Source: Aneurinibacillus uraniidurans
GTDB lineage: Bacteria > Bacillota > Bacilli > Aneurinibacillales > Aneurinibacillaceae
Assembly (NCBI RefSeq): GCF_028471905.1
Contig: NZ_CP116902.1
Location: 2,764,501 to 2,828,500 of the forward strand
DNA length: 64,000 nt
Direction of reading: 5' to 3'
Part shown: in pieces, positions 1-64,000 of the stretch
How positions within the stretch are numbered: the stretch's first letter is position 1
Layout of the letters: every line of letters starts with the position of its first letter
Translations under genes and position numbers: made by a program
The notes under the pieces: generated by a model
What the model saw: only the letters and a program-made list of their open reading frames with translations
The model's database searches: none
Told to the model about the DNA's origin: nothing

Positions 1-1
1 G

Positions 2-193
2 GTACGCTTTGTACTTGATGAACAGCAAAAAATGGAACTATCATCCCTTTTGAACACGATGACAATCCGGATGCGTCGAAATCCAAATATCACCTCATGC
101 TCTCTATGTGATAGTAAAGATCGTATGGCATGCATAAAAAAAATGGATGCCCCCTCCTCCGATGAGTCTAATTCCTCTTCTTCCTTTTTGTAA
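2..193 (+). CDS. C-terminal fragment of an unidentified protein
   Basis: An open frame enters from the left edge and ends at TAA 191-193, giving the last 63 residues of a protein that starts outside the window. The visible part is hydrophilic, contains three cysteines spaced as CxxC then seven residues then C, and ends in a Ser/Asp-rich tail. I do not recognise the family. Its stop lies four bases from the stop of the convergent DUF2520 gene, so the two genes are tail to tail with no terminator between them. It could be a chance open frame, but its fit against the neighbour's stop favours a real gene. Confidence 0.5.
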   Translation, partial: VRFVLDEQQKMELSSLLNTMTIRMRRNPNITSCSLCDSKDRMACIKKMDAPSSDESNSSSSFL

Positions 194-197
194 TGAT

Positions 198-1064
198 CTA
201 TTCGTTCAGAAGTTCCTGCAAGTGAGCAATGCGCTGCGGATCACGCAACTGACTTCGACATGCAGTCGAAAGCGTAAGCCGTCCAAGCGCTTGATAGTCC
301 TCTAATAACTGTGGCGCCTGATTTGCAATCGCTTCCATATGTCGCACAACCGTGCCGATATCTCCACGGGCAATCGGGCCAGTCAACGCTTCTGCTACTC
401 CTCTCTCCCGTATGTTTTGAACCGTTCCCTCCAATAGCGGGTACAGCGCCGAAAGCGCCAGCTGCTCTTCGATCTCGGCTGTCTGCAGTAAACGCAACGC
501 AAAATCCACTACTCCAGTCAAGCTGTTAGAGACAACTGCAGCAGCTGCATGATACAGTGGCTTTTGTGCAGCTGTAATGACCAAATAACGGTTTCCTGTT
601 ATCTCAAGCCATTCTTTAAGCATGGTAATAGCTACTTCTTCCCCTTCTATGCCGAACACCGAGGTCGCAAGCTTGTCCGCTCCAGATCGACCGTCTGCGA
701 ACGACTGAAGTGGGTGCAGTGACGCCGTATAGGCCCCTGCCTGCTTTATCGGGAGCAATACGTCTGATGAAGCAGCACCACTCATATGAAACACAAGCTT
801 CCCTTCCCATTCCCCTTCCACTGCTAGTAGACGAACAACCGCTGGAATCGCATCGTCCGGAACAGTCAGCACAATCCAGTCCGATTCGCGTATGAGCACA
901 GCTACATCCTCGTATACCCGTCCTACCTCTCCGATAAGTGACACGGCTTCCCTTGCACTCGCCTGCGTGCGACTATAATACCCGACTTCCTCCGCTCCAT
1001 GTCGAGCCATATACAAACCAAAAGCAGAGCCTAGTCTTCCCGCTCCTATTATGCCGATTTTCAT
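198..1064 (-). CDS. Rossmann-fold oxidoreductase-like protein with DUF2520 domain
   Basis: The 288-residue protein opens with an NAD(P)-binding Rossmann motif (GIIGAGRLG, residues 4-12), as in the F420/NADP oxidoreductase and ketopantoate reductase folds. It then has an all-helical C-terminal half typical of the Rossmann-like plus DUF2520 family, containing AALYHAAAAVVSN-like and GP(I/V)ARGD-like conserved blocks (here YHAAAAVVSN and TGPIARGD). The substrate is unknown. The ATG at 1064 follows a strong ribosome site (AAGGAGGG). A sigma-A-like promoter with TTTACA and TATAGT lies about 70-95 bases upstream. The neighbours give no clear pathway link. Confidence 0.85.
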   Translation of the reverse strand: MKIGIIGAGRLGSAFGLYMARHGAEEVGYYSRTQASAREAVSLIGEVGRVYEDVAVLIRESDWIVLTVPDDAIPAVVRLLAVEGEWEGKLVFHMSGAASSDVLLPIKQAGAYTASLHPLQSFADGRSGADKLATSVFGIEGEEVAITMLKEWLEITGNRYLVITAAQKPLYHAAAAVVSNSLTGVVDFALRLLQTAEIEEQLALSALYPLLEGTVQNIRERGVAEALTGPIARGDIGTVVRHMEAIANQAPQLLEDYQALGRLTLSTACRSQLRDPQRIAHLQELLNE

Positions 1065-1132
1065 GTCGGATCCCTCCTTATTTTTCTACATTCAGTATAT
1101 CATGTCGTCTTTTTTCAGATCGTGTAGTGTAT

Positions 1133-1171
1133 ACTATAGGGGGCCCGTACAGTTTGTAAAGTTTGTGTAAA
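1133..1171 (-). promoter_or_regulatory. Promoter for the DUF2520 gene with two TTTACA repeats
   Basis: On the minus strand, TTTACA (1160-1155) and TATAGT (1138-1133) are 16 bases apart and fit a sigma-A promoter for the DUF2520 gene. A second TTTACA lies at 1171-1166, exactly 11 bases from the first. Eleven-base spacing of TTHACA repeats is the pattern of PhoP boxes in Bacillus, and a phosphate transporter operon starts on the other side. The -35 explanation is sufficient for one of the two repeats. Confidence 0.4.
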
Positions 1172-1215
1172 ATTTATTAGGTTTGCATTGTATGGCAGTA
1201 AATTTTTAATTAAGA

Positions 1216-1244
1216 TTTCATTGTTCGACATGATTTGCTAAAAT
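1216..1244 (+). promoter_or_regulatory. Probable promoter of the DUF47-Pit operon
   Basis: TTTCAT at 1216-1221 and TAAAAT at 1239-1244 are separated by 17 bases, and a TG lies one base before the -10 (extended -10). This would start transcription near 1251, just ahead of the ribosome site at 1268-1272. Confidence 0.45.
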
Positions 1245-1281
1245 GGAGTTTGTATGAAAAAAATTTTGGAGGTTTTGATGC

Positions 1282-1902
1282 ATGATTTTCTCGGCGAAAC
1301 GAGATGTATTCCTGGATATGCTGACTTCAATAGCTGAAAATGTGAAAGAGTCCGCCCAATATTTTGTTGATTTTAAAATTCGAGATGAAGCGGACCTGAA
1401 AGAATTCGCTACGAGAATGAAAGAGTTTGAAACAAAAGGTGATACGTACATCCACGAGATCATTGTGGCTTTGAATAAAACGTTTATTACCCCTCTAGAA
1501 CGTGAAGATATCCTTGAGCTGGCTAATACAATGGATGACATTCTCGATGGTATGGAACAGTGTGCTTCCCGGTTTGAAATGTACAATATTACCGAAGCCG
1601 ACGAGTACATGATTACATTTGCCCAAAAGATTCTGGAAAGCACTGAAGAAGTAGCAAAATCGACCAAGCTTCTAAACAAGAAGAAGTTGATGGATATCCG
1701 TCCTCATGCCATTAAAATTAATGACATCGAATCCCAATGCGATGATCTACTGCGCATCTGCATTAAGGAATTATTTGCAAATGAAAAAGATCCAATTAAA
1801 ATTATTCAATACAAAGAACTATACGAGGTGTTAGAAAACATTTCGGACAGCTGCGAAGATGTAGCCGATACTCTCGAAACGATCATCATGCGAAACGCGT
1901 AA
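1282..1902 (+). CDS. ykaA: DUF47 (PhoU-like) protein, partner of the Pit phosphate transporter
   Basis: The 206-residue protein is almost entirely helical and charged and matches the DUF47/PhoU-like family in length and in blocks such as KEFETKGD, DDILDGMEQ and SDSCEDVADTLE near the C terminus. Members are metal-binding helical-bundle proteins, nearly always encoded just before a Pit-type phosphate permease, and are thought to regulate it or phosphate homeostasis. Here the stop is 18 bases before the Pit start, with a ribosome site (AAGGAGATG) in the gap, so the two form an operon. The ATG at 1282 has GGAGG nine bases upstream. Confidence 0.9.
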   Translation: MIFSAKRDVFLDMLTSIAENVKESAQYFVDFKIRDEADLKEFATRMKEFETKGDTYIHEIIVALNKTFITPLEREDILELANTMDDILDGMEQCASRFEMYNITEADEYMITFAQKILESTEEVAKSTKLLNKKKLMDIRPHAIKINDIESQCDDLLRICIKELFANEKDPIKIIQYKELYEVLENISDSCEDVADTLETIIMRNA

Positions 1903-1920
1903 GGAGATGCTCTTTATTTT

Positions 1921-2919
1921 ATGGATACCACTTTACTTCTGATTATTTGCATCGTACTGCTTGCGCTGGCGTTTGATTTTATTAACGGATTTCATGATAC
2001 TGCAAATGCGATCGCTACCTCTGTATCGACCCGTGCTCTGTCTCCACGAGTTGCCATTGTGCTTGCAGCATCAATGAACTTTCTTGGAGCACTCACATTT
2101 ACCGGAGTTGCCAAAACGGTCACTAAAGATATCGTTGACCCGTTCACCCTGCAAAACGGGTCTCTTGTTGTGCTTGCTGCCTTGCTAGCGGCCATCACCT
2201 GGAATCTTGTTACTTGGTATTATGGCATTCCTAGCAGTTCGTCGCACGCTCTGATCGGCTCAATTGCAGGTGCGGCCATTGCGTCTGCTGGCATTCATGC
2301 TCTCAATTACCAAGGCTTTATTAAGATTATCGAAGCCCTTTTGATTTCTCCCTTTGCAGCGCTCGCGATCGGTTTTTTAATGATGACACTTTTTGCTGCG
2401 ATATTTAAAAACTTTAGTCTCGGCAAAACAAATCGTGGGTTCCGTTACTTTCAGGTGTTCACGGCGGCGTTGCAATCGTATTCACATGGTACGAATGATG
2501 CCCAAAAAGCAATGGGGATTATCACACTCGCTTTGATCTCTGGGGGATTTCAGACAACAACAGATATACCAATGTGGGTACGAGTCGGAGCCGCACTGGC
2601 AATGGGAATCGGTACATCGGTCGGCGGATGGAAAATCATTAAAACAGTAGGGGGAAAAATTATGAAGCTGCAGCCTGTGAACGGTGCGGCGGCAGATCTG
2701 TCATCTTCCCTATTAATTTTTACATTTACGTATCTCCATCTTCCCGTTAGTACAACCCACGTCATCTCTTCTTCTATTATGGGGGTAGGGGCAGCCAAAC
2801 GGGTCAGAGGTGTAAAATGGGGCGTTGCACGTCGGATTGTCATCACATGGATTATTACGCTGCCAATCTCGGCACTGCTTGCCGCACTGATCTATAAAAT
2901 TGCAGATTTACTCTTTTAA
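1921..2919 (+). CDS. pit: Low-affinity inorganic phosphate transporter, Pit family
   Basis: This 332-residue membrane protein carries the two inverted Pit signature repeats, GFHDTANA near residue 23 and SHGTNDAQKAMG near residue 189, each followed by hydrophobic segments. About ten membrane segments are apparent. Pit proteins import metal-phosphate complexes using the proton gradient. The length equals that of Bacillus YkaB/Pit proteins. It is the second gene of the operon with the DUF47 protein and is followed by an intrinsic terminator. Confidence 0.93.
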   Translation: MDTTLLLIICIVLLALAFDFINGFHDTANAIATSVSTRALSPRVAIVLAASMNFLGALTFTGVAKTVTKDIVDPFTLQNGSLVVLAALLAAITWNLVTWYYGIPSSSSHALIGSIAGAAIASAGIHALNYQGFIKIIEALLISPFAALAIGFLMMTLFAAIFKNFSLGKTNRGFRYFQVFTAALQSYSHGTNDAQKAMGIITLALISGGFQTTTDIPMWVRVGAALAMGIGTSVGGWKIIKTVGGKIMKLQPVNGAAADLSSSLLIFTFTYLHLPVSTTHVISSSIMGVGAAKRVRGVKWGVARRIVITWIITLPISALLAALIYKIADLLF

Positions 2920-2951
2920 CTCGAATAAGCTTCCAAAAGGTACATGAATAG

Positions 2952-3000
2952 AAGGGGAGAAAGCATGCGGACGATTGTCCTCTTGTTTTCTCCCCTTTTT
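2952..3000 (+). terminator. Intrinsic terminator of the DUF47-Pit operon
   Basis: AAGGGGAGAAA at 2952-2962 pairs with TTTCTCCCCTT near 2988-2998 across a long loop, followed by a T run. Confidence 0.75.
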
Positions 3001-3055
3001 CTTATGCGATACCCATTCACTACGCTACAGCACATGTTCACCGCCATAATTGTGG

Positions 3056-3505
3056 CTACATCCTACAGCTATACAACTGCACCTTGGCATTGCCCAATCC
3101 TTCTACCGCGTGCACGACCATAACGGCTAACTTGGCGTCATTTGCCTTATCTTGAATTTGCTTAATAACAAGAAAAAGATCTTGATATAAGTACGAAAAA
3201 TCCACATGCTGTTCTGGATATGCCTGCTTGAGCTTCTGGTCGATATCTTTAAGCTTCTTACCCGTTACAAGCAGATTTTGCACAAGTTGTGCACTCATCT
3301 GCGGCGTAAGCTTATACGTTGCTTGATACTCCACAATCTCTTTATATAGCGCAGCCATCTTATCGAGGGTCTCTTCTCCCTGCATAGCACGAAATGCAGC
3401 CATATAACGGCTGTTATTATATTGCTCATATTTCCCAAATCCTAAATACAGTATAGCAACGATCAACATATAGAAAAAAAACTGTTTCCCAATTTTTTTT
3501 ACCAC
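3056..3505 (-). CDS. Uncharacterised membrane-anchored protein
   Basis: The roughly 149-residue product has one N-terminal membrane segment (about residues 8-25, FFFYMLIVAILYLGF) followed by a charged helical region of about 120 residues, probably exposed outside the membrane. I do not recognise a family. The GTG at 3505 is preferred because GGGGAGG lies six bases upstream; an in-frame GTG at 3529 would add eight residues but has a poorer site. It is transcribed alone, downstream of the coiled-coil gene on the same strand. Confidence 0.7.
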   Translation of the reverse strand: MVKKIGKQFFFYMLIVAILYLGFGKYEQYNNSRYMAAFRAMQGEETLDKMAALYKEIVEYQATYKLTPQMSAQLVQNLLVTGKKLKDIDQKLKQAYPEQHVDFSYLYQDLFLVIKQIQDKANDAKLAVMVVHAVEGLGNAKVQLYSCRM

Positions 3506-3587
3506 CGCCACCCCTCCCCGTTCCCTCACTTCCTTACATATGTATTCTTGTCCTGTATTCTTTTATGACTGGAATTACGGACGAGCA

Positions 3588-3618
3588 TAAAAAATCCGCC
3601 GATTTAAGCCGGCGGATT
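3588..3618 (-). terminator. Intrinsic terminator of the coiled-coil gene
   Basis: Read on the minus strand, AATCCGCCG pairs with CGGCGGATT across a short loop and is followed by TTTTTTA. It starts three bases after the stop codon at 3621. Confidence 0.85.
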
Positions 3619-3620
3619 CC

Positions 3621-4835
3621 TTATACAAACATCCATTCTTTTTGCCACTGTTTGATCTGTTGATTAAGCGTGGCGCGGTGCGCCTCATGATGTTGAATCG
3701 TATCTTTATGTGCCTCTGTTTCCTGCTCCAACTGATAGCGCCAGCGGCGGATTTCCTGAATTTTGGCATCACAATCATGAATCTGCTTCACACGATCCAT
3801 ATAATAAACCGGTAGAAGTGTAATATCTTTTTTTAGTGCTACCATCTCATCAATGATTTTGACCGATAATCGTTTAATTTCACGCTCGGTCTGTGCTTCA
3901 CTAATGCTTGTATCGATTTTATGCCACAGGCTGCGTAAAAGACCTTCTCTCGCTTCCGTAGCAACAACTTGCTCCTGTCTAGCAATCAGTTCATGCACGC
4001 GTTGTAACATGACACCTGCTTTCCCTTCAAATATCCCGCTCATTTTGTGAATATCATACGGCAAGCGCTGGCCAAGTGCTTCACGAATGCTATCCTTCTC
4101 CTCCACAATCTGATCCAGCTGCTTTTGCAACACTTTCATATTGGAATTTTTTTGCTCTAAAAGTCGCTCTTCCAGTTCAATCGCATATGCATGCTCTTCA
4201 TATTTTACACAGAGGTGATCGTAAATGCCTTTTTTCTCCTGCCAGTACTGCAAAAAACAAAGCAGTCGTTCATCTGCCTCTGCTTCTTCTATTTTTTCAG
4301 CCCAGAGGAAGAGACAATAGAGGAGAAAAGGAAGTAATTTTTCCCGCAGACGCTGATTCGATAATGCTGGTAAACTCCCCTGCTTGTCCATCAACTCCTG
4401 TACGTACAATGCGACAATACGCGGCACGGGCACTAGTTCCTTCGGTATGTCAGAATTACGATGGCGAATTTCCTCCACCTTATCCCCTTCATATACAAAT
4501 AGATCCAAAAGCGTCTCGCCTGCAAATTCTTTTTCTGTACGCACTACAGTTGCAAGAGCGGCCTCTGTAATCTCTTTCATATTATCAATCAAGTCATCCC
4601 GATTACTATAGGAAATAGAACGGTTATGAACCATTTCATTAAATCGAATAAGCGTTTTGAACAAAAGCTCATTTCGCGGCAGGCCACTCATCCGTGCCGC
4701 TTCTTTTTCAAGCGTACTGCTGATTTTTCCAGCAAGCAATTCGAGCACGCTCGCTTTTTCCAGCAGAGAAAGCAGCACACGTAATGCCTCATCTGAAAGT
4801 GATACAATCGGGTATACAAGAGCCTGCTTATCCAT
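3621..4835 (-). CDS. Uncharacterised coiled-coil-rich cytoplasmic protein
   Basis: The 404-residue product has no signal peptide or membrane segment. The N-terminal half (1-200) is mixed helical with a small hydrophobic patch (LLPFLLYCLFLWAEK near 168-182). The second half is strongly charged with heptad-like spacing (about 205-260 and 340-400), suggesting coiled coils. I do not recognise the family. The start has a strong site (GGAGGAG). It is a monocistronic unit with its own terminator, and the divergent side holds the candidate small RNA before the truncated haemoglobin. Confidence 0.75.
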   Translation of the reverse strand: MDKQALVYPIVSLSDEALRVLLSLLEKASVLELLAGKISSTLEKEAARMSGLPRNELLFKTLIRFNEMVHNRSISYSNRDDLIDNMKEITEAALATVVRTEKEFAGETLLDLFVYEGDKVEEIRHRNSDIPKELVPVPRIVALYVQELMDKQGSLPALSNQRLREKLLPFLLYCLFLWAEKIEEAEADERLLCFLQYWQEKKGIYDHLCVKYEEHAYAIELEERLLEQKNSNMKVLQKQLDQIVEEKDSIREALGQRLPYDIHKMSGIFEGKAGVMLQRVHELIARQEQVVATEAREGLLRSLWHKIDTSISEAQTEREIKRLSVKIIDEMVALKKDITLLPVYYMDRVKQIHDCDAKIQEIRRWRYQLEQETEAHKDTIQHHEAHRATLNQQIKQWQKEWMFV

Positions 4836-4969
4836 ACGTATTCTCCTCCGATCTGTTCAGCATCCTTTATTTACTGTACCATACAGTTACGGACATATAC
4901 ATTTTTATTCACATCTTTGTCACATTCGACAAAATTAGAAGCGAAAACAGGTAAATCCATCTTCTTATT

Positions 4970-5002
4970 TTGACAAAATTCACTGCTTGGTTATGGCATA
5001 AT
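4970..5002 (+). promoter_or_regulatory. Possible promoter of the RNA upstream of the haemoglobin gene
   Basis: TTGACA at 4970-4975 and CATAAT at 4997-5002 are both good elements, and TG precedes the -10 with one base between (extended -10), but the 21-base spacing is long. The extended -10 may act largely by itself. The sequence GACAAAATT of this -35 region also occurs at 4928-4936. Confidence 0.35.
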
Positions 5003-5007
5003 AAAAA

Positions 5008-5112
5008 CAAGTCATCCTATTAGCATGCTATTATGACAAGCTAGTAGGTCTCTTACTGTTGTGACCACTCCACTGTATTGGCCCTTCCCGTTCACGGAAG
5101 GGCGATTTTTTT
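5008..5112 (+). ncRNA. Candidate small RNA or attenuated leader upstream of the truncated haemoglobin gene
   Basis: Between a possible promoter (4970-5002) and a strong terminator (5081-5112) lie about 105 bases with no open frame worth calling. The first part folds into a stem in which ACAA and AGTA pair with TACT and TTGT (about 5036-5062). The end is a textbook terminator. Transcription stopping here would either release a small RNA or attenuate the haemoglobin gene that begins 55 bases later. It does not contain the CCCCUUUGUUU boxes of RoxS/RsaE. Confidence 0.4.
5081..5112 (+). terminator. Strong intrinsic terminator 55 bases before the haemoglobin start codon
   Basis: GCCCTTCC (5081-5088) pairs perfectly with GGAAGGGC (5096-5103), followed by GATTTTTTT. 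No gene on this strand ends just upstream, so it must serve a leader or small RNA. A TATAAT at 5125-5130 may restart transcription for the haemoglobin gene. Confidence 0.8.
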
Positions 5113-5167
5113 GTATAGATACGATATAATACATACATTCTTGTTTGTAGCTGGAGGTAATAATCGT

Positions 5168-5575
5168 ATGATGCAACAAAGCCCCTATGAACTGCTTGGA
5201 GGAGAGGAAACCCTGCGCCGTCTGGTAGCCGCTTTTTATGCACGCGTAGCACGAGACCCTCTACTCAGTCCCATCTTCCCAAAGGATTTGGCACTTACCG
5301 AACAAAAGCAGTTCATGTTTCTGACGCAATTCCTTGGCGGAGAGGCCTTATATAGCAATGAATACGGCCACCCGATGCTTAGAGCGCGGCATATGCCGTT
5401 TCAAGTTACACCGAAGCGAGCGGAACGCTGGCTTTTGCTTATGCAAGAGGCAATGGATGAAATCGGGATGGAAGGGCATGCGCGGACGTATATGTATGAG
5501 CGCCTAACACAAGTCGCTCATCATATGGTAAATGCAGCAGATGATGAAACAACTGAACATCTGGCTCGTCTTTGA
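5168..5575 (+). CDS. yjbI: Group II truncated haemoglobin (YjbI-like)
   Basis: The 135-residue protein matches group II 2-over-2 haemoglobins. Visible key residues are Tyr24 (B10), the proximal His75 in RHMPF and Trp88 (G8), the last being diagnostic of group II. Such proteins bind oxygen tightly and are linked to protection from oxidative and nitrosative stress. The double ATG at 5168/5171 follows CTGGAGGT nine bases upstream; longer upstream frames cross the terminator and are unlikely. In B. subtilis yjbI lies next to yjbH and cwlQ; here a CwlQ-like gene is two genes away but no YjbH gene is present. Confidence 0.92.
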   Translation: MMQQSPYELLGGEETLRRLVAAFYARVARDPLLSPIFPKDLALTEQKQFMFLTQFLGGEALYSNEYGHPMLRARHMPFQVTPKRAERWLLLMQEAMDEIGMEGHARTYMYERLTQVAHHMVNAADDETTEHLARL

Positions 5576-5608
5576 AAGAAGGAAAAGGTATTCGCCTTTT
5601 CCTTCTTT
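5575..5608. terminator. Bidirectional terminator between yjbI and the convergent gene
   Basis: AAAGAAGGAAAAGG pairs with CCTTTTCCTTCTTT across a six-base loop, with A and T runs on both sides, so it can serve both converging genes. Confidence 0.8.
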
Positions 5609-5633
5609 AGTAATCGTTTTACTATTTTGTCTA

Positions 5634-6086
5634 TTACCCGTACAGAACCAGTCGGTTTTGTGGAAGAAACGTTTCTTCGTGCTGATTTAGCAAAATTGAA
5701 AACATCGTGAACCGTCTTGTTGATGTATGTTGTATCTGTCTGATCACATTCCAGAACCTCTCCCACTCATTAACCTGACCATACTCTCCCCATATTTCTT
5801 CCTCTTCCGCTTCTTCTCCATCCTGTTCCGGAAGCAAATATACGATAAAGAGCGGATGGTTTTCCTGCTGTCGCCATACCGCTATCTTTTCCTTCAATTC
5901 CTCAGCCGCTCTTGCCCATGCAAAAAAAATCTCGGCTTGCTTGCCGCCACCCTCTACCAAAAACGAATAAGAAACATCTCCCGCTTCTTCTTTGATGATA
6001 CATATATCCTGTAGCAGACTTTCATTATTCGTGAAATAATCTCCAAATAGCGTACTAGCTGTTTTCGAATTCACGAATTGCTCCAT
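5634..6086 (-). CDS. Uncharacterised acidic protein behind a hairpin leader
   Basis: The 150-residue product is soluble, tryptophan-rich and acidic, with an EEAEEEE stretch near the middle. I do not recognise a family. The ATG at 6086 is chosen because GAGAGGTGAG lies just upstream; the frame stays open for 63 more codons but these run through a terminator hairpin. That terminator ends directly against the ribosome site (6090-6099), so expression may depend on read-through or refolding of the leader. Confidence 0.65.
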   Translation of the reverse strand: MEQFVNSKTASTLFGDYFTNNESLLQDICIIKEEAGDVSYSFLVEGGGKQAEIFFAWARAAEELKEKIAVWRQQENHPLFIVYLLPEQDGEEAEEEEIWGEYGQVNEWERFWNVIRQIQHTSTRRFTMFSILLNQHEETFLPQNRLVLYG

Positions 6087-6099
6087 GTGCTCACCTCTC

Positions 6100-6139
6100 A
6101 AAAAAATAAAAACCGGCTGAATATTCCACACAGCCGGTT
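6100..6139 (-). terminator. Terminator-like hairpin abutting the ribosome site of the next gene
   Basis: On the minus strand AACCGGCTG (6139-6131) pairs perfectly with CAGCCGGTT (6119-6111), followed by TTTATTTTTTT. The T run ends at 6100 and the ribosome site of the gene starting at 6086 begins at 6099. A second upstream stem (GGCAATCT with AGATTGTC, about 6184-6155) precedes it. This is the layout of an attenuator, though no known riboswitch class is apparent. Confidence 0.6.
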
Positions 6140-6302
6140 GCACTACTCGCTCCGGACAATCTAAGTGCCCACATACAGATTGCCTTTCATCGCTTCTATT
6201 TTTAGTAATATCATACAGTATTCCAATAAAAACCTTTATAAGCAATCTCAATATTATCAGACATAAGTCATGCATTCAAGAGTTATGTTTCACAAATATA
6301 GC

Positions 6303-6334
6303 ATAAAAGAAGGCGATGCTTTTACAACATCGCC
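6303..6334 (-). terminator. Terminator of the lytic transglycosylase gene
   Basis: On the minus strand GGCGATGT (6334-6327) pairs with GCATCGCC (6319-6312), followed by TTCTTTTATG. The stem includes the last codons and stop of the gene. Confidence 0.7.
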
Positions 6335-7062
6335 GTAATTTTACGAACATAATTTTGTGTTTCTTTAAACGGCGGCACTCCACCATACTTCTTCACATTA
6401 CCTGGTCCTGCATTGTATCCAGCCAGCGCAAGTGTCACATTCCCATCATACCGATCAAGCATTTCTTTTAAGTGACGCGTTCCACCATCTATATTCTCCG
6501 CCACATCATACGGATTGCTTATGCCAAGTTCACGCACGTTCTCCGGCATAAGCTGCATCAACCCCATCGCTCCAGCACGCGAACGAACCGTTGGATTGAA
6601 ATCACTCTCCTGCTTAATGACCGCCCGAATCAACGTTTCGGATACCCCGTGTTTTTTAGCAGCAGCTACAATAGCCTGTTCAATATCAGCCCGACTCGAA
6701 GTCAAAGCTGCCGAGGCTTTCTTATAGGCACTGCTAGCACTAGGTGCTGCTGGAGTTACAGCAGGAACTTCTGTCAGTGCACGTGGTTGTGCTTTATATG
6801 TATCAGTCGGTGTTACTGCTCCTGTTCCCGACATTGAACCATATGAAGCAATAAGTGCAGTCAACAATGCTTGAGACTGATCGGATTGATCTGGGTTCAT
6901 CACAAGCCCTGCCCCCTGATCTTTAACAGCTGCTGCCAGCACATCAGCAAAATCTGTCTGTCCAACCATCTGCTCTTGCAGCTGCTGTGCCATCTGTGGA
7001 TTTTTATTCGCTACCTTCACGAGTGTACTGTCTAGCAACCATTGCGAAGACCCCACTTCCAT
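6322..7062 (-). CDS. cwlQ: CwlQ/YjbJ-like lytic transglycosylase
   Basis: The 246-residue protein ends in an SLT (lysozyme-like) domain from about residue 125. The catalytic Glu152 lies in KQESDFNP, followed by the conserved [10 protein letters not shown] and [13 protein letters not shown] blocks. The first 120 residues are a low-complexity Ala/Thr/Pro linker with no evident signal peptide, as in B. subtilis YjbJ (CwlQ). The family cleaves the MurNAc-GlcNAc bond of peptidoglycan to form anhydro ends. The start follows AAGGAGC. Its nearness to yjbI mirrors B. subtilis gene order. Confidence 0.88.
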
Positions 7063-7132
7063 GTCTGATGCTCCTTCCGTTCTGATCTTTTTCTTATTTT
7101 ACCTTTTTTCCTTGTAAGAAAAAAGAGGAAAT

Positions 7133-7162
7133 TTTACATGCCTACATTAGAGATAGTATACT
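7133..7162 (+). promoter_or_regulatory. Sigma-A promoter of the acyl-CoA ligase gene
   Basis: TTTACA (7133-7138) and TATACT (7157-7162) are 18 bases apart, placing a start near 7169, just before the AAAGGAGG ribosome site at 7175-7182. Confidence 0.55.
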
Positions 7163-7191
7163 TACTAGTATCGTAAAGGAGGAATGCTACG

Positions 7192-8700
7192 TTGCTACAT
7201 GAAAAAATAAACGGGCTTCATTTCGGTAATTTTTATCTTACTCATTCTAAACCAGAAAACACGGCCCTTATCTATCACGATCAGACGATTACATACGGAG
7301 AACTTCGCACAACCGTTGAAAAATATGCTTCCTGCCTGCATGCATCTGGTATTCGTGCAGGTGACGTAGTAGCATTAAGCTGCTATAACACACCTGAGTT
7401 CATTTATAGCTATCTTGCAATTACCCGCCTTGGGGCAATTGTGGTCCCGCTAAATTTGACGCTGACCATAGACGAGCTTACATACATTCTGCACGATTCC
7501 GGTGCTAAAGCGTTGTTCATTCACGAAAAAATTCTTGGTAAATTATCTGTCTCAGCCGAACAGCTTCAGGCACAATTCGGATTACAAGAGGTGCTTGTGA
7601 TCGATGAAGCATTATCCACTCGCACACATGCAACAGCTACAATTGAACTTCCGGAAATCAACCCTAAAGCAATCGCTACGCTTCTGTATACATCAGGTAC
7701 AACAGGTAAGCCAAAAGGTGCCATGCTCAGCCATGAAAACATAATCGCCGACACCGTAGCCTGCACAGATGTTCTCGACCTGACAGCGCAAGATGTCTTT
7801 ATGTGTGTATTGCCGATGTTCCACTCCTTCGGCTTTACCACATCCGTTCTGCTTCCGCTTTACGCAGGTTCTGCTATTGTCATTCATGAAGCGTTCCATC
7901 CAAAGGAGATCATGCACTCTTTGATTTCGCGTCATATATCAGTATTTTGCGGCGTACCGGCTATGTTTGTCGTTCTCGCCCAGGCACTAAAAGAAGGCAA
8001 AGCCAGCTTCCCTTCTCTGCGGGTAGCCGTTTCTGGCGGTGCACCACTGCCGGTTGAAATTTTGAATGTATTTAATCACCAGTACAATATCCCACTCATG
8101 GAAGGCTATGGACTAACAGAAGCGTCTCCAGTTGTATGCTTCAACCCGTTACACGGCGAGAAAAAGCCTGGCTCTGTCGGACTCCCTCTTACCGGTGTAG
8201 AAGTACGTATTGCTGATGAGCAGGGAAACAGCCTGGAAACGGACCAGGTGGGCGAGATTCTCGTACGTGGACTAAATGTCATGCAGGGCTACCTGAATAT
8301 GCCAGAAGCAACAGCAAATACGATCGTGGATGGCTGGCTCCATACAGGAGATATTGGCTTCATCGATCGTGATGGATATGTATTTATCGTGGACCGAAAA
8401 AAGGATCTGATTATTACACGTGGTCTAAACGTCTATCCACGTGAAATTGAAGAAGTACTCTATAAACATCCCGCTGTTCTCGAAGCCGCAGTTATCGGCA
8501 TTCCCGATCCGGTCAAAGGAGAAGTCGTCAAAGCTTTCATCGTACCAAAGCCTGGCGAAACTCTCGACCGTAGGACCGTGCTGGATTTCCTGAAACCGCA
8601 GTTAGCCACATACAAAATGCCGCGCTTCGTGGAGATCACCGAGCAGCTACCGAAAAACGCAGCTGGTAAAATTCTAAAAAAAGAATTGCGTAAGCAGTAG
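7192..8700 (+). CDS. lcfB: Fatty acyl-CoA synthetase (AMP-forming), LcfB-like
   Basis: This 502-residue enzyme has the ANL-superfamily AMP motif YTSGTTGKPKG near residues 164-174, the GYGLTEASP block, the TGDIG motif and the C-terminal lysine region PKNAAGKILKK. It activates a fatty acid with ATP and CoA. Length and order of motifs fit the 500-residue long-chain ligases such as B. subtilis LcfB (YhfL); chain-length preference cannot be read from the sequence. The start is TTG at 7192, chosen because AAAGGAGG lies nine bases upstream. It appears to be monocistronic and converges on a membrane protein gene. Confidence 0.88.
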   Translation: MLHEKINGLHFGNFYLTHSKPENTALIYHDQTITYGELRTTVEKYASCLHASGIRAGDVVALSCYNTPEFIYSYLAITRLGAIVVPLNLTLTIDELTYILHDSGAKALFIHEKILGKLSVSAEQLQAQFGLQEVLVIDEALSTRTHATATIELPEINPKAIATLLYTSGTTGKPKGAMLSHENIIADTVACTDVLDLTAQDVFMCVLPMFHSFGFTTSVLLPLYAGSAIVIHEAFHPKEIMHSLISRHISVFCGVPAMFVVLAQALKEGKASFPSLRVAVSGGAPLPVEILNVFNHQYNIPLMEGYGLTEASPVVCFNPLHGEKKPGSVGLPLTGVEVRIADEQGNSLETDQVGEILVRGLNVMQGYLNMPEATANTIVDGWLHTGDIGFIDRDGYVFIVDRKKDLIITRGLNVYPREIEEVLYKHPAVLEAAVIGIPDPVKGEVVKAFIVPKPGETLDRRTVLDFLKPQLATYKMPRFVEITEQLPKNAAGKILKKELRKQ

Positions 8701-8707
8701 ACTCGTC

Positions 8708-9427
8708 TCACCCAAGCGCATGAATAATGACAAATAGAAGAATCGCTACAACAAGCAGCACAAATGGATTGTTTCGTCTATACACACCTGGCGTATACAG
8801 ACTTGCTCGCATATAAAAAATAAGCAAACAAACAAAGGCTCCAATACCTGCTACAAGATGGCGATCCCACTCTTGTATAACCCGAAGCATAATGCCACCA
8901 TGAAGGGCAACCACGGCGATAGAAAGTAGCATAAAGAACGGAAGTGCCTGAAGGCGTGACCGCTGCAGGCGTCCGCTAAGCATAAACAATCCATACGGAA
9001 TAAACGTGCAGAGAAGCGCAAAATATCCGCTTCCGATGCCAAATAAATAGCCAGGGGAAATGGAGGAATCGCCGTCTGTATGCAATGTAGGCGGCGATTC
9101 CTGTTTCGGTTCCCCGTGTGTTGTTTCCTGCTTGGCAGAAGACGGTGTTGCAGGGGCTGTGCCTGCTTCATGGCTGCCCGTTGAAGGAGTTCCCCCCGAG
9201 CCTGTCTCTACTTTAGAGACAGGCTTTTCTTCCACTACCGCAGGCTGTAAAGCCCCCTCCTCTTTTGGATTATGCTCTTCCGCTCCGCCTGCTCTCGCCT
9301 CCTTATTTACTACTTGTTCATCACTTTTATATCCAGCAGTCGGGCTGGTAACTAACAAAAAAAGCAACAGACTAAACATCACAATACCCATTAGCAAGAT
9401 AAACCAGACAATGTTGCGTACCCACAT
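8708..9427 (-). CDS. Uncharacterised four-segment membrane protein with Pro/Ser/Thr-rich loop
   Basis: About 239 residues. An N-terminal membrane segment (WVRNIVWFILLMGIVMFSLL region) is followed by a roughly 100-residue low-complexity acidic, Pro/Thr/Gly-rich stretch, then three or four further membrane segments in the C-terminal half. I do not recognise the family. The ATG at 9427 has AAAGGAG eleven bases upstream; an ATG at 9451 would add eight residues. The stop is seven bases from the stop of the convergent acyl-CoA ligase gene. Confidence 0.7.
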   Translation of the reverse strand: MWVRNIVWFILLMGIVMFSLLLFLLVTSPTAGYKSDEQVVNKEARAGGAEEHNPKEEGALQPAVVEEKPVSKVETGSGGTPSTGSHEAGTAPATPSSAKQETTHGEPKQESPPTLHTDGDSSISPGYLFGIGSGYFALLCTFIPYGLFMLSGRLQRSRLQALPFFMLLSIAVVALHGGIMLRVIQEWDRHLVAGIGAFVCLLIFYMRASLYTPGVYRRNNPFVLLVVAILLFVIIHALG

Positions 9428-9531
9428 CCTTTCGTCAGCTCCTTTTATCATCCGCCCCTTTTCTCCCTACTTTTATATGAAAAAACCAGGCAACTTATGC
9501 CAAATCTCCCCTTCACTATACAAAACTACAC

Positions 9532-9568
9532 AAAAAAACCGGCCGCATAAAAATAGCAGCCGGTTTTT
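9532..9568. terminator. Terminator after the carbinolamine dehydratase gene
   Basis: AAACCGGC pairs with GCCGGTTT around a loop, with seven A on the left and seven T on the right. It ends the minus-strand signalling operon and could act in both directions. Confidence 0.8.
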
Positions 9569-9579
9569 TTATCATTGTA

Positions 9580-9882
9580 TTAGATTGCTTTCGTAGCACT
9601 GGATGTGATCTGGTTGATTTTTTGCGCAAGTGCAAAATCCTTCCCCGTAAGTCCACTCTTATCATGTGTAAATAGCCGCAGTGTAACCTGATCACGCCGG
9701 ATGTCGATATCAGGATGATGATTTGCATCTTCTGCAAATCGGCCAACTTGGTTAACGAACGCAAGTGCCTCGCCAAAATGAGAGAAACGGATACGGCGCA
9801 TAATCGAACCGCTGTCTTCTAATGTCCAACCCGGGATTTTCGACAGATTCAGGGCAATTTGCTCGTGAGATAACTTAGCCAT
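9580..9882 (-). CDS. Pterin-4a-carbinolamine dehydratase
   Basis: The 100-residue product has the family signature HHPDI (about residues 55-59) and the GW...F.F..F..A..F length and spacing of PCD/DCoH proteins. The enzyme dehydrates 4a-hydroxytetrahydropterin to recycle the cofactor of aromatic amino acid hydroxylases. No phenylalanine hydroxylase gene is nearby. The ATG at 9882 is preferred (GGAAAGG nine bases upstream); it overlaps the end of the histidine kinase gene by eight bases, so this is the last gene of the signalling operon. That context is unusual and its role here is unclear. Confidence 0.88.
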   Translation of the reverse strand: MAKLSHEQIALNLSKIPGWTLEDSGSIMRRIRFSHFGEALAFVNQVGRFAEDANHHPDIDIRRDQVTLRLFTHDKSGLTGKDFALAQKINQITSSATKAI

Positions 9883-10825
9883 TCTCATCATCCTTTCCTT
9901 TTCCTTTTACAACTTTATGCACACCCTGTAAAAAGGTTTCCACTGGTAACTCTACTGTAAACCGGGATCCTTCTTCAGGCTGACTACATACGGAAATCGT
10001 ACCGCGATGATATTGAACCAAACTTTTTGTAATGGCCAGTCCGAGGCCGAAACCTTCATACTTTTTGTTATAAGAGGAATTAGCCTGCTTGAACGGCTGA
10101 TAGAGCTGACGGATTTGCTCTTCCGACATCCCGATCCCGTTATCCTCCACCTCGATGCAGCTATTATTACCATTAGCATACGTGCGAATTAAAATCTGGC
10201 CGCCATTCGGCGTATATTTGATAGCGTTATGCACGAGATTTGCGATAATCTGTTTAATTTTCCCCCGGTCGGCTTTGATGAGAAGCTCGGGGTCATTATT
10301 CATGACCTTAACAGCATGCTGCTTTTTCATAGCATTAGTCGCCAATTCTTCAACTGTTTCATCCACTACGTCAGCAAGTGAAAATTGGACCAGCCTCATT
10401 TCAATTCGCCCGGATTCAATGCGGGAGAGCTCAATCAAATCATTAATCAGGCTCAGCAAATCTTCTGACTTACGGTATACAGTCTCCACAAATTTGCGAT
10501 TCACCGCCGCACTTTCATCTGCAGCCATCCTCTCTAACAAAAGCTCAGAATACCCCATAATAACCGTGAGCGGGGTTCGAAGTTCATGCGATACATTTGC
10601 CAGAAATTCTGTTTTCATGCGGTCAATCTCTGCTAGCTGGTGGTTTTTCTCACCTAACATTTTGTTTTGTGCCTGCATCTTGAAGACAAGAATCGCCAAT
10701 AGAACAACTAACGTAAGCATAATGGTGAGGTATACGGCATGTATACCAAAATAGACTGCTCCAGTAAAACAAAGGAGTATAGCTGTAATCGCAATGCCTA
10801 TATATAACAGAATTCTTTTTTTCAT
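9875..10825 (-). CDS. Membrane-bound sensor histidine kinase without sensory domain
   Basis: The 316-residue kinase has two closely spaced N-terminal membrane segments (about 5-25 and 30-48) with almost no external loop. A short coiled linker leads to the HisKA domain with His80 in FLANVSHELRTPL. The ATPase domain has Asn200 (N box), DNG at 228-230 and GFGLGLA at 258-264. With no extracellular or PAS domain it may sense within the membrane or take its cue from a partner. Its start overlaps the stop of the single-domain response regulator by four bases (ATGA), indicating translational coupling. Confidence 0.9.
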   Translation of the reverse strand: MKKRILLYIGIAITAILLCFTGAVYFGIHAVYLTIMLTLVVLLAILVFKMQAQNKMLGEKNHQLAEIDRMKTEFLANVSHELRTPLTVIMGYSELLLERMAADESAAVNRKFVETVYRKSEDLLSLINDLIELSRIESGRIEMRLVQFSLADVVDETVEELATNAMKKQHAVKVMNNDPELLIKADRGKIKQIIANLVHNAIKYTPNGGQILIRTYANGNNSCIEVEDNGIGMSEEQIRQLYQPFKQANSSYNKKYEGFGLGLAITKSLVQYHRGTISVCSQPEEGSRFTVELPVETFLQGVHKVVKGKGKDDENG

Positions 10826-11235
10826 AGATGAGTTTGTTCCTTGCAGCCGGATGTTTGTGTTTCCCGTACAGCACTGTATTGCGCAATCTTCTCCAGGAAA
10901 TCCCGAATTCGAATCGGTTTCGTAATATAATCAATACATCCTGCCTCAAGCGCTGACTGGATATCTGATTTCATAGCAAGCGCTGACAGCGCTACAATTG
11001 GAATCGCAGCCAGCTCCGGAATTGACTTAATCGTTCGCGTAACCGCCAGGCCGTCCATCTCCGGCATATGAATATCCATCAGGATCAGGTCCGGCGAGAA
11101 TGTTTCTAGCATCTCTAACGCTTGTATACCATTCTCGGCTACATGCAGTTCGTATTCCTTATTTAAACGCAAAATCTCCACAAATAATTCTCGGTTGGAC
11201 TGATTGTCTTCCACGAGCAAAATTTGTCTGGCCAT
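10822..11235 (-). CDS. Single-domain response regulator (receiver only)
   Basis: The 137-residue product is a receiver domain with little else. The phospho-acceptor is Asp54 in ILMDIHMP, with the acidic pair E9/D10, a Ser at the switch position in ALSA and Lys106 in TKP. With no output domain it probably relays phosphate or acts by protein contact, as in DivK or Spo0F. The ATG at 11235 is chosen for its AAAGGGG site; longer frames overlap the upstream kinase gene. It lies between two histidine kinase genes in the same operon. Confidence 0.88.
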   Translation of the reverse strand: MARQILLVEDNQSNRELFVEILRLNKEYELHVAENGIQALEMLETFSPDLILMDIHMPEMDGLAVTRTIKSIPELAAIPIVALSALAMKSDIQSALEAGCIDYITKPIRIRDFLEKIAQYSAVRETQTSGCKEQTHL

Positions 11236-11263
11236 GCGCGTTTCCCCTTTATCTCTTATACTT

Positions 11264-13201
11264 TTACCTATTATCCGGTACGTGCCGCAAAGTAAGAACT
11301 TCATCAAGCGACAGCAATATCTGATCAGCTGTACGCATAACCTGTCCACGCTCTACAAGACGAATAGGCTGATCGATATAGGCCAGTAGCTTTCCTTTCC
11401 AGTGCGCCCGGACATCTGTCAACATCTGCATATACAATTCATCAGCATAGTGAGCAGCTACAATGACGACATCAGGAAACAACTCATGTATGGCTTTCAC
11501 TATATCTTTTTCTGATTTTACCATAAAATGATCAAACTGTATGGAACTTTCTTGTACAATGCGATAAAAAATTGAAAAATCTTTTGAGAATTCGGGAGGA
11601 TGCAGCAACAAGGTACGCCCCTCCGTTTTTTGAAAATCTTCGTCAACAGATTTTTGACTATCCGATAAAACACAAGGAATCACAAACGAAAATGTACTGC
11701 CTATGTGCTCTTCACTTTCAACAGTTAGTATTCCTTTATGCAGCTCGATCAATTGACGGGAAAGTGACAGCCCGAGTCCAGCCCCTTCATATTTTCGCTC
11801 TAGGCGTCCATCATTTTGATAAAACTGCTCGAAAATTTTTTCAAGCTTATCGCTCGCTATGCCAATTCCTTCGTCGACGACACGCACTGTAAATTCATGT
11901 TCACCGTATTCAAGCAAAACCTCTACATGCCGGTCTGGCAAACTAAACTTGATGGCATTATTAAGAAAGTTTAACAGCACCTGGCGAATACGCGTTTCAT
12001 CCGCTGTAACCGGACATGGTGTATCTGGCATATGGCTCATCAGCTCAATCCTAGCCTGCTGCGCTTTTGGCTTCATCATGATAAGCGTACTATCAATCAA
12101 ATCTTTCATATCAAAGCAGGACATTTCCAGCTCATACTTTCCAGCCTCGATTTTCGTCATATCGAGAATATCATCAATCATCGACAGCAAATGCTCCCCG
12201 GCATCAACAATATTCCCCGTAAACTCTTTCTGAGGCGGCGCAAGCACCCCACCTGCTCCTTCATACAGCAGTTCTGCAAATCCAATAATGCCTGTAAGAG
12301 GCGTACGCAGTTCATGGGACATATTCGCGAGAAATTCAGATTTCATCCGGGTTGATTCTTGTGCCCGTATCGATTCCTCCCGTAAACGGTCATTCGTCTG
12401 CCTAAGCTCCTCTACTAGCCCAGCAATATTAACCGCCATCCGGTTAAACGCCTCACTTAATTCTCCAAGTTCATCTTTTGTCTCAGCCTGAACTTGTGCC
12501 GAAAAATCGCCCTGTCCCATTTTTCTCACGCCATGAAGCAGCGAAAACACCGGACGCGTCATCACACGAGACATGTAGAGCGCAAATAAAAATGCGAGCA
12601 GCAGCGTGCCCGCAATAATCATATAACTGAACGTCACTGACTTCCATGCTTCCCCAAGCATCGTCTGATTGATTCGAGTAATTTCATTTGCTCGATGCTG
12701 GGACATCTGTTCAACTTCTTCCATCAAATGCGCTGCGATCGGCTGCGCTTCTCTGTTTAGTGTGTCAATCGCATCTTTTTTATTTTGACGTTCATAAACC
12801 GGAATCACTTTGTCCCGTAAGATCCATTCCCAGTCTTCACTATGAATAATGAACGATTCAATTTCCTTACGCTCATCCGGTGATGAATTAGCCTTAAGCT
12901 GTTGCATAAGGGCTTGTGCGCGATCACTTGTTTTATAGAAGCGGTCACGAAACTCCTTATCCCCCGTCGTAACATAAAGCATGACAAAATTAATTCGCTC
13001 CATGATTGTGCTTTTCACTTGCAAATGCGTAGCCAGTCGTGGAATCGATTGATTTAGCATATGGTCGTTATCTTTTACAACACGTAAAAGCTGCAAGTTC
13101 ATAATATACATCCCAATCGCTGTCAGGACAAGCACAACCATAAATACAGTTAAAAATTTCAAGCGAATGGAAAGATTCTTCCATCTACGAAACAATGTCA
13201 T
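11264..13201 (-). CDS. HAMP-type sensor histidine kinase with degenerate C-terminal receiver
   Basis: Domain order in 645 residues: membrane segment 15-37, helical extracellular region 40-187 (four-helix-bundle type), membrane segment 190-210, HAMP 210-262, HisKA with His296 in FLANMSHELRTPL, and ATPase with Asn414/Asn415 in the N box, DEGIG near 443 and GAGLGLS near 473. Residues 525-645 look like a receiver fold, but the expected phospho-Asp position reads VVIVAAHY, so it is probably a pseudo-receiver. AAGGGGAAAAAA precedes the ATG. It starts ten bases after the BMP lipoprotein gene, which may supply its ligand. Confidence 0.9.
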   Translation of the reverse strand: MTLFRRWKNLSIRLKFLTVFMVVLVLTAIGMYIMNLQLLRVVKDNDHMLNQSIPRLATHLQVKSTIMERINFVMLYVTTGDKEFRDRFYKTSDRAQALMQQLKANSSPDERKEIESFIIHSEDWEWILRDKVIPVYERQNKKDAIDTLNREAQPIAAHLMEEVEQMSQHRANEITRINQTMLGEAWKSVTFSYMIIAGTLLLAFLFALYMSRVMTRPVFSLLHGVRKMGQGDFSAQVQAETKDELGELSEAFNRMAVNIAGLVEELRQTNDRLREESIRAQESTRMKSEFLANMSHELRTPLTGIIGFAELLYEGAGGVLAPPQKEFTGNIVDAGEHLLSMIDDILDMTKIEAGKYELEMSCFDMKDLIDSTLIMMKPKAQQARIELMSHMPDTPCPVTADETRIRQVLLNFLNNAIKFSLPDRHVEVLLEYGEHEFTVRVVDEGIGIASDKLEKIFEQFYQNDGRLERKYEGAGLGLSLSRQLIELHKGILTVESEEHIGSTFSFVIPCVLSDSQKSVDEDFQKTEGRTLLLHPPEFSKDFSIFYRIVQESSIQFDHFMVKSEKDIVKAIHELFPDVVIVAAHYADELYMQMLTDVRAHWKGKLLAYIDQPIRLVERGQVMRTADQILLSLDEVLTLRHVPDNR

Positions 13202-13211
13202 TTTTTTCCCC

Positions 13212-14213
13212 TTACTTTTTCGGATTGCTCATCGGCTGTCCGGTCTGTTTGTTGATCACGAACTCGCCGCGTTTGTACTCCTCCAGCCTTCTTTCTATTT
13301 TCCTTCGTACCTCATCTGGTACGGCCGGATTAAATGTACCTAGCTGCTGAGCTCCATCTGCAAAATCAAATTCCACGCCTCCACTTTTCAACGTTCCATC
13401 CTGGTACTGCTCAAATATTTTCACATACATCGCTGATAAATTTTGCACGATGCTTGTAATGACTGTATTTTTGGATACAAAATACTGATCTGATATGTAG
13501 CCAACCGCCAACCGGCCTTCATAGTGAGCTTGCATAATCACATCGATATTAAATCCATCTCCCATAGGAGCCAGGACATCTGCCCCTTCCCGAATCATCT
13601 TCTGAGCAATCTCCTCAGCTTTTTTTCCATCACTCCAACCTTTTACATCCTGAAGCAGCACTTCATTATTCGGATTTTGCTCTTTAACTGCTGCCATAAA
13701 AGGCTTAACCTCACGCATGGAATCATAGGCTGGAATCAAGCCTACCTTATGACTTTTCGTCATCATACCCGCAATCATACCAGAAAAGTATCCCATTGAT
13801 TCTGGTGTAAAATTAATCGAGGATACATTTTCCCCCTTGGCATTTCCATTAAAAAATACAAATCGAGTCTTCGGATATGAGACAGCCAGCTTATTAAACA
13901 CTGTCTCAAAGCTTCGACCATTGCCGAAAATCAAATCATACCCCGCGTCAGCTAGCCGCTTCGCTTCTCTTAACTGAACGTCTGGCTGATTGGCATCTTG
14001 CACACACTCGGTTTGCACCTGATATGTTCGTTCAATCGCTTTTAATCCGCGATAAGCCTGCCCATCCCATCCCTGATCATAAATCTTTCCATCTAGAAGT
14101 AATCCGACTTTAAGCGGGGCTGTCGGGCTGATCGGTTGCTTTGCAATCGACTGCCAGTGCGGAATACATCCTATGAGTAACAAAAATAGTCCTATAATCG
14201 CTATTTTTTTCAT
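13212..14213 (-). CDS. BMP-family substrate-binding lipoprotein
   Basis: The product is a lipoprotein (lipobox LLLIGC about 13-18 residues from the start) of the basic membrane protein/PnrA-like family, recognisable from VGLLLDGKIYDQGWDGQAYRG-like N-terminal sequence and the QDV.GW.DG..A middle block. These bind nucleosides or other small molecules for ABC importers; the B. subtilis relative Med instead modulates competence. No ABC transporter genes follow. The next gene downstream, ten bases away, is a sensor kinase, so a sensory role is likely. ATG 14213 is preferred for the AAAGGGATGG site. Confidence 0.85.
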   Translation of the reverse strand: MKKIAIIGLFLLLIGCIPHWQSIAKQPISPTAPLKVGLLLDGKIYDQGWDGQAYRGLKAIERTYQVQTECVQDANQPDVQLREAKRLADAGYDLIFGNGRSFETVFNKLAVSYPKTRFVFFNGNAKGENVSSINFTPESMGYFSGMIAGMMTKSHKVGLIPAYDSMREVKPFMAAVKEQNPNNEVLLQDVKGWSDGKKAEEIAQKMIREGADVLAPMGDGFNIDVIMQAHYEGRLAVGYISDQYFVSKNTVITSIVQNLSAMYVKIFEQYQDGTLKSGGVEFDFADGAQQLGTFNPAVPDEVRRKIERRLEEYKRGEFVINKQTGQPMSNPKK

Positions 14214-14294
14214 TATAATGCCCATCCCTTTACCTATCTCTCTGTTCATATTGTAAACATTTAGTTTGCAGGGATAGAAGTGCAAAAATTGCAG

Positions 14295-14320
14295 AAAAAA
14301 ATCCGGGGGTACCGGATTTT
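14295..14320 (-). terminator. Terminator after the REC-Fis regulator gene
   Basis: On the minus strand ATCCGG pairs with CCGGAT around a five-base loop with flanking A/T pairs, followed by seven T. It separates the regulator from the lipoprotein operon, which therefore needs its own promoter or read-through. Confidence 0.75.
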
Positions 14321-14856
14321 TACTGACCAGTTATATCATATTGCTTAATTTTATAGTAAAGTGTCCTAAGAGAGATTCCAAGCTTTTCCGCCGCGAGTCT
14401 CCGATTTCCTTCCACTTCAAGCAGCACCTTCTCAATATGACGCCGCTCTACTTCTTCAAGTGTCTCTACCATTTCTGGCTCAGATGTAATAAAGTCAAGT
14501 GCACTCTGCACCGTTTCACGCAGATGTGGAAGCTTGAATGGCTTACATACATAGTCAAGCGCTCCTAATTTCATCGCCTGAACAGCCGTCTCGATCGTCG
14601 CATATGCTGTAACCATAATCACTTTACAGTCATCATCTATCTCTTTCATCGCCGCCAGCACATCAATGCCGCTCATCTCAGGAAGCTGAATATCGAGCAG
14701 AACAAGTTCCGGGGAATAGCTCTGATACAGAGTAAGCGCATTCTCTCCTGCATGCGCCGTTAGAACCTCGATTTGATCTGATTCCAACGCAGTAGCCATT
14801 AAAAAACAAATATCCACATCATCATCAACAATGAGAACCCTACATTTGCGCTTCAT
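14320..14856 (-). CDS. Response regulator with receiver and Fis-type helix-turn-helix, no AAA+ domain
   Basis: The 178-residue protein has a receiver (Asp55 in LVLLDIQLP; DDD at 11-13; VTAYA switch; Lys107 in CKPF) joined by a short linker to a Fis-type DNA-binding domain (about 135-175, GNRRLAAEKLGISLRTLYYKI). This is the RegA/ActR/PrrA arrangement: NtrC-like ends without the sigma-54 ATPase core. AAGGGGAGCG precedes the ATG. It lies just upstream of, and on the same strand as, the lipoprotein-kinase operon and is the only DNA-binding output in that cluster. Confidence 0.88.
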   Translation of the reverse strand: MKRKCRVLIVDDDVDICFLMATALESDQIEVLTAHAGENALTLYQSYSPELVLLDIQLPEMSGIDVLAAMKEIDDDCKVIMVTAYATIETAVQAMKLGALDYVCKPFKLPHLRETVQSALDFITSEPEMVETLEEVERRHIEKVLLEVEGNRRLAAEKLGISLRTLYYKIKQYDITGQ

Positions 14857-14910
14857 CCAATCGCTCCCCTTTTCTCGTCAGCATAACAATCAAAAGAGGA
14901 GCTGTACAGA

Positions 14911-16362
14911 TTATGTCCGCATACATTCCTCTTTTTCTACTGTTGCAAAAATACCACGAGCGATATGAACACCGCAAGCCCCTGCTTGTGCCAGACCTCG
15001 CGTAATACCCGCTCCATCTCCTCCTGCATACAGGCCGCAAATCTCTGTTTCAAAGTGTTCATTCAAATGCGGACGTGCAGAATAAAACTTCGCTTCTATA
15101 CCATAGAACAGCGTATGTTCACTCGCAATTCCTGGTGTTACATGATCAAGCGCTTCTACCATCTCAATTAGACTCTTCATCGTATTATATGGAAGCGCAA
15201 GACCGAGGTCGCCTGGTACCGCTTCCTTCAAAGTCGGCTCGATAAACCCTTCTTTCAGACGCTTTTCAGTCGTACGGCGACCACGTTTAATATCCCCATA
15301 ACGCTGTACGATGACAGATCCACTAGACAAATCATTTGCTCGACGGCATATCTCTTTCGCATATTCATTCGGTTTATCGAATGGCTCTGTAAAGACATGA
15401 GAGACAAGTAACGCAAAGTTCGTATTAGGCGAACCGAGCTTCTCGTCTTTATAGGCATGTCCATTTGCCGCCATTACACCGCTATGATTCTCCACTACAA
15501 CATGCCCACTTGGATTCGAGCAGAAACTGCGGATAATTTGATCGGTTGTCGACTTGTACAGGAATTTCCCTTCATATAGATGACGGTTGATTTCCTCCAT
15601 CACAACGTTCGTTGTTTCCACACGCACACCAATGTCCACCTGATTATTCAGCAGGCGAAGTCCTTGTTTCTTCAGTAAATTGCCGAACCATTCCGATCCA
15701 TCACGCCCTGGAACGATTACTACTTTATCAGCATAGTATATTTCTCCAGACTTGCACTCAATGCCCTTGACCACCATTCCCGTCTCGTTTTTCTCGACAA
15801 CAATGTCAGCCACTTCTTTCTTAAACTGCATCGTAATCTTGGTCTCAAGCTCACGATAGATACTTTCCAAAATTTTTAAGTTTTGCTCTGTACCAAGATG
15901 GCGAACGTTCGCCCGCAGCAACTTCAACCCTACTCCGGCTGCCGTACGTTCAATTCTGCGCACGTCATCTGTAGTAGGATCCGTAATACTTTCTGTCGCA
16001 CCGTGTTCAAGATTAATTTCATCTACATACCGAATTAAATCCAGAACTTCTGAAGCAGGCAAATAATCTGTCATCCAGCCGCCAAACTCTGTTGTAATAT
16101 TGAACTTTCCATCTGAATATGCCCCCGCCCCACCAAATCCGTTCGTAATGGAACAGGCCGGTAGGCATCCACTGAATTCTTTGCGTCCAGTCGGGGGTGG
16201 ACATTTTTTGATTTTTTTCTCAAGAATCGGACAGCGACGTTTATAAATATCATGTCCTTTATCTATCAACAAAATAGCAAACGCAGGATTTTTGCGTATT
16301 AGTTCATAAGCAGTAAAAATACCAGCCGGTCCGGCCCCTACAATAATTACGTCATATCTCAT
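14911..16362 (-). CDS. FAD-dependent oxidoreductase of the NAD(P)/FAD dehydrogenase type
   Basis: The 483-residue flavoprotein begins with a dinucleotide-binding motif (VIIVGAGPAGIFTAYEL), has a conserved cysteine-rich stretch (RRCPILEKKIKKCPPP, then GCLPAC at about 63-68) and a C-terminal FAD-contacting GLYAGGDGAGITRGLAQA-like block. It belongs to the poorly defined FAD-dependent dehydrogenases related to the alkyl/aromatic flavoproteins; substrate unknown. The cysteine cluster may bind metal or be redox-active. AGGAGG precedes the ATG. Its stop is about 54 bases before the REC-Fis gene on the same strand. Confidence 0.85.
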   Translation of the reverse strand: MRYDVIIVGAGPAGIFTAYELIRKNPAFAILLIDKGHDIYKRRCPILEKKIKKCPPPTGRKEFSGCLPACSITNGFGGAGAYSDGKFNITTEFGGWMTDYLPASEVLDLIRYVDEINLEHGATESITDPTTDDVRRIERTAAGVGLKLLRANVRHLGTEQNLKILESIYRELETKITMQFKKEVADIVVEKNETGMVVKGIECKSGEIYYADKVVIVPGRDGSEWFGNLLKKQGLRLLNNQVDIGVRVETTNVVMEEINRHLYEGKFLYKSTTDQIIRSFCSNPSGHVVVENHSGVMAANGHAYKDEKLGSPNTNFALLVSHVFTEPFDKPNEYAKEICRRANDLSSGSVIVQRYGDIKRGRRTTEKRLKEGFIEPTLKEAVPGDLGLALPYNTMKSLIEMVEALDHVTPGIASEHTLFYGIEAKFYSARPHLNEHFETEICGLYAGGDGAGITRGLAQAGACGVHIARGIFATVEKEECMRT

Positions 16363-16481
16363 GGCTAAGGTTCCTCCTGGGTGATTCCTTTTATAAAGCC
16401 AATCTGAATTATAACGTGCCCTGTATAAGGAATCAATAAAAACCGAACATTTTTTTTGTTATATATAAATTCATTCGTATT

Positions 16482-17114
16482 TTATTGAACAGAAGCATAT
16501 TCGCCAGATGTACTTCCCGAAACATATAGATCAATCCATCCATTTATCATTGTTTCTTCCAAAGAAGCATCTAACGCTTCTACTGCATCTCCATATAAAA
16601 CCATCGAATAAATATGGACAAACAATGTACTATATAAGCTGGTAGCTACGGCCTGACAGTTTACTTCACTGCGAATCTGATTCGTTTGCTGATAATAGCG
16701 CAGGAATTGAGTCAATTGTTCAATAATGTTTTCCGTAAACATGGCTGCGTATTTTTTACACTCGCTCATTTTTTCCGCTTCTGTGATCAGGAGCCGAATC
16801 ATCGGCATTTCCTTTTTAAAAATAGCCAGGAATGCTACAACAAGTGAACGAAGATCATGCTCAAAATCATCATTTACGCCTCTAATAACCAGACTACTGA
16901 TCTCAGACAATAGCGTATGACGCTGGAACATCTCAGAAAACAATTTTTCTTTACTTTCAAAATGGCGGTATACAGTCAAGTCATTAACGCCAGCAAGGCG
17001 AGCAATTTCTCGAATAGTAGATGCTTGAAATCCTTTTTGCGAAAAAATTTCCACAGCGGAATTCAAAATTTTTTCTCTCGTTCTTTTGACTCTGGGCGAA
17101 TACTTTTTATCCAT
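16482..17114 (-). CDS. TetR/AcrR family transcriptional regulator
   Basis: The 210-residue product has the TetR N-terminal helix-turn-helix (REKILNSAVEIFSQKGF, then GVNDLTVYRHFESKE, residues about 13-60) and a variable all-helical ligand domain. TetR proteins are usually repressors released by a small hydrophobic ligand. ATG 17114 follows AGAGGGG; a longer frame to 17162 has no ribosome site. The flavoprotein gene begins about 120 bases downstream on the same strand and is a possible target. Confidence 0.88.
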   Translation of the reverse strand: MDKKYSPRVKRTREKILNSAVEIFSQKGFQASTIREIARLAGVNDLTVYRHFESKEKLFSEMFQRHTLLSEISSLVIRGVNDDFEHDLRSLVVAFLAIFKKEMPMIRLLITEAEKMSECKKYAAMFTENIIEQLTQFLRYYQQTNQIRSEVNCQAVATSLYSTLFVHIYSMVLYGDAVEALDASLEETMINGWIDLYVSGSTSGEYASVQ

Positions 17115-17229
17115 CTCTATACCCCTCTTCTTCATCGCATCTGTAAGAGTAGGCAAAAACACCTACAATACCAGTATCCACCATTTTGAACTAAGAAACA
17201 AGTAGTAAATTTGGTTTTCACTTCCACAA

Positions 17230-17262
17230 ACAAAAAAAGACAGAATGCAAATGCATTCTGTC
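17230..17262 (-). terminator. Terminator of the tRNA cluster
   Basis: On the minus strand GACAGAATGC (17262-17253) pairs perfectly with GCATTCTGTC (17248-17239), followed by seven T. Confidence 0.85.
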
Positions 17263-17288
17263 CTCTGTTTAACTATGTAATTAAATAA

Positions 17289-17362
17289 TAGCGGCGGAGG
17301 GGATCGAACCCCCGACCTTACGGGTATGAACCGTACGCTCTAGCCAGCTGAGCTACACCGCC
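17289..17362 (-). tRNA. tRNA-Met (CAT), elongator
   Basis: A full cloverleaf folds on the minus strand, with anticodon loop TTCATAC on a TACGG/CCGTA stem, GGTTCGATC-type T loop and a seven-pair acceptor stem. The sequence is close to the B. subtilis elongator tRNA-Met, not the initiator. CCA is not encoded. Confidence 0.95.
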
Positions 17363-17378
17363 ACGATCGTATATTATA

Positions 17379-17470
17379 TGGCGGAGAAGGAGGGATTCGA
17401 ACCCTCGCACGGTTTAACCCGTCTACTCCCTTAGCAGGGGAGCCCCTTATAGCCACTTGGGTACTTCTCC
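17379..17470 (-). tRNA. tRNA-Ser (GCT)
   Basis: A class II tRNA with a long variable arm; the anticodon stem CTCCC/GGGAG carries loop CTGCTAA, giving GCT. GGAGAAG pairs with CTTCTCC in the acceptor stem, and CCA is encoded (17381-17379). Confidence 0.95.
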
Positions 17471-17478
17471 ATACGGAA

Positions 17479-17572
17479 TGGCGGACAGAGTGGGATTCGA
17501 ACCCACGAGACGAGTTATCCCCGCCTACACGATTTCCAATCGTGCTCCTTCGACCAGCTCGGACACCTGTCC
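17479..17572 (-). tRNA. tRNA-Ser (GGA)
   Basis: A class II tRNA with a long variable arm; the anticodon stem CACGA/TCGTG carries loop TTGGAAA, giving GGA. CCA is encoded. It is the first of three tRNAs in the cluster, eight bases ahead of tRNA-Ser (GCT). Confidence 0.95.
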
Positions 17573-17708
17573 ATGATATGCCGTTTTGTTAGCGACAAGA
17601 GTTAATTTATCATATCTAAAGTAAATGTGCAACATTTTTTTATTTACCAAAAACAAAATAAAAACAGGAAAGAGGTTCACATCCCTCTCTCCTGTTATGT
17701 ACGTCATA

Positions 17709-18143
17709 CTATCCGCAGTACTGCTCGTACATGCCCATGAGATCTGCTGCAATTTCTTCAAGCGAACGGTTCTCGATCTGGTGACGCTCAACCATGCCCA
17801 TGATCTGACCGTCTTTCAAAAGAGCGAACGACGGTGAAGACGGAGCATATCCTGTGAAAAATTCACGAGCTTTCGCAGTTGCTTCTTTCTCCTGTCCTGC
17901 AAATACAGTATACAGATGATCCGGCTTTTTCGGACTGTTCTTTAATGAGTACGCAACCGCTGGACGTGCAAGACCTGCTGCGCAGCCACACACAGAATTT
18001 ACTACGACAAGCGCTGTACCTTTCATATTGTCAAACTTCGCTGCTACATCATCCGGCGTCAACAGCTCTTCAAATCCGATTGAAGTCAACTCTGTACGCA
18101 TAGGTTGCACAACAGAGCGCATATATTCTTCATACGACATCAT
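17709..18143 (-). CDS. Bacilliredoxin (BrxA/BrxB, YphP/YqiW family)
   Basis: The 144-residue protein has the family's CGC active site at residues 52-54 (NSVCGCAAGLARP) and the expected length. Bacilliredoxins remove bacillithiol from proteins that were S-bacillithiolated during hypochlorite or peroxide stress, so this implies bacillithiol chemistry in the host. The ATG at 18143 (followed by a second ATG) has GAAGGAGGG upstream; the longer frame to 18236 lacks a site. It is transcribed alone, divergent from the deacetylase gene. Whether it is BrxA or BrxB cannot be decided by eye. Confidence 0.92.
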   Translation of the reverse strand: MMSYEEYMRSVVQPMRTELTSIGFEELLTPDDVAAKFDNMKGTALVVVNSVCGCAAGLARPAVAYSLKNSPKKPDHLYTVFAGQEKEATAKAREFFTGYAPSSPSFALLKDGQIMGMVERHQIENRSLEEIAADLMGMYEQYCG

Positions 18144-18331
18144 ATGGAAAGTCCCTCCTTCAGAAAATAAAACGTCAGTTTCACACTCTTTTAATGGTAA
18201 AAAACAGACTGTTTTTATTATAGCACTTTCCAGCAAAAAAATTTGTAACTTTTTACGTCTTTTTGTCGTTGATTATAGTAGAATAGGCAATGTGTTATAA
18301 CGATATGCTTTACATATATAGAAAGAAGGTA

Positions 18332-19159
18332 ATGATTTTGGAACTCAACCCACGGAGAAACCGAAAGACTACAATTTGGCTAGCGCTTCTCGGATTAGGC
18401 TCTATTATCGGACTTAATCTTGCCATTCATGACGGCTCTCCGGCTCAATCCGCAACCGAACAACAGCCAGCAACAACAGCCAAGCCGCCTGAACAAAAGC
18501 CTGAACCCGTAAAACCAAAGCCGGTTATACCGCCTGTTGCTATGCCTGCTCTCGGAACGATGATCTCGAAAATTCCACAGAAAAAGCCAACCGTTTATTT
18601 GACATTTGATGACGGACCTAGCAAATACACAAAAGACATGGTCGCCGTCCTCGACAAATATCATGTTAAAGGAACGTTCTTCTGGATCGGTGAAAATCTT
18701 AATTCAGATGATAAGGTAGCCTTTGCACAAAAAATGGCTGCGGAAGGACACGTAATCGGCACTCATACCATGCATCATCAACAGCTGCGTAAAAATTCGA
18801 AAGAGGCACAACTTAAGCTTATTACCGATTCTACTACGTATGTATCCAATAAAGTCGGCGTGCCAATCTATTACTTCCGTCCACCATATGGAGCCATTGA
18901 CCAAAACTCTCTGCTTGCATCCAAGGAAGCAGATCAACGCTTTGTCTACTGGAGCGTTGATAGTTTGGACTGGAAGCATCCCAATCAGCCGGACATTATT
19001 ATGAAGAATATTACATCAGAAGTACATCCAGGTGCGATTATTTTAATGCACGAGAAACAAACAACGCTGCATATGCTTCCCGCTATTATTGATATGCTCG
19101 AAAAAAAAGGTTATCAGATCGAGCCACTGCCGCAGCCAGCACCTGCTACAAAGGCGTAA
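18332..19159 (+). CDS. Membrane-anchored polysaccharide deacetylase (NodB homology domain)
   Basis: An N-terminal anchor segment (about 14-31) is followed by a Pro/Lys/Glu-rich linker and a NodB domain from about residue 85. The five motifs are visible: TFDDGPS (Asp93/Asp94), metal His145 and His149 in GTHTMHH, RPPYG, the SVDSLDW block and the final LMHE. These enzymes remove acetyl groups from peptidoglycan sugars or other polysaccharides outside the cell. AGAAGG lies two bases before the ATG at 18332 and eight before an in-frame TTG at 18338, so the true start may be the TTG. A terminator follows. Confidence 0.9.
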   Translation: MILELNPRRNRKTTIWLALLGLGSIIGLNLAIHDGSPAQSATEQQPATTAKPPEQKPEPVKPKPVIPPVAMPALGTMISKIPQKKPTVYLTFDDGPSKYTKDMVAVLDKYHVKGTFFWIGENLNSDDKVAFAQKMAAEGHVIGTHTMHHQQLRKNSKEAQLKLITDSTTYVSNKVGVPIYYFRPPYGAIDQNSLLASKEADQRFVYWSVDSLDWKHPNQPDIIMKNITSEVHPGAIILMHEKQTTLHMLPAIIDMLEKKGYQIEPLPQPAPATKA

Positions 19160-19173
19160 TGCACATACTACAC

Positions 19174-19212
19174 AATCCCGCCATCGACTATTTGGATAGC
19201 GGGATTTTTTTA
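19174..19212 (+). terminator. Terminator of the deacetylase gene
   Basis: AATCCCGC (19174-19181) pairs with GCGGGATT (19199-19206), followed by a run of seven T. Confidence 0.8.
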
Positions 19213-20205
19213 TCAATTCAGTACATCACGCTGTGTAAACGCCCAATAAGCAATTACAAGCGCAACCGCACTCCATACCCCAAGCACAGCCAGCGAAAAA
19301 GAAAGACTCATCCCCGGGATTGGTGGCAGCATTCCGGACAAATAATCCGTAATTTGCAGGTTCACCATAAAAAAGTATTTCGCTGACTCCCACGCTGACG
19401 CCATATTCGTTAAAATCGTTCCCGCAATTAACGCGGCAACCATAATGCCCATCCCTGCTGCTGTACTGCGGACAAGAACCGAAACCATAAGCGACAGGCA
19501 GGCGACCGCAAGGCAAGCATACCAGGCCAGACCATATTCCATGAGAATATACAGCCACTGGGGCAGCACATGTACATAATCTGTATTGACATTCGCCCCC
19601 CGAATCTGAAATCCCGTCAATACTGGATACGTCCAGCCGCCATAGCCAAACACAAGACCAGATATTCCATATGCTACTCCACCTGTCAGCACAACAATGG
19701 CGGAGACAAATAGCACAAGCGCAATAAGCTTACTCGTGAGAATTTTCCACCTTCGTACCGGCCTGGTCAGCAGCACTTTAATCGTGCCACTCGTATATTC
19801 CCCGGATACAATATCCGCAGCGACAATGACAATAAGCAGCGGAATAAACAGCGATACCGCATTGTTCATGAAATCCCGCGTAAACGTGACCGCATTCGGG
19901 GAGTTTGGATCAATATTGTTGTTGAGATAATATTGCTGCTGCTCCACGCGAATGCGCATCCACTGCTTCCACTCCTCTGGAATGCGCGTACTTGAAAGCC
20001 GATTAGTCGTATCGTTAATTTGCTGACGCAGTGCGACTTTCCAATCAGACGTACCCAGCTGTTTCTGGTTGTTAACCGCCACCCTCAGCTGTGCATATGT
20101 AAAAATCGGAACAAGCACAAGCAAAATCAACACGACAACCAAAAGACGCTTTTTGCGCAGCATCTTAATTACTTCATTCATGACGAGCATGTACATACTA
20201 CCCAT
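19213..20205 (-). CDS. ABC-2 type transporter permease
   Basis: The 330-residue protein has one N-terminal membrane segment (about 20-38), an extracellular loop of roughly 70 residues and five further membrane segments. A SGTIKVLLTRPVRRWKIL-type coupling block after the second segment is typical of the DUF2705/ABC-2 permeases that pair with BcrA-like ATPases. Such pairs export lipids, peptides or antibiotics; the cargo here is unknown. Its start overlaps the end of the ATPase gene by eight bases. Confidence 0.87.
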   Translation of the reverse strand: MGSMYMLVMNEVIKMLRKKRLLVVVLILLVLVPIFTYAQLRVAVNNQKQLGTSDWKVALRQQINDTTNRLSSTRIPEEWKQWMRIRVEQQQYYLNNNIDPNSPNAVTFTRDFMNNAVSLFIPLLIVIVAADIVSGEYTSGTIKVLLTRPVRRWKILTSKLIALVLFVSAIVVLTGGVAYGISGLVFGYGGWTYPVLTGFQIRGANVNTDYVHVLPQWLYILMEYGLAWYACLAVACLSLMVSVLVRSTAAGMGIMVAALIAGTILTNMASAWESAKYFFMVNLQITDYLSGMLPPIPGMSLSFSLAVLGVWSAVALVIAYWAFTQRDVLN

Positions 20206-21130
20206 CCGTCTCCCCTCCTGCTTCTGTCATCTCCAAGAACATATCTTCCAGATTAGGCTTTCTCCACTCTAGTCCGTATACATCAATGTCACCTTCAATA
20301 AGCTTCGCGTTTAGTTGCGGAATTTGTTCCGGATCGATATCAATCGCTATTCCCTCATCTTCTGGTTGAAGCGGAGCCGCAACCACTCCTGGGAATGACA
20401 AAATCATCTCACGCGCACGGTCTGCCGGGCGTACGTACCAGATCATACGACGATACGGCTGACGCAGCAATTCATCTACTTCCCCAACTCGCACCACTTT
20501 CCCCTGGTTGATAATCGCCACCCGATCGCACATTAGCTGAATTTCGCTTAATAGATGGCTAGAGATAAAAACACTAAGCCCTTCATCGGCTAGCTGCCGG
20601 ATAAACGTACGCAGCTCTTTAATCCCCTGCGGATCAAGCCCATTCGTCGGTTCGTCAAGAATAAGAAGCTTTGGATCTCCGAGCAATGCCTGCGCAATCC
20701 CAAGCCGCTGGCGCATGCCCAGCGAATAGCTTTTTACCACATCGTCAATGCGTGCAGTAAGACCAACACGCTCTACTACCTCAGCAATTTTTTGCGCCGT
20801 TACGCCTGGAATCATCCGAGCAAAATGTTCAAGATTCTCCATTCCCGTCATATACGAGTACATCTCCGGATTTTCTACAATGGACCCAACGTGTAAGAGC
20901 GCCTTGGTTGGCTCTTTCTGAATATCATATCCGCACACTTTAATCGTACCAGCGGTCGGGCGGATGAGTCCGACGAGCATGCGGATCGTCGTCGTCTTGC
21001 CCGATCCATTGGGACCAAGAAATCCAAATACTTCCCCGGACTGAACCGAAAACGAAATGCCTTTAATAATCTCCGTACCACGAATTGTTTTTTCAACCTG
21101 ATCAATCACAAGCGTCGTCACTTGTTCCAT
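20198..21130 (-). CDS. ABC transporter ATP-binding protein (BcrA/CcmA type)
   Basis: The 310-residue protein has Walker A GPNGSGKTT (about 38-46), the signature YSLGMRQRLGIAQAL, Walker B LLILDEPTNGLDP and a switch His in ISSHLL, followed by the roughly 90-residue C-terminal extension seen in exporter ATPases. It pairs with the overlapping permease gene. AGGAGGGGC precedes the ATG. The SGNH hydrolase gene ends eleven bases upstream, so the three are probably one operon. Confidence 0.92.
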   Translation of the reverse strand: MEQVTTLVIDQVEKTIRGTEIIKGISFSVQSGEVFGFLGPNGSGKTTTIRMLVGLIRPTAGTIKVCGYDIQKEPTKALLHVGSIVENPEMYSYMTGMENLEHFARMIPGVTAQKIAEVVERVGLTARIDDVVKSYSLGMRQRLGIAQALLGDPKLLILDEPTNGLDPQGIKELRTFIRQLADEGLSVFISSHLLSEIQLMCDRVAIINQGKVVRVGEVDELLRQPYRRMIWYVRPADRAREMILSFPGVVAAPLQPEDEGIAIDIDPEQIPQLNAKLIEGDIDVYGLEWRKPNLEDMFLEMTEAGGETDG

Positions 21131-21141
21131 GTGCGCCCCTC

Positions 21142-21921
21142 CTATTTCAACACCTCGGCCATCCGATCCCCAATCCGCTTGTATCCAGCTTGGTTCGGAT
21201 GAAAATGATCGCTTGATATGTATTTCATTCCATCGCTGCGAAACAAGTCATCTGTCGGCACAAAAATCGCCTGTGGATGTTCATATAGCACCTGTGTGAC
21301 ACCATTGTTCCACTGTTGTACAACCTTTGCACTTTCTTTTGCATTCGGTAGATCTGGAAATGGGTTATACAGCCCAACATATAGCAGCTTCGCCTTTGGA
21401 TTTAGCTCGTTCACAATCGAAATAATCGCCTTATAATTCGTAAGCGCGGTAGGAATACGTGTGCGGATTACGTCCGGCTTTACCTCATCGGACTGTGTGT
21501 AGAACAAATCGTTGCCGCCAATCGATAAAGTAATGATGTCTGCTTGCTGTACCTGGCGACGAATGTCTGGTTTTGTCTGTAAATCTTTCAGCAAGTTGGA
21601 CGCCTTGTACCCATTTACGCCGTTGTTATATACGTATACGTCCTTTTTTGTATTTTCCGCGAGACGACTGCGTAAGTTACCCGCATAGCCAAACCCGGAC
21701 TCATCCCCTGTCCCTCTTGTTAGCGAATCACCAAGCGCCGTAATTTGCAGGTTGTGAGATGTTTTTGGCGTGCCACTACTTTCTCCAGTTCGATCCGTTT
21801 TCCAGCTTACAGGGGCCGGATGTATAACATCACGTATGCCAAGCGTTAGACCCACGGCAAGCACAACAACAGAAAAAAGGGAGAAGACTCCAAACATCCG
21901 CCATGCTGTGCGTGTTTTCAT
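21142..21921 (-). CDS. Membrane-anchored SGNH/GDSL hydrolase (YpmR-like)
   Basis: The 259-residue protein has an N-terminal membrane anchor (about 8-30) and an SGNH hydrolase domain: catalytic Ser66 in GDSLTRG, the Gly block NGVNGYKAS, Asn in GGNDLF and the Asp238/His241 pair in SDHFHP. Such enzymes are extracellular esterases; the substrate may be a lipid or an acylated cell-wall component. It is the first gene of an operon with the ABC exporter pair, which may hint at envelope lipid handling. Confidence 0.88.
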   Translation of the reverse strand: MKTRTAWRMFGVFSLFSVVVLAVGLTLGIRDVIHPAPVSWKTDRTGESSGTPKTSHNLQITALGDSLTRGTGDESGFGYAGNLRSRLAENTKKDVYVYNNGVNGYKASNLLKDLQTKPDIRRQVQQADIITLSIGGNDLFYTQSDEVKPDVIRTRIPTALTNYKAIISIVNELNPKAKLLYVGLYNPFPDLPNAKESAKVVQQWNNGVTQVLYEHPQAIFVPTDDLFRSDGMKYISSDHFHPNQAGYKRIGDRMAEVLK

Positions 21922-21969
21922 GCTTTCACTCCACTCTTTTTATTTTCTGTTTCATTATATACCTAAATA

Positions 21970-22019
21970 AGGAAAAATTAAAAAACGTCCATGCTGATGA
22001 TTGACAGCATGGACGTTTT
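21970..22019 (-). terminator. Terminator of the NlpC/P60 gene
   Basis: AAAACGTCCATGCTG (21982-21996) pairs perfectly with CAGCATGGACGTTTT (22005-22019) across an eight-base loop; on the minus strand a T-rich stretch follows. Confidence 0.85.
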
Positions 22020-22053
22020 ATTCTTCTATTATTTTTCCTCTATAAATAAACGC

Positions 22054-22509
22054 TTATAGGCGCTTAGCACCGACATAGCGCTGACCCCAATAATATCGAT
22101 CGTTTACATTGCTGACTGATACACCTTTGCTGCTAGATGCATGAACAAACCTGCCATTCCCTATGTATACCCCTGTATGCGTAACCGGTGCATAGCTCTC
22201 TGTTTTAAAGAAAACAATATCTCCCCTACGAAGCGCAGAACGAGATACAGGCGTTCCTTGTTGATACATCGCATACGCAGTCCGCGGCAGCGATACGTCT
22301 TCCTTAGCAAATACATAGCGGACAAATCCCGAGCAATCAAACCCGCTTGTCGTCGTTCCACCCCAACGATATGGTACACCAATCAAGCTTTGGGCAACGC
22401 TCACAATGTGATCGACTGATGCTGCAGATGCTTTATCTGCCGTACCGAATACCCCCGTTAGCGCCAGCATACCTGTTAATGCAGCAGCCAGAATTTTATT
22501 TCGTTTCAT
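22054..22509 (-). CDS. Secreted NlpC/P60 cell-wall endopeptidase under c-di-AMP riboswitch control
   Basis: The 151-residue protein has a Sec signal peptide (residues 1-30, ending ASA) and then only an NlpC/P60 domain: catalytic Cys59 in GFDCSGF, His111 in VTHTGVY and His123 in FVHASSS. The family cuts gamma-D-Glu-diaminopimelate bonds in peptidoglycan stems. No SH3 or LysM binding domain is present. A c-di-AMP (ydaO) riboswitch directly precedes the ribosome site, which links wall hydrolysis to the osmotic/potassium second messenger, a known pairing for this riboswitch. Confidence 0.93.
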   Translation of the reverse strand: MKRNKILAAALTGMLALTGVFGTADKASAASVDHIVSVAQSLIGVPYRWGGTTTSGFDCSGFVRYVFAKEDVSLPRTAYAMYQQGTPVSRSALRRGDIVFFKTESYAPVTHTGVYIGNGRFVHASSSKGVSVSNVNDRYYWGQRYVGAKRL

Positions 22510-22519
22510 TACAGTCGTA

Positions 22520-22655
22520 CTCCCTTCGTGCTTACGAGGTTAGTTGACGGGTTGAGAGGATAAGGTCTCCCTCCGCAAGCGCGGATACACCCCATATGAA
22601 GCATGCATGTCCCCCGCTCTGTGCCTGAAAAAAAACACAGATTCAGCAAGTAACT
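22520..22655 (-). promoter_or_regulatory. c-di-AMP (ydaO/yuaA) riboswitch
   Basis: On the minus strand the leader contains the conserved blocks of the ydaO aptamer in order: an AATCTGTG...CACAGAGCGGGGGA hairpin (about 22643-22610), GGGGTG near 22592-22587, and AACCCGTCA, CTAACCTCGTAAGC (about 22553-22529). The GAAGGGAG ribosome site follows within a few bases and there is no room for a terminator before the ATG at 22509. Control is therefore probably at translation, with the ribosome site near or within the closing P1 helix. Confidence 0.92.
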
Positions 22656-22812
22656 ATTTTTTTATTTTTACACTCCTTAGACAATAACCGACTCTGTTTC
22701 CTTGATTTACTTAACGTAACAACAACGTTTTTCATTTTAGCGAAACATGTCGATAATAGATAGGGAATTCATGAAAATTTTACATTTTAGACACATTTGC
22801 GATTTGATTCAC

Positions 22813-22845
22813 GAAAAAAGGAGCCGCAACTGCGACTCCCTTTTC
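22813..22845 (-). terminator. Terminator of the glucokinase-Pfk-phosphoglucomutase operon
   Basis: On the minus strand GGAGTCGCA pairs with TGCGGCTCC-type sequence across a three-base loop, followed by TTTTTT. Confidence 0.75.
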
Positions 22846-22848
22846 CTA

Positions 22849-24591
22849 TTATACCTGAAGCAGGCTTTCTACCTTTTGCAGCATGTCGGATTTAAGTGAG
22901 GCGAGTAAGGCTCGACTTTCCTCCATGCTTTTCCCCTGAACACCAAAATAGAATTTCACTTTTGGTTCTGTGCCAGATGGGCGAACGCAGCACCAGGAAC
23001 CATCTGCAAGAATGTATTTTAGTACATTCGAAACAGGAAGCGAAATAGCTTCGGTACGTGCTTCCCTACTATAAGAACGGATTCCTGCTTTATAGTCTTC
23101 ACATATGACCACACTTCGTCCACCAATCGCTTCAGGCGGCGCTTCACGAAACGCAGACAGAAGTCCGCTAATTTTTTCTGCCCCCTCTTTGCCTTTAAGC
23201 GTAAGAGAAGCTAGATCTTCAAGATAGTATCCGTATTTCTGGAATATTTCTTGCAATCCTTCATATATCGTCATACCGCGTGACTTGTAATGTGCAGCGA
23301 CCTCAGCTACCAATAGGCATGCCTGCACCGCATCTTTGTCCCGCACAAAATCACCGATCAAGTAACCATAACTTTCTTCGTATCCGAACACAAATGTGAA
23401 CGCGCCGCTTTCTTCATACTCGCGAATTTTCTCTCCGATAAACTTAAAGCCCGTCAACGTGTCCATCGTTGTCAGCCCATATCGCGCAGCAATCGCACGG
23501 CCAATCTCTGACGTAACAATCGTCTTAAACACCGCTCCATTCACAGGAAGCGTACCTGCTTTCTGCTTTTGGGAAACAATATAATCGAGAAGCAGTGCTC
23601 CAGTCTGATTGCCAGTCAGCACCACATATTCACCAGATTCGCCCTTTACTGCTACACCGACTCGATCTGCATCCGGGTCAGTACCAAGCAGCAAATCTGC
23701 ATCGAACTTCTCGCCATCACGCATCGCCAGCTTAAACGCCGCATGCTCTTCTGGATTCGGCGACTGTACAGTCGAAAATTCAGAATCAGGATTCTCCTGC
23801 TCAGCCACAACTGCAACCTGCGAGAATCCAAGCTCAGCAAGCCCACGCCGCACCAGCTTATTGGCTGTACCATGAAGCGGAGTAAAGACAATGCGCACTT
23901 GATCGCCCATTTGACGTACCAACTCCGGATTCAGACACAGCGTACGAAGCTCGTCGATATAAGCTTCATCCACTTCTTTTCCAATCATCGTCAGAAGCCC
24001 TGTCCGCTTTAATTCATCCTCGTCAGCTACTTCAATGAGCAGTTCGTTTTCGATTTGCCCTACGTATCCAATTACTTCGTCTGCCAGAGCAGGCGGAAGC
24101 TGACCGCCATCCGGTCCATACACTTTATATCCATTGTATTCCGGTGGATTGTGGCTTGCTGTAATCACAATCCCGGCATACGCTCCCAGATGACGCACAG
24201 CAAAAGAAAGCACCGGTGTCGGGCGCAGCTCATCAAATAAATACACGCGAATGCCATGTCGACCAAGCGTACGTGCAGCTTCACGAGCAAATTCGTTTGA
24301 TTTACGCCGCACGTCATACGCAATGGCGACACCACGCTTTTTTGCTTCTTCCCCCTGAGCTTCAATCCAACGAGCCAGTCCTGCTGTTGCCTTGCGGATC
24401 GTATAGATGTTCATCCGATTCGTTCCTGGCCCGATCTCTCCGCGCAGCCCCCCTGTGCCGAATTCCAAATCGCGATAAAACCATTCTTCTAGCTTGTGCT
24501 CATCCTGCCTTGCTTCCTGGAGTTCATGCTTAATTTCTTCATCCAGTTGTATGTAATCCGCCCAGCGTGTATACGCTTGTTTCCACGTCAT
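22849..24591 (-). CDS. pgcA: Alpha-phosphoglucomutase (phosphohexomutase family)
   Basis: The 580-residue enzyme has the four family signatures: catalytic Ser146 in [13 protein letters not shown], the metal loop DPDADR (305-310), the sugar loop GYEESYG and the phosphate loop RPSGTEPK near the C terminus. Length and sequence match B. subtilis PgcA, which interconverts glucose-6-phosphate and glucose-1-phosphate for UDP-glucose, lipoteichoic and wall teichoic acid glycosylation. It is the last gene of an operon with glucokinase and phosphofructokinase. Confidence 0.93.
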
Positions 24592-24626
24592 CTCTGTCTC
24601 CCCTTATTTCATCTTATACTCTAAAG

Positions 24627-26566
<1,940 letters not shown>

Positions 26567-26634
26567 CCACATTCCTCCTGTCCCTGCTTCTCTCCTTATT
26601 ATAATAGCCTGTCACAACCTTTTCACTTTCCCCC

Positions 26635-26665
26635 TTGACTTTTTCTTTCTACGCATGAGTATAAT
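26635..26665 (+). promoter_or_regulatory. Probable promoter of the haem-oxygenase-fold gene
   Basis: TTGACT (26635-26640) and TATAAT (26660-26665) are separated by 19 bases, with TG two bases before the -10. Spacing is slightly long but both elements are strong. Confidence 0.5.
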
Positions 26666-26722
26666 ATAAAAGTTTGTACCAAACGAATTCGGCAGCCATA
26701 TGATCCAGGAGGATGAGTATAT

Positions 26723-27439
26723 ATGCAGTTTACAAGTTATGAACAGGTTGAACAAAAAATCTGGGAGATCGTAGAAGAAGAAATTATTCAGGGAGATTTC
26801 ATGCAGTCCCTGCTTGCAGGCGAATGGACACCTCTTCAGGTGCGCGAGTTCGCTCTGCAATATAGCTACTACAGCCGCAATTTCCCTCGCGTACTTGGTG
26901 CAGCTGTAGCAGCGGTGGAACCCGAAGACGACTGGTGGGTTCCACTTGTTGATAATTTATGGGACGAGGGTGGACGCGGCAATCCCGCTCATTATCACTC
27001 TCTCCTCTACCATACTTTTCTTACAACCGCTGCTCCAGATGTTCCGACGAACGAAAAATACGTTCCTGATTATCCAGTAGCGCAAGCCGCAAAAGAAGCG
27101 GTAACGTCCTTCCTGCTCTTTTTGCGTCATGCCACATCACTCGAAGCAATGGCGTCGATCGGATTTGGCTCCGAGCTGTTTGCAGGTAAAGTAATGGGCT
27201 TGATTGGAGAAGGCCTGCAGCATCCAAATTACAATAAAGATCGCAAACTTGATGTAACATTCTGGACGGTTCATGCTGATGAACATGAACCACGTCACTA
27301 TCAGCTGTGCAAAAATATCTTAACACGCTTCACATCGCCACAGGAACTTGAACATATGTACCGGGCTGGCGCGTACATTACGCGTTCGGAAGCACGCTTC
27401 TATCAGGGATTGTACGAACGTATGAAAAGTCTCCTCTAA
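26723..27439 (+). CDS. Haem-oxygenase-fold iron enzyme (TenA/PqqC/CADD-like)
   Basis: The 238-residue all-helical protein resembles the iron-containing redox enzyme family that shares the TenA/PqqC fold. Candidate metal ligands are Glu in NLWDEGG (about 80), the two His of the following HYHSLLYH, Glu in GFGSEL and the HADEHEPRH cluster near 194-202. Related proteins include CADD and the diiron decarboxylase/oxygenase UndA-SznF group. Substrate unknown. TenA thiaminase itself is less likely because the active-site Cys pattern is absent. AGGAGGATG precedes the ATG. Confidence 0.78.
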   Translation: MQFTSYEQVEQKIWEIVEEEIIQGDFMQSLLAGEWTPLQVREFALQYSYYSRNFPRVLGAAVAAVEPEDDWWVPLVDNLWDEGGRGNPAHYHSLLYHTFLTTAAPDVPTNEKYVPDYPVAQAAKEAVTSFLLFLRHATSLEAMASIGFGSELFAGKVMGLIGEGLQHPNYNKDRKLDVTFWTVHADEHEPRHYQLCKNILTRFTSPQELEHMYRAGAYITRSEARFYQGLYERMKSLL

Positions 27440-27567
27440 TATATGCCAAAGGATACGCCAAAACGCGTATCCTTTCTTTATGCATATTTAAGCGTTTACT
27501 TTCTCTCCTAGTACCGCTATTATACCGAATAGAGAGAATATTTTTGCTAATGAAAAGAGGGGACATC

Positions 27568-28503
27568 GTGGAAATTTCAACTGTTGTGTCATCCATCGCT
27601 GTTATGGCCGCCATGATTGTGATCGGTGCGCTGCTTACCCGAACCGTTCCATTTACGGTTGAGCGAAGACAGCTACTTATGGCTATTATTATTAATGTTG
27701 CCATGCCATGTATTATTTTTCATGGCATTTTTCAAACAAAAGTCGATCAAGATTTTTTGGCTCTTGTTCTACTTACATTTGTCTGTTCGGTTATTCTAAA
27801 TAGTCTTGGAGTGGGACTTGGCTTTCTGTCTGCTCGTGCTGCTCGCATGACACCGGATAAGGCACGCGAAATTGCACTCCTATCTGGTCTTGGCAATACT
27901 GGATTTATTGGTATCCCACTTTGCTCTGCTATTTTCGGACCTAAAGGCGCGTTACTAGCTGCAATTTTTGATGCAGGACTTGATTTTACGATCTGGACGC
28001 TTGGCGTTATGATCCTTCAGCCTCATGTACGCATTAGCCTACGATCCTTGCGTGAACTCGTGAATATTCCTATGATCGCCATTTTTGTAGGGATGATCAT
28101 TGCCATTTTAAATCTTTCACCACCGCCCGTTGTGGCTCATCTAACAGAATCACTGGCGAATCTCGCTTCCCCGCTTGCAATGATGTATATCGGGATGCTT
28201 ATTCCAACACTTATTAAGAAGAAAACACCTGCGATCGGACATATCAGCATGCCACTTGCTCTCAAACTGTTTATTTTCCCGGTATGCTGTGCACTACTAC
28301 TTAAAATTATCCCGCTTCCGGTCGAAGTTGTTCATACTATTATTGTACAGACCGCTATGCCTTCCCTTACGCTCGCTTCCATTTTATTTGCCCGTTATTC
28401 GGCAGATGAAGAATACGGAGCAACGATGACAGTATTTTCTACATTATTATCCATTCCAACGATTCCACTTATGACTGCATTTGGATTTTATTTACTTCAA
28501 TAA
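27568..28503 (+). CDS. AEC (auxin efflux carrier) family transporter
   Basis: The roughly 311-residue protein has about ten membrane segments in two halves and the family's conserved NVAMPCIIF and GNTGFIGIPL blocks. Bacterial AEC members export or exchange malate, malonate and other carboxylates; cargo here is unknown. GTG at 27568 is preferred because AAGAGGGG lies five to six bases upstream; an ATG at 27550 overlaps that site. A terminator follows directly. Confidence 0.88.
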   Translation: MEISTVVSSIAVMAAMIVIGALLTRTVPFTVERRQLLMAIIINVAMPCIIFHGIFQTKVDQDFLALVLLTFVCSVILNSLGVGLGFLSARAARMTPDKAREIALLSGLGNTGFIGIPLCSAIFGPKGALLAAIFDAGLDFTIWTLGVMILQPHVRISLRSLRELVNIPMIAIFVGMIIAILNLSPPPVVAHLTESLANLASPLAMMYIGMLIPTLIKKKTPAIGHISMPLALKLFIFPVCCALLLKIIPLPVEVVHTIIVQTAMPSLTLASILFARYSADEEYGATMTVFSTLLSIPTIPLMTAFGFYLLQ

Positions 28504-28518
28504 CTATAACCGCATACT

Positions 28519-28560
28519 ACAACAGCCTCCTGTGATTCAGGAGGCTGTTGTAACTTATTT
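28519..28560 (+). terminator. Terminator of the AEC transporter gene
   Basis: ACAACAGCCTCCTG pairs perfectly with CAGGAGGCTGTTGT across a five-base loop, followed by AACTTATTTTA. Confidence 0.75.
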
Positions 28561-28647
28561 TAGTATAAAAGTATGACTTTTTATATGCAGGTCATGATAT
28601 AATCATCAAAGATTCAATTATTTTTTATAGTAAAGGGGATAGCAAGT

Positions 28648-30042
28648 ATGATGGGTTGTCCGTTTAAGGGGTTATTTGGAGATGAAAAAGGAGCCATCAG
28701 TTTTTTTAAAGGTGGTAACAAAGTAGAAGCCGGACAGACGCAGGCAGCGCATACATCTGGTACCTCCCTTTCTATTACCCCAGATGTATCCCGTTCTATT
28801 AGAGAACTCAAAGAAAGCTCTGAAAGTTCCAAAGCTCAATTTGTAGGTTTAAGCGAATCGGATCTGCAGCGTCTCGTTTCTCTGCGCCCCATTTTCGAGA
28901 AAAACGTCGCAGGCATTGTAAATACATTTTATGAGAAACTTTCACAAGTTCCAGCTCTGATGACAATCATCAGCAACCATAGTTCTGTCGAGAAACTTCG
29001 CCAAACACTAGAGCGCTATCTGCTTGATATGACATCAGGAGATATCGGTAAAGACTATATCGTTCGCCGGAAAATTATCGGCAGTGTACATAACCGTATT
29101 AACCTGTTCCCCGAATGGTATATCGGAGCGTATACGCTCATTCAAAATGAGGTATTGACCATGTTACTCCGTGAGCTTCCACTTGACGAAGCCCATCAGT
29201 CGTTTCTTTCATTCCAGAAACTTTGTTCTTTTGATATGCAGATTGCAATTGCTACATATATCGATTCGTACACTTCATCCATGATGCGCCTCAATGAAAT
29301 CGAACGCATTCAGCATCGCCTCAACGAATCATCCGAGATGCTTGTGGCAACCGCTGAAGAAACAAGTGCATCCATCGGCGAAAAAGAAGAGCATGTCTCC
29401 CAAATGCTTGAAGGAACACGCGATATTCAAAGCAGCTCACTTCAAATGGTAGACGATGTTGAAGGTGGAAAAGTCGAGATTTCAAATGCCTTGAAAGAAA
29501 TTGATCTTATCGTTGAAATTATGGACGAAACGCGTGTCCGCTCTAAAGAACTCATCGAAAGCTCAAATAAAATCGGCGAAATCGTTCAGGTTATCCATGC
29601 GATCTCTAATAAAACAAACGTTCTATCCTTGAATGCAAGCATCGAGGCGGCACGCGCAGGGGAACATGGACGCGGATTTACCGTTGTAGCAAAAGAAGTT
29701 CGTAATCTTGCCATGCAAACCCAGGCAGCACTTGACCATATTCACGAACAAATCTCTATGGTACAAAATAACGTCACATCATTTGAGAACTCATTTGAAC
29801 AAATCGCTCGCCAAACAAGCCGCTTCCGTGAGATTAACACCGCAATTATGAGCATTATGGACAATTCATCTATCCAGGTTCGTTCCAATAGTGAGAAAAT
29901 CCAACGGGTGGGTAGCTATATTCTTGATTTCCAGCAGACATTCGATGAAATCTCGACTGCTTCGGAACAAGTAGCCAAAATGGCGGAAGAACTAAGCATG
30001 CTCAGCAATCAGCTTAATGATAAATTCAACATCAATAAATAA
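28648..30042 (+). CDS. hemAT: Globin-coupled chemotaxis-type transducer (HemAT)
   Basis: The 464-residue soluble protein joins a sensor globin (about 65-215) to a methyl-accepting signalling domain. In the globin, proximal His148 lies in GSVHNRINLFPEWYIGAY and Tyr95 (B10) is present, both as in B. subtilis HemAT. The signalling tip LNASIEAARAGEHGRGF lies at about 328-344. There is no membrane segment. An extra 60-residue N-terminal tail starts MMGCPFKG. HemAT senses oxygen for aerotaxis, but the downstream genes here are partner-switching proteins, so its output may be different. A terminator separates it from the AEC gene. Confidence 0.93.
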   Translation: MMGCPFKGLFGDEKGAISFFKGGNKVEAGQTQAAHTSGTSLSITPDVSRSIRELKESSESSKAQFVGLSESDLQRLVSLRPIFEKNVAGIVNTFYEKLSQVPALMTIISNHSSVEKLRQTLERYLLDMTSGDIGKDYIVRRKIIGSVHNRINLFPEWYIGAYTLIQNEVLTMLLRELPLDEAHQSFLSFQKLCSFDMQIAIATYIDSYTSSMMRLNEIERIQHRLNESSEMLVATAEETSASIGEKEEHVSQMLEGTRDIQSSSLQMVDDVEGGKVEISNALKEIDLIVEIMDETRVRSKELIESSNKIGEIVQVIHAISNKTNVLSLNASIEAARAGEHGRGFTVVAKEVRNLAMQTQAALDHIHEQISMVQNNVTSFENSFEQIARQTSRFREINTAIMSIMDNSSIQVRSNSEKIQRVGSYILDFQQTFDEISTASEQVAKMAEELSMLSNQLNDKFNINK

Positions 30043-30087
30043 GCTCGTCCATAGCAACGAAATACAGGGCATAGGTGGGAGCATTCG

Positions 30088-30396
30088 ATGAATACAAAAA
30101 AATTCTCATATGAAGGCCGTCACTTCGCTTCCTTACAAGAAATGACCGAAGTGCTGCTGCATGAAGTAAATGAGCAAATCATCCGCATGGATATGGGGGT
30201 CATCAAAAACATTCCAGAAAATCGGAATTATAGTAAATGGCGCCTGCTTCAACTTCAGTTTTACTTTGCTGATACAGTTCCAGAAGAATACCGCTCCACA
30301 TACAATTCACTCTGGAGCCAACTGTATCGCTTAGAGCACCAGGATACGTTCCGTCATCCGTATCTAAAACTTCTTCTGGAACAGTTGCATGCGTAA
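30088..30396 (+). CDS. Uncharacterised 102-residue protein in the HemAT-partner-switch operon
   Basis: The product is small, soluble and helical, with many charged and aromatic residues and no recognised motif. A GGTGGGAG site precedes the ATG. It starts 45 bases after hemAT and its last codons overlap the next gene, the RsbW-like kinase, by eight bases. The tight packing between a sensor and an anti-sigma-like kinase suggests it connects the two or is the kinase's partner, but no function can be assigned from sequence. Confidence 0.75.
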   Translation: MNTKKFSYEGRHFASLQEMTEVLLHEVNEQIIRMDMGVIKNIPENRNYSKWRLLQLQFYFADTVPEEYRSTYNSLWSQLYRLEHQDTFRHPYLKLLLEQLHA

Positions 30397-30790
30397 CTAT
30401 GAATTTTCCTGTCTGAATGAACAAAATCTGAAGAGTTATGTGGATCAGATTTTGTTCGATCTACATACTGATCTGGACATCACAGAAGAAAGTTTGATTC
30501 ACTACTCACTCTATCTTGCCATCTGGGAGATTCTTTTGAATATCATCAGCCATAATCACTCCCAGATCGATCACTACGTATTCGTCCGCATTAACTGGAC
30601 AGAGAGCGAGATTATGATTCAAATCGAAGATCCAGACGGGGGCTTTGATTGGAAGACATGCCTTTTGGCTGATCTTCCTACTCCAGATCAGTCAAGAGGC
30701 AGGGGATTATTCATTGTAAAAACAATTAGCAAGGAATTTTCGTTTGAAGACAACGGCAAAATCGCTCATGTTCTCTTTGATCGTCCGTAA
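30389..30790 (+). CDS. RsbW/SpoIIAB-like serine kinase (HATPase_c)
   Basis: The 133-residue protein is a lone GHKL ATPase domain of anti-sigma-factor size. The N box has Glu47 and Asn51 (WEILLNIISH), the G1 box is EDPDGGFD (80-87) and the G2 box SRGRGLFIV (102-110). Such kinases phosphorylate a STAS antagonist on Ser and hold a sigma factor or other target. The STAS gene follows 39 bases downstream. No sigma factor is adjacent, so the output may be a different protein. The start overlaps the upstream gene and lacks a strong ribosome site, suggesting coupling. Confidence 0.88.
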   Translation: MRNYEFSCLNEQNLKSYVDQILFDLHTDLDITEESLIHYSLYLAIWEILLNIISHNHSQIDHYVFVRINWTESEIMIQIEDPDGGFDWKTCLLADLPTPDQSRGRGLFIVKTISKEFSFEDNGKIAHVLFDRP

Positions 30791-30829
30791 GAAGTTTCTA
30801 TACGTAATTTAATAAAAGGAGCCTACCTT

Positions 30830-31129
30830 ATGATTAATTACTCAATTCAAGCGCATGAAGCAACATTTGAGTTCAAAGAAGATATCAACTTTGAAACTGT
30901 GCGCCAGCTTGAAACAAAAATTCGGGAAATTCCTCTTCCCAAAACAGTATCTCATCTGATTATTAATCTTCAGCGCGTTAAATTTATTGATAGCACCGGT
31001 GTGGGATTTTTAATTAGTTGGATTCATCCCCTTACCTCCCACCATCGCGTTACGGTTATTAATACAAGCGTCCCTGTTAAAAACATTTTACAAATCTGCA
31101 AGCTTGATAGCCTTGTAGAAATCGTATAA
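30830..31129 (+). CDS. STAS-domain anti-anti-sigma factor-like protein
   Basis: The 99-residue protein is a single STAS domain. The phosphorylatable Ser55 lies in FIDSTGVGF, the canonical DSTG site used by SpoIIAA and RsbV. It should be phosphorylated by the kinase encoded just upstream and dephosphorylated by a PP2C phosphatase such as the one encoded convergently at 31176-32648. AAAAGGAG precedes the ATG. Last gene of the operon. Confidence 0.92.
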   Translation: MINYSIQAHEATFEFKEDINFETVRQLETKIREIPLPKTVSHLIINLQRVKFIDSTGVGFLISWIHPLTSHHRVTVINTSVPVKNILQICKLDSLVEIV

Positions 31130-31164
31130 AGAAAAGGCATGCACCGAAGGCATGCCTTTTCTTT
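31128..31164. terminator. Bidirectional terminator between the STAS and LOV-phosphatase genes
   Basis: AAAGAAAAGGCATGC (31128-31142) pairs perfectly with GCATGCCTTTTCTTT (31150-31164); A and T runs on both sides suit either direction. Confidence 0.85.
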
Positions 31165-31175
31165 ATACGCATCAA

Positions 31176-32648
31176 TTACCGAAGAGTAATCGCTACTAGA
31201 CAAATATCATCCTCGATCCGTCCATCGTTAAATAGCTCAACCGCGTCCTCAATCACCTTACCTGTTTCATGATCATGATACTCCTGTAAAAAATCAGCAA
31301 GACGGGTGATATTCTGAAAAGACGACTCTCCCTTTCTCTCAATTAATCCATCTGTATATAAAAAGATTCGTATCGGCCCCTCATACGATAGAACACCTTT
31401 CTCCACTGGCACATTAGGTACTAATCCAATTGGAAGTCCACCTTCATTGAGCAAAAGAGGTGCATTGCCAGCGCTACAAAGCAAACCAGGAGGATGCCCA
31501 GCGTTCACATATTCAATCGTCCGCTCTTTTGTATTCACAACGATATATAAGCCGGTAAAGTAATACGACTGTATCTGACTCTGCGACTGATATAAATCGT
31601 TCATATGCCGGTTCAATTCTTTCATTACCCGCACCGGATCAACGAGACGGGTAATCAACCCCTGAAGTAACGAGCGAATCGACATACTGATCAAAGAAGC
31701 ACTAATCCCATGTCCCACTACATCAAGCAGCATAATCCCGTATCGATTCTTATCGATCTGATACCAACAATACATGTCACCTGCCAGTTGCTCAGACGGG
31801 ATATACGCTGCCTTTATTTCAATATTGTCTTGCTGAATGGGCAGACTGAGCACACTTTGCTGTACGTGCTTAGCTAGCTCAAGTTCTGACTTGAGTTCCT
31901 GTTCCGCATGCTTACGACGGGTCACATCAATTTGCAGCCCGACAAAATAAATCAATTCGCCTTCATCATCAAAAATCGGGCTAATCGTCAGATCATTCCA
32001 GAATGCACTACCATCCCGACGGTAATTTAATAATTCAGTCGTAATCGACTCTCGTTGCTTAATAGCCCGTCTAATCTGTTTTACCGCTACCGCGTCCGTC
32101 TCTGGCCCCTGAAGAAACCGACAATTACGGCCGACCACTTCATCTACAGAATATCCAGTTAGCGTCTCAAACCCTTTATTAGCAAAAATAACCGGGTTGT
32201 CCGGTAGTCGTGGATCAGAAATGGTGACGCCTGTCATCGTATTAGCAACAGCACTAACGAGATGATCATTCGTCTCCAACGCTTGCAGGAGCTTCTCATG
32301 TGATTCTTTCCGGCTCGTAATATCGTGAAAGTATACACAAAGCCCTTCATCAAACGGTGTAACATGAACCTCAAACCACTGCTTCGTCTCTGGCATATAC
32401 TGCTCGAATTCAATCGGACGCTTTTCATGCACCGCCTTGAAATACTGCGTCTGAAAGGACGGGGCTATCGTATGCGGGATTTCATTCCACATATTTTTCC
32501 CATGAAGCTCATTGCGGCTCGCATGAAAAATACGCTCCGCTTCTCTATTTATGTATATAAACCGCCAATTCCGATCAACGGCGAAAAAAGCTTCCGGAAT
32601 CGAATCCATCATTCTCTCGATTTGCCGGTGCGTCTGTTCACCTTCCAT
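31176..32648 (-). CDS. PAS-LOV-PP2C (SpoIIE-type) blue-light phosphatase
   Basis: Domains in 490 residues: PAS (about 8-112), LOV (130-243), short linker and SpoIIE/RsbU-type PP2C phosphatase (255-490). The LOV core has the photoactive Cys176 in GRNCRFLQG plus the flavin contacts Asn208, Asn218 and Gln239, closely matching B. subtilis YtvA. The phosphatase keeps the metal Asp residues in AGDMY (291), LLDVVGHG (309), YTDG (433) and EDDI (480-481). It should dephosphorylate a STAS protein in response to blue light; the convergent operon encodes one. GGGGGAG precedes the ATG. Confidence 0.93.
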   Translation of the reverse strand: MEGEQTHRQIERMMDSIPEAFFAVDRNWRFIYINREAERIFHASRNELHGKNMWNEIPHTIAPSFQTQYFKAVHEKRPIEFEQYMPETKQWFEVHVTPFDEGLCVYFHDITSRKESHEKLLQALETNDHLVSAVANTMTGVTISDPRLPDNPVIFANKGFETLTGYSVDEVVGRNCRFLQGPETDAVAVKQIRRAIKQRESITTELLNYRRDGSAFWNDLTISPIFDDEGELIYFVGLQIDVTRRKHAEQELKSELELAKHVQQSVLSLPIQQDNIEIKAAYIPSEQLAGDMYCWYQIDKNRYGIMLLDVVGHGISASLISMSIRSLLQGLITRLVDPVRVMKELNRHMNDLYQSQSQIQSYYFTGLYIVVNTKERTIEYVNAGHPPGLLCSAGNAPLLLNEGGLPIGLVPNVPVEKGVLSYEGPIRIFLYTDGLIERKGESSFQNITRLADFLQEYHDHETGKVIEDAVELFNDGRIEDDICLVAITLR

Positions 32649-32807
32649 CGTTCTCCCCCTGTATTATGTTCTATAACTTTCAGTTTATCATAAACACCCA
32701 AATTTTTTATGCTTTTGAAAAATTTAATACCTCCTTCTCTTCTCTGAGCAAAAAATCCGCTTATGAATATACTGAAGCATCCACACCAAGAAAGGGTGAA
32801 CCCATAT

Positions 32808-34004
32808 ATGCATACAGAAAAAAAGGAAAAACAAGCATTTCGCATGCTTGGTATTTCCGGTCTCGGCTTGTTATTTGACTCGATGGATGTCGGTATTCTT
32901 TCGTTTGTACTTGCTGCCTTAAAAGTACAGTGGGGGCTTACACCGACTGAGATGGGACTTGTCGGTACCATAAACTTTATTGGAATGGCGCTTGGTGCCG
33001 CACTTGCCGGGTTGTGGGCAGACCGCTATGGTCGCAAACGTCTGTTTATCGTCACCCTGCTTATTTACAGCATCGCAACAGGCCTAAATGCCTTTGCTGC
33101 TACGCTTACCATCTTTATGGCGCTTCGCTTCGTTGTCGGATTTGGTCTGGGAGGCGAGCTGCCTGTTGTCACCACGTATGTACTTGAAGCCGCCCCGCAG
33201 CAGCATCGTGCCAAATGGGTTGTCTGGCTCCAAAGCTTCTGGGCAGCTGGTGCACTTGTCGCCGCTATTATTTCCTACTTCATCATCCCTGAATACGGCT
33301 GGCGCATTGGGCTGTTCCTCGGAGCACTTCCAGCATTGTATGCGATCTATTTGCGCCGTGCCCTTCCAGAAACTCCTGCCTTCACCCGCCAGATTACCAC
33401 CCAAACATTTAGTGAAAAAATTCGCTTGCTCTGGTCCGCTCCGTATCGCCGCACGACGGTTGTGCTGTGGACACTCTGGTTCGCATCTGTCTTCTCTTAC
33501 TACGGGATGCTGCTCTGGATGCCATCCATTATGATTATGAAAGGGTTTACCCTTATTAAGAGCTTTGAATATGTACTTCTCATGACACTTGTACAAATCC
33601 CCGGTTATTTCGCAGCAGCCTATTGTGTCAGCCGCTGGGGTAAAAAACCAACACTTGTCACATTTATGGCACTGTCTGCCCTCTCTTCACTCGCTTTCGG
33701 CCTGTCACCGAACATCTGGGCGCTGCTTATTTCCGGCATTTGTCTGTCGTTCTTTAATCTCGGTGCATGGGGTGCAACGTATGCGTATACAGCCGAACAA
33801 TACCCAACCTTATTCCGGGCTACTGGAACTGGCTGGGCGGCCGGGTTTGGTCGCATCGGAGGTATTATTGCACCGTACGCAGTCGGCCTTCTTATTGGAA
33901 TGCATGTCGGCTTTTCCTGGATTTTCGGACTGTTCTTTTTAATGACAACGCTTGCGGTACTTGTCGTAAGCTTCCTTGGTCGGGAAGGTATAGCTGAAAG
34001 CTGA
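32808..34004 (+). CDS. MFS transporter of the metabolite:H+ symporter type
   Basis: The roughly 398-residue protein has 12 membrane segments and the MFS loop motif GLWADRYGRKR after segment 2, with a conserved Asp in the first segment (LFDSMDVGI). This start, with an Asp in TM1 and the R.F.G.G.GGE.PV block in TM4, is typical of the AAHS/NiaP-like carboxylate and aromatic-acid symporters such as B. subtilis YceI/NiaP. Substrate not decided. ATG 32808 is preferred (AAGAAAGGGTG upstream) over the in-frame ATG at 32763. Confidence 0.87.
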   Translation: MHTEKKEKQAFRMLGISGLGLLFDSMDVGILSFVLAALKVQWGLTPTEMGLVGTINFIGMALGAALAGLWADRYGRKRLFIVTLLIYSIATGLNAFAATLTIFMALRFVVGFGLGGELPVVTTYVLEAAPQQHRAKWVVWLQSFWAAGALVAAIISYFIIPEYGWRIGLFLGALPALYAIYLRRALPETPAFTRQITTQTFSEKIRLLWSAPYRRTTVVLWTLWFASVFSYYGMLLWMPSIMIMKGFTLIKSFEYVLLMTLVQIPGYFAAAYCVSRWGKKPTLVTFMALSALSSLAFGLSPNIWALLISGICLSFFNLGAWGATYAYTAEQYPTLFRATGTGWAAGFGRIGGIIAPYAVGLLIGMHVGFSWIFGLFFLMTTLAVLVVSFLGREGIAES

Positions 34005-34026
34005 TGCACGCTCTACCTGCTGGATA

Positions 34027-34058
34027 AAAAAAGAGAGGGCCTAAGTGCCCTCTCTTCT
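34027..34058. terminator. Terminator between the MFS gene and bdhA
   Basis: AAGAGAGGGC pairs with GCCCTCTCTT around a six-base loop; seven A on the left make it strongest for the minus-strand ketone-body operon, while the right side can serve the MFS gene. Confidence 0.8.
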
Positions 34059-34067
34059 TCATGCTTA

Positions 34068-34853
34068 TTATTGCGCCGTATACCCACCATCAATGACAAT
34101 CGCCTGCCCGGTTACACTTCCGGCTTTATCACTCGCGATAAACATCGCATACTCGGCAATATCTTTCGGTGTCAGCAATTTGCGCTGTGGCACGAGCGGA
34201 TAAATTACTTCTTCGAGCACGCTCGTAAGCGGTACATTGCGAGTGCGGGCCAGATCTGTCAGCTGGTTGCGAACAAGCGGTGTATCTACGTAGCCCGGGC
34301 AGAGCGCATTCACTGTAATGCCATGCGCTGCACCTTCAAGCGCGGCCACTTTTGTCAACCCGATCACACCATGCTTGGCACTGTTATATGCGGCTTTACC
34401 CGCGAAGCCAACCAGCCCATTGATCGACGCCATGTTAATAATTCTGCCAAATCTCTGTTCCTTCATACGCGGCAATACATGCTTGATTGCCATAAAAGGT
34501 GCTGTCAACATCACTTTTACGAGAAGCTCGAACTTCTCCGTCGGAAACTCCTCAAGAGGGGACACGAACTGTAGTCCGGCATTATTAATTAGCACATCTA
34601 GACGTCCAAACTGTTCGGCTGCCACATCAAGCGCGGCTATCAGGCTCGGCTCGTCTGTCACATCGCAGCCGATACCTATCGCGGTAAACCCCGAATCAGT
34701 CAATTCCTTCGCCGCTTTCACCGCCGCTTCCTTATTCAGGTCACTAATTGCTACCTTTGCACCTGCTGCCGCGAATTCACGAGCGACCTCAAGCCCGATA
34801 CCGCTTGCCGCGCCGGTAATAAATACTGTTTTGTTCTGTACAAGTGTACTCAT
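34068..34853 (-). CDS. bdhA: 3-hydroxybutyrate dehydrogenase (SDR family)
   Basis: The 261-residue short-chain dehydrogenase has the cofactor motif TGAASGIG, the NNAG block, catalytic Ser in NMASING and Tyr/Lys in YNSAKHG. Motifs such as QFVSPLEEFP, LCPGYVDTPLV and the C-terminal TGQAIVIDGGYTAQ match D-3-hydroxybutyrate dehydrogenases. It oxidises 3-hydroxybutyrate to acetoacetate with NAD. It is the last gene of the operon, equivalent in position to yxjF of B. subtilis. Confidence 0.92.
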   Translation of the reverse strand: MSTLVQNKTVFITGAASGIGLEVAREFAAAGAKVAISDLNKEAAVKAAKELTDSGFTAIGIGCDVTDEPSLIAALDVAAEQFGRLDVLINNAGLQFVSPLEEFPTEKFELLVKVMLTAPFMAIKHVLPRMKEQRFGRIINMASINGLVGFAGKAAYNSAKHGVIGLTKVAALEGAAHGITVNALCPGYVDTPLVRNQLTDLARTRNVPLTSVLEEVIYPLVPQRKLLTPKDIAEYAMFIASDKAGSVTGQAIVIDGGYTAQ

Positions 34854-34869
34854 ATGCTGTCGACTCCTA

Positions 34870-35520
34870 TTATTTCACTATCAGCGTCTCAGAAACGATA
34901 AGTTCCGGCTCCGTGCACGCTTTAATCTCTTCAACTGTAAAGCCTTCTGCCACTTCGACAAGTTCGAGACCACGCTCTGTTACGTCAATCACTGCACGGT
35001 CCGTAATAATGCGATCGACAACCCCTTTACCTGTAAGGGGAAGAGTGCATGCATTCAAAATTTTTGGCTCACCGTGCTTATTTACATGCTCCATAATCAC
35101 GATAATGCGCTTCGCGCCGTGTACAAGGTCCATCGCTCCCCCCATACCTTTGACCATTTTGCCCGGAATCATCCAGTTCGCCAGATCACCGTTCACAGAC
35201 ACTTCCATCCCCCCAAGGATGGCTAAGTCAATATGACCACCGCGAATCATCGCAAACGACTCTGCGCTGCTAAACAGACTTGCACCCGGTGTCATCGTAA
35301 TGGTTTCTTTCCCCGCATTGATGAGCTCCGGGTCCAGCTCCTGCTCTGTCGGGTACGGTCCGATACCAAGCAGGCCGTTTTCCGATTGAAGTACAACATG
35401 TTTATCAGCCGGGATGTAGTTCGCTACCAGCGTTGGAATTCCAATCCCTAAGTTTACATAGAAACCATCTTGAACTTCCTGTGCTGCACGCTTCGCAATT
35501 TGTTCCCTTGTCATTGCCAT
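34870..35520 (-). CDS. scoB: Succinyl-CoA:3-ketoacid CoA-transferase subunit B
   Basis: The 216-residue subunit carries the catalytic Glu47 in QSENGLLG and the [11 protein letters not shown] block of 3-oxoacid CoA-transferases. With ScoA it transfers CoA from succinyl-CoA to acetoacetate. ATG 35520 follows GGGAGGG; the longer frame reaches back into scoA and is not used. It sits between scoA and bdhA with gaps of about 20 and 16 bases. Confidence 0.93.
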
Positions 35521-35540
35521 ATCGTTTTCCCTCCCTTGTC

Positions 35541-36230
35541 TTATGCCTGCACGGTGCGGCGTTCGATTCGTTTTTCGTAATTCTGGCATTCGATAATGCG
35601 CTGGACATAAATGCTCGGTGTATGGATTGTATTCGGGTCGATTGCACCCGGTTCTACAAGTTCCTCTACTTCAGCAATCGTTACCTTGCCAGCAGCAGCC
35701 ATCATCGGGTTGAAATTTTGCGACGTTTTGTAATACACGAGATTGCCCATTTTATCGCCTTTCCATGCTTTGATAAGCGAGAAGTCAGCAGTTAGTCCGG
35801 TTTCAAGCAAGTATTCCTTGCCGTCAAATGTGCGTACCTCACGACCTTCTGCAAGCGGTGTACCGACGCCAGCCGGTGTATAGAATGCCGGGATGCCCGC
35901 GCCGCCTGCACGAATGCGTTCAGCAAGCGTGCCCTGCGGTACTAGCTCTACTTCCAGTTCTCCTGAGAGGAATTGGCGCTCAAATTCTTTATTTTCACCT
36001 ACGTAGGAAGAAATCATTTTTTTAATCTGTTTGTTCTGCAACAGCAAACCGAGTCCCCAGTCGTCCACTCCGCAATTATTCGAGATAATCGTCAAGTCTT
36101 TGACGCCTTTATCGCGCAGGCCGAGTATCAACTTCTCCGGGATGCCTACCAATCCAAATCCACCAACCATCAACGTTGCTCCGTCTTTAATTCCGTCTAC
36201 AGCCTGTTCAATAGATGTGTACACACTCAC
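35541..36230 (-). CDS. scoA: Succinyl-CoA:3-ketoacid CoA-transferase subunit A
   Basis: The 229-residue subunit has the CoA-transferase family I glycine-rich signature ([15 protein letters not shown] about 21-35) and the [25 protein letters not shown] block. It forms the heteromeric enzyme with ScoB. GTG at 36230 is preferred, with GAGGAG eight bases upstream; a GTG at 36239 would add three residues. A small hairpin (GCTTTC/GAAAGC) lies between the upstream transporter gene and this one but has no T run. Confidence 0.92.
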
Positions 36231-36287
36231 TCGACTCACTCCTCAACCGAAATTTATTGAAATCGCTTTCTTTTTATGAAAGCGGAA

Positions 36288-37682
36288 TCAAACAATACCA
36301 AACATATAGTACAGCGCAATCACAAAAAATACAGCTAGCGTTTTGATGAGCGTCATAGCAAAAATATCGATGTACGACTGGCGGTGCGTAAGCCCGGTTA
36401 CGGCTAAAAGCGTAATAACGGCGCCATTGTGTGGAAGCGTATCCATACCACCGGATGCCATGGACGCTACACGGTGCATCACTTCTGGATTGATGCCAAG
36501 CTTCTCTGCCTGCTCGAGGTACTTGTCTCCCATCGTTGCAAGTGCGATACTCATTCCACCAGATGCTGAACCCGTAATCCCCGCAAGCGTAGTAGTTGTA
36601 ACCGCTTCATTCACAAGGGGATTCGTAAATGTATGGGACATCCCAGCATTCACAGCTTTAAATCCCGGAAGCAGCGCAATAATGCCCCCAAATCCATACT
36701 CGGATGCTGTGTTCAGTGTAGCCAGTAGTGCACCACCAATTGATGCATTAATCCCTGTATTAAAATTCTGTTTAACTCGCGTGAAGGAAAAAAGTAAGAC
36801 CGTCAAAATCCCCAGAACGAGCGCTCCCTCAACAGCCCAGATGGCCGTTTCTTTCGTCACATCAACAGCTGCCACCTTTGGAATATTAATGCTTGCAAAA
36901 TCAAATTTTTTGCCATAGATTTGCGGAATGAGGCCGGTGAACACTTTATTGAAAACGCCAACAATTATAAGTGGCAAAATCGCAATAAAGGCGTTTGGCA
37001 GTTTTTCATCTGTAAGTGGTTCCGGTTCATTTTTATGTCCTATACCATATCCTTCGCCATTTGCTTTTGCTTTCCTTCTTCTGGATTCCAAATAAATCAT
37101 CCCGATAGTGAATACGAATAAGCCTCCGATAAAACCAAGCCACGGAGCCGCCCATGTATCCGTCTTAAAAAACGTAGTCGGAATAATGTTCTGAATTTGC
37201 GGCGTACCTGGGAATGCATCCATCGTAAACGTAAACGCACCGAGCGCAATCGTTCCTGGAATGAGGCGTTTTGGAATATCGGCTGCTTTGAACAATTCAG
37301 AAGCAAACGGATATACCGCGAATGCAACCACGAACAAGGATACGCCACCGTATGTCAACACAGCACCAACGATGACGATAGCTAGCATAGCACGACTCGG
37401 TCCAATAAGCTTGATAACTGCATGGGTGATCGCCTTAGCAAAGCCTGACATTTCAATGACTTTCCCAAAGATTGCACCCAGCAAGAACACCGGAAAATAA
37501 CTTTTAATAAATCCGACCATTTTGTCCATAAACACACCGGAGAAAAACGGCAGAACATAACCTGGTTCTGTCAACAACACCGCGAACAGTGCCGCAATCG
37601 GTGCGAACAAAATGACGCTAAAACCGCGATAGGCAACAAACATGAGAAAAAATAGCGCCAGTAAAATGATAATAATGTCCAT
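36288..37682 (-). CDS. yxjC: GntP-family transporter (YxjC-like) of the ketone-body operon
   Basis: The 464-residue protein has about 12-13 membrane segments and the GntP-type blocks GGVSLFVVAFAVYPFA, DAFPGTPQIQNIIPT and SGGMDTLPHNGAVI. Relatives transport gluconate or short-chain hydroxy acids; heading an operon with ScoAB and BdhA, it very likely imports 3-hydroxybutyrate or acetoacetate. B. subtilis yxjC-yxjD-yxjE-yxjF has the same gene order. A sigma-54 promoter lies about 60 bases upstream. Confidence 0.9.
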   Translation of the reverse strand: MDIIIILLALFFLMFVAYRGFSVILFAPIAALFAVLLTEPGYVLPFFSGVFMDKMVGFIKSYFPVFLLGAIFGKVIEMSGFAKAITHAVIKLIGPSRAMLAIVIVGAVLTYGGVSLFVVAFAVYPFASELFKAADIPKRLIPGTIALGAFTFTMDAFPGTPQIQNIIPTTFFKTDTWAAPWLGFIGGLFVFTIGMIYLESRRRKAKANGEGYGIGHKNEPEPLTDEKLPNAFIAILPLIIVGVFNKVFTGLIPQIYGKKFDFASINIPKVAAVDVTKETAIWAVEGALVLGILTVLLFSFTRVKQNFNTGINASIGGALLATLNTASEYGFGGIIALLPGFKAVNAGMSHTFTNPLVNEAVTTTTLAGITGSASGGMSIALATMGDKYLEQAEKLGINPEVMHRVASMASGGMDTLPHNGAVITLLAVTGLTHRQSYIDIFAMTLIKTLAVFFVIALYYMFGIV

Positions 37683-37743
37683 ATACTACTCCTTTCTAAA
37701 TAAAAGCGTTTTCAAACAAGAAGATATTTCTATTTAATCTTTA

Positions 37744-37759
37744 AGCAAGCTGCATGCCA
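37744..37759 (-). promoter_or_regulatory. Sigma-54 (-24/-12) promoter of the ketone-body operon
   Basis: On the minus strand TGGCAT, five bases, then TTGCT match the -24/-12 consensus, with a T-rich stretch just before the -24. Transcription would begin near 37733, about 50 bases before the yxjC start. The adjacent gene encodes a sigma-54 activator, which strongly supports the call. Confidence 0.85.
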
Positions 37760-37851
37760 AAAACTTTTATCCGCTTGACCATTCCTTTATAACCCGGGTT
37801 TCCAGGGATTTCTTATGTACCGTTCCCCCATAAAAGCTGTAATTTTGTTTT

Positions 37852-37893
37852 GTTTTCCGGAAAACAAGAATTATTTTCCGTAAAAACGGAAAA
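37852..37893. promoter_or_regulatory. Palindromic upstream activator sites for the sigma-54 regulator
   Basis: Two related inverted repeats share the half-site TTTTCCG: a perfect 14-base palindrome GTTTTCCGGAAAAC (37852-37865) and TTTTCCG-N6-CGGAAAA (37874-37893). They lie about 110-150 bases upstream of the -12 element, the usual place for enhancer sites bound by Fis-type activators. Confidence 0.7.
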
Positions 37894-37915
37894 AACATCG
37901 GGATGCCGATGTTTT
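37888..37915 (-). terminator. Terminator of the sigma-54 regulator gene
   Basis: On the minus strand ACATCGG pairs with CCGATGT across a four-base loop and is followed by TTTTTTCC. Its T run overlaps the distal activator site at 37874-37893. Confidence 0.75.
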
Positions 37916-37929
37916 CACCTTTGTCTTTT

Positions 37930-39372
37930 TTATTGAATGTGGTAGCGGGCAATTTTTTCATATAGACTTGATTTTCCGATTCCAAGCTGGCGTGCCGCAG
38001 CCATTCGATCTCCTCCTGCTGCGTATAATGCCTGGCAAATGGCTGTACGCTCCGCTTCTTCTACTGCCCGCTTGAGCGTAGGCACGACAGCTCCACTTTG
38101 TACAATTGCGTCCATGTGCTCTACCTGACTTTCTTGCGGCAGTAAAGGCAGGTCTGCACGTGTAATGGAAAGCCCTGACTTTACATACAAAGCCCGTTCC
38201 AGCACATTGCCCAGCTCCCGAATGTTCCCCGGCCAACTATAAGCAAACAGGTCTGCCATCGCATCTGGCTCCACACCAGAAGCAACAATCCCCGTTTCTT
38301 TTGTGAGCTTTTTCAAGAAGTGGTCAACAAGTAGCGGAAGATCACCTACACGCTCCCGTAGCGCTGGTACTTCCAGCATTACCACATTCAAGCGATAGTA
38401 CAAATCATGCCGAAAGAGCCCTTTTTCAACAAGTGTCAGCAAATCTTTATTCGTCGCTGCAATAATTCGCACGTCAATTGACTCCGGTTTATCCGCCCCA
38501 ACCGGTTCAATTTCTTTTTCCTGCAGCACGCGGAGCAACTTTACCTGCATCATCAGCGGCATCTCGCTAATTTCATCAAGAAAAATCGTACCACCCCGTG
38601 CTAGCGCAAATTTCCCCTTTTTTCCCGATTTCTTAGCGCCCGTAAACGCACCTTCTTTATAACCAAACAGTTCAGATTCAAACAACGTGTCTGGAATCGC
38701 TGCACAGTTCACTTTAATAAGCGGCCCGCCTGATCGGTAGCTTTCACGGTGAATGGCATGAGCAAATAGCTCTTTTCCTGTCCCCGATTCTCCCTTAATC
38801 AGAATCGTTGTATCACTTTTCGCTACTCGTGCACCAAGTAGCTTGACCCGCTCCAGCAGAGGACTCTGGCCAAGAATTGTCTCAAACGAATACTTGGCCT
38901 GCAGACGTTTATCAAGCTCCTCTTTATAATAGTCCAACTCTCTGCGCAATGTTTCAATCTTATTAGACATAGCGAACAAATCGTCCACTTCCTGAAACAT
39001 AACGGTTCCAACAACAGCTGCTACCTTGTCCTGGTTAAAGACCGGAATGCGACTTGCAATCATTTCCCGGCCATTAATTTTTTGAATCTGAGCGATTTCC
39101 GGCTTCCCGGTCTGACCGACAATGTGCATACGTGTGTTTTCTATGACTTCCGTGACGTGTTTGCCAATCATCTCCGGCAGCTTCTTACCAAGAAAGCTCG
39201 CATATGCTTCATTTGCCATGAGAATATAGCCGTTCATATCAACAATAAGCACGCCTTCATATGCATGATCGACCATCGCCTGTAGCATATCTTTTTCTTT
39301 CGTCACTTTGCGGGCCTGGCCAGCTAGCTCAAGAACAAGTCGATGTACCCATCCATTTCGCTGTATCCTCAT
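37930..39372 (-). CDS. Sigma-54-dependent activator with PAS domain
   Basis: The 480-residue regulator has a PAS domain (about 30-130), a linker helix, the AAA+ core with Walker A GESGTGKE (194-201), the sigma-54 contact loop GAFTGA (241-246), Walker B TIFLDE (262-267), and a C-terminal Fis-type helix-turn-helix (about 445-478). It probably responds to a metabolite via PAS and activates the divergently placed but same-strand downstream ketone-body operon from the sigma-54 promoter at 37744-37759. GGGAGG precedes the ATG. Confidence 0.93.
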   Translation of the reverse strand: MRIQRNGWVHRLVLELAGQARKVTKEKDMLQAMVDHAYEGVLIVDMNGYILMANEAYASFLGKKLPEMIGKHVTEVIENTRMHIVGQTGKPEIAQIQKINGREMIASRIPVFNQDKVAAVVGTVMFQEVDDLFAMSNKIETLRRELDYYKEELDKRLQAKYSFETILGQSPLLERVKLLGARVAKSDTTILIKGESGTGKELFAHAIHRESYRSGGPLIKVNCAAIPDTLFESELFGYKEGAFTGAKKSGKKGKFALARGGTIFLDEISEMPLMMQVKLLRVLQEKEIEPVGADKPESIDVRIIAATNKDLLTLVEKGLFRHDLYYRLNVVMLEVPALRERVGDLPLLVDHFLKKLTKETGIVASGVEPDAMADLFAYSWPGNIRELGNVLERALYVKSGLSITRADLPLLPQESQVEHMDAIVQSGAVVPTLKRAVEEAERTAICQALYAAGGDRMAAARQLGIGKSSLYEKIARYHIQ

Positions 39373-39410
39373 GCGATGTCCTCCCTTTCAAGTACTAGTC
39401 ATGAAATACA

Positions 39411-39438
39411 GAAAAAACCGCTCCAGTTGGAACGGTTT
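39411..39438 (-). terminator. Terminator of rnpB
   Basis: On the minus strand AACCGTTCC pairs with GGAGCGGTT (one G-T pair) across a four-base loop, followed by TTTTTT. Confidence 0.8.
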
Positions 39439-39451
39439 GTGTGTGTCAATA

Positions 39452-39853
39452 TAAGGCGGTAAGAAGTGCTGTAAGCCAGGTTTTGTACTTCCGTACTCGT
39501 AGCGGCAGCCAGCCTGGTACAAGAAGCGACAGTCATCTATCTACGAAGCATTCTTCGTCTGTCGTCCGGTTCAGTTCCCTTCAGACAGTGCCCCTACCAA
39601 AATTTGGGTTGCTCGCTTGAGGGGTTTACCTCGTTCCACCTCTGCAGTTTCCCGCAGAGCTTCGTCACTGTGGCACTTTCAGGTTAGTTTCGACATATTC
39701 CAAACGGAACGTAGCCGATTTCACCGCCGTCAGCCGGACCACCGACTGCCCTACCTTGCGATAGGCACAAACACTCCGGGCATCTCAGCCCGGGCGAGCC
39801 TGGACTTTCCTCTGCTTGTTTGGAAACAAGCAGCGACCATCCACACTTCTTAC
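39452..39853 (-). ncRNA. rnpB: RNase P RNA, Bacillus (B) type
   Basis: The roughly 400-base RNA has the universal P4 and J elements GAGGAAAGTCC near the 5' end, GAAAGTGCCACAGTGACGAAG, GTAAACCCCTC.AGCGAG with AACCCAAATTTTGG, AGAATGCTTCGTAGATAGATGA and the 3' GGCTTACAG. The ends GTAAGAAGTG and CACTTCTTAC pair as helix P1 and define the borders. The layout matches B. subtilis type-B RNase P RNA. It begins only eleven bases after tRNA-Leu on the same strand. Confidence 0.96.
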
Positions 39854-39864
39854 ATACAATCAAA

Positions 39865-39948
39865 TGCGAATGAGAGGACTTGAACCTCCACGGGGTTGCC
39901 CCCACTAGAACCTGAATCTAGCGCGTCTGCCAATTCCGCCACACTCGC
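39865..39948 (-). tRNA. tRNA-Leu (CAG)
   Basis: A class II tRNA with a long variable arm; anticodon stem CTAGA/TCTAG with loop TTCAGGT gives CAG. GCGAGTG pairs with CATTCGC in the acceptor stem. CCA is not encoded, so 3' maturation would use RNase Z. It lies seven bases after tRNA-Arg and eleven before rnpB. Confidence 0.94.
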
Positions 39949-39955
39949 TTAAAAC

Positions 39956-40032
<77 letters not shown>

Positions 40033-40069
40033 ATTTTTATTAGTCACATTCATTGCGGCGACAAAAACA

Positions 40070-40099
40070 ATATTATCACACACTACTGATACATGGCAA
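40070..40099 (-). promoter_or_regulatory. Promoter of the tRNA-Arg, tRNA-Leu, rnpB unit
   Basis: On the minus strand TTGCCA (40099-40094) and TAATAT (40075-40070) are 18 bases apart, giving a start near 40063, about 30 bases before tRNA-Arg. It is the only evident promoter upstream of the three RNA genes. Confidence 0.55.
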
Positions 40100-40163
40100 G
40101 AAATTTTTTGTTTTTATCTACCGGAATTTTTCTGTCTTGTAGCCCAGCAACCTCCTTTATTAT

Positions 40164-40667
40164 CTATACATTAGGTGCTTCTAAACCAAATGCACTCCAT
40201 TCCTCTCTAGAAGGTCCGAATCCCCCTGGAACCCGAAGCCCAGCCTGGCGCATCAACACCGTCATCTGTCCGCGATGATGAATCTGATGATGAAGCAAAA
40301 CATTCAGGACAGTTGCTTTCGTCCATGGCTCTCCATACAGGTTTACTTCCTCCTGCAATGAAGCATCAGACCACTGCTGACGAAGCGCAGCTGTTAGTAC
40401 TTCAGCAGCCTTACGATATGACGAAGCGATCTCCTCTGCCGTGTCTGGAACAGGAGACTCTTCTACCGCTCCCGCCAGTACAAGTCCTGCTTTCTCCATC
40501 ATCTCATATATCGTATATACAATATGCCATGCAACACGTCCAAGTGTCCGATCGTGCGGTGATACTTCCTGCTTGAGTGAATCATCCGTTAATGTATCCA
40601 TCACCCTCTGCATCGCTGCTGCGTCATTGTCCCATGCCTCAATAAACAAACCAATAGTTGTGTACAT
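40164..40667 (-). CDS. DinB-family putative metalloenzyme
   Basis: The 167-residue helical protein fits the DinB/YfiT-like four-helix fold. The expected metal-binding His residues are visible: His in RVAWHIVYT (about 46) and the pair in LLHHQIHHRGQM (about 130-134). Family members are often thiol-dependent (bacillithiol or mycothiol) S-transferases, consistent with the bacilliredoxin elsewhere in the window, but no substrate can be named. ATG 40667 follows GAGGAG. Confidence 0.87.
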   Translation of the reverse strand: MYTTIGLFIEAWDNDAAAMQRVMDTLTDDSLKQEVSPHDRTLGRVAWHIVYTIYEMMEKAGLVLAGAVEESPVPDTAEEIASSYRKAAEVLTAALRQQWSDASLQEEVNLYGEPWTKATVLNVLLHHQIHHRGQMTVLMRQAGLRVPGGFGPSREEWSAFGLEAPNV

Positions 40668-40748
40668 TTTATTTCTCCTCTCAAACAAGAATATACGTTC
40701 CTATTTATTCTAACATATGATATTGGAAGAAAATAGATATAAATTTAA

Positions 40749-40799
40749 AAAGAGGATGGTCTCGCTTGTCATGTTATGACCTTGAGACCATCCTCTTCT
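40749..40799 (-). terminator. Terminator of the coiled-coil gene pair
   Basis: AAGAGGATGGTCTC pairs perfectly with GAGACCATCCTCTT across a 20-base loop; on the minus strand TTTAAATTT follows. Confidence 0.75.
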
Positions 40800-41089
40800 T
40801 ATTCACGCGAGTCTACCGCATGCATACCGGAAGCCATCCAGCCAGATGCGGCTTCATGCTGCTCCCATTTAATTTCCCATTTCGTAACGAACGCTTCCAT
40901 TGCAGCGATCCAGCGCAACAAGTAGTCCCGCTCCTGCGCCAAGTCCTTAATACCTGCTATATCATTGACCTGAAAGCAGGTACGTACTTCTTCTTCCAGC
41001 CACTGTACTTCGAGCCGCTTCTGCTCGACTACATGTCGCAGCCGCACAAAACGGAGATGCAGTCTATCCAATCCTTCAATCGCTTCCAT
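40799..41089 (-). CDS. Uncharacterised 96-residue coiled-coil protein, paralogous to the C terminus of its neighbour
   Basis: The small helical protein has no recognised family. Residues 26-71 align without gaps to the last 48 residues of the product of 41115-42095: both have (L/M)EEEV, a Phe, VN(D/N), then a repeating charged-hydrophobic pattern ending at a Lys-rich tail. It lies 25 bases downstream of that gene on the same strand, with GAGGGTGG before its ATG, and the pair ends at one terminator. Confidence 0.72.
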   Translation of the reverse strand: MEAIEGLDRLHLRFVRLRHVVEQKRLEVQWLEEEVRTCFQVNDIAGIKDLAQERDYLLRWIAAMEAFVTKWEIKWEQHEAASGWMASGMHAVDSRE

Positions 41090-41114
41090 GTACGGCCACC
41101 CTCTATATCAGGGA

Positions 41115-42095
41115 TTACTGCTTATTAATCACTTTCATCACATTTTCAAGCGCTACTACAATTTGCTCACAGTGTTCTTTTTCAGCAACCAACTGCGAAA
41201 TCGCAGACATATTGTTCACTTTAAAGTGATTGAGCACTTCTTCTTCCATTTCCTTAATGCGCAGCTCGAGCTTCTCTGTAGAATCCTGCACATTCACCAC
41301 AACATCTTCTAATACACTTACTGTTTTTACTTCTGCCATCGCTACGGCAACCTCCTCTATTCCTGATTGAACTTCTTGATTTTGTTCTTGTGTGTCTTCC
41401 TGCAGTTGGGGTTCTTCTGCTATTGCTTCTGCTGCTACTTCCTGTACCTGTGGTACTTCAACAGATGGCTCAGCTTCCACCGTATCCTCGTCATACGAAA
41501 CCAGCACAAGATCGTCCACTACACGCATGCGCTCGTCTCCTTCTAGAACAAAGGTATGTTCCCGGCGAGACAAATGCAGCTCATGTTCCATCTGCATGTA
41601 CAATTGCGTCAATGGCACATGTTTTACCTGATGCTCAGATAAAAAAGCATACAACGCATCATTCGCAATCTCCCAGCGGGCCAGATACCACAGGTCCGAT
41701 CCTTCAAACTGAACGAAACGTGCATCCCGCTTAAGCGGAAGCTTGTCCATCTGGAAACTGTATGATACGACATTCGTACGGCGCAGTTTTTTCAAACACT
41801 GCTCCGCAGTAAGCGGTCCTTTATTCTCCAGGAAATAGCGAACCAGTTCTTCTGCGATATGATCGCGGAATGCAACTTCCATTTCAATCACCGCATGAGA
41901 TGCGCCCGTATGAAATGGTGTCCCTAATTCCAGCACCTCATCAATGATGACCGCTGGTGATTTCCCCATCTGTTCCAACTGTGTACCATATGTATTCTCC
42001 AGACGGCTTTCTAGCTCCTGCCGTGACAGTGAACGTTCCCCCTGGCGGAAAACTTTTTTTACTATACTGCTTGGTGTGTATACTAGCGTACTCAT
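41115..42095 (-). CDS. Uncharacterised protein with possible winged-helix N-terminal region and C-terminal coiled coil
   Basis: The 326-residue product has an ordered N-terminal part (about 1-205) rich in helices, with short segments that could form winged helices (for example LTAEQCLKKLRRTN and the later FVLEGDERMRVVDDLVL). A Glu/Gln/Val-rich low-complexity linker (about 208-262) and a C-terminal coiled coil (278-326) follow. That coiled coil is shared with the next gene. No family is recognised; RNA polymerase delta-like HARE domains were considered but not supported by clear motifs. AAAGGAG precedes the ATG. Confidence 0.75.
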   Translation of the reverse strand: MSTLVYTPSSIVKKVFRQGERSLSRQELESRLENTYGTQLEQMGKSPAVIIDEVLELGTPFHTGASHAVIEMEVAFRDHIAEELVRYFLENKGPLTAEQCLKKLRRTNVVSYSFQMDKLPLKRDARFVQFEGSDLWYLARWEIANDALYAFLSEHQVKHVPLTQLYMQMEHELHLSRREHTFVLEGDERMRVVDDLVLVSYDEDTVEAEPSVEVPQVQEVAAEAIAEEPQLQEDTQEQNQEVQSGIEEVAVAMAEVKTVSVLEDVVVNVQDSTEKLELRIKEMEEEVLNHFKVNNMSAISQLVAEKEHCEQIVVALENVMKVINKQ

Positions 42096-42375
42096 TCACA
42101 GACTCCTTTGCATAGTCTTGTCGTGTATTATCATATCATGTTCTGGTATAGGTTTGGTGAGCAAAATGACCGTTTTGAGCAAATTTCCTTCATCTCGCTT
42201 CCTCATTTATAAAAATTCATTTTTCTGCATTTTATTCATAGACATTTCAACATTATGGATGTATATTTATTATTATTGATTTAATAAATATGCAATTTTA
42301 ATTTAGACATACGTCTCACTTAGGCATATGTCCTGTTATTTTATAGAAATCTTACTAAGTAGGGAGACGATCAAC

Positions 42376-42870
42376 ATGCAAATACGGAAAGCAACCATTC
42401 ATGATCTTGATGGGATGATGGCACTCATTAATGAATATGCACAACAGGGACTGATGCTACCACGCTCCAAGCTGTCCTTATGTGAGACGTTACACTGTTT
42501 CTCCGTTGTAATTGATGATCAAGGAGAAGTGAGTGAAGCAGGTACGGTTGTCGGGGTTGGCGGCCTGCATATTTTATGGGAAGATCTCGCCGAAGTTCGC
42601 TCGCTTGCCATTTCTGAAAAAGCAAAAGGAAAAGGGCTTGGCAAACTGCTTGTGATCCATCTTGTACAGGAAGCACAAGAACTCGGTCTCCAGCGTGTCA
42701 TGTCGCTCACATACCAGCAAACCTTCTTCGAGAAATGCGAATTTTATGTCGTGCAAAAAGAAACACTGCCGCATAAAGTGTGGAAAGATTGTGTAAACTG
42801 TGCCAAATTCCCAAGCTGTGATGAGATTGCCATGATCCGAGATCTTGCGCCAACCACAGCCGCTATCTAA
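42376..42870 (+). CDS. N-acetyltransferase (GNAT), short N-acetylglutamate synthase-like
   Basis: The 164-residue protein is a GNAT acetyltransferase with the acetyl-CoA loop EKAKGKGLGKLL (motif A, RxxGxG/A type as KGKGLG). The sequence blocks MLPRSKLSL, GGLHILWEDLAEVRSL, LPHKVWKDC and CAKFPSCDE are typical of stand-alone N-acetylglutamate-synthase-like proteins that can initiate arginine synthesis; no arginine genes are nearby. ATG 42376 follows AGGGAGACG. The ORF upstream of it lacks a site. Confidence 0.87.
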   Translation: MQIRKATIHDLDGMMALINEYAQQGLMLPRSKLSLCETLHCFSVVIDDQGEVSEAGTVVGVGGLHILWEDLAEVRSLAISEKAKGKGLGKLLVIHLVQEAQELGLQRVMSLTYQQTFFEKCEFYVVQKETLPHKVWKDCVNCAKFPSCDEIAMIRDLAPTTAAI

Positions 42871-42906
42871 ATAAACAGAAAAAGCCGAACGGAGGAAGGA
42901 AAAGGC

Positions 42907-43968
42907 TCATGCCTTTCCCTTCCCCCGCTTGAGTATAGTTTTTAACATTTGTAACCGTTTCGTTCCAACAAGAGAATCTGCCTTTGCCAGTACATCTCGA
43001 ATGACACCGATAATACTTTTATCCCCATTCCAGTGTTCCTCGATGATTTTTTCATCTACCTCTACCAGTATTTTGTTCAGCGCCATTACTGCCAGTACGA
43101 TATCATCTGCAAACCCAACCGGGCCGAGCAGAACCTCTGGAATAATATCGAGCGGTGACATAAAGTAGACAGCTGCCAATAGCGCAATTGACTTCGAACG
43201 CAGCGGGACGCGGTCATCTTTAGCCAGACGGGCCAGCAGGACAAACAAATCTGGGGCTAGTAACAAATACGGTGTAAGCTTATCCGATGTACCCGTGCCC
43301 ATTTTCTCACGCATATACCCCTCAATTTTACTGCGGAGACGATCATAAAACCTGCTCTCCTCCTGTTCAAGCACCATTAACTCCTGCTTGATTTTCCCGA
43401 CATCTTCCGCTACTCGCTCCGCTTTGTCCTCCCCTGTAGGGATCGAATCATTTTTAGCCAGCACATCCCAGTTAAACGTACTCATATCTACCGACACATC
43501 TACATCGAGTTCAATCCCCTCTGTAGTAAACGCTAGCCCCTGTATGTGCACTTCTTGAAGCTCTTGATTCAGCTCGACAAGCTTGCCGAGCTGAATCGTA
43601 AGGCGGTTATCTGATACAAGAACATACGGACTATCCGGCAGCACATTTGATAACAACGTACGACCCATAAAATTTTTGGCTAGGATGCGCTCCGTTTCAG
43701 TTAGAAGCTTCTGCATCAGTGTACCGCGTGTTCGTTCCATGCTTTCTTCATAGGAAATGGTAAGATAACGCCCCGTTGTATCAAAACGAAAGGCTTCAAT
43801 CCGCACCGTGTATACCACCGGAAACCATTCACCGCGTACGCGTACTTGTGCATCAACAAGGGCTTGTCCATCCAGCGTACGAATACGATTTATGTACAGC
43901 GCCTGCGGCAGCAGTGTATTCAACTTTGGAAGTAGCATCGTCTCGATCATCGGTCCAGTAAGCTTCAT
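42907..43968 (-). CDS. DUF1232 (YkvA-like) membrane-associated protein
   Basis: The 353-residue product has a long soluble N-terminal region of unknown fold (1-215), a charged helix (about 200-235) and a C-terminal DUF1232 domain (about 250-300) with the hallmark YFMSPLDIIPE and GFADDIVLAV segments, which form one or two membrane helices. Function of the domain is unknown. ATG 43968 follows AAGGAGTC. Much longer than the usual 100-130-residue DUF1232 proteins because of the N-terminal region. Confidence 0.82.
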   Translation of the reverse strand: MKLTGPMIETMLLPKLNTLLPQALYINRIRTLDGQALVDAQVRVRGEWFPVVYTVRIEAFRFDTTGRYLTISYEESMERTRGTLMQKLLTETERILAKNFMGRTLLSNVLPDSPYVLVSDNRLTIQLGKLVELNQELQEVHIQGLAFTTEGIELDVDVSVDMSTFNWDVLAKNDSIPTGEDKAERVAEDVGKIKQELMVLEQEESRFYDRLRSKIEGYMREKMGTGTSDKLTPYLLLAPDLFVLLARLAKDDRVPLRSKSIALLAAVYFMSPLDIIPEVLLGPVGFADDIVLAVMALNKILVEVDEKIIEEHWNGDKSIIGVIRDVLAKADSLVGTKRLQMLKTILKRGKGKA

Positions 43969-44151
43969 GTATATCGACTCCTTGTTTTTAGGCAATTTAC
44001 AATTAGATTACCCTTTTATACGTAAGAATGGACATCAAGTTTCAACATAAGAAATTCAAAACACAGGCTAACATTCAACATGTTTTTTCGATATAATATA
44101 GATATTAGATTAGATTTGTACAGGCAGACTCCAAAAAAGCGAGGAATGTCC

Positions 44152-44655
44152 ATGTGGCGAAATTTGTTTCGTAAACTAAAATATCAATATTTGCAGTTGC
44201 TGCGCTCTAAAGGTGCACCTTCTATCATAGCACGTAGCTTTTCACTCGGAATCTTTATTGAGTTCATCACACTTCCAACACTCGGTGCCGCATTTTTGTT
44301 ATTGTATCCGCTTATCCGACTCGCTCGAGGTAGTTTTGCTGCTTCGCTGATCGGATTTATCATGGGTAAGTTTGTTCTTCCTGTGTTTTTTGTTATCAAT
44401 ATGAGCGTAGGCAACTTTATTGTCGGCAAAAAACTCGACCAGCCTCACGTAAACGAACACCTTCATCAACATTCCTTGTTATCCGCTGTGCAATTTGTCA
44501 AAGAAAAAGGAATCACCCTGTTCGTAGGCAGCCTAGTCAACGGTACAATTACGGCTATTCTCTGCTACGTGCTCGTTTTCTACGGGCTTCAGTTTTACCG
44601 CAAACGTAAAGAAGCGCGCCGCCTGGCGGCTCAGTTAAGTAAAATAAATCGATAA
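44152..44655 (+). CDS. DUF2062 membrane protein
   Basis: The 167-residue protein has a basic N terminus, then three or four membrane segments in the DUF2062 pattern (SFSLGIFIEFITLPTLGAAF and the ASLIGFIMGKF region) and a basic C-terminal tail. The family often sits beside glycosyltransferases, but none is present here and the role is unknown. ATG 44152 is chosen for the GCGAGGA site about seven bases upstream; ATG 44146 is immediately against it. Confidence 0.82.
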   Translation: MWRNLFRKLKYQYLQLLRSKGAPSIIARSFSLGIFIEFITLPTLGAAFLLLYPLIRLARGSFAASLIGFIMGKFVLPVFFVINMSVGNFIVGKKLDQPHVNEHLHQHSLLSAVQFVKEKGITLFVGSLVNGTITAILCYVLVFYGLQFYRKRKEARRLAAQLSKINR

Positions 44656-44665
44656 CAATATGAAC

Positions 44666-44701
44666 GAAGGGGCAATCCTGTATCATCAGGACTGCCCCTT
44701 C
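44666..44701. terminator. Hairpin between the DUF2062 gene and the ABC operon
   Basis: GAAGGGGCAATCCTG pairs with CAGGACTGCCCCTTC (one mismatch region) across a six-base loop. The converging genes both end here; the T-rich tail is weak on both sides. Confidence 0.6.
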
Positions 44702-44725
44702 TATATTTGCTCTTTTTCTATTCGA

Positions 44726-45520
44726 TTATGCCAGAACAGCTCGATCACTTGCGAATTTCTCACCGCGCAAGCGCTGGAATTCTTGAAGCAGTCTCTCAAT
44801 TGTGAGACCCTTCTTCTCCTCAGGTGGCACGTCTAGAATGATCATCCCTTTATCCATCATAATAAGACGATTCCCGAGATCAAGAGCCTGTTGCATATTA
44901 TGGGTAACCATGAGCGTAGTTAGCTGCTGACGACCGACGATTTGCTCCGTAAGTTCCGTAATACGCTGGGCACGTGCCGGGTCAAGCGCTGCTGTATGCT
45001 CATCAAGCAGAAGTACCTTTGGCTTCGTAAATGTCGCCATCAGTAGACTAAGTGCCTGCCGCTCCCCACCAGATAGCATGCCGACTTTGGCATTGAGCCG
45101 ATTTTCCAGTCCAAGATGAAGTGTCTCCAGATACGTTCGGAATTCATCCCGACGCTTTGCCGTTACCCCACGTCCGAGCGTGCGGCGCTTGTCACGCGCA
45201 TAGGCAAGTGCCAGATTTTCTTCAATCGTCATAGCCGGTGCCGTACCTGCCATCGGGTCCTGGAACACGCGACCGATCATCGGTGCTCGCTTGTACTCTG
45301 GCAAATTATTCACTACCGTACCGTCAATTTCCACGGTACCGTGATCCGGGCGCAATACACCGGAGATAATGTTCATAAGTGTTGATTTCCCGGCACCATT
45401 ACTACCGATAATCGTAACAAAATCTCCCGGCGCCAAATGCAGATTAATATGGTTGAGAGCAACCTTCTCGTCCACAGTTCCTTCATTAAATACAACATAG
45501 ATGTCATTGAGTTTAAGCAT
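44726..45520 (-). CDS. ABC importer ATP-binding protein (TrpZ-like, COG1101)
   Basis: The 264-residue ATPase has Walker A GSNGAGKST (about 38-46), signature LSGGERQALSLLMA, Walker B VLLLDEHTAALDP with the unusual His after the Glu typical of this subgroup, and the switch His in VTHNMQQ. It forms the third component of a TrpXYZ-type importer. Its start overlaps the permease stop by eight bases. Confidence 0.92.
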   Translation of the reverse strand: MLKLNDIYVVFNEGTVDEKVALNHINLHLAPGDFVTIIGSNGAGKSTLMNIISGVLRPDHGTVEIDGTVVNNLPEYKRAPMIGRVFQDPMAGTAPAMTIEENLALAYARDKRRTLGRGVTAKRRDEFRTYLETLHLGLENRLNAKVGMLSGGERQALSLLMATFTKPKVLLLDEHTAALDPARAQRITELTEQIVGRQQLTTLMVTHNMQQALDLGNRLIMMDKGMIILDVPPEEKKGLTIERLLQEFQRLRGEKFASDRAVLA

Positions 45521-46451
45521 GCTTCTTCACCTCGCTACGCTCCCGTACACTCGGACTTCCATCGGCACGCATTTTTGCGTGCGCCGCCCGACGTTTGCGC
45601 TCCTTGAAGCCTGCTGAAATACGCGGCATTACAAGCGCGACAATAACAATTAATGCGGTCATCAGTTTCATATCAGACGGATCAAGACCGACCTGCATCG
45701 CTAATGCAACCACAAGGCGGTAAATGATCGCTCCGCCAACAACCGCAAAGGTAGCACGAAAAATTGTTTTGTTTCCAAAAATCGCTTCCCCGATAATAAC
45801 GGAAGCAAGACCAATTACGATCATCCCAATCCCCATCGATACATCAGCAAATCCTTGATACTGTGCATATAATGCACCTGACAATGCCACAAGACCATTG
45901 GAGATACTTAAACCGAGAATAATCGTCGTATCTGTATTCGTAGAGAAACTGCGAATCATGCGTTGGTTATTTCCTGTCGCACGAATCGCCAGTCCGATCT
46001 CCGTATGCAAGAATCGGTCGTTTAAAAATTTAATTACGAGTGCAATCACAGCAACGGCTGCAAGTACGCCGTAATCTCCCCACTGCTCAAACTGCGTAAA
46101 CAGGGTATCATCCCCAAGCAACGGTACGTTCGCCTTTCCCATAATACGCAGGTTGATCGAATATAACGCAATCATAGAGAGAATACCGGAAAGAAGTGGA
46201 TTAATCTTCCCTTTCGTATGCAAGATCCCGGTCATAGCCCCAACCACAATGCCTGCTCCTATGCTTGCAATCGTCGATAGAAACGGTGCCGTTCCGGCTG
46301 TAATCAGCGTAGCCGCTACGGCTCCACCTGTTGCAAAACTTCCATCAACTGTTAAATCCGGAAAATCAAGAATCCGGAACGTTAAATATACGCCAAGTGC
46401 CATAATGGCAAAAATACATCCAGACTCCAACGAGCCCATTAATGCTTCCAT
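45513..46451 (-). CDS. ABC importer permease (TrpY-like, COG4120)
   Basis: The 312-residue protein has eight to nine membrane segments of the branched-chain-amino-acid-type permease fold, with the FPDLTVDGSFATGGA and IGLAIRATGNN blocks that mark this family. The C terminus is basic (KERKRRAAH). It lies 17 bases after the binding-protein gene and overlaps the ATPase gene. Confidence 0.92.
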   Translation of the reverse strand: MEALMGSLESGCIFAIMALGVYLTFRILDFPDLTVDGSFATGGAVAATLITAGTAPFLSTIASIGAGIVVGAMTGILHTKGKINPLLSGILSMIALYSINLRIMGKANVPLLGDDTLFTQFEQWGDYGVLAAVAVIALVIKFLNDRFLHTEIGLAIRATGNNQRMIRSFSTNTDTTIILGLSISNGLVALSGALYAQYQGFADVSMGIGMIVIGLASVIIGEAIFGNKTIFRATFAVVGGAIIYRLVVALAMQVGLDPSDMKLMTALIVIVALVMPRISAGFKERKRRAAHAKMRADGSPSVRERSEVKKHA

Positions 46452-46468
46452 AAGAACCTCCTGTGCCT

Positions 46469-47524
46469 TTACTTCGCTGCTTTACCATCAATCATTTCAG
46501 GCTTCCATTTATCCAGCGCTTCTTTTGGTAATTTAGTAATATCAATGCCCTGTGCTTTCGCCGCTTCCTTATTAATCGTCAGCGTCAGCTTAGGCGGATA
46601 GCCAACTGCGATCTCACCAGGCTTCGCACCTTCTTTTAAGATTTTAACCGCCATTTTTCCTGTTTCATAACCGATATCAGAATATTCAAAACCAACACCC
46701 GCGAAACCACCACTGCGCACCGACTCAAGTTCTCCTACAAATAACGGAATTTTATTTTTGTTTGCTGTGCCGATAATCGTTTTGAGCGCAGTTACAGCTG
46801 TATTATCCTGCGGTACATAAATCGCATCGACTTTTCCAACAAGCGATTCTACCGCTGGCTTGATTTCATTTGTATTCGTCGCCGTTGCCTCTACAGGCGT
46901 AAGTTGCAGTTTTCCTAACGCATCTTTTGCTACTTTCACGTTTGCAACCGAATTTGCTTCCCCGCTGTTATAGATAATACCGACTTTTTTAGCATTTGGG
47001 AACAGATCTTTAATCGCCTTCATCGTATTTGGAATCGCATCCGGTGGTGTATCAGACACACCTGTAATGTTGCCGCCTGGCTTTTGCAAGTCTTTCACCA
47101 ACTTTGCACTTACCGGGTCTGAGACAGCTGTAAACAGTACAGGCGTATTTTTTACGTTCTGAGCAACCGCCTGCGCGTTCGGTGTCGCAATCGCGAGAAT
47201 CAGATCTTTCTTATCGGATGCGAATTTCTGGGCAATCGTATTTACATTCGTCTGATCTGCCTGTGAATTCTGATAATCAATTTCTACATTCTTTTTGTCT
47301 TCGAGTCCGTTCTCTTTGAGTGCTCGTAAGAAGCCTTCCCGAGCGGCGTCAAGCGCTGGATGTTCCACGAACTGTGTGATGCCGATTTTATATGTTTTTG
47401 TTTCTGCACCACCTGCACTGCCAGACGACTTCGAAGTCTCGGTACTGCCCCCTCCACATGCGCTTAAAAATGTAAGCATTCCGGCTGCCGCCAACGGAAG
47501 CCAACGTTTTCCTTTCATCAACAT
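46469..47524 (-). CDS. ABC importer substrate-binding lipoprotein (TrpX-like, COG2984)
   Basis: The 351-residue protein has a lipoprotein signal (TFLSACGGG, Cys at about 23) and the two-lobe binding fold with YKIGITQFVEHPALDAAREGF and the ..VGIIYNSGEANS.. blocks. The family binds tryptophan and tyrosine in streptococci (TrpX) and other small ligands elsewhere; the ligand here is not certain. It heads the three-gene importer operon, behind a promoter with a palindromic operator at 47582-47614. Confidence 0.92.
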   Translation of the reverse strand: MLMKGKRWLPLAAAGMLTFLSACGGGSTETSKSSGSAGGAETKTYKIGITQFVEHPALDAAREGFLRALKENGLEDKKNVEIDYQNSQADQTNVNTIAQKFASDKKDLILAIATPNAQAVAQNVKNTPVLFTAVSDPVSAKLVKDLQKPGGNITGVSDTPPDAIPNTMKAIKDLFPNAKKVGIIYNSGEANSVANVKVAKDALGKLQLTPVEATATNTNEIKPAVESLVGKVDAIYVPQDNTAVTALKTIIGTANKNKIPLFVGELESVRSGGFAGVGFEYSDIGYETGKMAVKILKEGAKPGEIAVGYPPKLTLTINKEAAKAQGIDITKLPKEALDKWKPEMIDGKAAK

Positions 47525-47581
47525 GAAACACTCCCCTCTATTTTATCATTCCTTTGATAAAGTTCTTTGTTGAGTAGATTT

Positions 47582-47614
47582 ATTATAGCATGTTCTACTT
47601 TGCTTTAAAGCAAA
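47582..47614 (-). promoter_or_regulatory. Promoter with palindromic operator for the TrpXYZ-like operon
   Basis: On the minus strand TTTAAA (47609-47604) and TATAAT (47587-47582) are 16 bases apart, with TG before the -10 (extended). The -35 is the centre of a perfect 16-base palindrome, TTTGCTTTAAAGCAAA (47599-47614), so a dimeric repressor bound there would block the promoter. Confidence 0.6.
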
Positions 47615-47731
47615 AAAATAATAGAATCTTTTAATTTTAACGAAAAAGTATTGCGATTTTATGCGTTAAAGCGGTTATTTGCGAAATTTTTTTTGTGATT
47701 CATAAATAATTTTTTGTTTTTTTTACTTGAT

Positions 47732-48637
47732 CTATCTTTTTATTGCTTCCATATCCGGTGGAAGTGGTGCTTCAAAAGAAAGCCATTCTTTTGTATGAGG
47801 ATGTGGAAATGACAGCCTGCGAGAATGTAACGCCTGCCGCTTAATTTTTTCTTGCGTCCCCCCATACAAATCATCTCCGAGCAGTGGATGTCCGATATGG
47901 CTCATATGCACACGAATTTGATGAGTTCGTCCCGTCTCAAGCACCAGGCGAACATGTGTAAACCCCTGATAACGACCAAGCACCGTATAATTCGTACGCG
48001 CCCACTGCCCATCTGGATGAACCATCCTCTCCATAATCGAACCGTCTCGTCGCTTAATCGGTGCATCAATAACTCCTTCATCTTTGGATATAATGCCATG
48101 GACGAACGCTTCATATTGTCGCTTAATGCCGCCTGCCCGCTGTACATCTGCAAGCTGCTGATGTGCATACTGGCTGCGGGCAATAATAAGCAGACCCGAC
48201 GTATCTTTATCAAGCCGATTAACCGGACGGAACTTACGTGAGACTCCCTGCGCAAGCCAGTGATGTACAACCGCATTACCGAGCGTTCCATCTGGATGCA
48301 GCATAGTGGGATGAACGCACATGCCCGCTTCCTTATTCACAACGAGCACATCTTCGTCTTCATATAATGAAATAAATGGAATGGACTGCGGTACGATATT
48401 CTCTGACTCCTCTTCTGGAAGACACAGCTCTATCACATCCCCTTCTGTCAGTGGATGATCCAGATATGTCGATACTCCGTTCAACAAAATGCCTTTCGTC
48501 TGCTTTAACTCAACAAGCAAGCTGCGTGACAATCCATGATGTCCACGCAAAAATGAACGAACATTCTCTGCATGCTCGTCTCCTTCTTTGACAATAAAAG
48601 TTAACACTCTTGCTATTTTATTCTCCTGATTCATCAT
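47732..48637 (-). CDS. RluA-family RNA pseudouridine synthase
   Basis: The 301-residue enzyme has an N-terminal S4-like RNA-binding region (about 30-70) and the RluA catalytic core with the essential Asp in VNRLDKDTSGLL, the RTHQIRVHM block and GHPLLGDDLYGG. It isomerises specific uridines in ribosomal or transfer RNA; the target site cannot be told by eye. The closest B. subtilis relatives are YjbO/YlyB. ATG 48637 follows AAGGGGC. Confidence 0.92.
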   Translation of the reverse strand: MMNQENKIARVLTFIVKEGDEHAENVRSFLRGHHGLSRSLLVELKQTKGILLNGVSTYLDHPLTEGDVIELCLPEEESENIVPQSIPFISLYEDEDVLVVNKEAGMCVHPTMLHPDGTLGNAVVHHWLAQGVSRKFRPVNRLDKDTSGLLIIARSQYAHQQLADVQRAGGIKRQYEAFVHGIISKDEGVIDAPIKRRDGSIMERMVHPDGQWARTNYTVLGRYQGFTHVRLVLETGRTHQIRVHMSHIGHPLLGDDLYGGTQEKIKRQALHSRRLSFPHPHTKEWLSFEAPLPPDMEAIKR

Positions 48638-48714
48638 AAAACGCCCCTTTTTGCCATACTATTTACTTCATTGTTCATCATAATAAACATAAAAAAATCA
48701 GATTAATGCGAGTT

Positions 48715-48784
48715 ATCACTTTTTATCCTGAAATATTGTGTTATGATAAAGAAGTGATCAGATGAATTTAACATTTAGTCTGAT
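48715..48784 (+). repeat. Two nested inverted repeats in the leader of pycA
   Basis: ATCACTTTTTATC (48715-48727) pairs with GATAAAGAAGTGAT (48745-48758, one extra base), and ATCAGA (48757-48762) pairs with TCTGAT (48779-48784). The two stems share bases 48757-48758, so they compete. No T run follows either stem. The stretch 48638-48714 shows no gene. Confidence 0.45.
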
Positions 48785-48817
48785 ACGCTAACATTATCGT
48801 AGGAGAGGGAGAGAATA

Positions 48818-51800
48818 ATGGCCGAGATGAAAAAGTTCACTAAAGTTCTGGTGGCAAACCGTGGAGAGATTGCCATCCGTATTTTCCGCGCCTGCACAGA
48901 GCTTGGCATTCGCACCGTCGCAATTTATTCCGAGCAGGACAACGTAGCCCTACATCGATTTAAAGCGGATGAAGCGTATTTAATCGGAGAAGGCAAAGGC
49001 CCGATCGAAGCGTACCTCGATATTGAAAACATTATTGAAGTCGCCAAACGTCATGATGTGGACGCCATTCATCCCGGCTATGGCTTTCTAGCCGAGAACG
49101 AGCAGTTCGCAGCCCGTTGTGAAGAAGAAGGCATCGTTTTTATCGGTCCAAAATCCGAGCATATCCGCATGTTTGGCGATAAAGTCATCGCTCGTAAGAT
49201 GGCCATTGAAGCTGGCATCCCGGTTATTCCAGGAACACCTGAACCGATCAGCACATTGGAAGAAGCTCTGCGCTTCGTAAAAGAAAACGGTTACCCAATC
49301 ATCATTAAGGCAGCATCCGGTGGCGGTGGCCGCGGCATGCGCATCGTGCGCAAGCAGTCCGAGCTACAGGACTCCCTTGATCGCGCTCGTTCCGAAGCAA
49401 AGTCTGCATTCGGCAACGCGGCTGTCTATCTCGAAAAATATTTAGAGAATCCAAAACACATTGAAGTGCAGATTCTCGCTGATCGCCATGGACATGCTAT
49501 TCATTTATTTGAGCGTGACTGTTCCATTCAGCGCCGTCATCAGAAAGTTGTCGAGGTAGCACCAAGCTTAGCCCTCACTGACCAGCAGCGTGAAGAGATC
49601 TGCCAGGCAGCCTTACGTCTCGCTAAGTCATGCAACTACCTGAACGCTGGAACCGTCGAGTTCCTCGTAGCGCCAGATGGCACGTTTTACTTCATCGAAG
49701 TAAACCCGCGTATTCAGGTTGAGCATACGATTACCGAGATGGTAACGGGCATTGATATTGTACAGTCCCAGATTCGCATCGCAGAAGGCTATGCCCTCGA
49801 AGATGATGAGATCGGGATTCCATCACAAGCAAGTATTCAAACGCGCGGTTTTGCGATTCAATCCCGTGTGACAACCGAAGACCCGGAGAAAAATTTCCTG
49901 CCAGATACCGGACGCCTGCTCGCTTATCGTTCTGCAAGTGGCTTTGGCGTACGCTTAGATGCTGGCATCGGAGCACCTGGCGCGGTCATCACACCGCACT
50001 ATGATTCCCTGCTTGTGAAAGTATCAACCCAGTCCCTTACCTTTGAGCGGGCGGCCAGCAAAATGCTGCGTACCCTCAAAGAATTCCGGATTCGCGGCGT
50101 GAAAACGAACATTCCGTTTCTTGAAAACGTCATGCAGCATCCAGACTTCTTAAGCGGCAACTACGACACATCCTTTATTGATACAAAACCGGAGCTATTC
50201 AAGTTCCCGCAGAAAAAAGACCGGGGCACGAAGCTTCTTACTTATATTGGCCAAACGATTGTCAACGGACATCCAGGTCTGGTGAAAGCCGATAAAAAAC
50301 CGGTGTTCGTCAAACCACGCATCCCGCAAACATCCGTTAAGCAGCCGTATCCGTCCGGCACCAAACAAATTCTTGACGAGCATGGTGCAGACGGCGTTGT
50401 GAAATGGATTCAGCAACAGAAAAAATTGCTCGTAACCGACACAACATTCCGTGATGCGCATCAGTCATTGTTTGCCACTCGTGTTCGCACACATGATCTG
50501 ATCCAAATTGCTGAAGCGACTGGAAAAATCGCCTCCGACTTATTTTCGCTCGAAATGTGGGGCGGCGCAACCTTTGATACGTCGATGCGCTTCCTGAACG
50601 AAGATCCGTGGGACCGCCTGGTGCAGCTGCGTGCTCAAATTCCGAACGTATTGTTCCAGATGTTATTCCGTGGTGCGAATGCGGTCGGTTACACAAACTA
50701 CTCGGATAATGTCGTCAAGAAATTCATTGAGACCTCCGCAACAGCAGGCATTGACGTATTCCGTATTTTCGATAGCTTGAACTGGATTGAAGGCATGCGC
50801 CTTGCCATTGAATCGGTTCGTGAGAATGGAAAAATTGCCGAAGCGGCAATTTGTTATACAGGCGACATTCTCGATCCACAACGCGACAAATATAATTTGA
50901 AATACTATGTAAACCTAGCCAAAGATCTCGAAAAAGCAGGCGCACACATTCTGGCCATCAAGGATATGGCAGGTCTTCTCAAGCCGTATGCAGCATTCGA
51001 ACTTGTCAAAGCACTAAAACAAGAAATTGGCATTCCGATTCACCTGCACACGCACGATACGAGCGGAAATGCAGGGGCGATGCTCCTAAAAGCAGCTGAA
51101 GCAGGTGTTGATATTGTAGACACCGCATTAAGCTCCATGTCCGGCCTGACATCTCAGCCAAGCTTAAATGCACTCGTAACAGGACTTGAACAGCACGAGC
51201 GGGCAACCGGGCTTGATGTGGATGGTTATCAGCAGCTTGCCGATTACTGGGAAGATGTTCGCACGTATTATGCGGGTTTTGAGACGGGCATGAATGCAAG
51301 TAACGCTGAAGTATACAAACATGAAATGCCTGGCGGACAATATACGAATCTCCAGCAGCAGGCGAATGGGGTCGGCCTTGGTGAGCGCTGGGGCGAGATC
51401 AAGGAAATGTATTCGACTGTCAATCACATGTTTGGCGATATCGTGAAGGTAACGCCGTCTTCCAAAGTCGTCGGGGATATGGCACTGTTCATGGTACAGA
51501 ATAACCTGAGCGAGCAGGATGTATACGAACGCGGGGATTCGATTGATTTCCCGGAATCCGTTATTACATTCTTCCAGGGCTATCTCGGCCAGCCGTACGG
51601 CGGATTTCCTGAGAAGCTTCAGCAGACAATTCTCAAAGGACGCGACTATTTTACAAGCCGTCCAGGCGAACTGCTGCCACCGGCGGACTTCGATGAGATA
51701 AAAGCCATGCTCGAGGAAAAACTCGAACGTCCTGTCACCGATTTCGATTTGATGTCGTATGTGATGTATCCAAAAGTGTTCCTCGATATGCAGAAACGCC

Positions 51801-52273
51801 AGCAGGAATTCGGTAACGTATCTGTACTTGATACCCCTACTTTCTTCTACGGCCTTCGTCTCGGAGAAGAAATCGCCGTTACAATTGAACAAGGCAAAAC
51901 CTTGATGGTGAAGCTGTTATCTATCAGCGAGCTCAGTCCTGACGGCATGCGGACGATCTACTATGAACTGAACGGTCAGCCGCGTGAAATTACGCTCCGA
52001 GATGCGGGAGCTAAGGTAACCGTTGCTCACCGTACGAAAGCCGACAGTTCTGATCCAGGTCAAATTGGAGCTTCTATGCCGGGTAAAGTGCTTAAACTGA
52101 TGGTAGAGCCGGGCGACAAAGTGACAAAAGGCGAGCACGTCATCGTGACCGAAGCAATGAAAATGGAGACCACCATGCAGGCTCCATTCTCTGGTGTCGT
52201 CAAAGACATTCTTGTCAAAGCAGGGGATACGATCGAAACAGGCGATCTACTGCTTGTTATTACGCCAAACTAA
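48818..52273 (+). CDS. pycA: Pyruvate carboxylase
   Basis: The 1,151-residue protein is full length. Domains: biotin carboxylase (about 5-460, ATP-grasp loop ASGGGGRGMRIV), carboxyltransferase (about 535-805, with the metal site DTTFRDAHQS and HLHTHDTSGN), a helical PYC linker and the biotin carrier domain with biotinyl Lys1115 in EAMKMET. The single-chain Bacillus form makes oxaloacetate from pyruvate and bicarbonate for anaplerosis and gluconeogenesis and is activated by acetyl-CoA. AGGAGAGGGAG precedes the ATG. Monocistronic, followed by a strong terminator. Confidence 0.97.
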   Translation: MAEMKKFTKVLVANRGEIAIRIFRACTELGIRTVAIYSEQDNVALHRFKADEAYLIGEGKGPIEAYLDIENIIEVAKRHDVDAIHPGYGFLAENEQFAARCEEEGIVFIGPKSEHIRMFGDKVIARKMAIEAGIPVIPGTPEPISTLEEALRFVKENGYPIIIKAASGGGGRGMRIVRKQSELQDSLDRARSEAKSAFGNAAVYLEKYLENPKHIEVQILADRHGHAIHLFERDCSIQRRHQKVVEVAPSLALTDQQREEICQAALRLAKSCNYLNAGTVEFLVAPDGTFYFIEVNPRIQVEHTITEMVTGIDIVQSQIRIAEGYALEDDEIGIPSQASIQTRGFAIQSRVTTEDPEKNFLPDTGRLLAYRSASGFGVRLDAGIGAPGAVITPHYDSLLVKVSTQSLTFERAASKMLRTLKEFRIRGVKTNIPFLENVMQHPDFLSGNYDTSFIDTKPELFKFPQKKDRGTKLLTYIGQTIVNGHPGLVKADKKPVFVKPRIPQTSVKQPYPSGTKQILDEHGADGVVKWIQQQKKLLVTDTTFRDAHQSLFATRVRTHDLIQIAEATGKIASDLFSLEMWGGATFDTSMRFLNEDPWDRLVQLRAQIPNVLFQMLFRGANAVGYTNYSDNVVKKFIETSATAGIDVFRIFDSLNWIEGMRLAIESVRENGKIAEAAICYTGDILDPQRDKYNLKYYVNLAKDLEKAGAHILAIKDMAGLLKPYAAFELVKALKQEIGIPIHLHTHDTSGNAGAMLLKAAEAGVDIVDTALSSMSGLTSQPSLNALVTGLEQHERATGLDVDGYQQLADYWEDVRTYYAGFETGMNASNAEVYKHEMPGGQYTNLQQQANGVGLGERWGEIKEMYSTVNHMFGDIVKVTPSSKVVGDMALFMVQNNLSEQDVYERGDSIDFPESVITFFQGYLGQPYGGFPEKLQQTILKGRDYFTSRPGELLPPADFDEIKAMLEEKLERPVTDFDLMSYVMYPKVFLDMQKRQQEFGNVSVLDTPTFFYGLRLGEEIAVTIEQGKTLMVKLLSISELSPDGMRTIYYELNGQPREITLRDAGAKVTVAHRTKADSSDPGQIGASMPGKVLKLMVEPGDKVTKGEHVIVTEAMKMETTMQAPFSGVVKDILVKAGDTIETGDLLLVITPN

Positions 52274-52278
52274 TTTAA

Positions 52279-52328
52279 ATGCATAACAAAAGAGACGGTG
52301 CTTACAGCCCGTCTCTTTTGTTATGCAT
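52279..52328. terminator. Strong bidirectional terminator after pycA
   Basis: A 20-base perfect stem, ATGCATAACAAAAGAGACGG with its complement, encloses a ten-base loop. It serves pycA and the converging YtfJ gene, whose stop follows at once. Confidence 0.85.
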
Positions 52329-52862
52329 TTATTCCTGAGTCAAGTCGTTAATGACCTGATTGCCTTCCTTATTTTCATGCTTGTGACAAGCGTTCTTTTT
52401 CTCATTTGTGCGACAGTTGCCCATCATAGCTTGCAACTTCTCAAACGCCGCTGGAGCCATATCCAACAAGCGATCATATAGATGAGCCCCTTCCTGCAGC
52501 GACACGGTGCGGATTCCCTCTTTGTTTACGACGAGGAAAGCAACCGGCGTAATCGAAATCCCCCCGCCGCTTCCACCACCAAATGGGAATCCTTTCTCCT
52601 CCCCATCCCCCATTCGCTGTCCTTGCTGTCCACCGCCTAGACTATTCTGTTGGTATGCTCCATTCTGTTGGTATGTTCCATCCTGAGATGATTCAAATTC
52701 CGTTCCACCTGCCGCAAAACCAAATCCCACTTTGGATACCGGCAGAATGACACTGCCATCTGATGTTTCAATCGGGTCCCCGATAATTGTATTGACGTCC
52801 ACCATTGCGCGAATGTTTTCCATCGCGGTCTTCATTAGCCCCTGAATCGGATGTTCTCCCAT
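52329..52862 (-). CDS. ytfJ: GerW/YtfJ-family spore protein
   Basis: The 177-residue protein matches the YtfJ (GerW) family in its N-terminal MENIRAMVDVNTIIGDPIE region, the VSKVGFGFAAGG block and the GGGSGGGISITPVAFLVV block. A Gln/Gly-rich insertion (QNGAYQQN type repeats, about 60-80) and a His/Cys/Lys-rich tail are less usual. GerW is needed for spore germination in some Bacilli. It follows the DUF2953 gene by three bases, as ytfI-ytfJ in B. subtilis. Confidence 0.9.
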   Translation of the reverse strand: MGEHPIQGLMKTAMENIRAMVDVNTIIGDPIETSDGSVILPVSKVGFGFAAGGTEFESSQDGTYQQNGAYQQNSLGGGQQGQRMGDGEEKGFPFGGGSGGGISITPVAFLVVNKEGIRTVSLQEGAHLYDRLLDMAPAAFEKLQAMMGNCRTNEKKNACHKHENKEGNQVINDLTQE

Positions 52863-52865
52863 GTG

Positions 52866-53525
52866 TCAACGCCCTTTCCGAAAATAATGGATTGCCATAC
52901 GAATCGCTGCAGTGATAGCATGTCCGATGCGAAGTCGAAGTATACAACAGAAACGAATCTCAAGCCGTTCCCCAGAAAAGTCCGGGATCACCGCCAGCTC
53001 AGGGTTCGTAGACAACCTCACATATCGTCCCAGTACTGCAAGGACAGCACTTTTAGCAGTCCATACGATACCACTCACTATCCCCGTTGCCGCTGCTTCT
53101 CCTACGCCTATATTCGTCTGCCATTCCAGCTTTTCACTGTGCACGTGTTTGAGTGTAGTACGTACAATTTCGTCCATATTATATACACGCTGCCGCAGAT
53201 CCCTAGCATAACGCTGCACCTCTGCAATCGTATGCGGGGTAATCCATGTCTTCTTTTTCCGCTCCTTCTCCTTCGAAACCGAGTCGGTACCGGCATCCGC
53301 TTCCCCTGCTACTTTTACCCCGGTTCGCAAATTACGAAGCTGAAGCATATTCGCACGAATTCGATAGCGAAGCAGCCTCCGGCATACAGATAACTCAATC
53401 TCCAGATCATCATTTTCCGCCTGCCGCCGGTATATAATCTGGATACGCAGCGATGTAAACCAGATGATGAGCAGTATCACACCGGCAATACCCAGGCCAA
53501 GCAGCCACCCGTTCATGTCCTCCAC
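52866..53525 (-). CDS. ytfI: DUF2953 membrane protein (YtfI-like)
   Basis: The 219-residue protein has an N-terminal membrane segment (about 6-25), an immunoglobulin-like strand-rich region, a charged linker and the C-terminal DUF2953 segment with the NIGVGEAAATG block. It is the usual upstream partner of YtfJ/GerW in spore-formers, which supports a sporulation role although the molecular function is not known. GGAGG precedes the ATG. Confidence 0.88.
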   Translation of the reverse strand: MEDMNGWLLGLGIAGVILLIIWFTSLRIQIIYRRQAENDDLEIELSVCRRLLRYRIRANMLQLRNLRTGVKVAGEADAGTDSVSKEKERKKKTWITPHTIAEVQRYARDLRQRVYNMDEIVRTTLKHVHSEKLEWQTNIGVGEAAATGIVSGIVWTAKSAVLAVLGRYVRLSTNPELAVIPDFSGERLEIRFCCILRLRIGHAITAAIRMAIHYFRKGR

Positions 53526-53657
53526 CTTCCCTAGTTCGTAGTGTGGACGTAATTTCCTGTTTCATGCATCCGGGTGATCAATTTTCCAGATTGAGAAACT
53601 TTCCCCACATGCCTGCGTCAAACCTCATAGTAACTCATCCATAAGGAAGTGAATGGT

Positions 53658-54614
53658 TTGCATCGCATCGTTTTGCGTTCTCTACTTGTCTGTCTCCTTA
53701 CAGTTAGCTTATTTGCCGCGCATGCGCCGCAGTCTGTCTCTGCCGCTGCGACATTTCATGATATTCAGGACCACTGGGCCAAAGGACAAATTCGTGCACT
53801 TGCCGAGCAGGGGATTGTAACGGGCGTAGGTTCAGACACATATGCACCGGATCGCCCACTTACACGCAGTCAGTTCGTCGTTATGCTGGCCCGTGTTTTT
53901 AAAGGCGATTTGAAAACAAAAGGCTCGGCTCGCGAGGTCAAACAATACTACCGGGATGTAGACGCATCCGATTTTTATGCGGATGAACTTGTGCGACTAA
54001 AACGGGCGGGGGTGATTGATGATCACGGTTCTTTCTACGGGGATCGTTACATTACCCGACAAGAGATGGCCCATTATCTAGTGAATGCGTATAACTATTT
54101 ATACGGTCAAAATTTATCTCAGCTCGTCAATCGAAAACAGGTTCCTTTTACGGATGCTCATAAGATCTCTCCTCGTTACCTGGATGATGTGATCATCGCA
54201 AATAAACTCCATCTGATCACCGGGCGGGACGGAGGACAGTTCGCTCCTCATAACACGCTAACACGCGGGGAAGCAGCATCCGTTATTTATCGCTTCGGCC
54301 AATTGATCCCGTATGAAGACAAAAGTGTGCAGTCCGGTGCCAATCTTACAAATGTACAGGATGCTTACTATAAAAATGGCAAGCTCTACATTACCTTTAC
54401 GTATTCGTTAAGCGGCGCGGGATATACGGGACAAATTATCGTCATCACTCGCTCTGGCAAACAGGTCAAAATTGATGTCGAGCCGGTTAAACTTGATAGT
54501 AGTTCTTCAACAAGTCGTTTCAAACAAACCCGTACCATTGCCATTGAAGAGTCTGGCATCCAAACGATTGTCGTTCGCATGAACGGAAAAGAAATCTCCC
54601 GCTTTCCCGTCTAG
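53658..54614 (+). CDS. Secreted protein with three S-layer homology domains
   Basis: A signal peptide (about 1-30) is followed by three SLH domains (about 32-85, 95-150 and 160-215, with FHDIQDHWAKGQI, the TRSQFVVMLARVF and TRGEAASVIYRF-type ends) and a 90-residue C-terminal beta-rich domain. SLH triplets bind pyruvylated secondary cell-wall polymer, so the protein is attached to the wall. TTG at 53658 is preferred (AAGGA eight bases upstream); GTG 53649 is directly against the site. Confidence 0.85.
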   Translation: MHRIVLRSLLVCLLTVSLFAAHAPQSVSAAATFHDIQDHWAKGQIRALAEQGIVTGVGSDTYAPDRPLTRSQFVVMLARVFKGDLKTKGSAREVKQYYRDVDASDFYADELVRLKRAGVIDDHGSFYGDRYITRQEMAHYLVNAYNYLYGQNLSQLVNRKQVPFTDAHKISPRYLDDVIIANKLHLITGRDGGQFAPHNTLTRGEAASVIYRFGQLIPYEDKSVQSGANLTNVQDAYYKNGKLYITFTYSLSGAGYTGQIIVITRSGKQVKIDVEPVKLDSSSSTSRFKQTRTIAIEESGIQTIVVRMNGKEISRFPV

Positions 54615-54623
54615 TTATACACA

Positions 54624-54652
54624 AAGAGGCAGCCCACATACGGCTGCCTCTT
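54624..54652. terminator. Bidirectional terminator between the SLH gene and the CoA-transferase operon
   Basis: AAGAGGCAGCC pairs perfectly with GGCTGCCTCTT across a seven-base loop; the plus side continues ATCATTTTCTTTT. Confidence 0.75.
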
Positions 54653-54679
54653 ATCATTTTCTTTTGTATAACGTTACAT

Positions 54680-55498
54680 TTAGCTACGGGCCGGAAGGAA
54701 AATCCCTTCTGGATCGACATTTTCATGCAGAATGCGGAGCTCTTCATATGTTGGAAGCTCTGTTTCACCTTTACAACGAGTAAAATCAAGTTCAAATCCG
54801 GTATTCTCCTGAAGCTGTTCGCGTGTAATACCTGGATGAATCGTATCGACATACATCGTGCCTGCTTCTTCATCAAAACGGAATACCGCCATATTCGTAA
54901 TGACTGCACTCGGCCCCCCGAGAAACTTTTTCCCGTATACGTCTTTTCGATGCGCAAGTGTTCCTTCTGGCCATTTGCGCACCATCCAGCCCGGGGATGT
55001 AATATAATCAACACTTTCTTTGAAACGGCGCTTCTCCTGTACCATAATAAACACCGTTCGTTTGGCAAGCGAGTTAATATCCGGATTGCCGCCGCTGCCC
55101 GGAAAACGTACAGAAGGAGACGTATAATCACCAACAGCGGTTGTGTTTACATTGCCGTATTTATCGATCTCAGCTCCACCCAAGTACGCAAGATCGACTT
55201 TACCGCGCTGAAGCTGGTTAAATACATCAAACAGACCCGATGCAACAGAAGCCTGGGTAACACAACGTGGGTCCCCTACCGAAGACGGGAGAGAATCTCC
55301 CTTGGAATCAATTGTACCCGCCTCGTAAATCAGTTTACTATTTGGTGCATTCACTTTTTGTGCGAGCATAATCGCAAGCATCGGCAATCCGGTTCCGGCA
55401 AATACAACTTCACCGTCTTGTACCTCACGAGCAGCCGCAACAGCTAACATATCAACAACCGAGTACTCACCTGGTTTTACATATTGTTTGTCTGCCAT
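54680..55498 (-). CDS. Glutaconate-type CoA-transferase subunit B
   Basis: The 272-residue subunit aligns by eye with Acidaminococcus GctB through AGTGLPMLAI, GGAEIDKYGNVNTT, GDY..P..RFPGSGG and YVTSPGW. Glu59 in LIYEAG sits at the catalytic Glu of GctB (VESG), so transferase rather than IpdB-type hydrolase chemistry is likely. Substrate is unknown; glutaconate-like or other dicarboxylic acyl-CoAs are possible. It starts one base after the subunit A stop. Confidence 0.87.
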   Translation of the reverse strand: MADKQYVKPGEYSVVDMLAVAAAREVQDGEVVFAGTGLPMLAIMLAQKVNAPNSKLIYEAGTIDSKGDSLPSSVGDPRCVTQASVASGLFDVFNQLQRGKVDLAYLGGAEIDKYGNVNTTAVGDYTSPSVRFPGSGGNPDINSLAKRTVFIMVQEKRRFKESVDYITSPGWMVRKWPEGTLAHRKDVYGKKFLGGPSAVITNMAVFRFDEEAGTMYVDTIHPGITREQLQENTGFELDFTRCKGETELPTYEELRILHENVDPEGIFLPARS

Positions 55499-55499
55499 T

Positions 55500-56474
55500 T
55501 TAACGCGACCCCCGTTTCACTTTTGTACTATATTTATGGTAGGAATTAGCGCGAAGCTTCTCCAAGCGAGAGAAACCTAGCTTGTCCAAATATTCATCGT
55601 GATCTCGTACACCGTACACCCATTCATCCACCCAGGCGCGAAATCCTTCTTCTGTTTTGGAAGCGGATGCAAACTCACGAATAAATGCACCGTCTACATC
55701 ATAACATCCGTATGCTCCGGTCGGATGTGCCGCCCATGGCAGTTCAACAATCGCATCCACAAGATAACCTGGAACGAGGTTACGCTCTGGTTCCTCACGC
55801 AAATACGATTCCGGCACGATTTCTTCTGCCAATACAATAACTTTATCCGCAGCTTTAATAGCCTGCTCATCGGAATATGTTTGTCCACTAATGCGAATTG
55901 TGCCTTCTTCTCCTACCTGCTGGGCATGAACAATACATACATTCGGACGCACAGCTGGCACGTGAATCACTTCCCCTTCATTGTAGAACGGGTCCTGTGC
56001 GTAATCGAATTTTTTCGCAGGAATTTTATCATTGGCACCATTGCGCATTCCGGCACGCTCAAGCATATCGTACTCCGGATTCAAAATATCGGTTCCTCGC
56101 GATGCCCATGTTGGCATATACGGAATGCCCATCGCACCGGCCGCCATGCGGTACAGCATATGCTGATGGCTATAATCCTCCGCAATAATAGCTCCTTCTT
56201 TAATCTTTCTGTCCAGACAGTACGGTACTTTCCCATACAGTTCATGTCCTATCCAGCACGATTCCCAGATCGACACAGCGCCTGCCCCAATCAAAAGTTC
56301 AGCATGTGTACCCGAGTTCACTTCTACCAGATGAAGCCCTTTCTTCCCCTGACGCAGCATTTCATAAATAGCCGCCATCGGGCGACGCCAGATTACAAAC
56401 CCGCTGAATGTGATCATATCGTTATCGTTGATCATCTGAATTGCTTCTTGCAATGTGCAGCGTTTGTCCTGCAT
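55500..56474 (-). CDS. Glutaconate-type CoA-transferase subunit A
   Basis: The 324-residue subunit has the CoA-transferase family I N-terminal pattern (ALITFSGFV.W type, here DMITFSGFVIWRRP) and the GctA-like MGIPYMPTWASRGTD, FNEGE..HVPAVRPNVCIVHAQ and GSGGAYGCY-region blocks. It forms the heteromeric enzyme with subunit B. AAGGAGGAGAG precedes the ATG. An imperfect 16-base palindrome at 56572-56587 lies about 100 bases upstream in the shared intergenic region with the amino acid permease gene. Confidence 0.87.
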   Translation of the reverse strand: MQDKRCTLQEAIQMINDNDMITFSGFVIWRRPMAAIYEMLRQGKKGLHLVEVNSGTHAELLIGAGAVSIWESCWIGHELYGKVPYCLDRKIKEGAIIAEDYSHQHMLYRMAAGAMGIPYMPTWASRGTDILNPEYDMLERAGMRNGANDKIPAKKFDYAQDPFYNEGEVIHVPAVRPNVCIVHAQQVGEEGTIRISGQTYSDEQAIKAADKVIVLAEEIVPESYLREEPERNLVPGYLVDAIVELPWAAHPTGAYGCYDVDGAFIREFASASKTEEGFRAWVDEWVYGVRDHDEYLDKLGFSRLEKLRANSYHKYSTKVKRGSR

Positions 56475-56816
56475 ATGTTGCTCTCCTCCTTATGTATAAA
56501 TCTAAAAAGTTAATATGCTCCTACCTATATTTATTTTTAAATAAATTCTGAATTATGTCCATTCTTTTTTTGAGCGAGCGCTTGTTCTGTTTGTTTTTAA
56601 ACATAAACAATTAAGTTTTCTAAAAAAAATAATTGCTCAAACAACGAATTTTTAAACTTTTTTATACTATTTACCATTTACTTACCCGTTCATTTGTTTT
56701 ACAATTCAAACATATGTAACAGAAGTTATATAAAATAATAAATTACACCACAATAAAATGCTTATTGTTTTATACTTCTGAAACACATGAACTTTTATCG
56801 TAAAGGAAGTGGGAGT
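56475..56816. promoter_or_regulatory. AT-rich divergent intergenic region with a palindrome
   Basis: This 340-base gap separates the CoA-transferase operon (minus) from the permease gene (plus). It is very AT-rich and holds no open frame worth calling. The one GC-rich island is an imperfect palindrome at 56572-56587 (GAGCGAGC facing GCTTGTTC, two mismatches), the size of a TetR-family operator. No clear sigma-A promoter could be chosen among many AT-rich matches. Confidence 0.4.
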
Positions 56817-58211
56817 ATGAGTTTATTTCGCAAAAAATCAATCGCCGACCTGCTGGCTCACACCAATAATAAAGAGAGCGGTCTCAATAAGTCTCTCGGT
56901 GCCTTCGACCTTACGATGCTTGGCATCGGTGCAATTGTCGGTACAGGAATTTTTGTATTGACAGGTGTTGCAGCAGCTAAACATGCAGGCCCCGCTCTGA
57001 TGCTGTCGTTCGTTCTTGCCGGGCTTGCCTGTGTATTCGCCGCTCTCTGTTATGCAGAATTTGCATCATCTGTTCCTGTTTCTGGAAGCGCTTACACATA
57101 CAGCTATGCAGCATTCGGGGAAATTTTCGCCTGGGTTCTTGGTTGGGATTTAATTCTGGAATACGGGCTTGCCAGCTCAGCCGTGGCAAGTGGTTGGTCC
57201 GGTTATTTCCAACACCTGTTGGACGGGTTAGGCCTTCATCTGCCTACCGCATTAACAAGCGCATACAACCCGGCCAAAGGAACATACATTGATCTTCCAG
57301 CCGTGTTGATTATTTTCCTGATTTCACTTCTCCTAGTACAAGGTGTAAAAGAATCAACCCGCCTGAATAATATTATGGTTATGATCAAAATTACGGTTGT
57401 TCTTCTTTTTATCGCAGTGGGTGTCTGGCATGTAAAGCCATCGAACTGGTCTCCGTTCATGCCGTTCGGATTTAACGGGGTTACTACAGGTGCGGCCACG
57501 GTCTTCTTTGCCTATATCGGATTTGACGCTGTATCTACAGCAGCCGAAGAAGTTCGTAATCCGCAGCGCAACATGCCAATCGGTATTATCGCTTCTCTTT
57601 TGATCTGTACCGTTCTTTATATTGTTGTCTCTGGTATTTTAACGGGAATGGTTCCTTACACACAGCTTGATGTAAAAGATCCGGTTGCGTTCGCCCTGAA
57701 GTTTGTTCATCAAGACTGGGTATCCCGTTTTGTAGCACTTGGCGCCATTCTTGGTATTACAACGGTTCTGCTTGTTATGCTGTACGGCCAGACGCGCCTG
57801 TTCTTTGCCATTAGCCGTGACGGTCTGCTGCCAAAGTCTCTCTCTAAAGTTAACGAAAAAACGCAAACCCCGGTTATTAGCACGTGGGTCACTGCTGTGC
57901 TGTGCGCATTCTTTGGCGGTCTAGTTCCACTAGACAAGCTGGCAGATCTGACGAACATTGGTACACTGTTCGCATTTACGGTTGTTTCCATCGGCGTTAT
58001 CGTACTGCGTAAGAAACAGCCAGATTTAAAACGTGCATTCCGCGTTCCATTTGTGCCACTTATTCCGATTCTTGCTGTCGTATTCTGTGTGTATCTCATG
58101 TCCAAGCTGCCAAGCATAACATGGATCGGTTTCCTTGTTTGGTTCGTTATCGGAATTTTCGTCTATTTCGCATACGGGCGCCGGAACAGTGAGCTTAACA
58201 AACGCACATAA
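56817..58211 (+). CDS. APC-family amino acid permease (YfnA-like)
   Basis: The 464-residue protein has 12 membrane segments and the cationic-amino-acid-transporter-type signature GIGAIVGTGIFVLTGVAAA near residue 34, with AYTYSYAAFGEI and FFAYIGFDAVSTAAEEVRNPQRN further on. These match the YfnA/CAT-type branch of the APC superfamily; cargo is an amino acid, not further defined. ATG 56817 follows AAAGGAAGTGGGAG; the frame from 56787 lacks a site. Confidence 0.9.
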   Translation: MSLFRKKSIADLLAHTNNKESGLNKSLGAFDLTMLGIGAIVGTGIFVLTGVAAAKHAGPALMLSFVLAGLACVFAALCYAEFASSVPVSGSAYTYSYAAFGEIFAWVLGWDLILEYGLASSAVASGWSGYFQHLLDGLGLHLPTALTSAYNPAKGTYIDLPAVLIIFLISLLLVQGVKESTRLNNIMVMIKITVVLLFIAVGVWHVKPSNWSPFMPFGFNGVTTGAATVFFAYIGFDAVSTAAEEVRNPQRNMPIGIIASLLICTVLYIVVSGILTGMVPYTQLDVKDPVAFALKFVHQDWVSRFVALGAILGITTVLLVMLYGQTRLFFAISRDGLLPKSLSKVNEKTQTPVISTWVTAVLCAFFGGLVPLDKLADLTNIGTLFAFTVVSIGVIVLRKKQPDLKRAFRVPFVPLIPILAVVFCVYLMSKLPSITWIGFLVWFVIGIFVYFAYGRRNSELNKRT

Positions 58212-58240
58212 TCTTCTCTCCACCTACTTTTTTACAGAAG

Positions 58241-58276
58241 AAAGAGCGGTCTCACATCTGAGACCGCTCTTTTTAT
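58241..58276. terminator. Bidirectional terminator between the permease and mbcS genes
   Basis: AAAGAGCGGTCTC (58241-58253) pairs perfectly with GAGACCGCTCTTT (58260-58272), followed by TTATAT on the plus side and TCTTCTG on the minus side. Confidence 0.85.
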
Positions 58277-58289
58277 ATCCGTAACATTC

Positions 58290-59882
58290 TTATGCTTGCT
58301 GTGTTTTACGTTCTTTTTCTGCTTGACGCAGTTCAACACGACGGATTTTACCAGATGTTGTTTTTGGTAGATCGCTTACGAACTCAATCTCACGTGGATA
58401 TTTATACGGAGCAGTAACATTTTTTACATGGTCCTGCAGCTCTCGAACCATCTCATCGGATGCATCTGTTTCGTTACGCAAAATCACAAATGCTTTTACG
58501 ATGCTACCGCGTACCGGGTCTGGGCTCGCTACTACTGCGCACTCTTTAACAGCCGGATGCTTCACAAGCGCATCCTCAACTTCGAATGGCCCGATTGTAT
58601 AGCCTGAGCTGATGATAATATCATCGGAACGCCCTTCAAACCAGTAATACCCATCTTCATCTTCTTTTGCCTGATCTCCTGTAAGGTACCAATCACCACG
58701 GAAAGCGGCCGCTGTACGCTCTGGATCATTCAAGTATCCTTTAAACAATGCTGGCACACTGCGGTGTACGGCAATATCGCCCACCTGCCCCACTGGAACC
58801 GGATTGCCGTCTTCATCAATAATCGCAATCTGGTTACCCGGAGTCGGACGGCCCATGGAGCCCGCTTTCACTTCCATTCCTTTCAGTGTACCGATGAGCA
58901 ATGTATTTTCTGTCTGACCATACCCATCACGTACAGTAGCATTGAAATACTTCTTGAATGTATCAATTACTTCACGATTCAGCGGTTCACCTGCGCTTAC
59001 GGTACTGTGCAGATGCTCGAGATTGTACTGATCCAGCCCTTCTTCTTTCGCCATAATCCGATATTCTGTCGGCGTGCAGCACAGCACATTTACTTTGTAC
59101 TGTTCAAGCAGAGACAAGTATTTCTTCGGATCAAATTTGCCTAAGTATACAAAGCCAACTGCGCCTGAACCAAGTACCGAGATGAACGGGCTCCAGTTCC
59201 ACTTCGCCCAGCCTGGTCCTGCTGTCGCCCAGACGATATCATTCTCACGAACATCAAGCCACAGCTTTGCCGCTACCGCCTGGTGCGCATATGCCCAGCT
59301 GTGCGTATGGATAACTCCCTTCGGATTTCCAGTTGTACCGGATGTATAATTCAAAAACGCGATATCTCCTGCGCGTGTATTTGCAATTTCAAATTGTTCA
59401 CTCTTGCCTTCCATGAGGCTGTTAAGTGGCACCCAGCCTTCTTTCTCAGCGCCAAATACAATGTAATTCTCAATCGTACGGCATTCTGCACGTACTTCAT
59501 CAATACGATCCGTTAAATCATGGAATGAAATGACAGCCTTAGCACCTGAGTGTGTAGCACGGTATAAAATATCTTTTGGCATCAGCATCTCAGAACCCGG
59601 CAAAATAACAGCGCCGATCTTGAGTGCTGCCATATAACTAATGTACGCCTGTTCAATACGCGGCAGGATAATGATGATCTTATCCCCTTGTTCGATTCCA
59701 AGCTCAACGAGCCCGTTTGCAAGACGATTGGATGCTTTGCTTAATTCCGTATACGTAAACTGCTTCTTTTCCCCTTCTTCATTTTCCCATAGTAATGCAA
59801 GCTTATTTGGATCCTGAGCATGGCGCTCAATATCATTTACCATATTATAGTATTCTGGTGCATGCAACTGCGGATTGGTCAT
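58290..59882 (-). CDS. ytcI: Medium/branched-chain acyl-CoA synthetase (YtcI/MbcS-like)
   Basis: The 530-residue ANL-family enzyme has the AMP motif YTSGTTGNPKGV (about 178-189), GYGQTE, the GDWYLTGDQAKED block and the C-terminal Lys in PKTTSGKIRR. Length and motifs fit the acetyl-CoA-synthetase-like branch that activates medium or branched short-chain acids, as B. subtilis YtcI/MbcS. Next to a SASP gene, exactly as ytcI-sspA in B. subtilis, which supports the name. AGGAGGATC precedes the ATG. Confidence 0.87.
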   Translation of the reverse strand: MTNPQLHAPEYYNMVNDIERHAQDPNKLALLWENEEGEKKQFTYTELSKASNRLANGLVELGIEQGDKIIIILPRIEQAYISYMAALKIGAVILPGSEMLMPKDILYRATHSGAKAVISFHDLTDRIDEVRAECRTIENYIVFGAEKEGWVPLNSLMEGKSEQFEIANTRAGDIAFLNYTSGTTGNPKGVIHTHSWAYAHQAVAAKLWLDVRENDIVWATAGPGWAKWNWSPFISVLGSGAVGFVYLGKFDPKKYLSLLEQYKVNVLCCTPTEYRIMAKEEGLDQYNLEHLHSTVSAGEPLNREVIDTFKKYFNATVRDGYGQTENTLLIGTLKGMEVKAGSMGRPTPGNQIAIIDEDGNPVPVGQVGDIAVHRSVPALFKGYLNDPERTAAAFRGDWYLTGDQAKEDEDGYYWFEGRSDDIIISSGYTIGPFEVEDALVKHPAVKECAVVASPDPVRGSIVKAFVILRNETDASDEMVRELQDHVKNVTAPYKYPREIEFVSDLPKTTSGKIRRVELRQAEKERKTQQA

Positions 59883-60007
59883 CTCCTGATCCTCCTAAAA
59901 GTTTTTTCTTTATTAAAAAATGAAAACGTTTACCTGTATCTTAATTCTCCATATTTCGACTGTTTCCTCCCTAATTTTTATAAAAATACAGAAAAATTTT
60001 TATACAT

Positions 60008-60036
60008 CAAAAAAGAGGGTAGCCTCTGCTACCCCC
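60008..60036 (-). terminator. Terminator of the SASP gene
   Basis: On the minus strand GGGTAGC pairs with GCTACCC across a four-base loop, followed by TCTTTTTTGA. Confidence 0.8.
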
Positions 60037-60055
60037 CTTACATCCACTTATTTAC

Positions 60056-60256
60056 TTACATGCGACCACCAAGCTGTTGTTCAGCCATTTGAACAAGACG
60101 CTTCGTGATTTCACCACCTACAGAACCGTTCGCACGAGATGTAGAATCCGGTCCAAGCTGTACGCCGAACTCAGAAGCAATTTCATACTTCATTTGATCA
60201 AGTGCGTTAGCCGCTTGCGGCACTACTAGGTTGTTTGAGCTGTTGTTGTTAGCCAT
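60056..60256 (-). CDS. Alpha/beta-type small acid-soluble spore protein
   Basis: The 66-residue protein is a canonical alpha/beta [27 protein letters not shown] contains the GPR protease cleavage site (YE-IASE) and is followed by [15 protein letters not shown]. It coats and protects DNA in the spore core and is degraded at germination. ATG 60256 follows AAGGAGGTGA; an ATG three codons upstream lies on that site. A sigma-G-like promoter lies 30-60 bases upstream. Gene order with ytcI is conserved. Confidence 0.95.
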
Positions 60257-60285
60257 TGTTGTCACCTCCTTGATTGGTGTACCTA

Positions 60286-60315
60286 TAGAATGTCACCACA
60301 CAAGCAGCCTCATGC
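60286..60315 (-). promoter_or_regulatory. Sigma-G-type promoter of the SASP gene
   Basis: On the minus strand GCATGA (60315-60310), 17 bases, then CATTCTA (60292-60286) match the forespore sigma-G consensus (GNATR and CATNNTA). Transcription would begin near 60279. Confidence 0.75.
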
Positions 60316-60344
60316 GAGGAACTCCAATGCAAATGATGGAAAGT

Positions 60345-61019
60345 TCAAACGAACGACTGGTGGCTGTGCCTGCGCCACCATAAACCGAATCCAAGTACCA
60401 GACCCGTAACGACAAGCGGCACAACCCAGGTTAACTCATACAACACAGGTGCAATATGCTGCTGCACGGCTTCCTCCTGAATGATCATCGAGCCAGCTGT
60501 ATAAGCCAAGATACCGGCCCCAACATACACAAGAAACGGAAGTCGATCCATCAAATTCGCAATCACATTACTGCCAAACATCAGGAGCGGAATACTAAAG
60601 CCCAATCCAAACAGAAGCAGAACAAAATCTCCATGCGCCGCTCCCCCCACAGCCAAAACATTATCTAAGCTCATCACAAAATCAGCTATAATAATCATTT
60701 TAATCGCAGACCAGAGTGTGCCTCCTGCCTCAATCCCTTCACCCTCTTGCTCTTCACCTGCAAGAAGTTTAAAGGCAATCCAAGCAAGCACAAGTCCACC
60801 CGCTGCTTTTAAATATGGAATCAACAACACCCATGCAGCAAGCGCAGTCAAGATTACACGTAGGGCTACCGCTCCCCCAGTTCCCCATATGACAGCCTGC
60901 TGTCTTTTTTCCGGCGGCAATTTACGGCTTGCCATGCCAATTACTACCGCATTGTCTCCACTCAACACAATATCAATGATGATAATATTAATGAATCCAA
61001 TCCAGAAAGACGCATCCAT
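60345..61019 (-). CDS. TerC-family membrane protein (YjbE-like)
   Basis: The 224-residue protein has about seven membrane segments and the two TerC metal-site motifs: DIVLSGDNAVVIG (about 19-31) and IADFVMSLDNVLAVGG (about 113-128). Relatives such as YjbE and Alx export manganese, often to metallate secreted proteins. No yybP-ykoY Mn riboswitch is present upstream. ATG 61019 is preferred (AAGGTGG about eight bases upstream) over the GTG at 61031. Confidence 0.9.
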   Translation of the reverse strand: MDASFWIGFINIIIIDIVLSGDNAVVIGMASRKLPPEKRQQAVIWGTGGAVALRVILTALAAWVLLIPYLKAAGGLVLAWIAFKLLAGEEQEGEGIEAGGTLWSAIKMIIIADFVMSLDNVLAVGGAAHGDFVLLLFGLGFSIPLLMFGSNVIANLMDRLPFLVYVGAGILAYTAGSMIIQEEAVQQHIAPVLYELTWVVPLVVTGLVLGFGLWWRRHSHQSFV

Positions 61020-61092
61020 ATTCCCCACCACCTTCTATGATGGAGTATATTCTCCAACAAGACAGGCTATGACCAAAGTGTATATCTAACAC

Positions 61093-61123
61093 AAAAACAC
61101 GTCCACAATCGAACGTGTTTTTT
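61093..61123 (-). terminator. Terminator of the Crp/Fnr regulator gene
   Basis: AAAAACACGT pairs with ACGTGTTTTT across a ten-base loop, overlapping the stop codon of the regulator gene; T runs on both strands. Confidence 0.75.
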
Positions 61124-61817
61124 ATGACAAAAATAATTTATTCTTGTAGAGCACAATTTTTTGCACATCAAACTGTAGGGCACCTTCCCGCTTCAATTGG
61201 CTGATAATCCGGCTTACCGTTTCCCTTGTTGTTCCAACCATACTCGCAATGTCTTGGTGCGTCAGCTCCATATGAATTTCATGCGCTTCCTCTGTCTCTA
61301 TGCCACTTGTACGGGCAAGTGAGAGCAGCGTATTCACAATTTTCTCTCGCATATCTTTGCTCAACACATCAGATAGACGTCGTTGCAATTCACGGATTTT
61401 TCCTTCTAGAATTTGCAAAAGGCGAATACATAGACGGGGGCTATTCTCCAAAAGCCGGGTCAACTCCTCTACATTAATGGAGTACAAAACCGTATCTTCC
61501 AGCGTCTCCGCTGTGGCCGGATACGGACTGCCACCAAACATGCCAACGTGAGGAAATAAATCCCCTTCTTGCAGGACATTGACGATCTGTTCCCGGCCGT
61601 CTTCCGTTGTTTTGTACACTTTGACCCGACCGTGTTCAAGTAAATAAATCGCCGTGCATAACGCCCCTTCATAAAACAAGATCCCACGTTTTTTCATCGT
61701 GCGACGCGACATAACAGTAGCAATATGCTCACGTTCTTCCTCTGTAAGCGATACAAACAACGGGACTCTGCGCAAAAAGGTAAGTAGTTGCTCGTTATCC
61801 ACGTTCCGCACTCCCAT
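61122..61817 (-). CDS. Crp/Fnr-family transcriptional regulator
   Basis: The 231-residue protein has a cyclic-nucleotide-binding-like domain (about 15-130, with GREQIVNVLQEGDLF), a dimer helix and a winged helix (LTHQDIASMVGTTRETVSRII at about 180-200) of Crp/Fnr type. The Cys cluster that binds iron-sulfur in Fnr is missing, and the cAMP contacts of Crp are not evident, so the effector is unknown. ATG 61817 has GGAG nine bases upstream; GTG 61802 is an alternative. Its start overlaps the end of the MOSC gene. Confidence 0.88.
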   Translation of the reverse strand: MGVRNVDNEQLLTFLRRVPLFVSLTEEEREHIATVMSRRTMKKRGILFYEGALCTAIYLLEHGRVKVYKTTEDGREQIVNVLQEGDLFPHVGMFGGSPYPATAETLEDTVLYSINVEELTRLLENSPRLCIRLLQILEGKIRELQRRLSDVLSKDMREKIVNTLLSLARTSGIETEEAHEIHMELTHQDIASMVGTTRETVSRIISQLKREGALQFDVQKIVLYKNKLFLS

Positions 61818-62490
61818 TAAGCCGTGCTCCAGTATCTTCCTTGTTTCCTGCTAGCCGCTTCTCAAACGTTGCACGCCAGCTGGCCGACAAAGCTGCAACA
61901 TCCAACAGACGACGTATTCCATCCTGATCCTCTTTATTTTCGTGCATCAGCTGGTTCGCACAAGCCACCGATATACCAGCCGGATCAGCGGACAAGCGGC
62001 GAAGCATAAGCTCAGGACCAACTTGAATTCGTCCTGGCTGGATAACCCGGAAATAAAACCCGGTTCGTCCCGTTTTTTGTACCCATAGCGCCATCTCCGG
62101 CACACCATAGCGTTTCGCTAGCTTATGGCACGGCTGACGGGGCTGACTAACCTGGACAATGGTCTCTCCTAAAGCAAATGTATCGCCAATGCATACATCT
62201 TCCTCAACGAGACCACTCACCGTTACATTCTCTCCGAACGCCGCAACCGGAAGAACACGACCGAGACGCTCCTCCCAGTACGGATAATGTTCGAGTGGAT
62301 ACACGCATATCGCTTTGTCCGGTCCACCATGATGCTTGCGGTCTGCCTGTCCATCTCCTTCAAACCCCTCTAATCCAAGTATTTGCTCGCCGCTCACCGG
62401 CTGCTTAGCGATGGCACTCTCCCAGCGAACTCCTCCCGTCTCATAGAAAACAGGAAGTCCGATATTTACCGCTTTTACGTATGCTTGCAT
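61795..62490 (-). CDS. MOSC-domain protein with 3-alpha domain (YiiM-like)
   Basis: The 231-residue protein has the MOSC core with the conserved Cys in QPRQPCHKLA (about 121), the GDGQADRKHHGGPDKAICVYP block and a C-terminal 3-alpha domain (about 165-205). Close relatives such as E. coli YiiM use molybdenum cofactor to reduce N-hydroxylated compounds such as 6-N-hydroxylaminopurine. It overlaps the Crp/Fnr gene by 23 bases, indicating one operon. AAGGGGAG precedes the ATG. Confidence 0.9.
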   Translation of the reverse strand: MQAYVKAVNIGLPVFYETGGVRWESAIAKQPVSGEQILGLEGFEGDGQADRKHHGGPDKAICVYPLEHYPYWEERLGRVLPVAAFGENVTVSGLVEEDVCIGDTFALGETIVQVSQPRQPCHKLAKRYGVPEMALWVQKTGRTGFYFRVIQPGRIQVGPELMLRRLSADPAGISVACANQLMHENKEDQDGIRRLLDVAALSASWRATFEKRLAGNKEDTGARLNGSAERG

Positions 62491-62732
62491 TTGTTACTCC
62501 CCTTCTTGTATTCGACTTCATTCTTGAGCCATTATACGGCACAATACTCTTTCTCTACAAATCAAAATACAGGTAGGACTTCGCCTTTGTTTATATATCC
62601 TTATACCTAAAATAAAAACAGGTATTTATGCTTTTTTTACTATTGTTTATGAACTTTATATGGAAAAAATCATCATCTCATATTAATGTAAAGAGTATAA
62701 AACTTTTATAAAGAAAAGAAAGATGGGACTAC

Positions 62733-63104
62733 ATGAATACGAAAATTCTAATTGCTGATGATGAAGATGTATTGCGCATGCTGATCACGGAAACGCTCGA
62801 AATCGAAGACTATGAGCTTGATGAAGCGCAAGATGGACTTGAAGCCTATGAGAAAATTATGCAGCACGAATATGACCTTATTCTGCTTGATCTTATGATG
62901 CCAGGAAAAACAGGACTAGAAGTTTGCCAACTTGTACGAGCAGCAGGTAAAACAACCCCGATTGTGATGCTGACAGCCAAAACACAGGCAGAAGACCGGG
63001 AAAATGCCGTCAAGGCTGGTGTGAATTACTTTTTCGCTAAACCATTCAGCCCGATGCAGCTTCTCGGCTTTATACAGGAGATTCTGGAGGAAAAACCTTT
63101 ATGA
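62733..63104 (+). CDS. Single-domain response regulator
   Basis: The 123-residue product is a bare receiver: DDE at 9-11, phospho-acceptor Asp53 in LLLDLMMP, Thr in MLTAKT and Lys in FAKPFS. AAAGAAAGATGGGA precedes the ATG. Its TGA overlaps the ATG of the kinase gene by four bases, so the pair is translationally coupled. The 240-base gap upstream is AT-rich with no gene and no firm promoter. The arrangement resembles the regulator-kinase pair at 9875-11235. Confidence 0.9.
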   Translation: MNTKILIADDEDVLRMLITETLEIEDYELDEAQDGLEAYEKIMQHEYDLILLDLMMPGKTGLEVCQLVRAAGKTTPIVMLTAKTQAEDRENAVKAGVNYFFAKPFSPMQLLGFIQEILEEKPL

Positions 63105-64000
63105 AAACGAGTATTGTAAACCGCCTGCGGCGTTTTCTACTCATTCCCCTTATTGCGATTCTAGCACTGTCGGCTGTCTTATGGACGTTCAACATTCGTG
63201 AACTGAACAACTATAATACGTCGATGTCCAATCTACTTGAAAAGCGCAATCAACTGCGCCTCGTGCAGCATAATATTGAAGGACTTGTTTCTGAACTGCG
63301 TGGCTTTATGGCCATGCGGAATGATTCCTTCCTTACCTTGATTGATGCACGGCAGGCAGACGCACAAAGTCAAATTGAGGCCTACAGCCAGCTTCCACTA
63401 ACCGGGAAAGAGCGAACATTCATTGAAGGAATCAAACGCGATCTCAAGGTATATACCGATAAAATTATCCCGGAAGGCATCTCCCTTGCTCGGGCCGCCA
63501 ACTACCAGGCAATCAATACAAAAGCCGGGGCTTCTCAAACTGGCTATACAAACTTTGTTAACAGCATCCGCAATCGCCTGGAAACTCAGATGGGGGTATA
63601 TACCGATGATATCGAGCAAGTGCAAAAAGAGCACCAGCGCTACATCATGTATTCACTGAGTGGGTTTCTTAGCCTGCTTATTATGATCTTGATTTTGTCC
63701 TACTGGGTTACAACACGCTTTGGGCGCGAGATCGGCAAGCCGCTCGAAGTGCTGACCGCTTCTGCACGCCGCATATCGCAGGGGAAATATACACTCATCC
63801 CACCGTTGAATCATGATGATGAACTTGGCGAGCTTGAGCATGCCTTTAACCAGATGGTGCACCAAATGGAAGAAAAAGAGAGCAATCTCTTATCCCAAAA
63901 TGATGAATTAACCGCCCATCAGGAAGAACTATACGCGCAGCAGGTAGAACTTGAAGAAGCCGTCCAGAAGCTGACGGACAAAGAAAATATTCTCCTTCGC
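63101..64000 (+). CDS. N-terminal part of a membrane sensor kinase with HAMP domain (runs off the right edge)
   Basis: The frame from ATG 63101 stays open for 300 codons to the window end. A membrane segment (about 12-29), a helical extracellular region (30-183), a second membrane segment (about 184-204) and a HAMP domain (about 205-260, with DDELGELEHAFNQM) are followed by a long coiled coil (MEEKESNLLSQNDELTAHQEE region). The extracellular part resembles the CHASE3/4HB helical sensors. Coupling to a response regulator gene implies a histidine kinase, but the catalytic part lies outside the window. Confidence 0.88.
   Translation, partial: MKTSIVNRLRRFLLIPLIAILALSAVLWTFNIRELNNYNTSMSNLLEKRNQLRLVQHNIEGLVSELRGFMAMRNDSFLTLIDARQADAQSQIEAYSQLPLTGKERTFIEGIKRDLKVYTDKIIPEGISLARAANYQAINTKAGASQTGYTNFVNSIRNRLETQMGVYTDDIEQVQKEHQRYIMYSLSGFLSLLIMILILSYWVTTRFGREIGKPLEVLTASARRISQGKYTLIPPLNHDDELGELEHAFNQMVHQMEEKESNLLSQNDELTAHQEELYAQQVELEEAVQKLTDKENILLR

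Follow-up and report, generated by a model that had tools for sequence, protein, structure and literature searches.

A probable partner-switching module encoded with the oxygen chemoreceptor HemAT in Aneurinibacillus uraniidurans and other Bacillota, and its possible role in receptor tuning

Five neighbouring genes of Aneurinibacillus uraniidurans, found in a window of 64 kb (the whole stretch of DNA analysed, 64,000 nucleotides), encode a HemAT oxygen receptor, a 102-residue protein with no assigned function (X102), an RsbW/SpoIIAB-type serine kinase, a STAS-domain protein and a PAS-LOV-PP2C phosphatase; the set recurs in distant Bacillota, and we regard it as very likely a conserved functional unit. 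Judging from the protein families and the conserved residues, the kinase would phosphorylate the STAS protein at Ser55 and the phosphatase would remove the phosphate, the N-terminal domain of the latter serving as an exchangeable input that would be LOV (blue light), receiver or PAS depending on lineage. The unphosphorylated STAS protein would most likely act on HemAT, with X102 as an accessory, and thereby raise or lower its signalling; light, or another signal in relatives, would then tune aerotaxis, with either sign possible. Taken as a whole, this explanation, in which an oxygen chemoreceptor is at the centre of a partner-switching module and the switch tunes HemAT, has in our view an even chance of being correct. 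Among its parts, it is highly probable that the module kinase and phosphatase act on the module STAS protein and likely that blue light alters the A. uraniidurans phosphatase, whereas we put slightly below even the chance that the switch acts on HemAT/X102 and not on a sigma factor or another target. Gene linkage is no proof of binding.

The genes for HemAT (28648..30042, 464 aa), X102 (30088..30396, 102 aa), the kinase (30389..30790, 133 aa) and the STAS-domain-only protein (30830..31129, 99 aa) lie on the forward strand with successive gaps of 45, −8 and 39 bp, the negative value being the 8-bp overlap of the kinase gene with X102. They form one operon, to which the phosphatase gene (31176..32648, reverse strand, 490 aa) is convergent. 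Between the STAS and phosphatase genes an inverted repeat (31129..31163, arms at about 31129-31142 and 31150-31163) was read by eye as a possible two-way terminator, although the terminator scan did not list it, and a terminator-like hairpin known by consensus match only (28518..28552, forward strand), 3′ of the upstream transporter gene, marks the start of the module territory. The promoter scan returned fewer promoter-like sites than expected (8 as compared with 10.6), and we therefore claim none. The arrangement of an operon plus a convergent phosphatase gene described in the initial annotation was thus found at its positions with all of the named residues present, and the identities given there to the individual proteins, reported below, likewise held.

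HemAT, a protoglobin oxygen sensor fused to an MCP signalling domain, matched the Pfam families Protoglobin (E = 7.4e-38) and MCPsignal (E = 2.2e-29), and its Tyr95 and His148 align with a constant offset of 25 to residues 70 and 123 of the solved HemAT structure 1or4, which we take to be the distal Tyr and the heme-ligating (proximal) His of Bacillus subtilis HemAT. Both are kept in 19 of 19 aligned HemAT copies, the A. uraniidurans copy included, and the protein thus combines the MCP domain of a HemAT transducer with a protoglobin that has both the distal Tyr and the proximal His. The kinase and the STAS protein matched HATPase_c_2 (E = 5.1e-9) and STAS (E = 5.1e-11), respectively, and the AlphaFold model of the kinase resembles SpoIIAB (Z = 15.4, rmsd 2.4, 124 aligned residues), Leptospira LvrC (Z = 15.2) and RsbW (Z = 15.1, rmsd 2.0, 112 aligned residues), the three being tied as closest fold matches. 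Family and fold agree with the RsbW-like kinase and DSTG-bearing STAS protein first proposed. For X102, Pfam and NCBIfam searches gave nothing at E ≤ 0.01 and the best sequence match among solved structures had E = 0.4; its model (pLDDT 82.6) predicts a beta-hairpin plus helices, and fold searches with it were uninformative (Foldseek best E = 0.5; VIA best Z = 8.4, helical-bundle noise).

The neighbourhood is conserved in other genomes, a finding on which the initial reading of these genes as one system depended. The HemAT-X102-kinase-STAS run was read in 18 genomes (A. uraniidurans and 17 others), with X102 interrupted in one, and the phosphatase gene adjoins it in 16 of the 18 (split in one); in the other two a contig end intervenes. 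We take this recurrence to exceed chance. X102 occurs in 13 of 398 Bacilli genomes (A. uraniidurans included), and of 15 named loci 12 hold the operon with an adjoining phosphatase gene (split in L040, while in UBA7792 the contig ends after what is probably the gene start), the remaining three being X102 paralogs. A kinase profile matched 36 of the 398 genomes at E ≤ 1e-5, 11 of them below 1e-40 (next 1.7e-16), and all 11 carry HemAT-X102-kinase-STAS. The module is kept in distant Bacillota including Anoxybacillus and Bacillus ectoiniformans.

A reduced locus in A. thermoaerophilus bears on what the STAS protein does. There the HemAT and STAS genes are open and conserved and X102 is present as remnants (better than shuffles at the DNA level in only two of four comparisons), and searches found no match to the kinase clade and no phosphatase homolog at E ≤ 1e-15. 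Because X102 remnants persist, we read these absences as losses. That kinase and phosphatase are both missing while HemAT and STAS were kept suggests, at the level of gene content, that the two enzymes act as a pair and that the STAS protein has a partner besides the module kinase, most simply HemAT; the retained STAS protein could, however, act instead on the RsbW-like kinase encoded beside the sigB-like gene of that species. HemAT may therefore be a target instead of, or besides, a sensor. It had been proposed initially that HemAT adds an oxygen signal to the switch, but this considers one direction only, and both the joint survival of HemAT and STAS and the existence of MCP-linked switches fit a target equally well or better. 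Indeed, runs of MCP, kinase, STAS and PP2C genes like this one turn up repeatedly in the family, one of them with CheA and CheW. At about 3.484-3.490 Mb, apart from the module, the A. uraniidurans genome has a CheW-CheA-MCP-kinase-STAS-PP2C cluster. None of the six CheW-family matches in its genome falls within the 64-kb window, and the module is thus not part of a cheA/cheW cluster.

The best-surviving alternative, though we consider it unlikely, is that the switch takes two inputs, HemAT and LOV, and that the kinase is an anti-sigma factor or other anti-regulator that frees an unlinked transcription factor upon STAS dephosphorylation. The kinase model is as near to the anti-sigma factors SpoIIAB and RsbW as to anything, and the genome offers candidate targets: only two matches to the SigB/F/G model exceed its cut-off (the next scores 143 bits), and these are read by position as sigF and sigG. 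In the available portions of its text, one study describes a Che1-linked CrsR/CrsA switch in Shewanella that controls RpoS (PMC9855816). However, the 12 SigB/F/G-model matches in the genome include none within the window, upholding for this type of sigma factor the earlier statement that none is adjacent, and with the same model we found no sigB-type gene in A. uraniidurans. Such a match was absent from 5 of 13 module genomes tested (A. uraniidurans, G005 and G398-G400), and three sigB operons read among module genomes have RsbV- and RsbW-like genes of their own. Because the module occurs both with and without sigB, SigB was set aside as the target of the switch, and on this genomic distribution it is not required by the module. 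The retention of STAS with HemAT after loss of the kinase is also unexpected for a pure antagonist of that kinase.

It is less probable still that HemAT is merely co-expressed with a switch that governs something else, for instance a c-di-GMP enzyme or a different MCP. SiaABCD uses a STAS protein to control a c-di-GMP enzyme, according to the accessible part of PMC9239204; A. uraniidurans has two further X102 paralogs at other places near other genes, and HemAT occurs with none of the partners in G192 and G092, while in G025 X102 is its only partner. Against this, HemAT and the switch are neighbours in all module copies read, across three genome-code families (f1, f29 and f37), as well as in the reduced A. 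thermoaerophilus locus. A comparison of HemAT copies pointed weakly toward stronger conservation of the module HemAT than of the genus's second HemAT: C-arm identity of G000 to G002, G004 and G006 was 84-86% for the former and 71-76% for the latter, but the close pair G000-G005 in its globin (91 vs 95) and G004-G002 in the C arm (82 vs 83) showed the reverse, which limits the weight of the trend. We had also considered a special short length class of HemAT, forming a separate array. The signalling hairpin of the module HemAT lacks 28 residues in each arm relative to two transmembrane MCPs that the genome also encodes (a by-eye count of gaps, in an alignment that left out the genome's second HemAT), but HemATs from genomes lacking the module are similarly short or even shorter, and the idea was rejected.

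The presumed phospho-acceptor of the STAS protein, Ser55 of its DSTG motif (residues 54-57), is present in 19 of 19 copies. GHKL serine kinases are recognized by the Glu and Asn of the N-box, here E47 and N51 (18/18 copies each), and Gly104 (17/18), Arg105 (17/18) and Gly106 (18/18) are likewise kept. The G1-box Asp of these kinases contacts adenine; this residue, Asp81, is present in 11 of 18 copies, being replaced by Asn or His in six of eight Aneurinibacillus-group kinases and by Ser in UBA7792, and kinases so altered may therefore be weak or inactive. That the kinase is a non-catalytic binder in most of the Aneurinibacillus group, the system there working by binding alone, is nevertheless very improbable given that Asp81 is retained in the A. 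uraniidurans kinase, G005, all eight Anoxybacillus-type copies and B. ectoiniformans, that the other motif residues are nearly constant, and that Ser55 and the phosphatase Asp residues are invariant.

The phosphatase matched SpoIIE (E = 1.5e-41) and retains Asp291, Asp309, Asp433, Asp480 and Asp481, presumably the metal-binding residues, a set kept in all 15 complete phosphatases. Its LOV portion resembles the structures of aureochrome, phototropin and YtvA and contains the motif GRNCRFLQ (consensus GxNCRFLQ) with the adduct Cys176, bearing out the PAS-LOV-PP2C assignment. All six of the complete Aneurinibacillus phosphatases in the alignment have the Cys, as does G008, and G010 has Ser. Pfam places a receiver domain at this end in Anoxybacillus and reports PAS and SpoIIE alone for the B. 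ectoiniformans protein; the swapped inputs sit on PP2C domains from one broad group. A by-eye reading of receiver-type inputs in UBA7792 and B. ectoiniformans was dropped because Pfam found no domain in the 173-aa UBA7792 fragment and no receiver in B. ectoiniformans. In the phosphatase tree two MCP-linked phosphatases fall among those of the module, and a single module clade was neither demonstrated nor rejected (p-AU 0.208). Of the original proposal that light sets STAS phosphorylation through these enzymes, then, a common substrate remains probable, fitting the loss of both kinase and phosphatase in A. thermoaerophilus, whereas blue light is not general to the system, given the Anoxybacillus receiver, the B. 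ectoiniformans PAS and the Ser of G010; on the sequences compared, light input is limited to the Aneurinibacillus group.

Returning to receptor tuning, we tentatively offer a broader version, for which we would claim distinctly less than even confidence: unphosphorylated STAS would dock on HemAT/X102 and reset oxygen signalling, as one instance of a class of receptor-tuning switches in these Bacillota (linked to HemAT, transmembrane MCPs or CheA/CheW) whose inputs are freely exchanged and into which blue light was plugged once, in the Aneurinibacillus group. If true, STAS serine phosphorylation would be a chemoreceptor gain control beside methylation, and one small module would link light and oxygen responses. 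The module would also be a clear test of a partner-switch role without a sigma factor.

Our literature searches, to which subscription journals were mostly closed, gave among the entries listed no title or abstract start describing this gene set under LOV phosphatases or chemoreceptor/globin-sensor partner switches and none on an Aneurinibacillus LOV domain; those on HemAT and partner switching yielded only Vibrio stressosome work and an unrelated topic. The nearest precedents found, in the accessible parts of both papers, are a Campylobacterota genomic study raising, as an unproven idea, a possible effect of a STAS protein on a chemoreceptor (PMC9239204), and the Shewanella Che1 link to CrsR-CrsA (PMC9855816). 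SpoIIE-type phosphatases are named among bacterial LOV/BLUF effectors in the part of PMC4844311 available. The LOV phosphatase resembles YtvA-type and LOV-SpoIIE photoreceptors in its LOV sequence and adduct Cys, but adjoins an oxygen-chemoreceptor operon and scores 177.5 bits on the curated YtvA model, below the 250-bit cut-off. In the Vibrio stressosome a heme globin-type domain of RsbR likewise passes oxygen status to a STAS/kinase system, but there, in the text available, the sensor domain is in the STAS protein (PMC4976288, PMC9237108), whereas HemAT carries it fused to an MCP domain and has no STAS match, and the STAS protein of the module stands alone. Shewanella Che1, as far as the accessible text goes, encodes an Aer2-type aerotaxis receptor with an anti-sigma factor antagonist, and stage 1 F7 chemosensory clusters also have a serine phosphatase (PMC9855816, PMC7184735); those clusters hold cheA, cheW and cheY, none of which is among the five module genes, and the receptor here is the globin HemAT. 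With the RsbU/RsbP-RsbV-RsbW and SpoIIE-SpoIIAA-SpoIIAB switches of Bacillus the module shares a PP2C phosphatase, a STAS protein with a DSTG-type Ser and a GHKL serine kinase (fold Z about 15), but it has no adjacent SigB/F/G-type gene and no sigB-type match in the genome, carries HemAT and X102 in its operon and takes LOV, receiver or PAS inputs. RsbVW/SpoIIA and Che1/CrsRA are its closest kin.

The five-gene set and the named residues of the initial annotation were borne out by gene positions, Pfam and residue checks in A. uraniidurans, whose genome is a single contig of 3.85 Mb. A forward-strand operon encodes HemAT (28648-30042, +; Pfam Protoglobin and MCPsignal), the 102-residue protein X102 (30088-30396, +; no Pfam family), an RsbW-type kinase (30389-30790, +; HATPase_c_2) and a STAS protein (30830-31129, +; STAS), and convergent with these four genes lies that of a PAS-LOV-PP2C phosphatase (31176-32648, −; SpoIIE and PAS matches). 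Tyr95 and His148 of HemAT correspond to positions 70 and 123 of the solved HemAT structure, and LOV Cys176, Ser55 of the STAS protein and the phosphatase Asp residues were all found in this copy. The predicted kinase model (pLDDT 89.0) had SpoIIAB (Z 15.4), Leptospira LvrC (15.2) and RsbW (15.1) as its top fold matches. Directly upstream of the module (26723-28503) are genes for a Haem_oxygenas_2/TENA-like protein and an AEC-type transporter (Mem_trans); similar genes, judged by eye, precede HemAT in A. thermoaerophilus (locus L173).

The module is real and conserved, an uncommon assembly of ordinary parts. X102 occurred in 10 of 101 genomes searched and in 13 of 398 Bacilli genomes, A. uraniidurans included in both counts. 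The kinase profile matched 36 of the 398 at E ≤ 1e-5, 11 of them below 1e-40 (next best, 1.7e-16); these 11 are the 13 X102 genomes less A. thermoaerophilus and G025, and all 11 have the gene order HemAT-X102-kinase-STAS. One scan placed the operon at 12 of 15 named loci (3 Aneurinibacillus, 7 Anoxybacillus, Bacillaceae UBA7792 and Bacillus ectoiniformans), the remaining three being X102 paralogs without it. The phosphatase gene adjoins the operon in all 12, incompletely in UBA7792, where a contig end leaves only its probable start, and in L040, from the same record as Aneurinibacillus sp. Ricciae_BoGa-3 (G010), where it is split. In another genome (G008) X102 has an in-frame stop, the operon reaches a contig end and a LOV-PP2C gene lies near the end of a different contig. 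When 18 module copies (kinases all non-identical) and the reduced A. thermoaerophilus copy were aligned, HemAT Tyr95 and His148 and STAS Ser55 were kept in 19 of 19, kinase E47 and N51 in 18 of 18, and the phosphatase Asp residues in all 15 complete phosphatases, a count that leaves out those of UBA7792 (cut), G010 (split) and G008 (lying separately). G025 carries HemAT and X102 without the rest of the module; G192 and G092 carry HemAT alone, followed by esterase-like and DEAD-box-like genes (named by eye), as after the UBA7792 module.

X102 paralogs also lie outside the module (L030, L036 [G000, A. uraniidurans], L035, L037 [G005], L027 and L029), with neighbours that by eye include cytochrome-bd-like genes, an MCP gene, a STAS-like gene, or a sigma-54-type regulator and two-component system. 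A second HemAT in the genus carries EASRAGGEHGRS at the tip of the receptor, which exceeds EAARAGEHGRG by one residue, in all five genomes read (L176 6692-8035 in A. uraniidurans; L231-L234).

The predicted blue-light (LOV) input of the phosphatase is a feature of Aneurinibacillus and not of the module as a whole. All six complete Aneurinibacillus phosphatases aligned have a LOV domain with its Cys, which is also kept in the separate G008 gene, whereas in G010 Ser replaces it and a frame change splits the gene. Anoxybacillus instead has a receiver domain, assigned by Pfam in L041 (Response_reg, 3.3e-28) and tested in A. rupiensis (L046; 29.8 bits, below the cut-off of 30.2), the remaining copies being compared by alignment alone; 7 of 8 Anoxybacillus-type copies keep the stretch LMDICMP, which includes the presumed phospho-acceptor Asp, and A. 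rupiensis has lost it. The B. ectoiniformans phosphatase has PAS and SpoIIE matches preceded by ∼160 residues with no Pfam family, and the UBA7792 fragment matched no Pfam family. A tree of 37 PP2C domains recovers the LOV phosphatases as a single clade (support 96/89), and all 17 module phosphatases sampled fall in a 21-row group (83/89) separate from the RsbU rows. This group also includes the MCP- or CheA-linked phosphatases L072, L139 and L140, of which L139 and L072 branch beside the LOV clade, and L134, a phosphatase with a kinase and a STAS-like gene; a single clade of the 17 is compatible with the data (p-AU 0.208) but unsupported, and several branches are long. The inputs (LOV, receiver, PAS) thus vary, the predicted blue-light input being the Aneurinibacillus version of an exchangeable slot that other groups fill differently.

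A. thermoaerophilus (G001) has a reduced module (L173 8630-9116), in which HemAT (454 aa) and the STAS gene (identified by Pfam) are open and stand alone at the corresponding site between the transporter and the MFS gene, with probable X102 remnants. Within the ∼150 bp that separate HemAT from the STAS gene, one stretch resembles the start of X102, and a frame reading NEYRHPYLKNYLITKNKN and then a stop resembles its C-terminus, EYRHPYLK being identical to several copies. Of four relatives aligned at the DNA level, two gave remnant scores above the highest among 100 shuffles (52.5 vs 41.0; 52.0 vs 45.5) and two gave scores below it (34.5 vs 45.5; 46.5 vs 49.0). No match was found in this genome to the kinase profile at 1e-5 or in the phosphatase search at 1e-15, and this joint loss fits one kinase-phosphatase pair. 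The STAS protein keeps DSTG and 60-72% identity to those of five other genus members. Because it was kept with HemAT after loss of the enzymes, it appears to have a partner other than the module kinase, HemAT being the simplest. Alternatively, it may act with an RsbW-like kinase elsewhere, and the genome does have one outside the module locus.

Kinases beside chemoreceptor genes extend beyond this module. Among 55 MCP matches (E ≤ 1e-10) and four HATPase_c_2 matches (E ≤ 1e-7; a fifth above the curated cut-off, 1.4e-6 in a 347-aa frame, is outside the count) in A. uraniidurans, all three kinases other than SpoIIAB lie near an MCP gene, HemAT being two genes off and those at L071 and L072 adjacent; assuming ∼3,800 genes, the chance of lying within two genes is ∼6% each. 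Eleven family genomes gave 52 HATPase_c_2 matches, from which 11 SpoIIAB, 8 RsbW and 7 RsbT were set aside by position, as were 3 with frames above 500 aa. Fifteen of the 23 remaining are at most three genes from an MCP gene (6 HemAT modules, 9 others); of the eight that are not, six are copies of one RsbT-like orphan locus shared by six family genomes (L221, L224-L227, L229), near which no MCP, STAS or PP2C gene was seen and which had no match in A. uraniidurans at E ≤ 1e-7. L072 with L127 (∼3.4835-3.4900 Mb) forms a CheW-CheA-MCP-kinase-STAS-PAS-PP2C cluster (families by Pfam), its CheA with two CheW-domain stretches, its STAS protein with LNSLSLG instead of DSTG, and no adjacent CheY-like gene seen by eye. 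At L071 (∼565-568 kb), genes for a PAS-PP2C phosphatase, a kinase and an MCP are consecutive; G005 (L142), G007 (L141) and G010 (L218) have similar rows, which in L141 and L218 continue with a STAS gene beyond the MCP gene. G187 and G343, which lie outside the family, also have such runs, REC-PP2C/kinase/MCP/STAS and PP2C/kinase/STAS/MCP, though these were drawn from the best kinase matches rather than a random sample; G031 and G051 contributed seven neighbourhoods of such matches, two with CheA and CheW but all without an MCP gene in view.

SigB is not a constant companion of the module: 8 of 13 module genomes tested have a sigB-like gene and 5 do not. A. uraniidurans has two SigB/F/G matches above cut-off (next, 143 bits), which by position are sigF and sigG, one adjoining spoIIAB and the other following a sigE-like match; among 16 other genomes tested, G005, G009 and the Anoxybacillus genomes G398-G400 share this pattern. 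A third match of 230-236 bits occurs in G001-G004, G006-G008, G010 and G025, exceeding the cut-off (234.35) only in A. aneurinilyticus (G004), and UBA7792 and B. ectoiniformans have three matches above it. Of four third-match regions read, those of G002, UBA7792 and B. ectoiniformans have rsb-type genes around the sigma gene; none were seen around that of G025.

The mechanism we propose starts from what was observed: the gene set, its residues and conservation, the input-domain exchange, and a species that lacks both kinase and phosphatase. Judging by their families, the kinase would phosphorylate STAS Ser55 and the phosphatase would remove the phosphate, PPM phosphatases of this type being described as specific for STAS proteins (PMC11418112). 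With less certainty than this cycle, light may alter phosphatase activity in A. uraniidurans, and the STAS protein may act on HemAT, or on HemAT and X102. Against the mechanism, 6 of 8 Aneurinibacillus-group kinases have N or H in place of the G1 Asp, and the UBA7792 kinase has S.

The module shares its chemistry with RsbVW/SpoIIA. Among the literature matches listed, a set of limited coverage, there was no published description of the HemAT-X102-kinase-STAS set. Heme control is known for the Vibrio stressosome (PMC9237108, PMC4976288), and for Campylobacterota there is an unproven suggestion that a STAS protein might act on a chemoreceptor (PMC9239204). Of the published architectures we found, the closest are stage 1 F7 clusters, which include anti-sigma antagonists and a serine phosphatase (PMC7184735), and Shewanella Che1, whose locus encodes an Aer2 receptor and Che proteins together with CrsR/CrsA, a switch for RpoS (PMC9855816).
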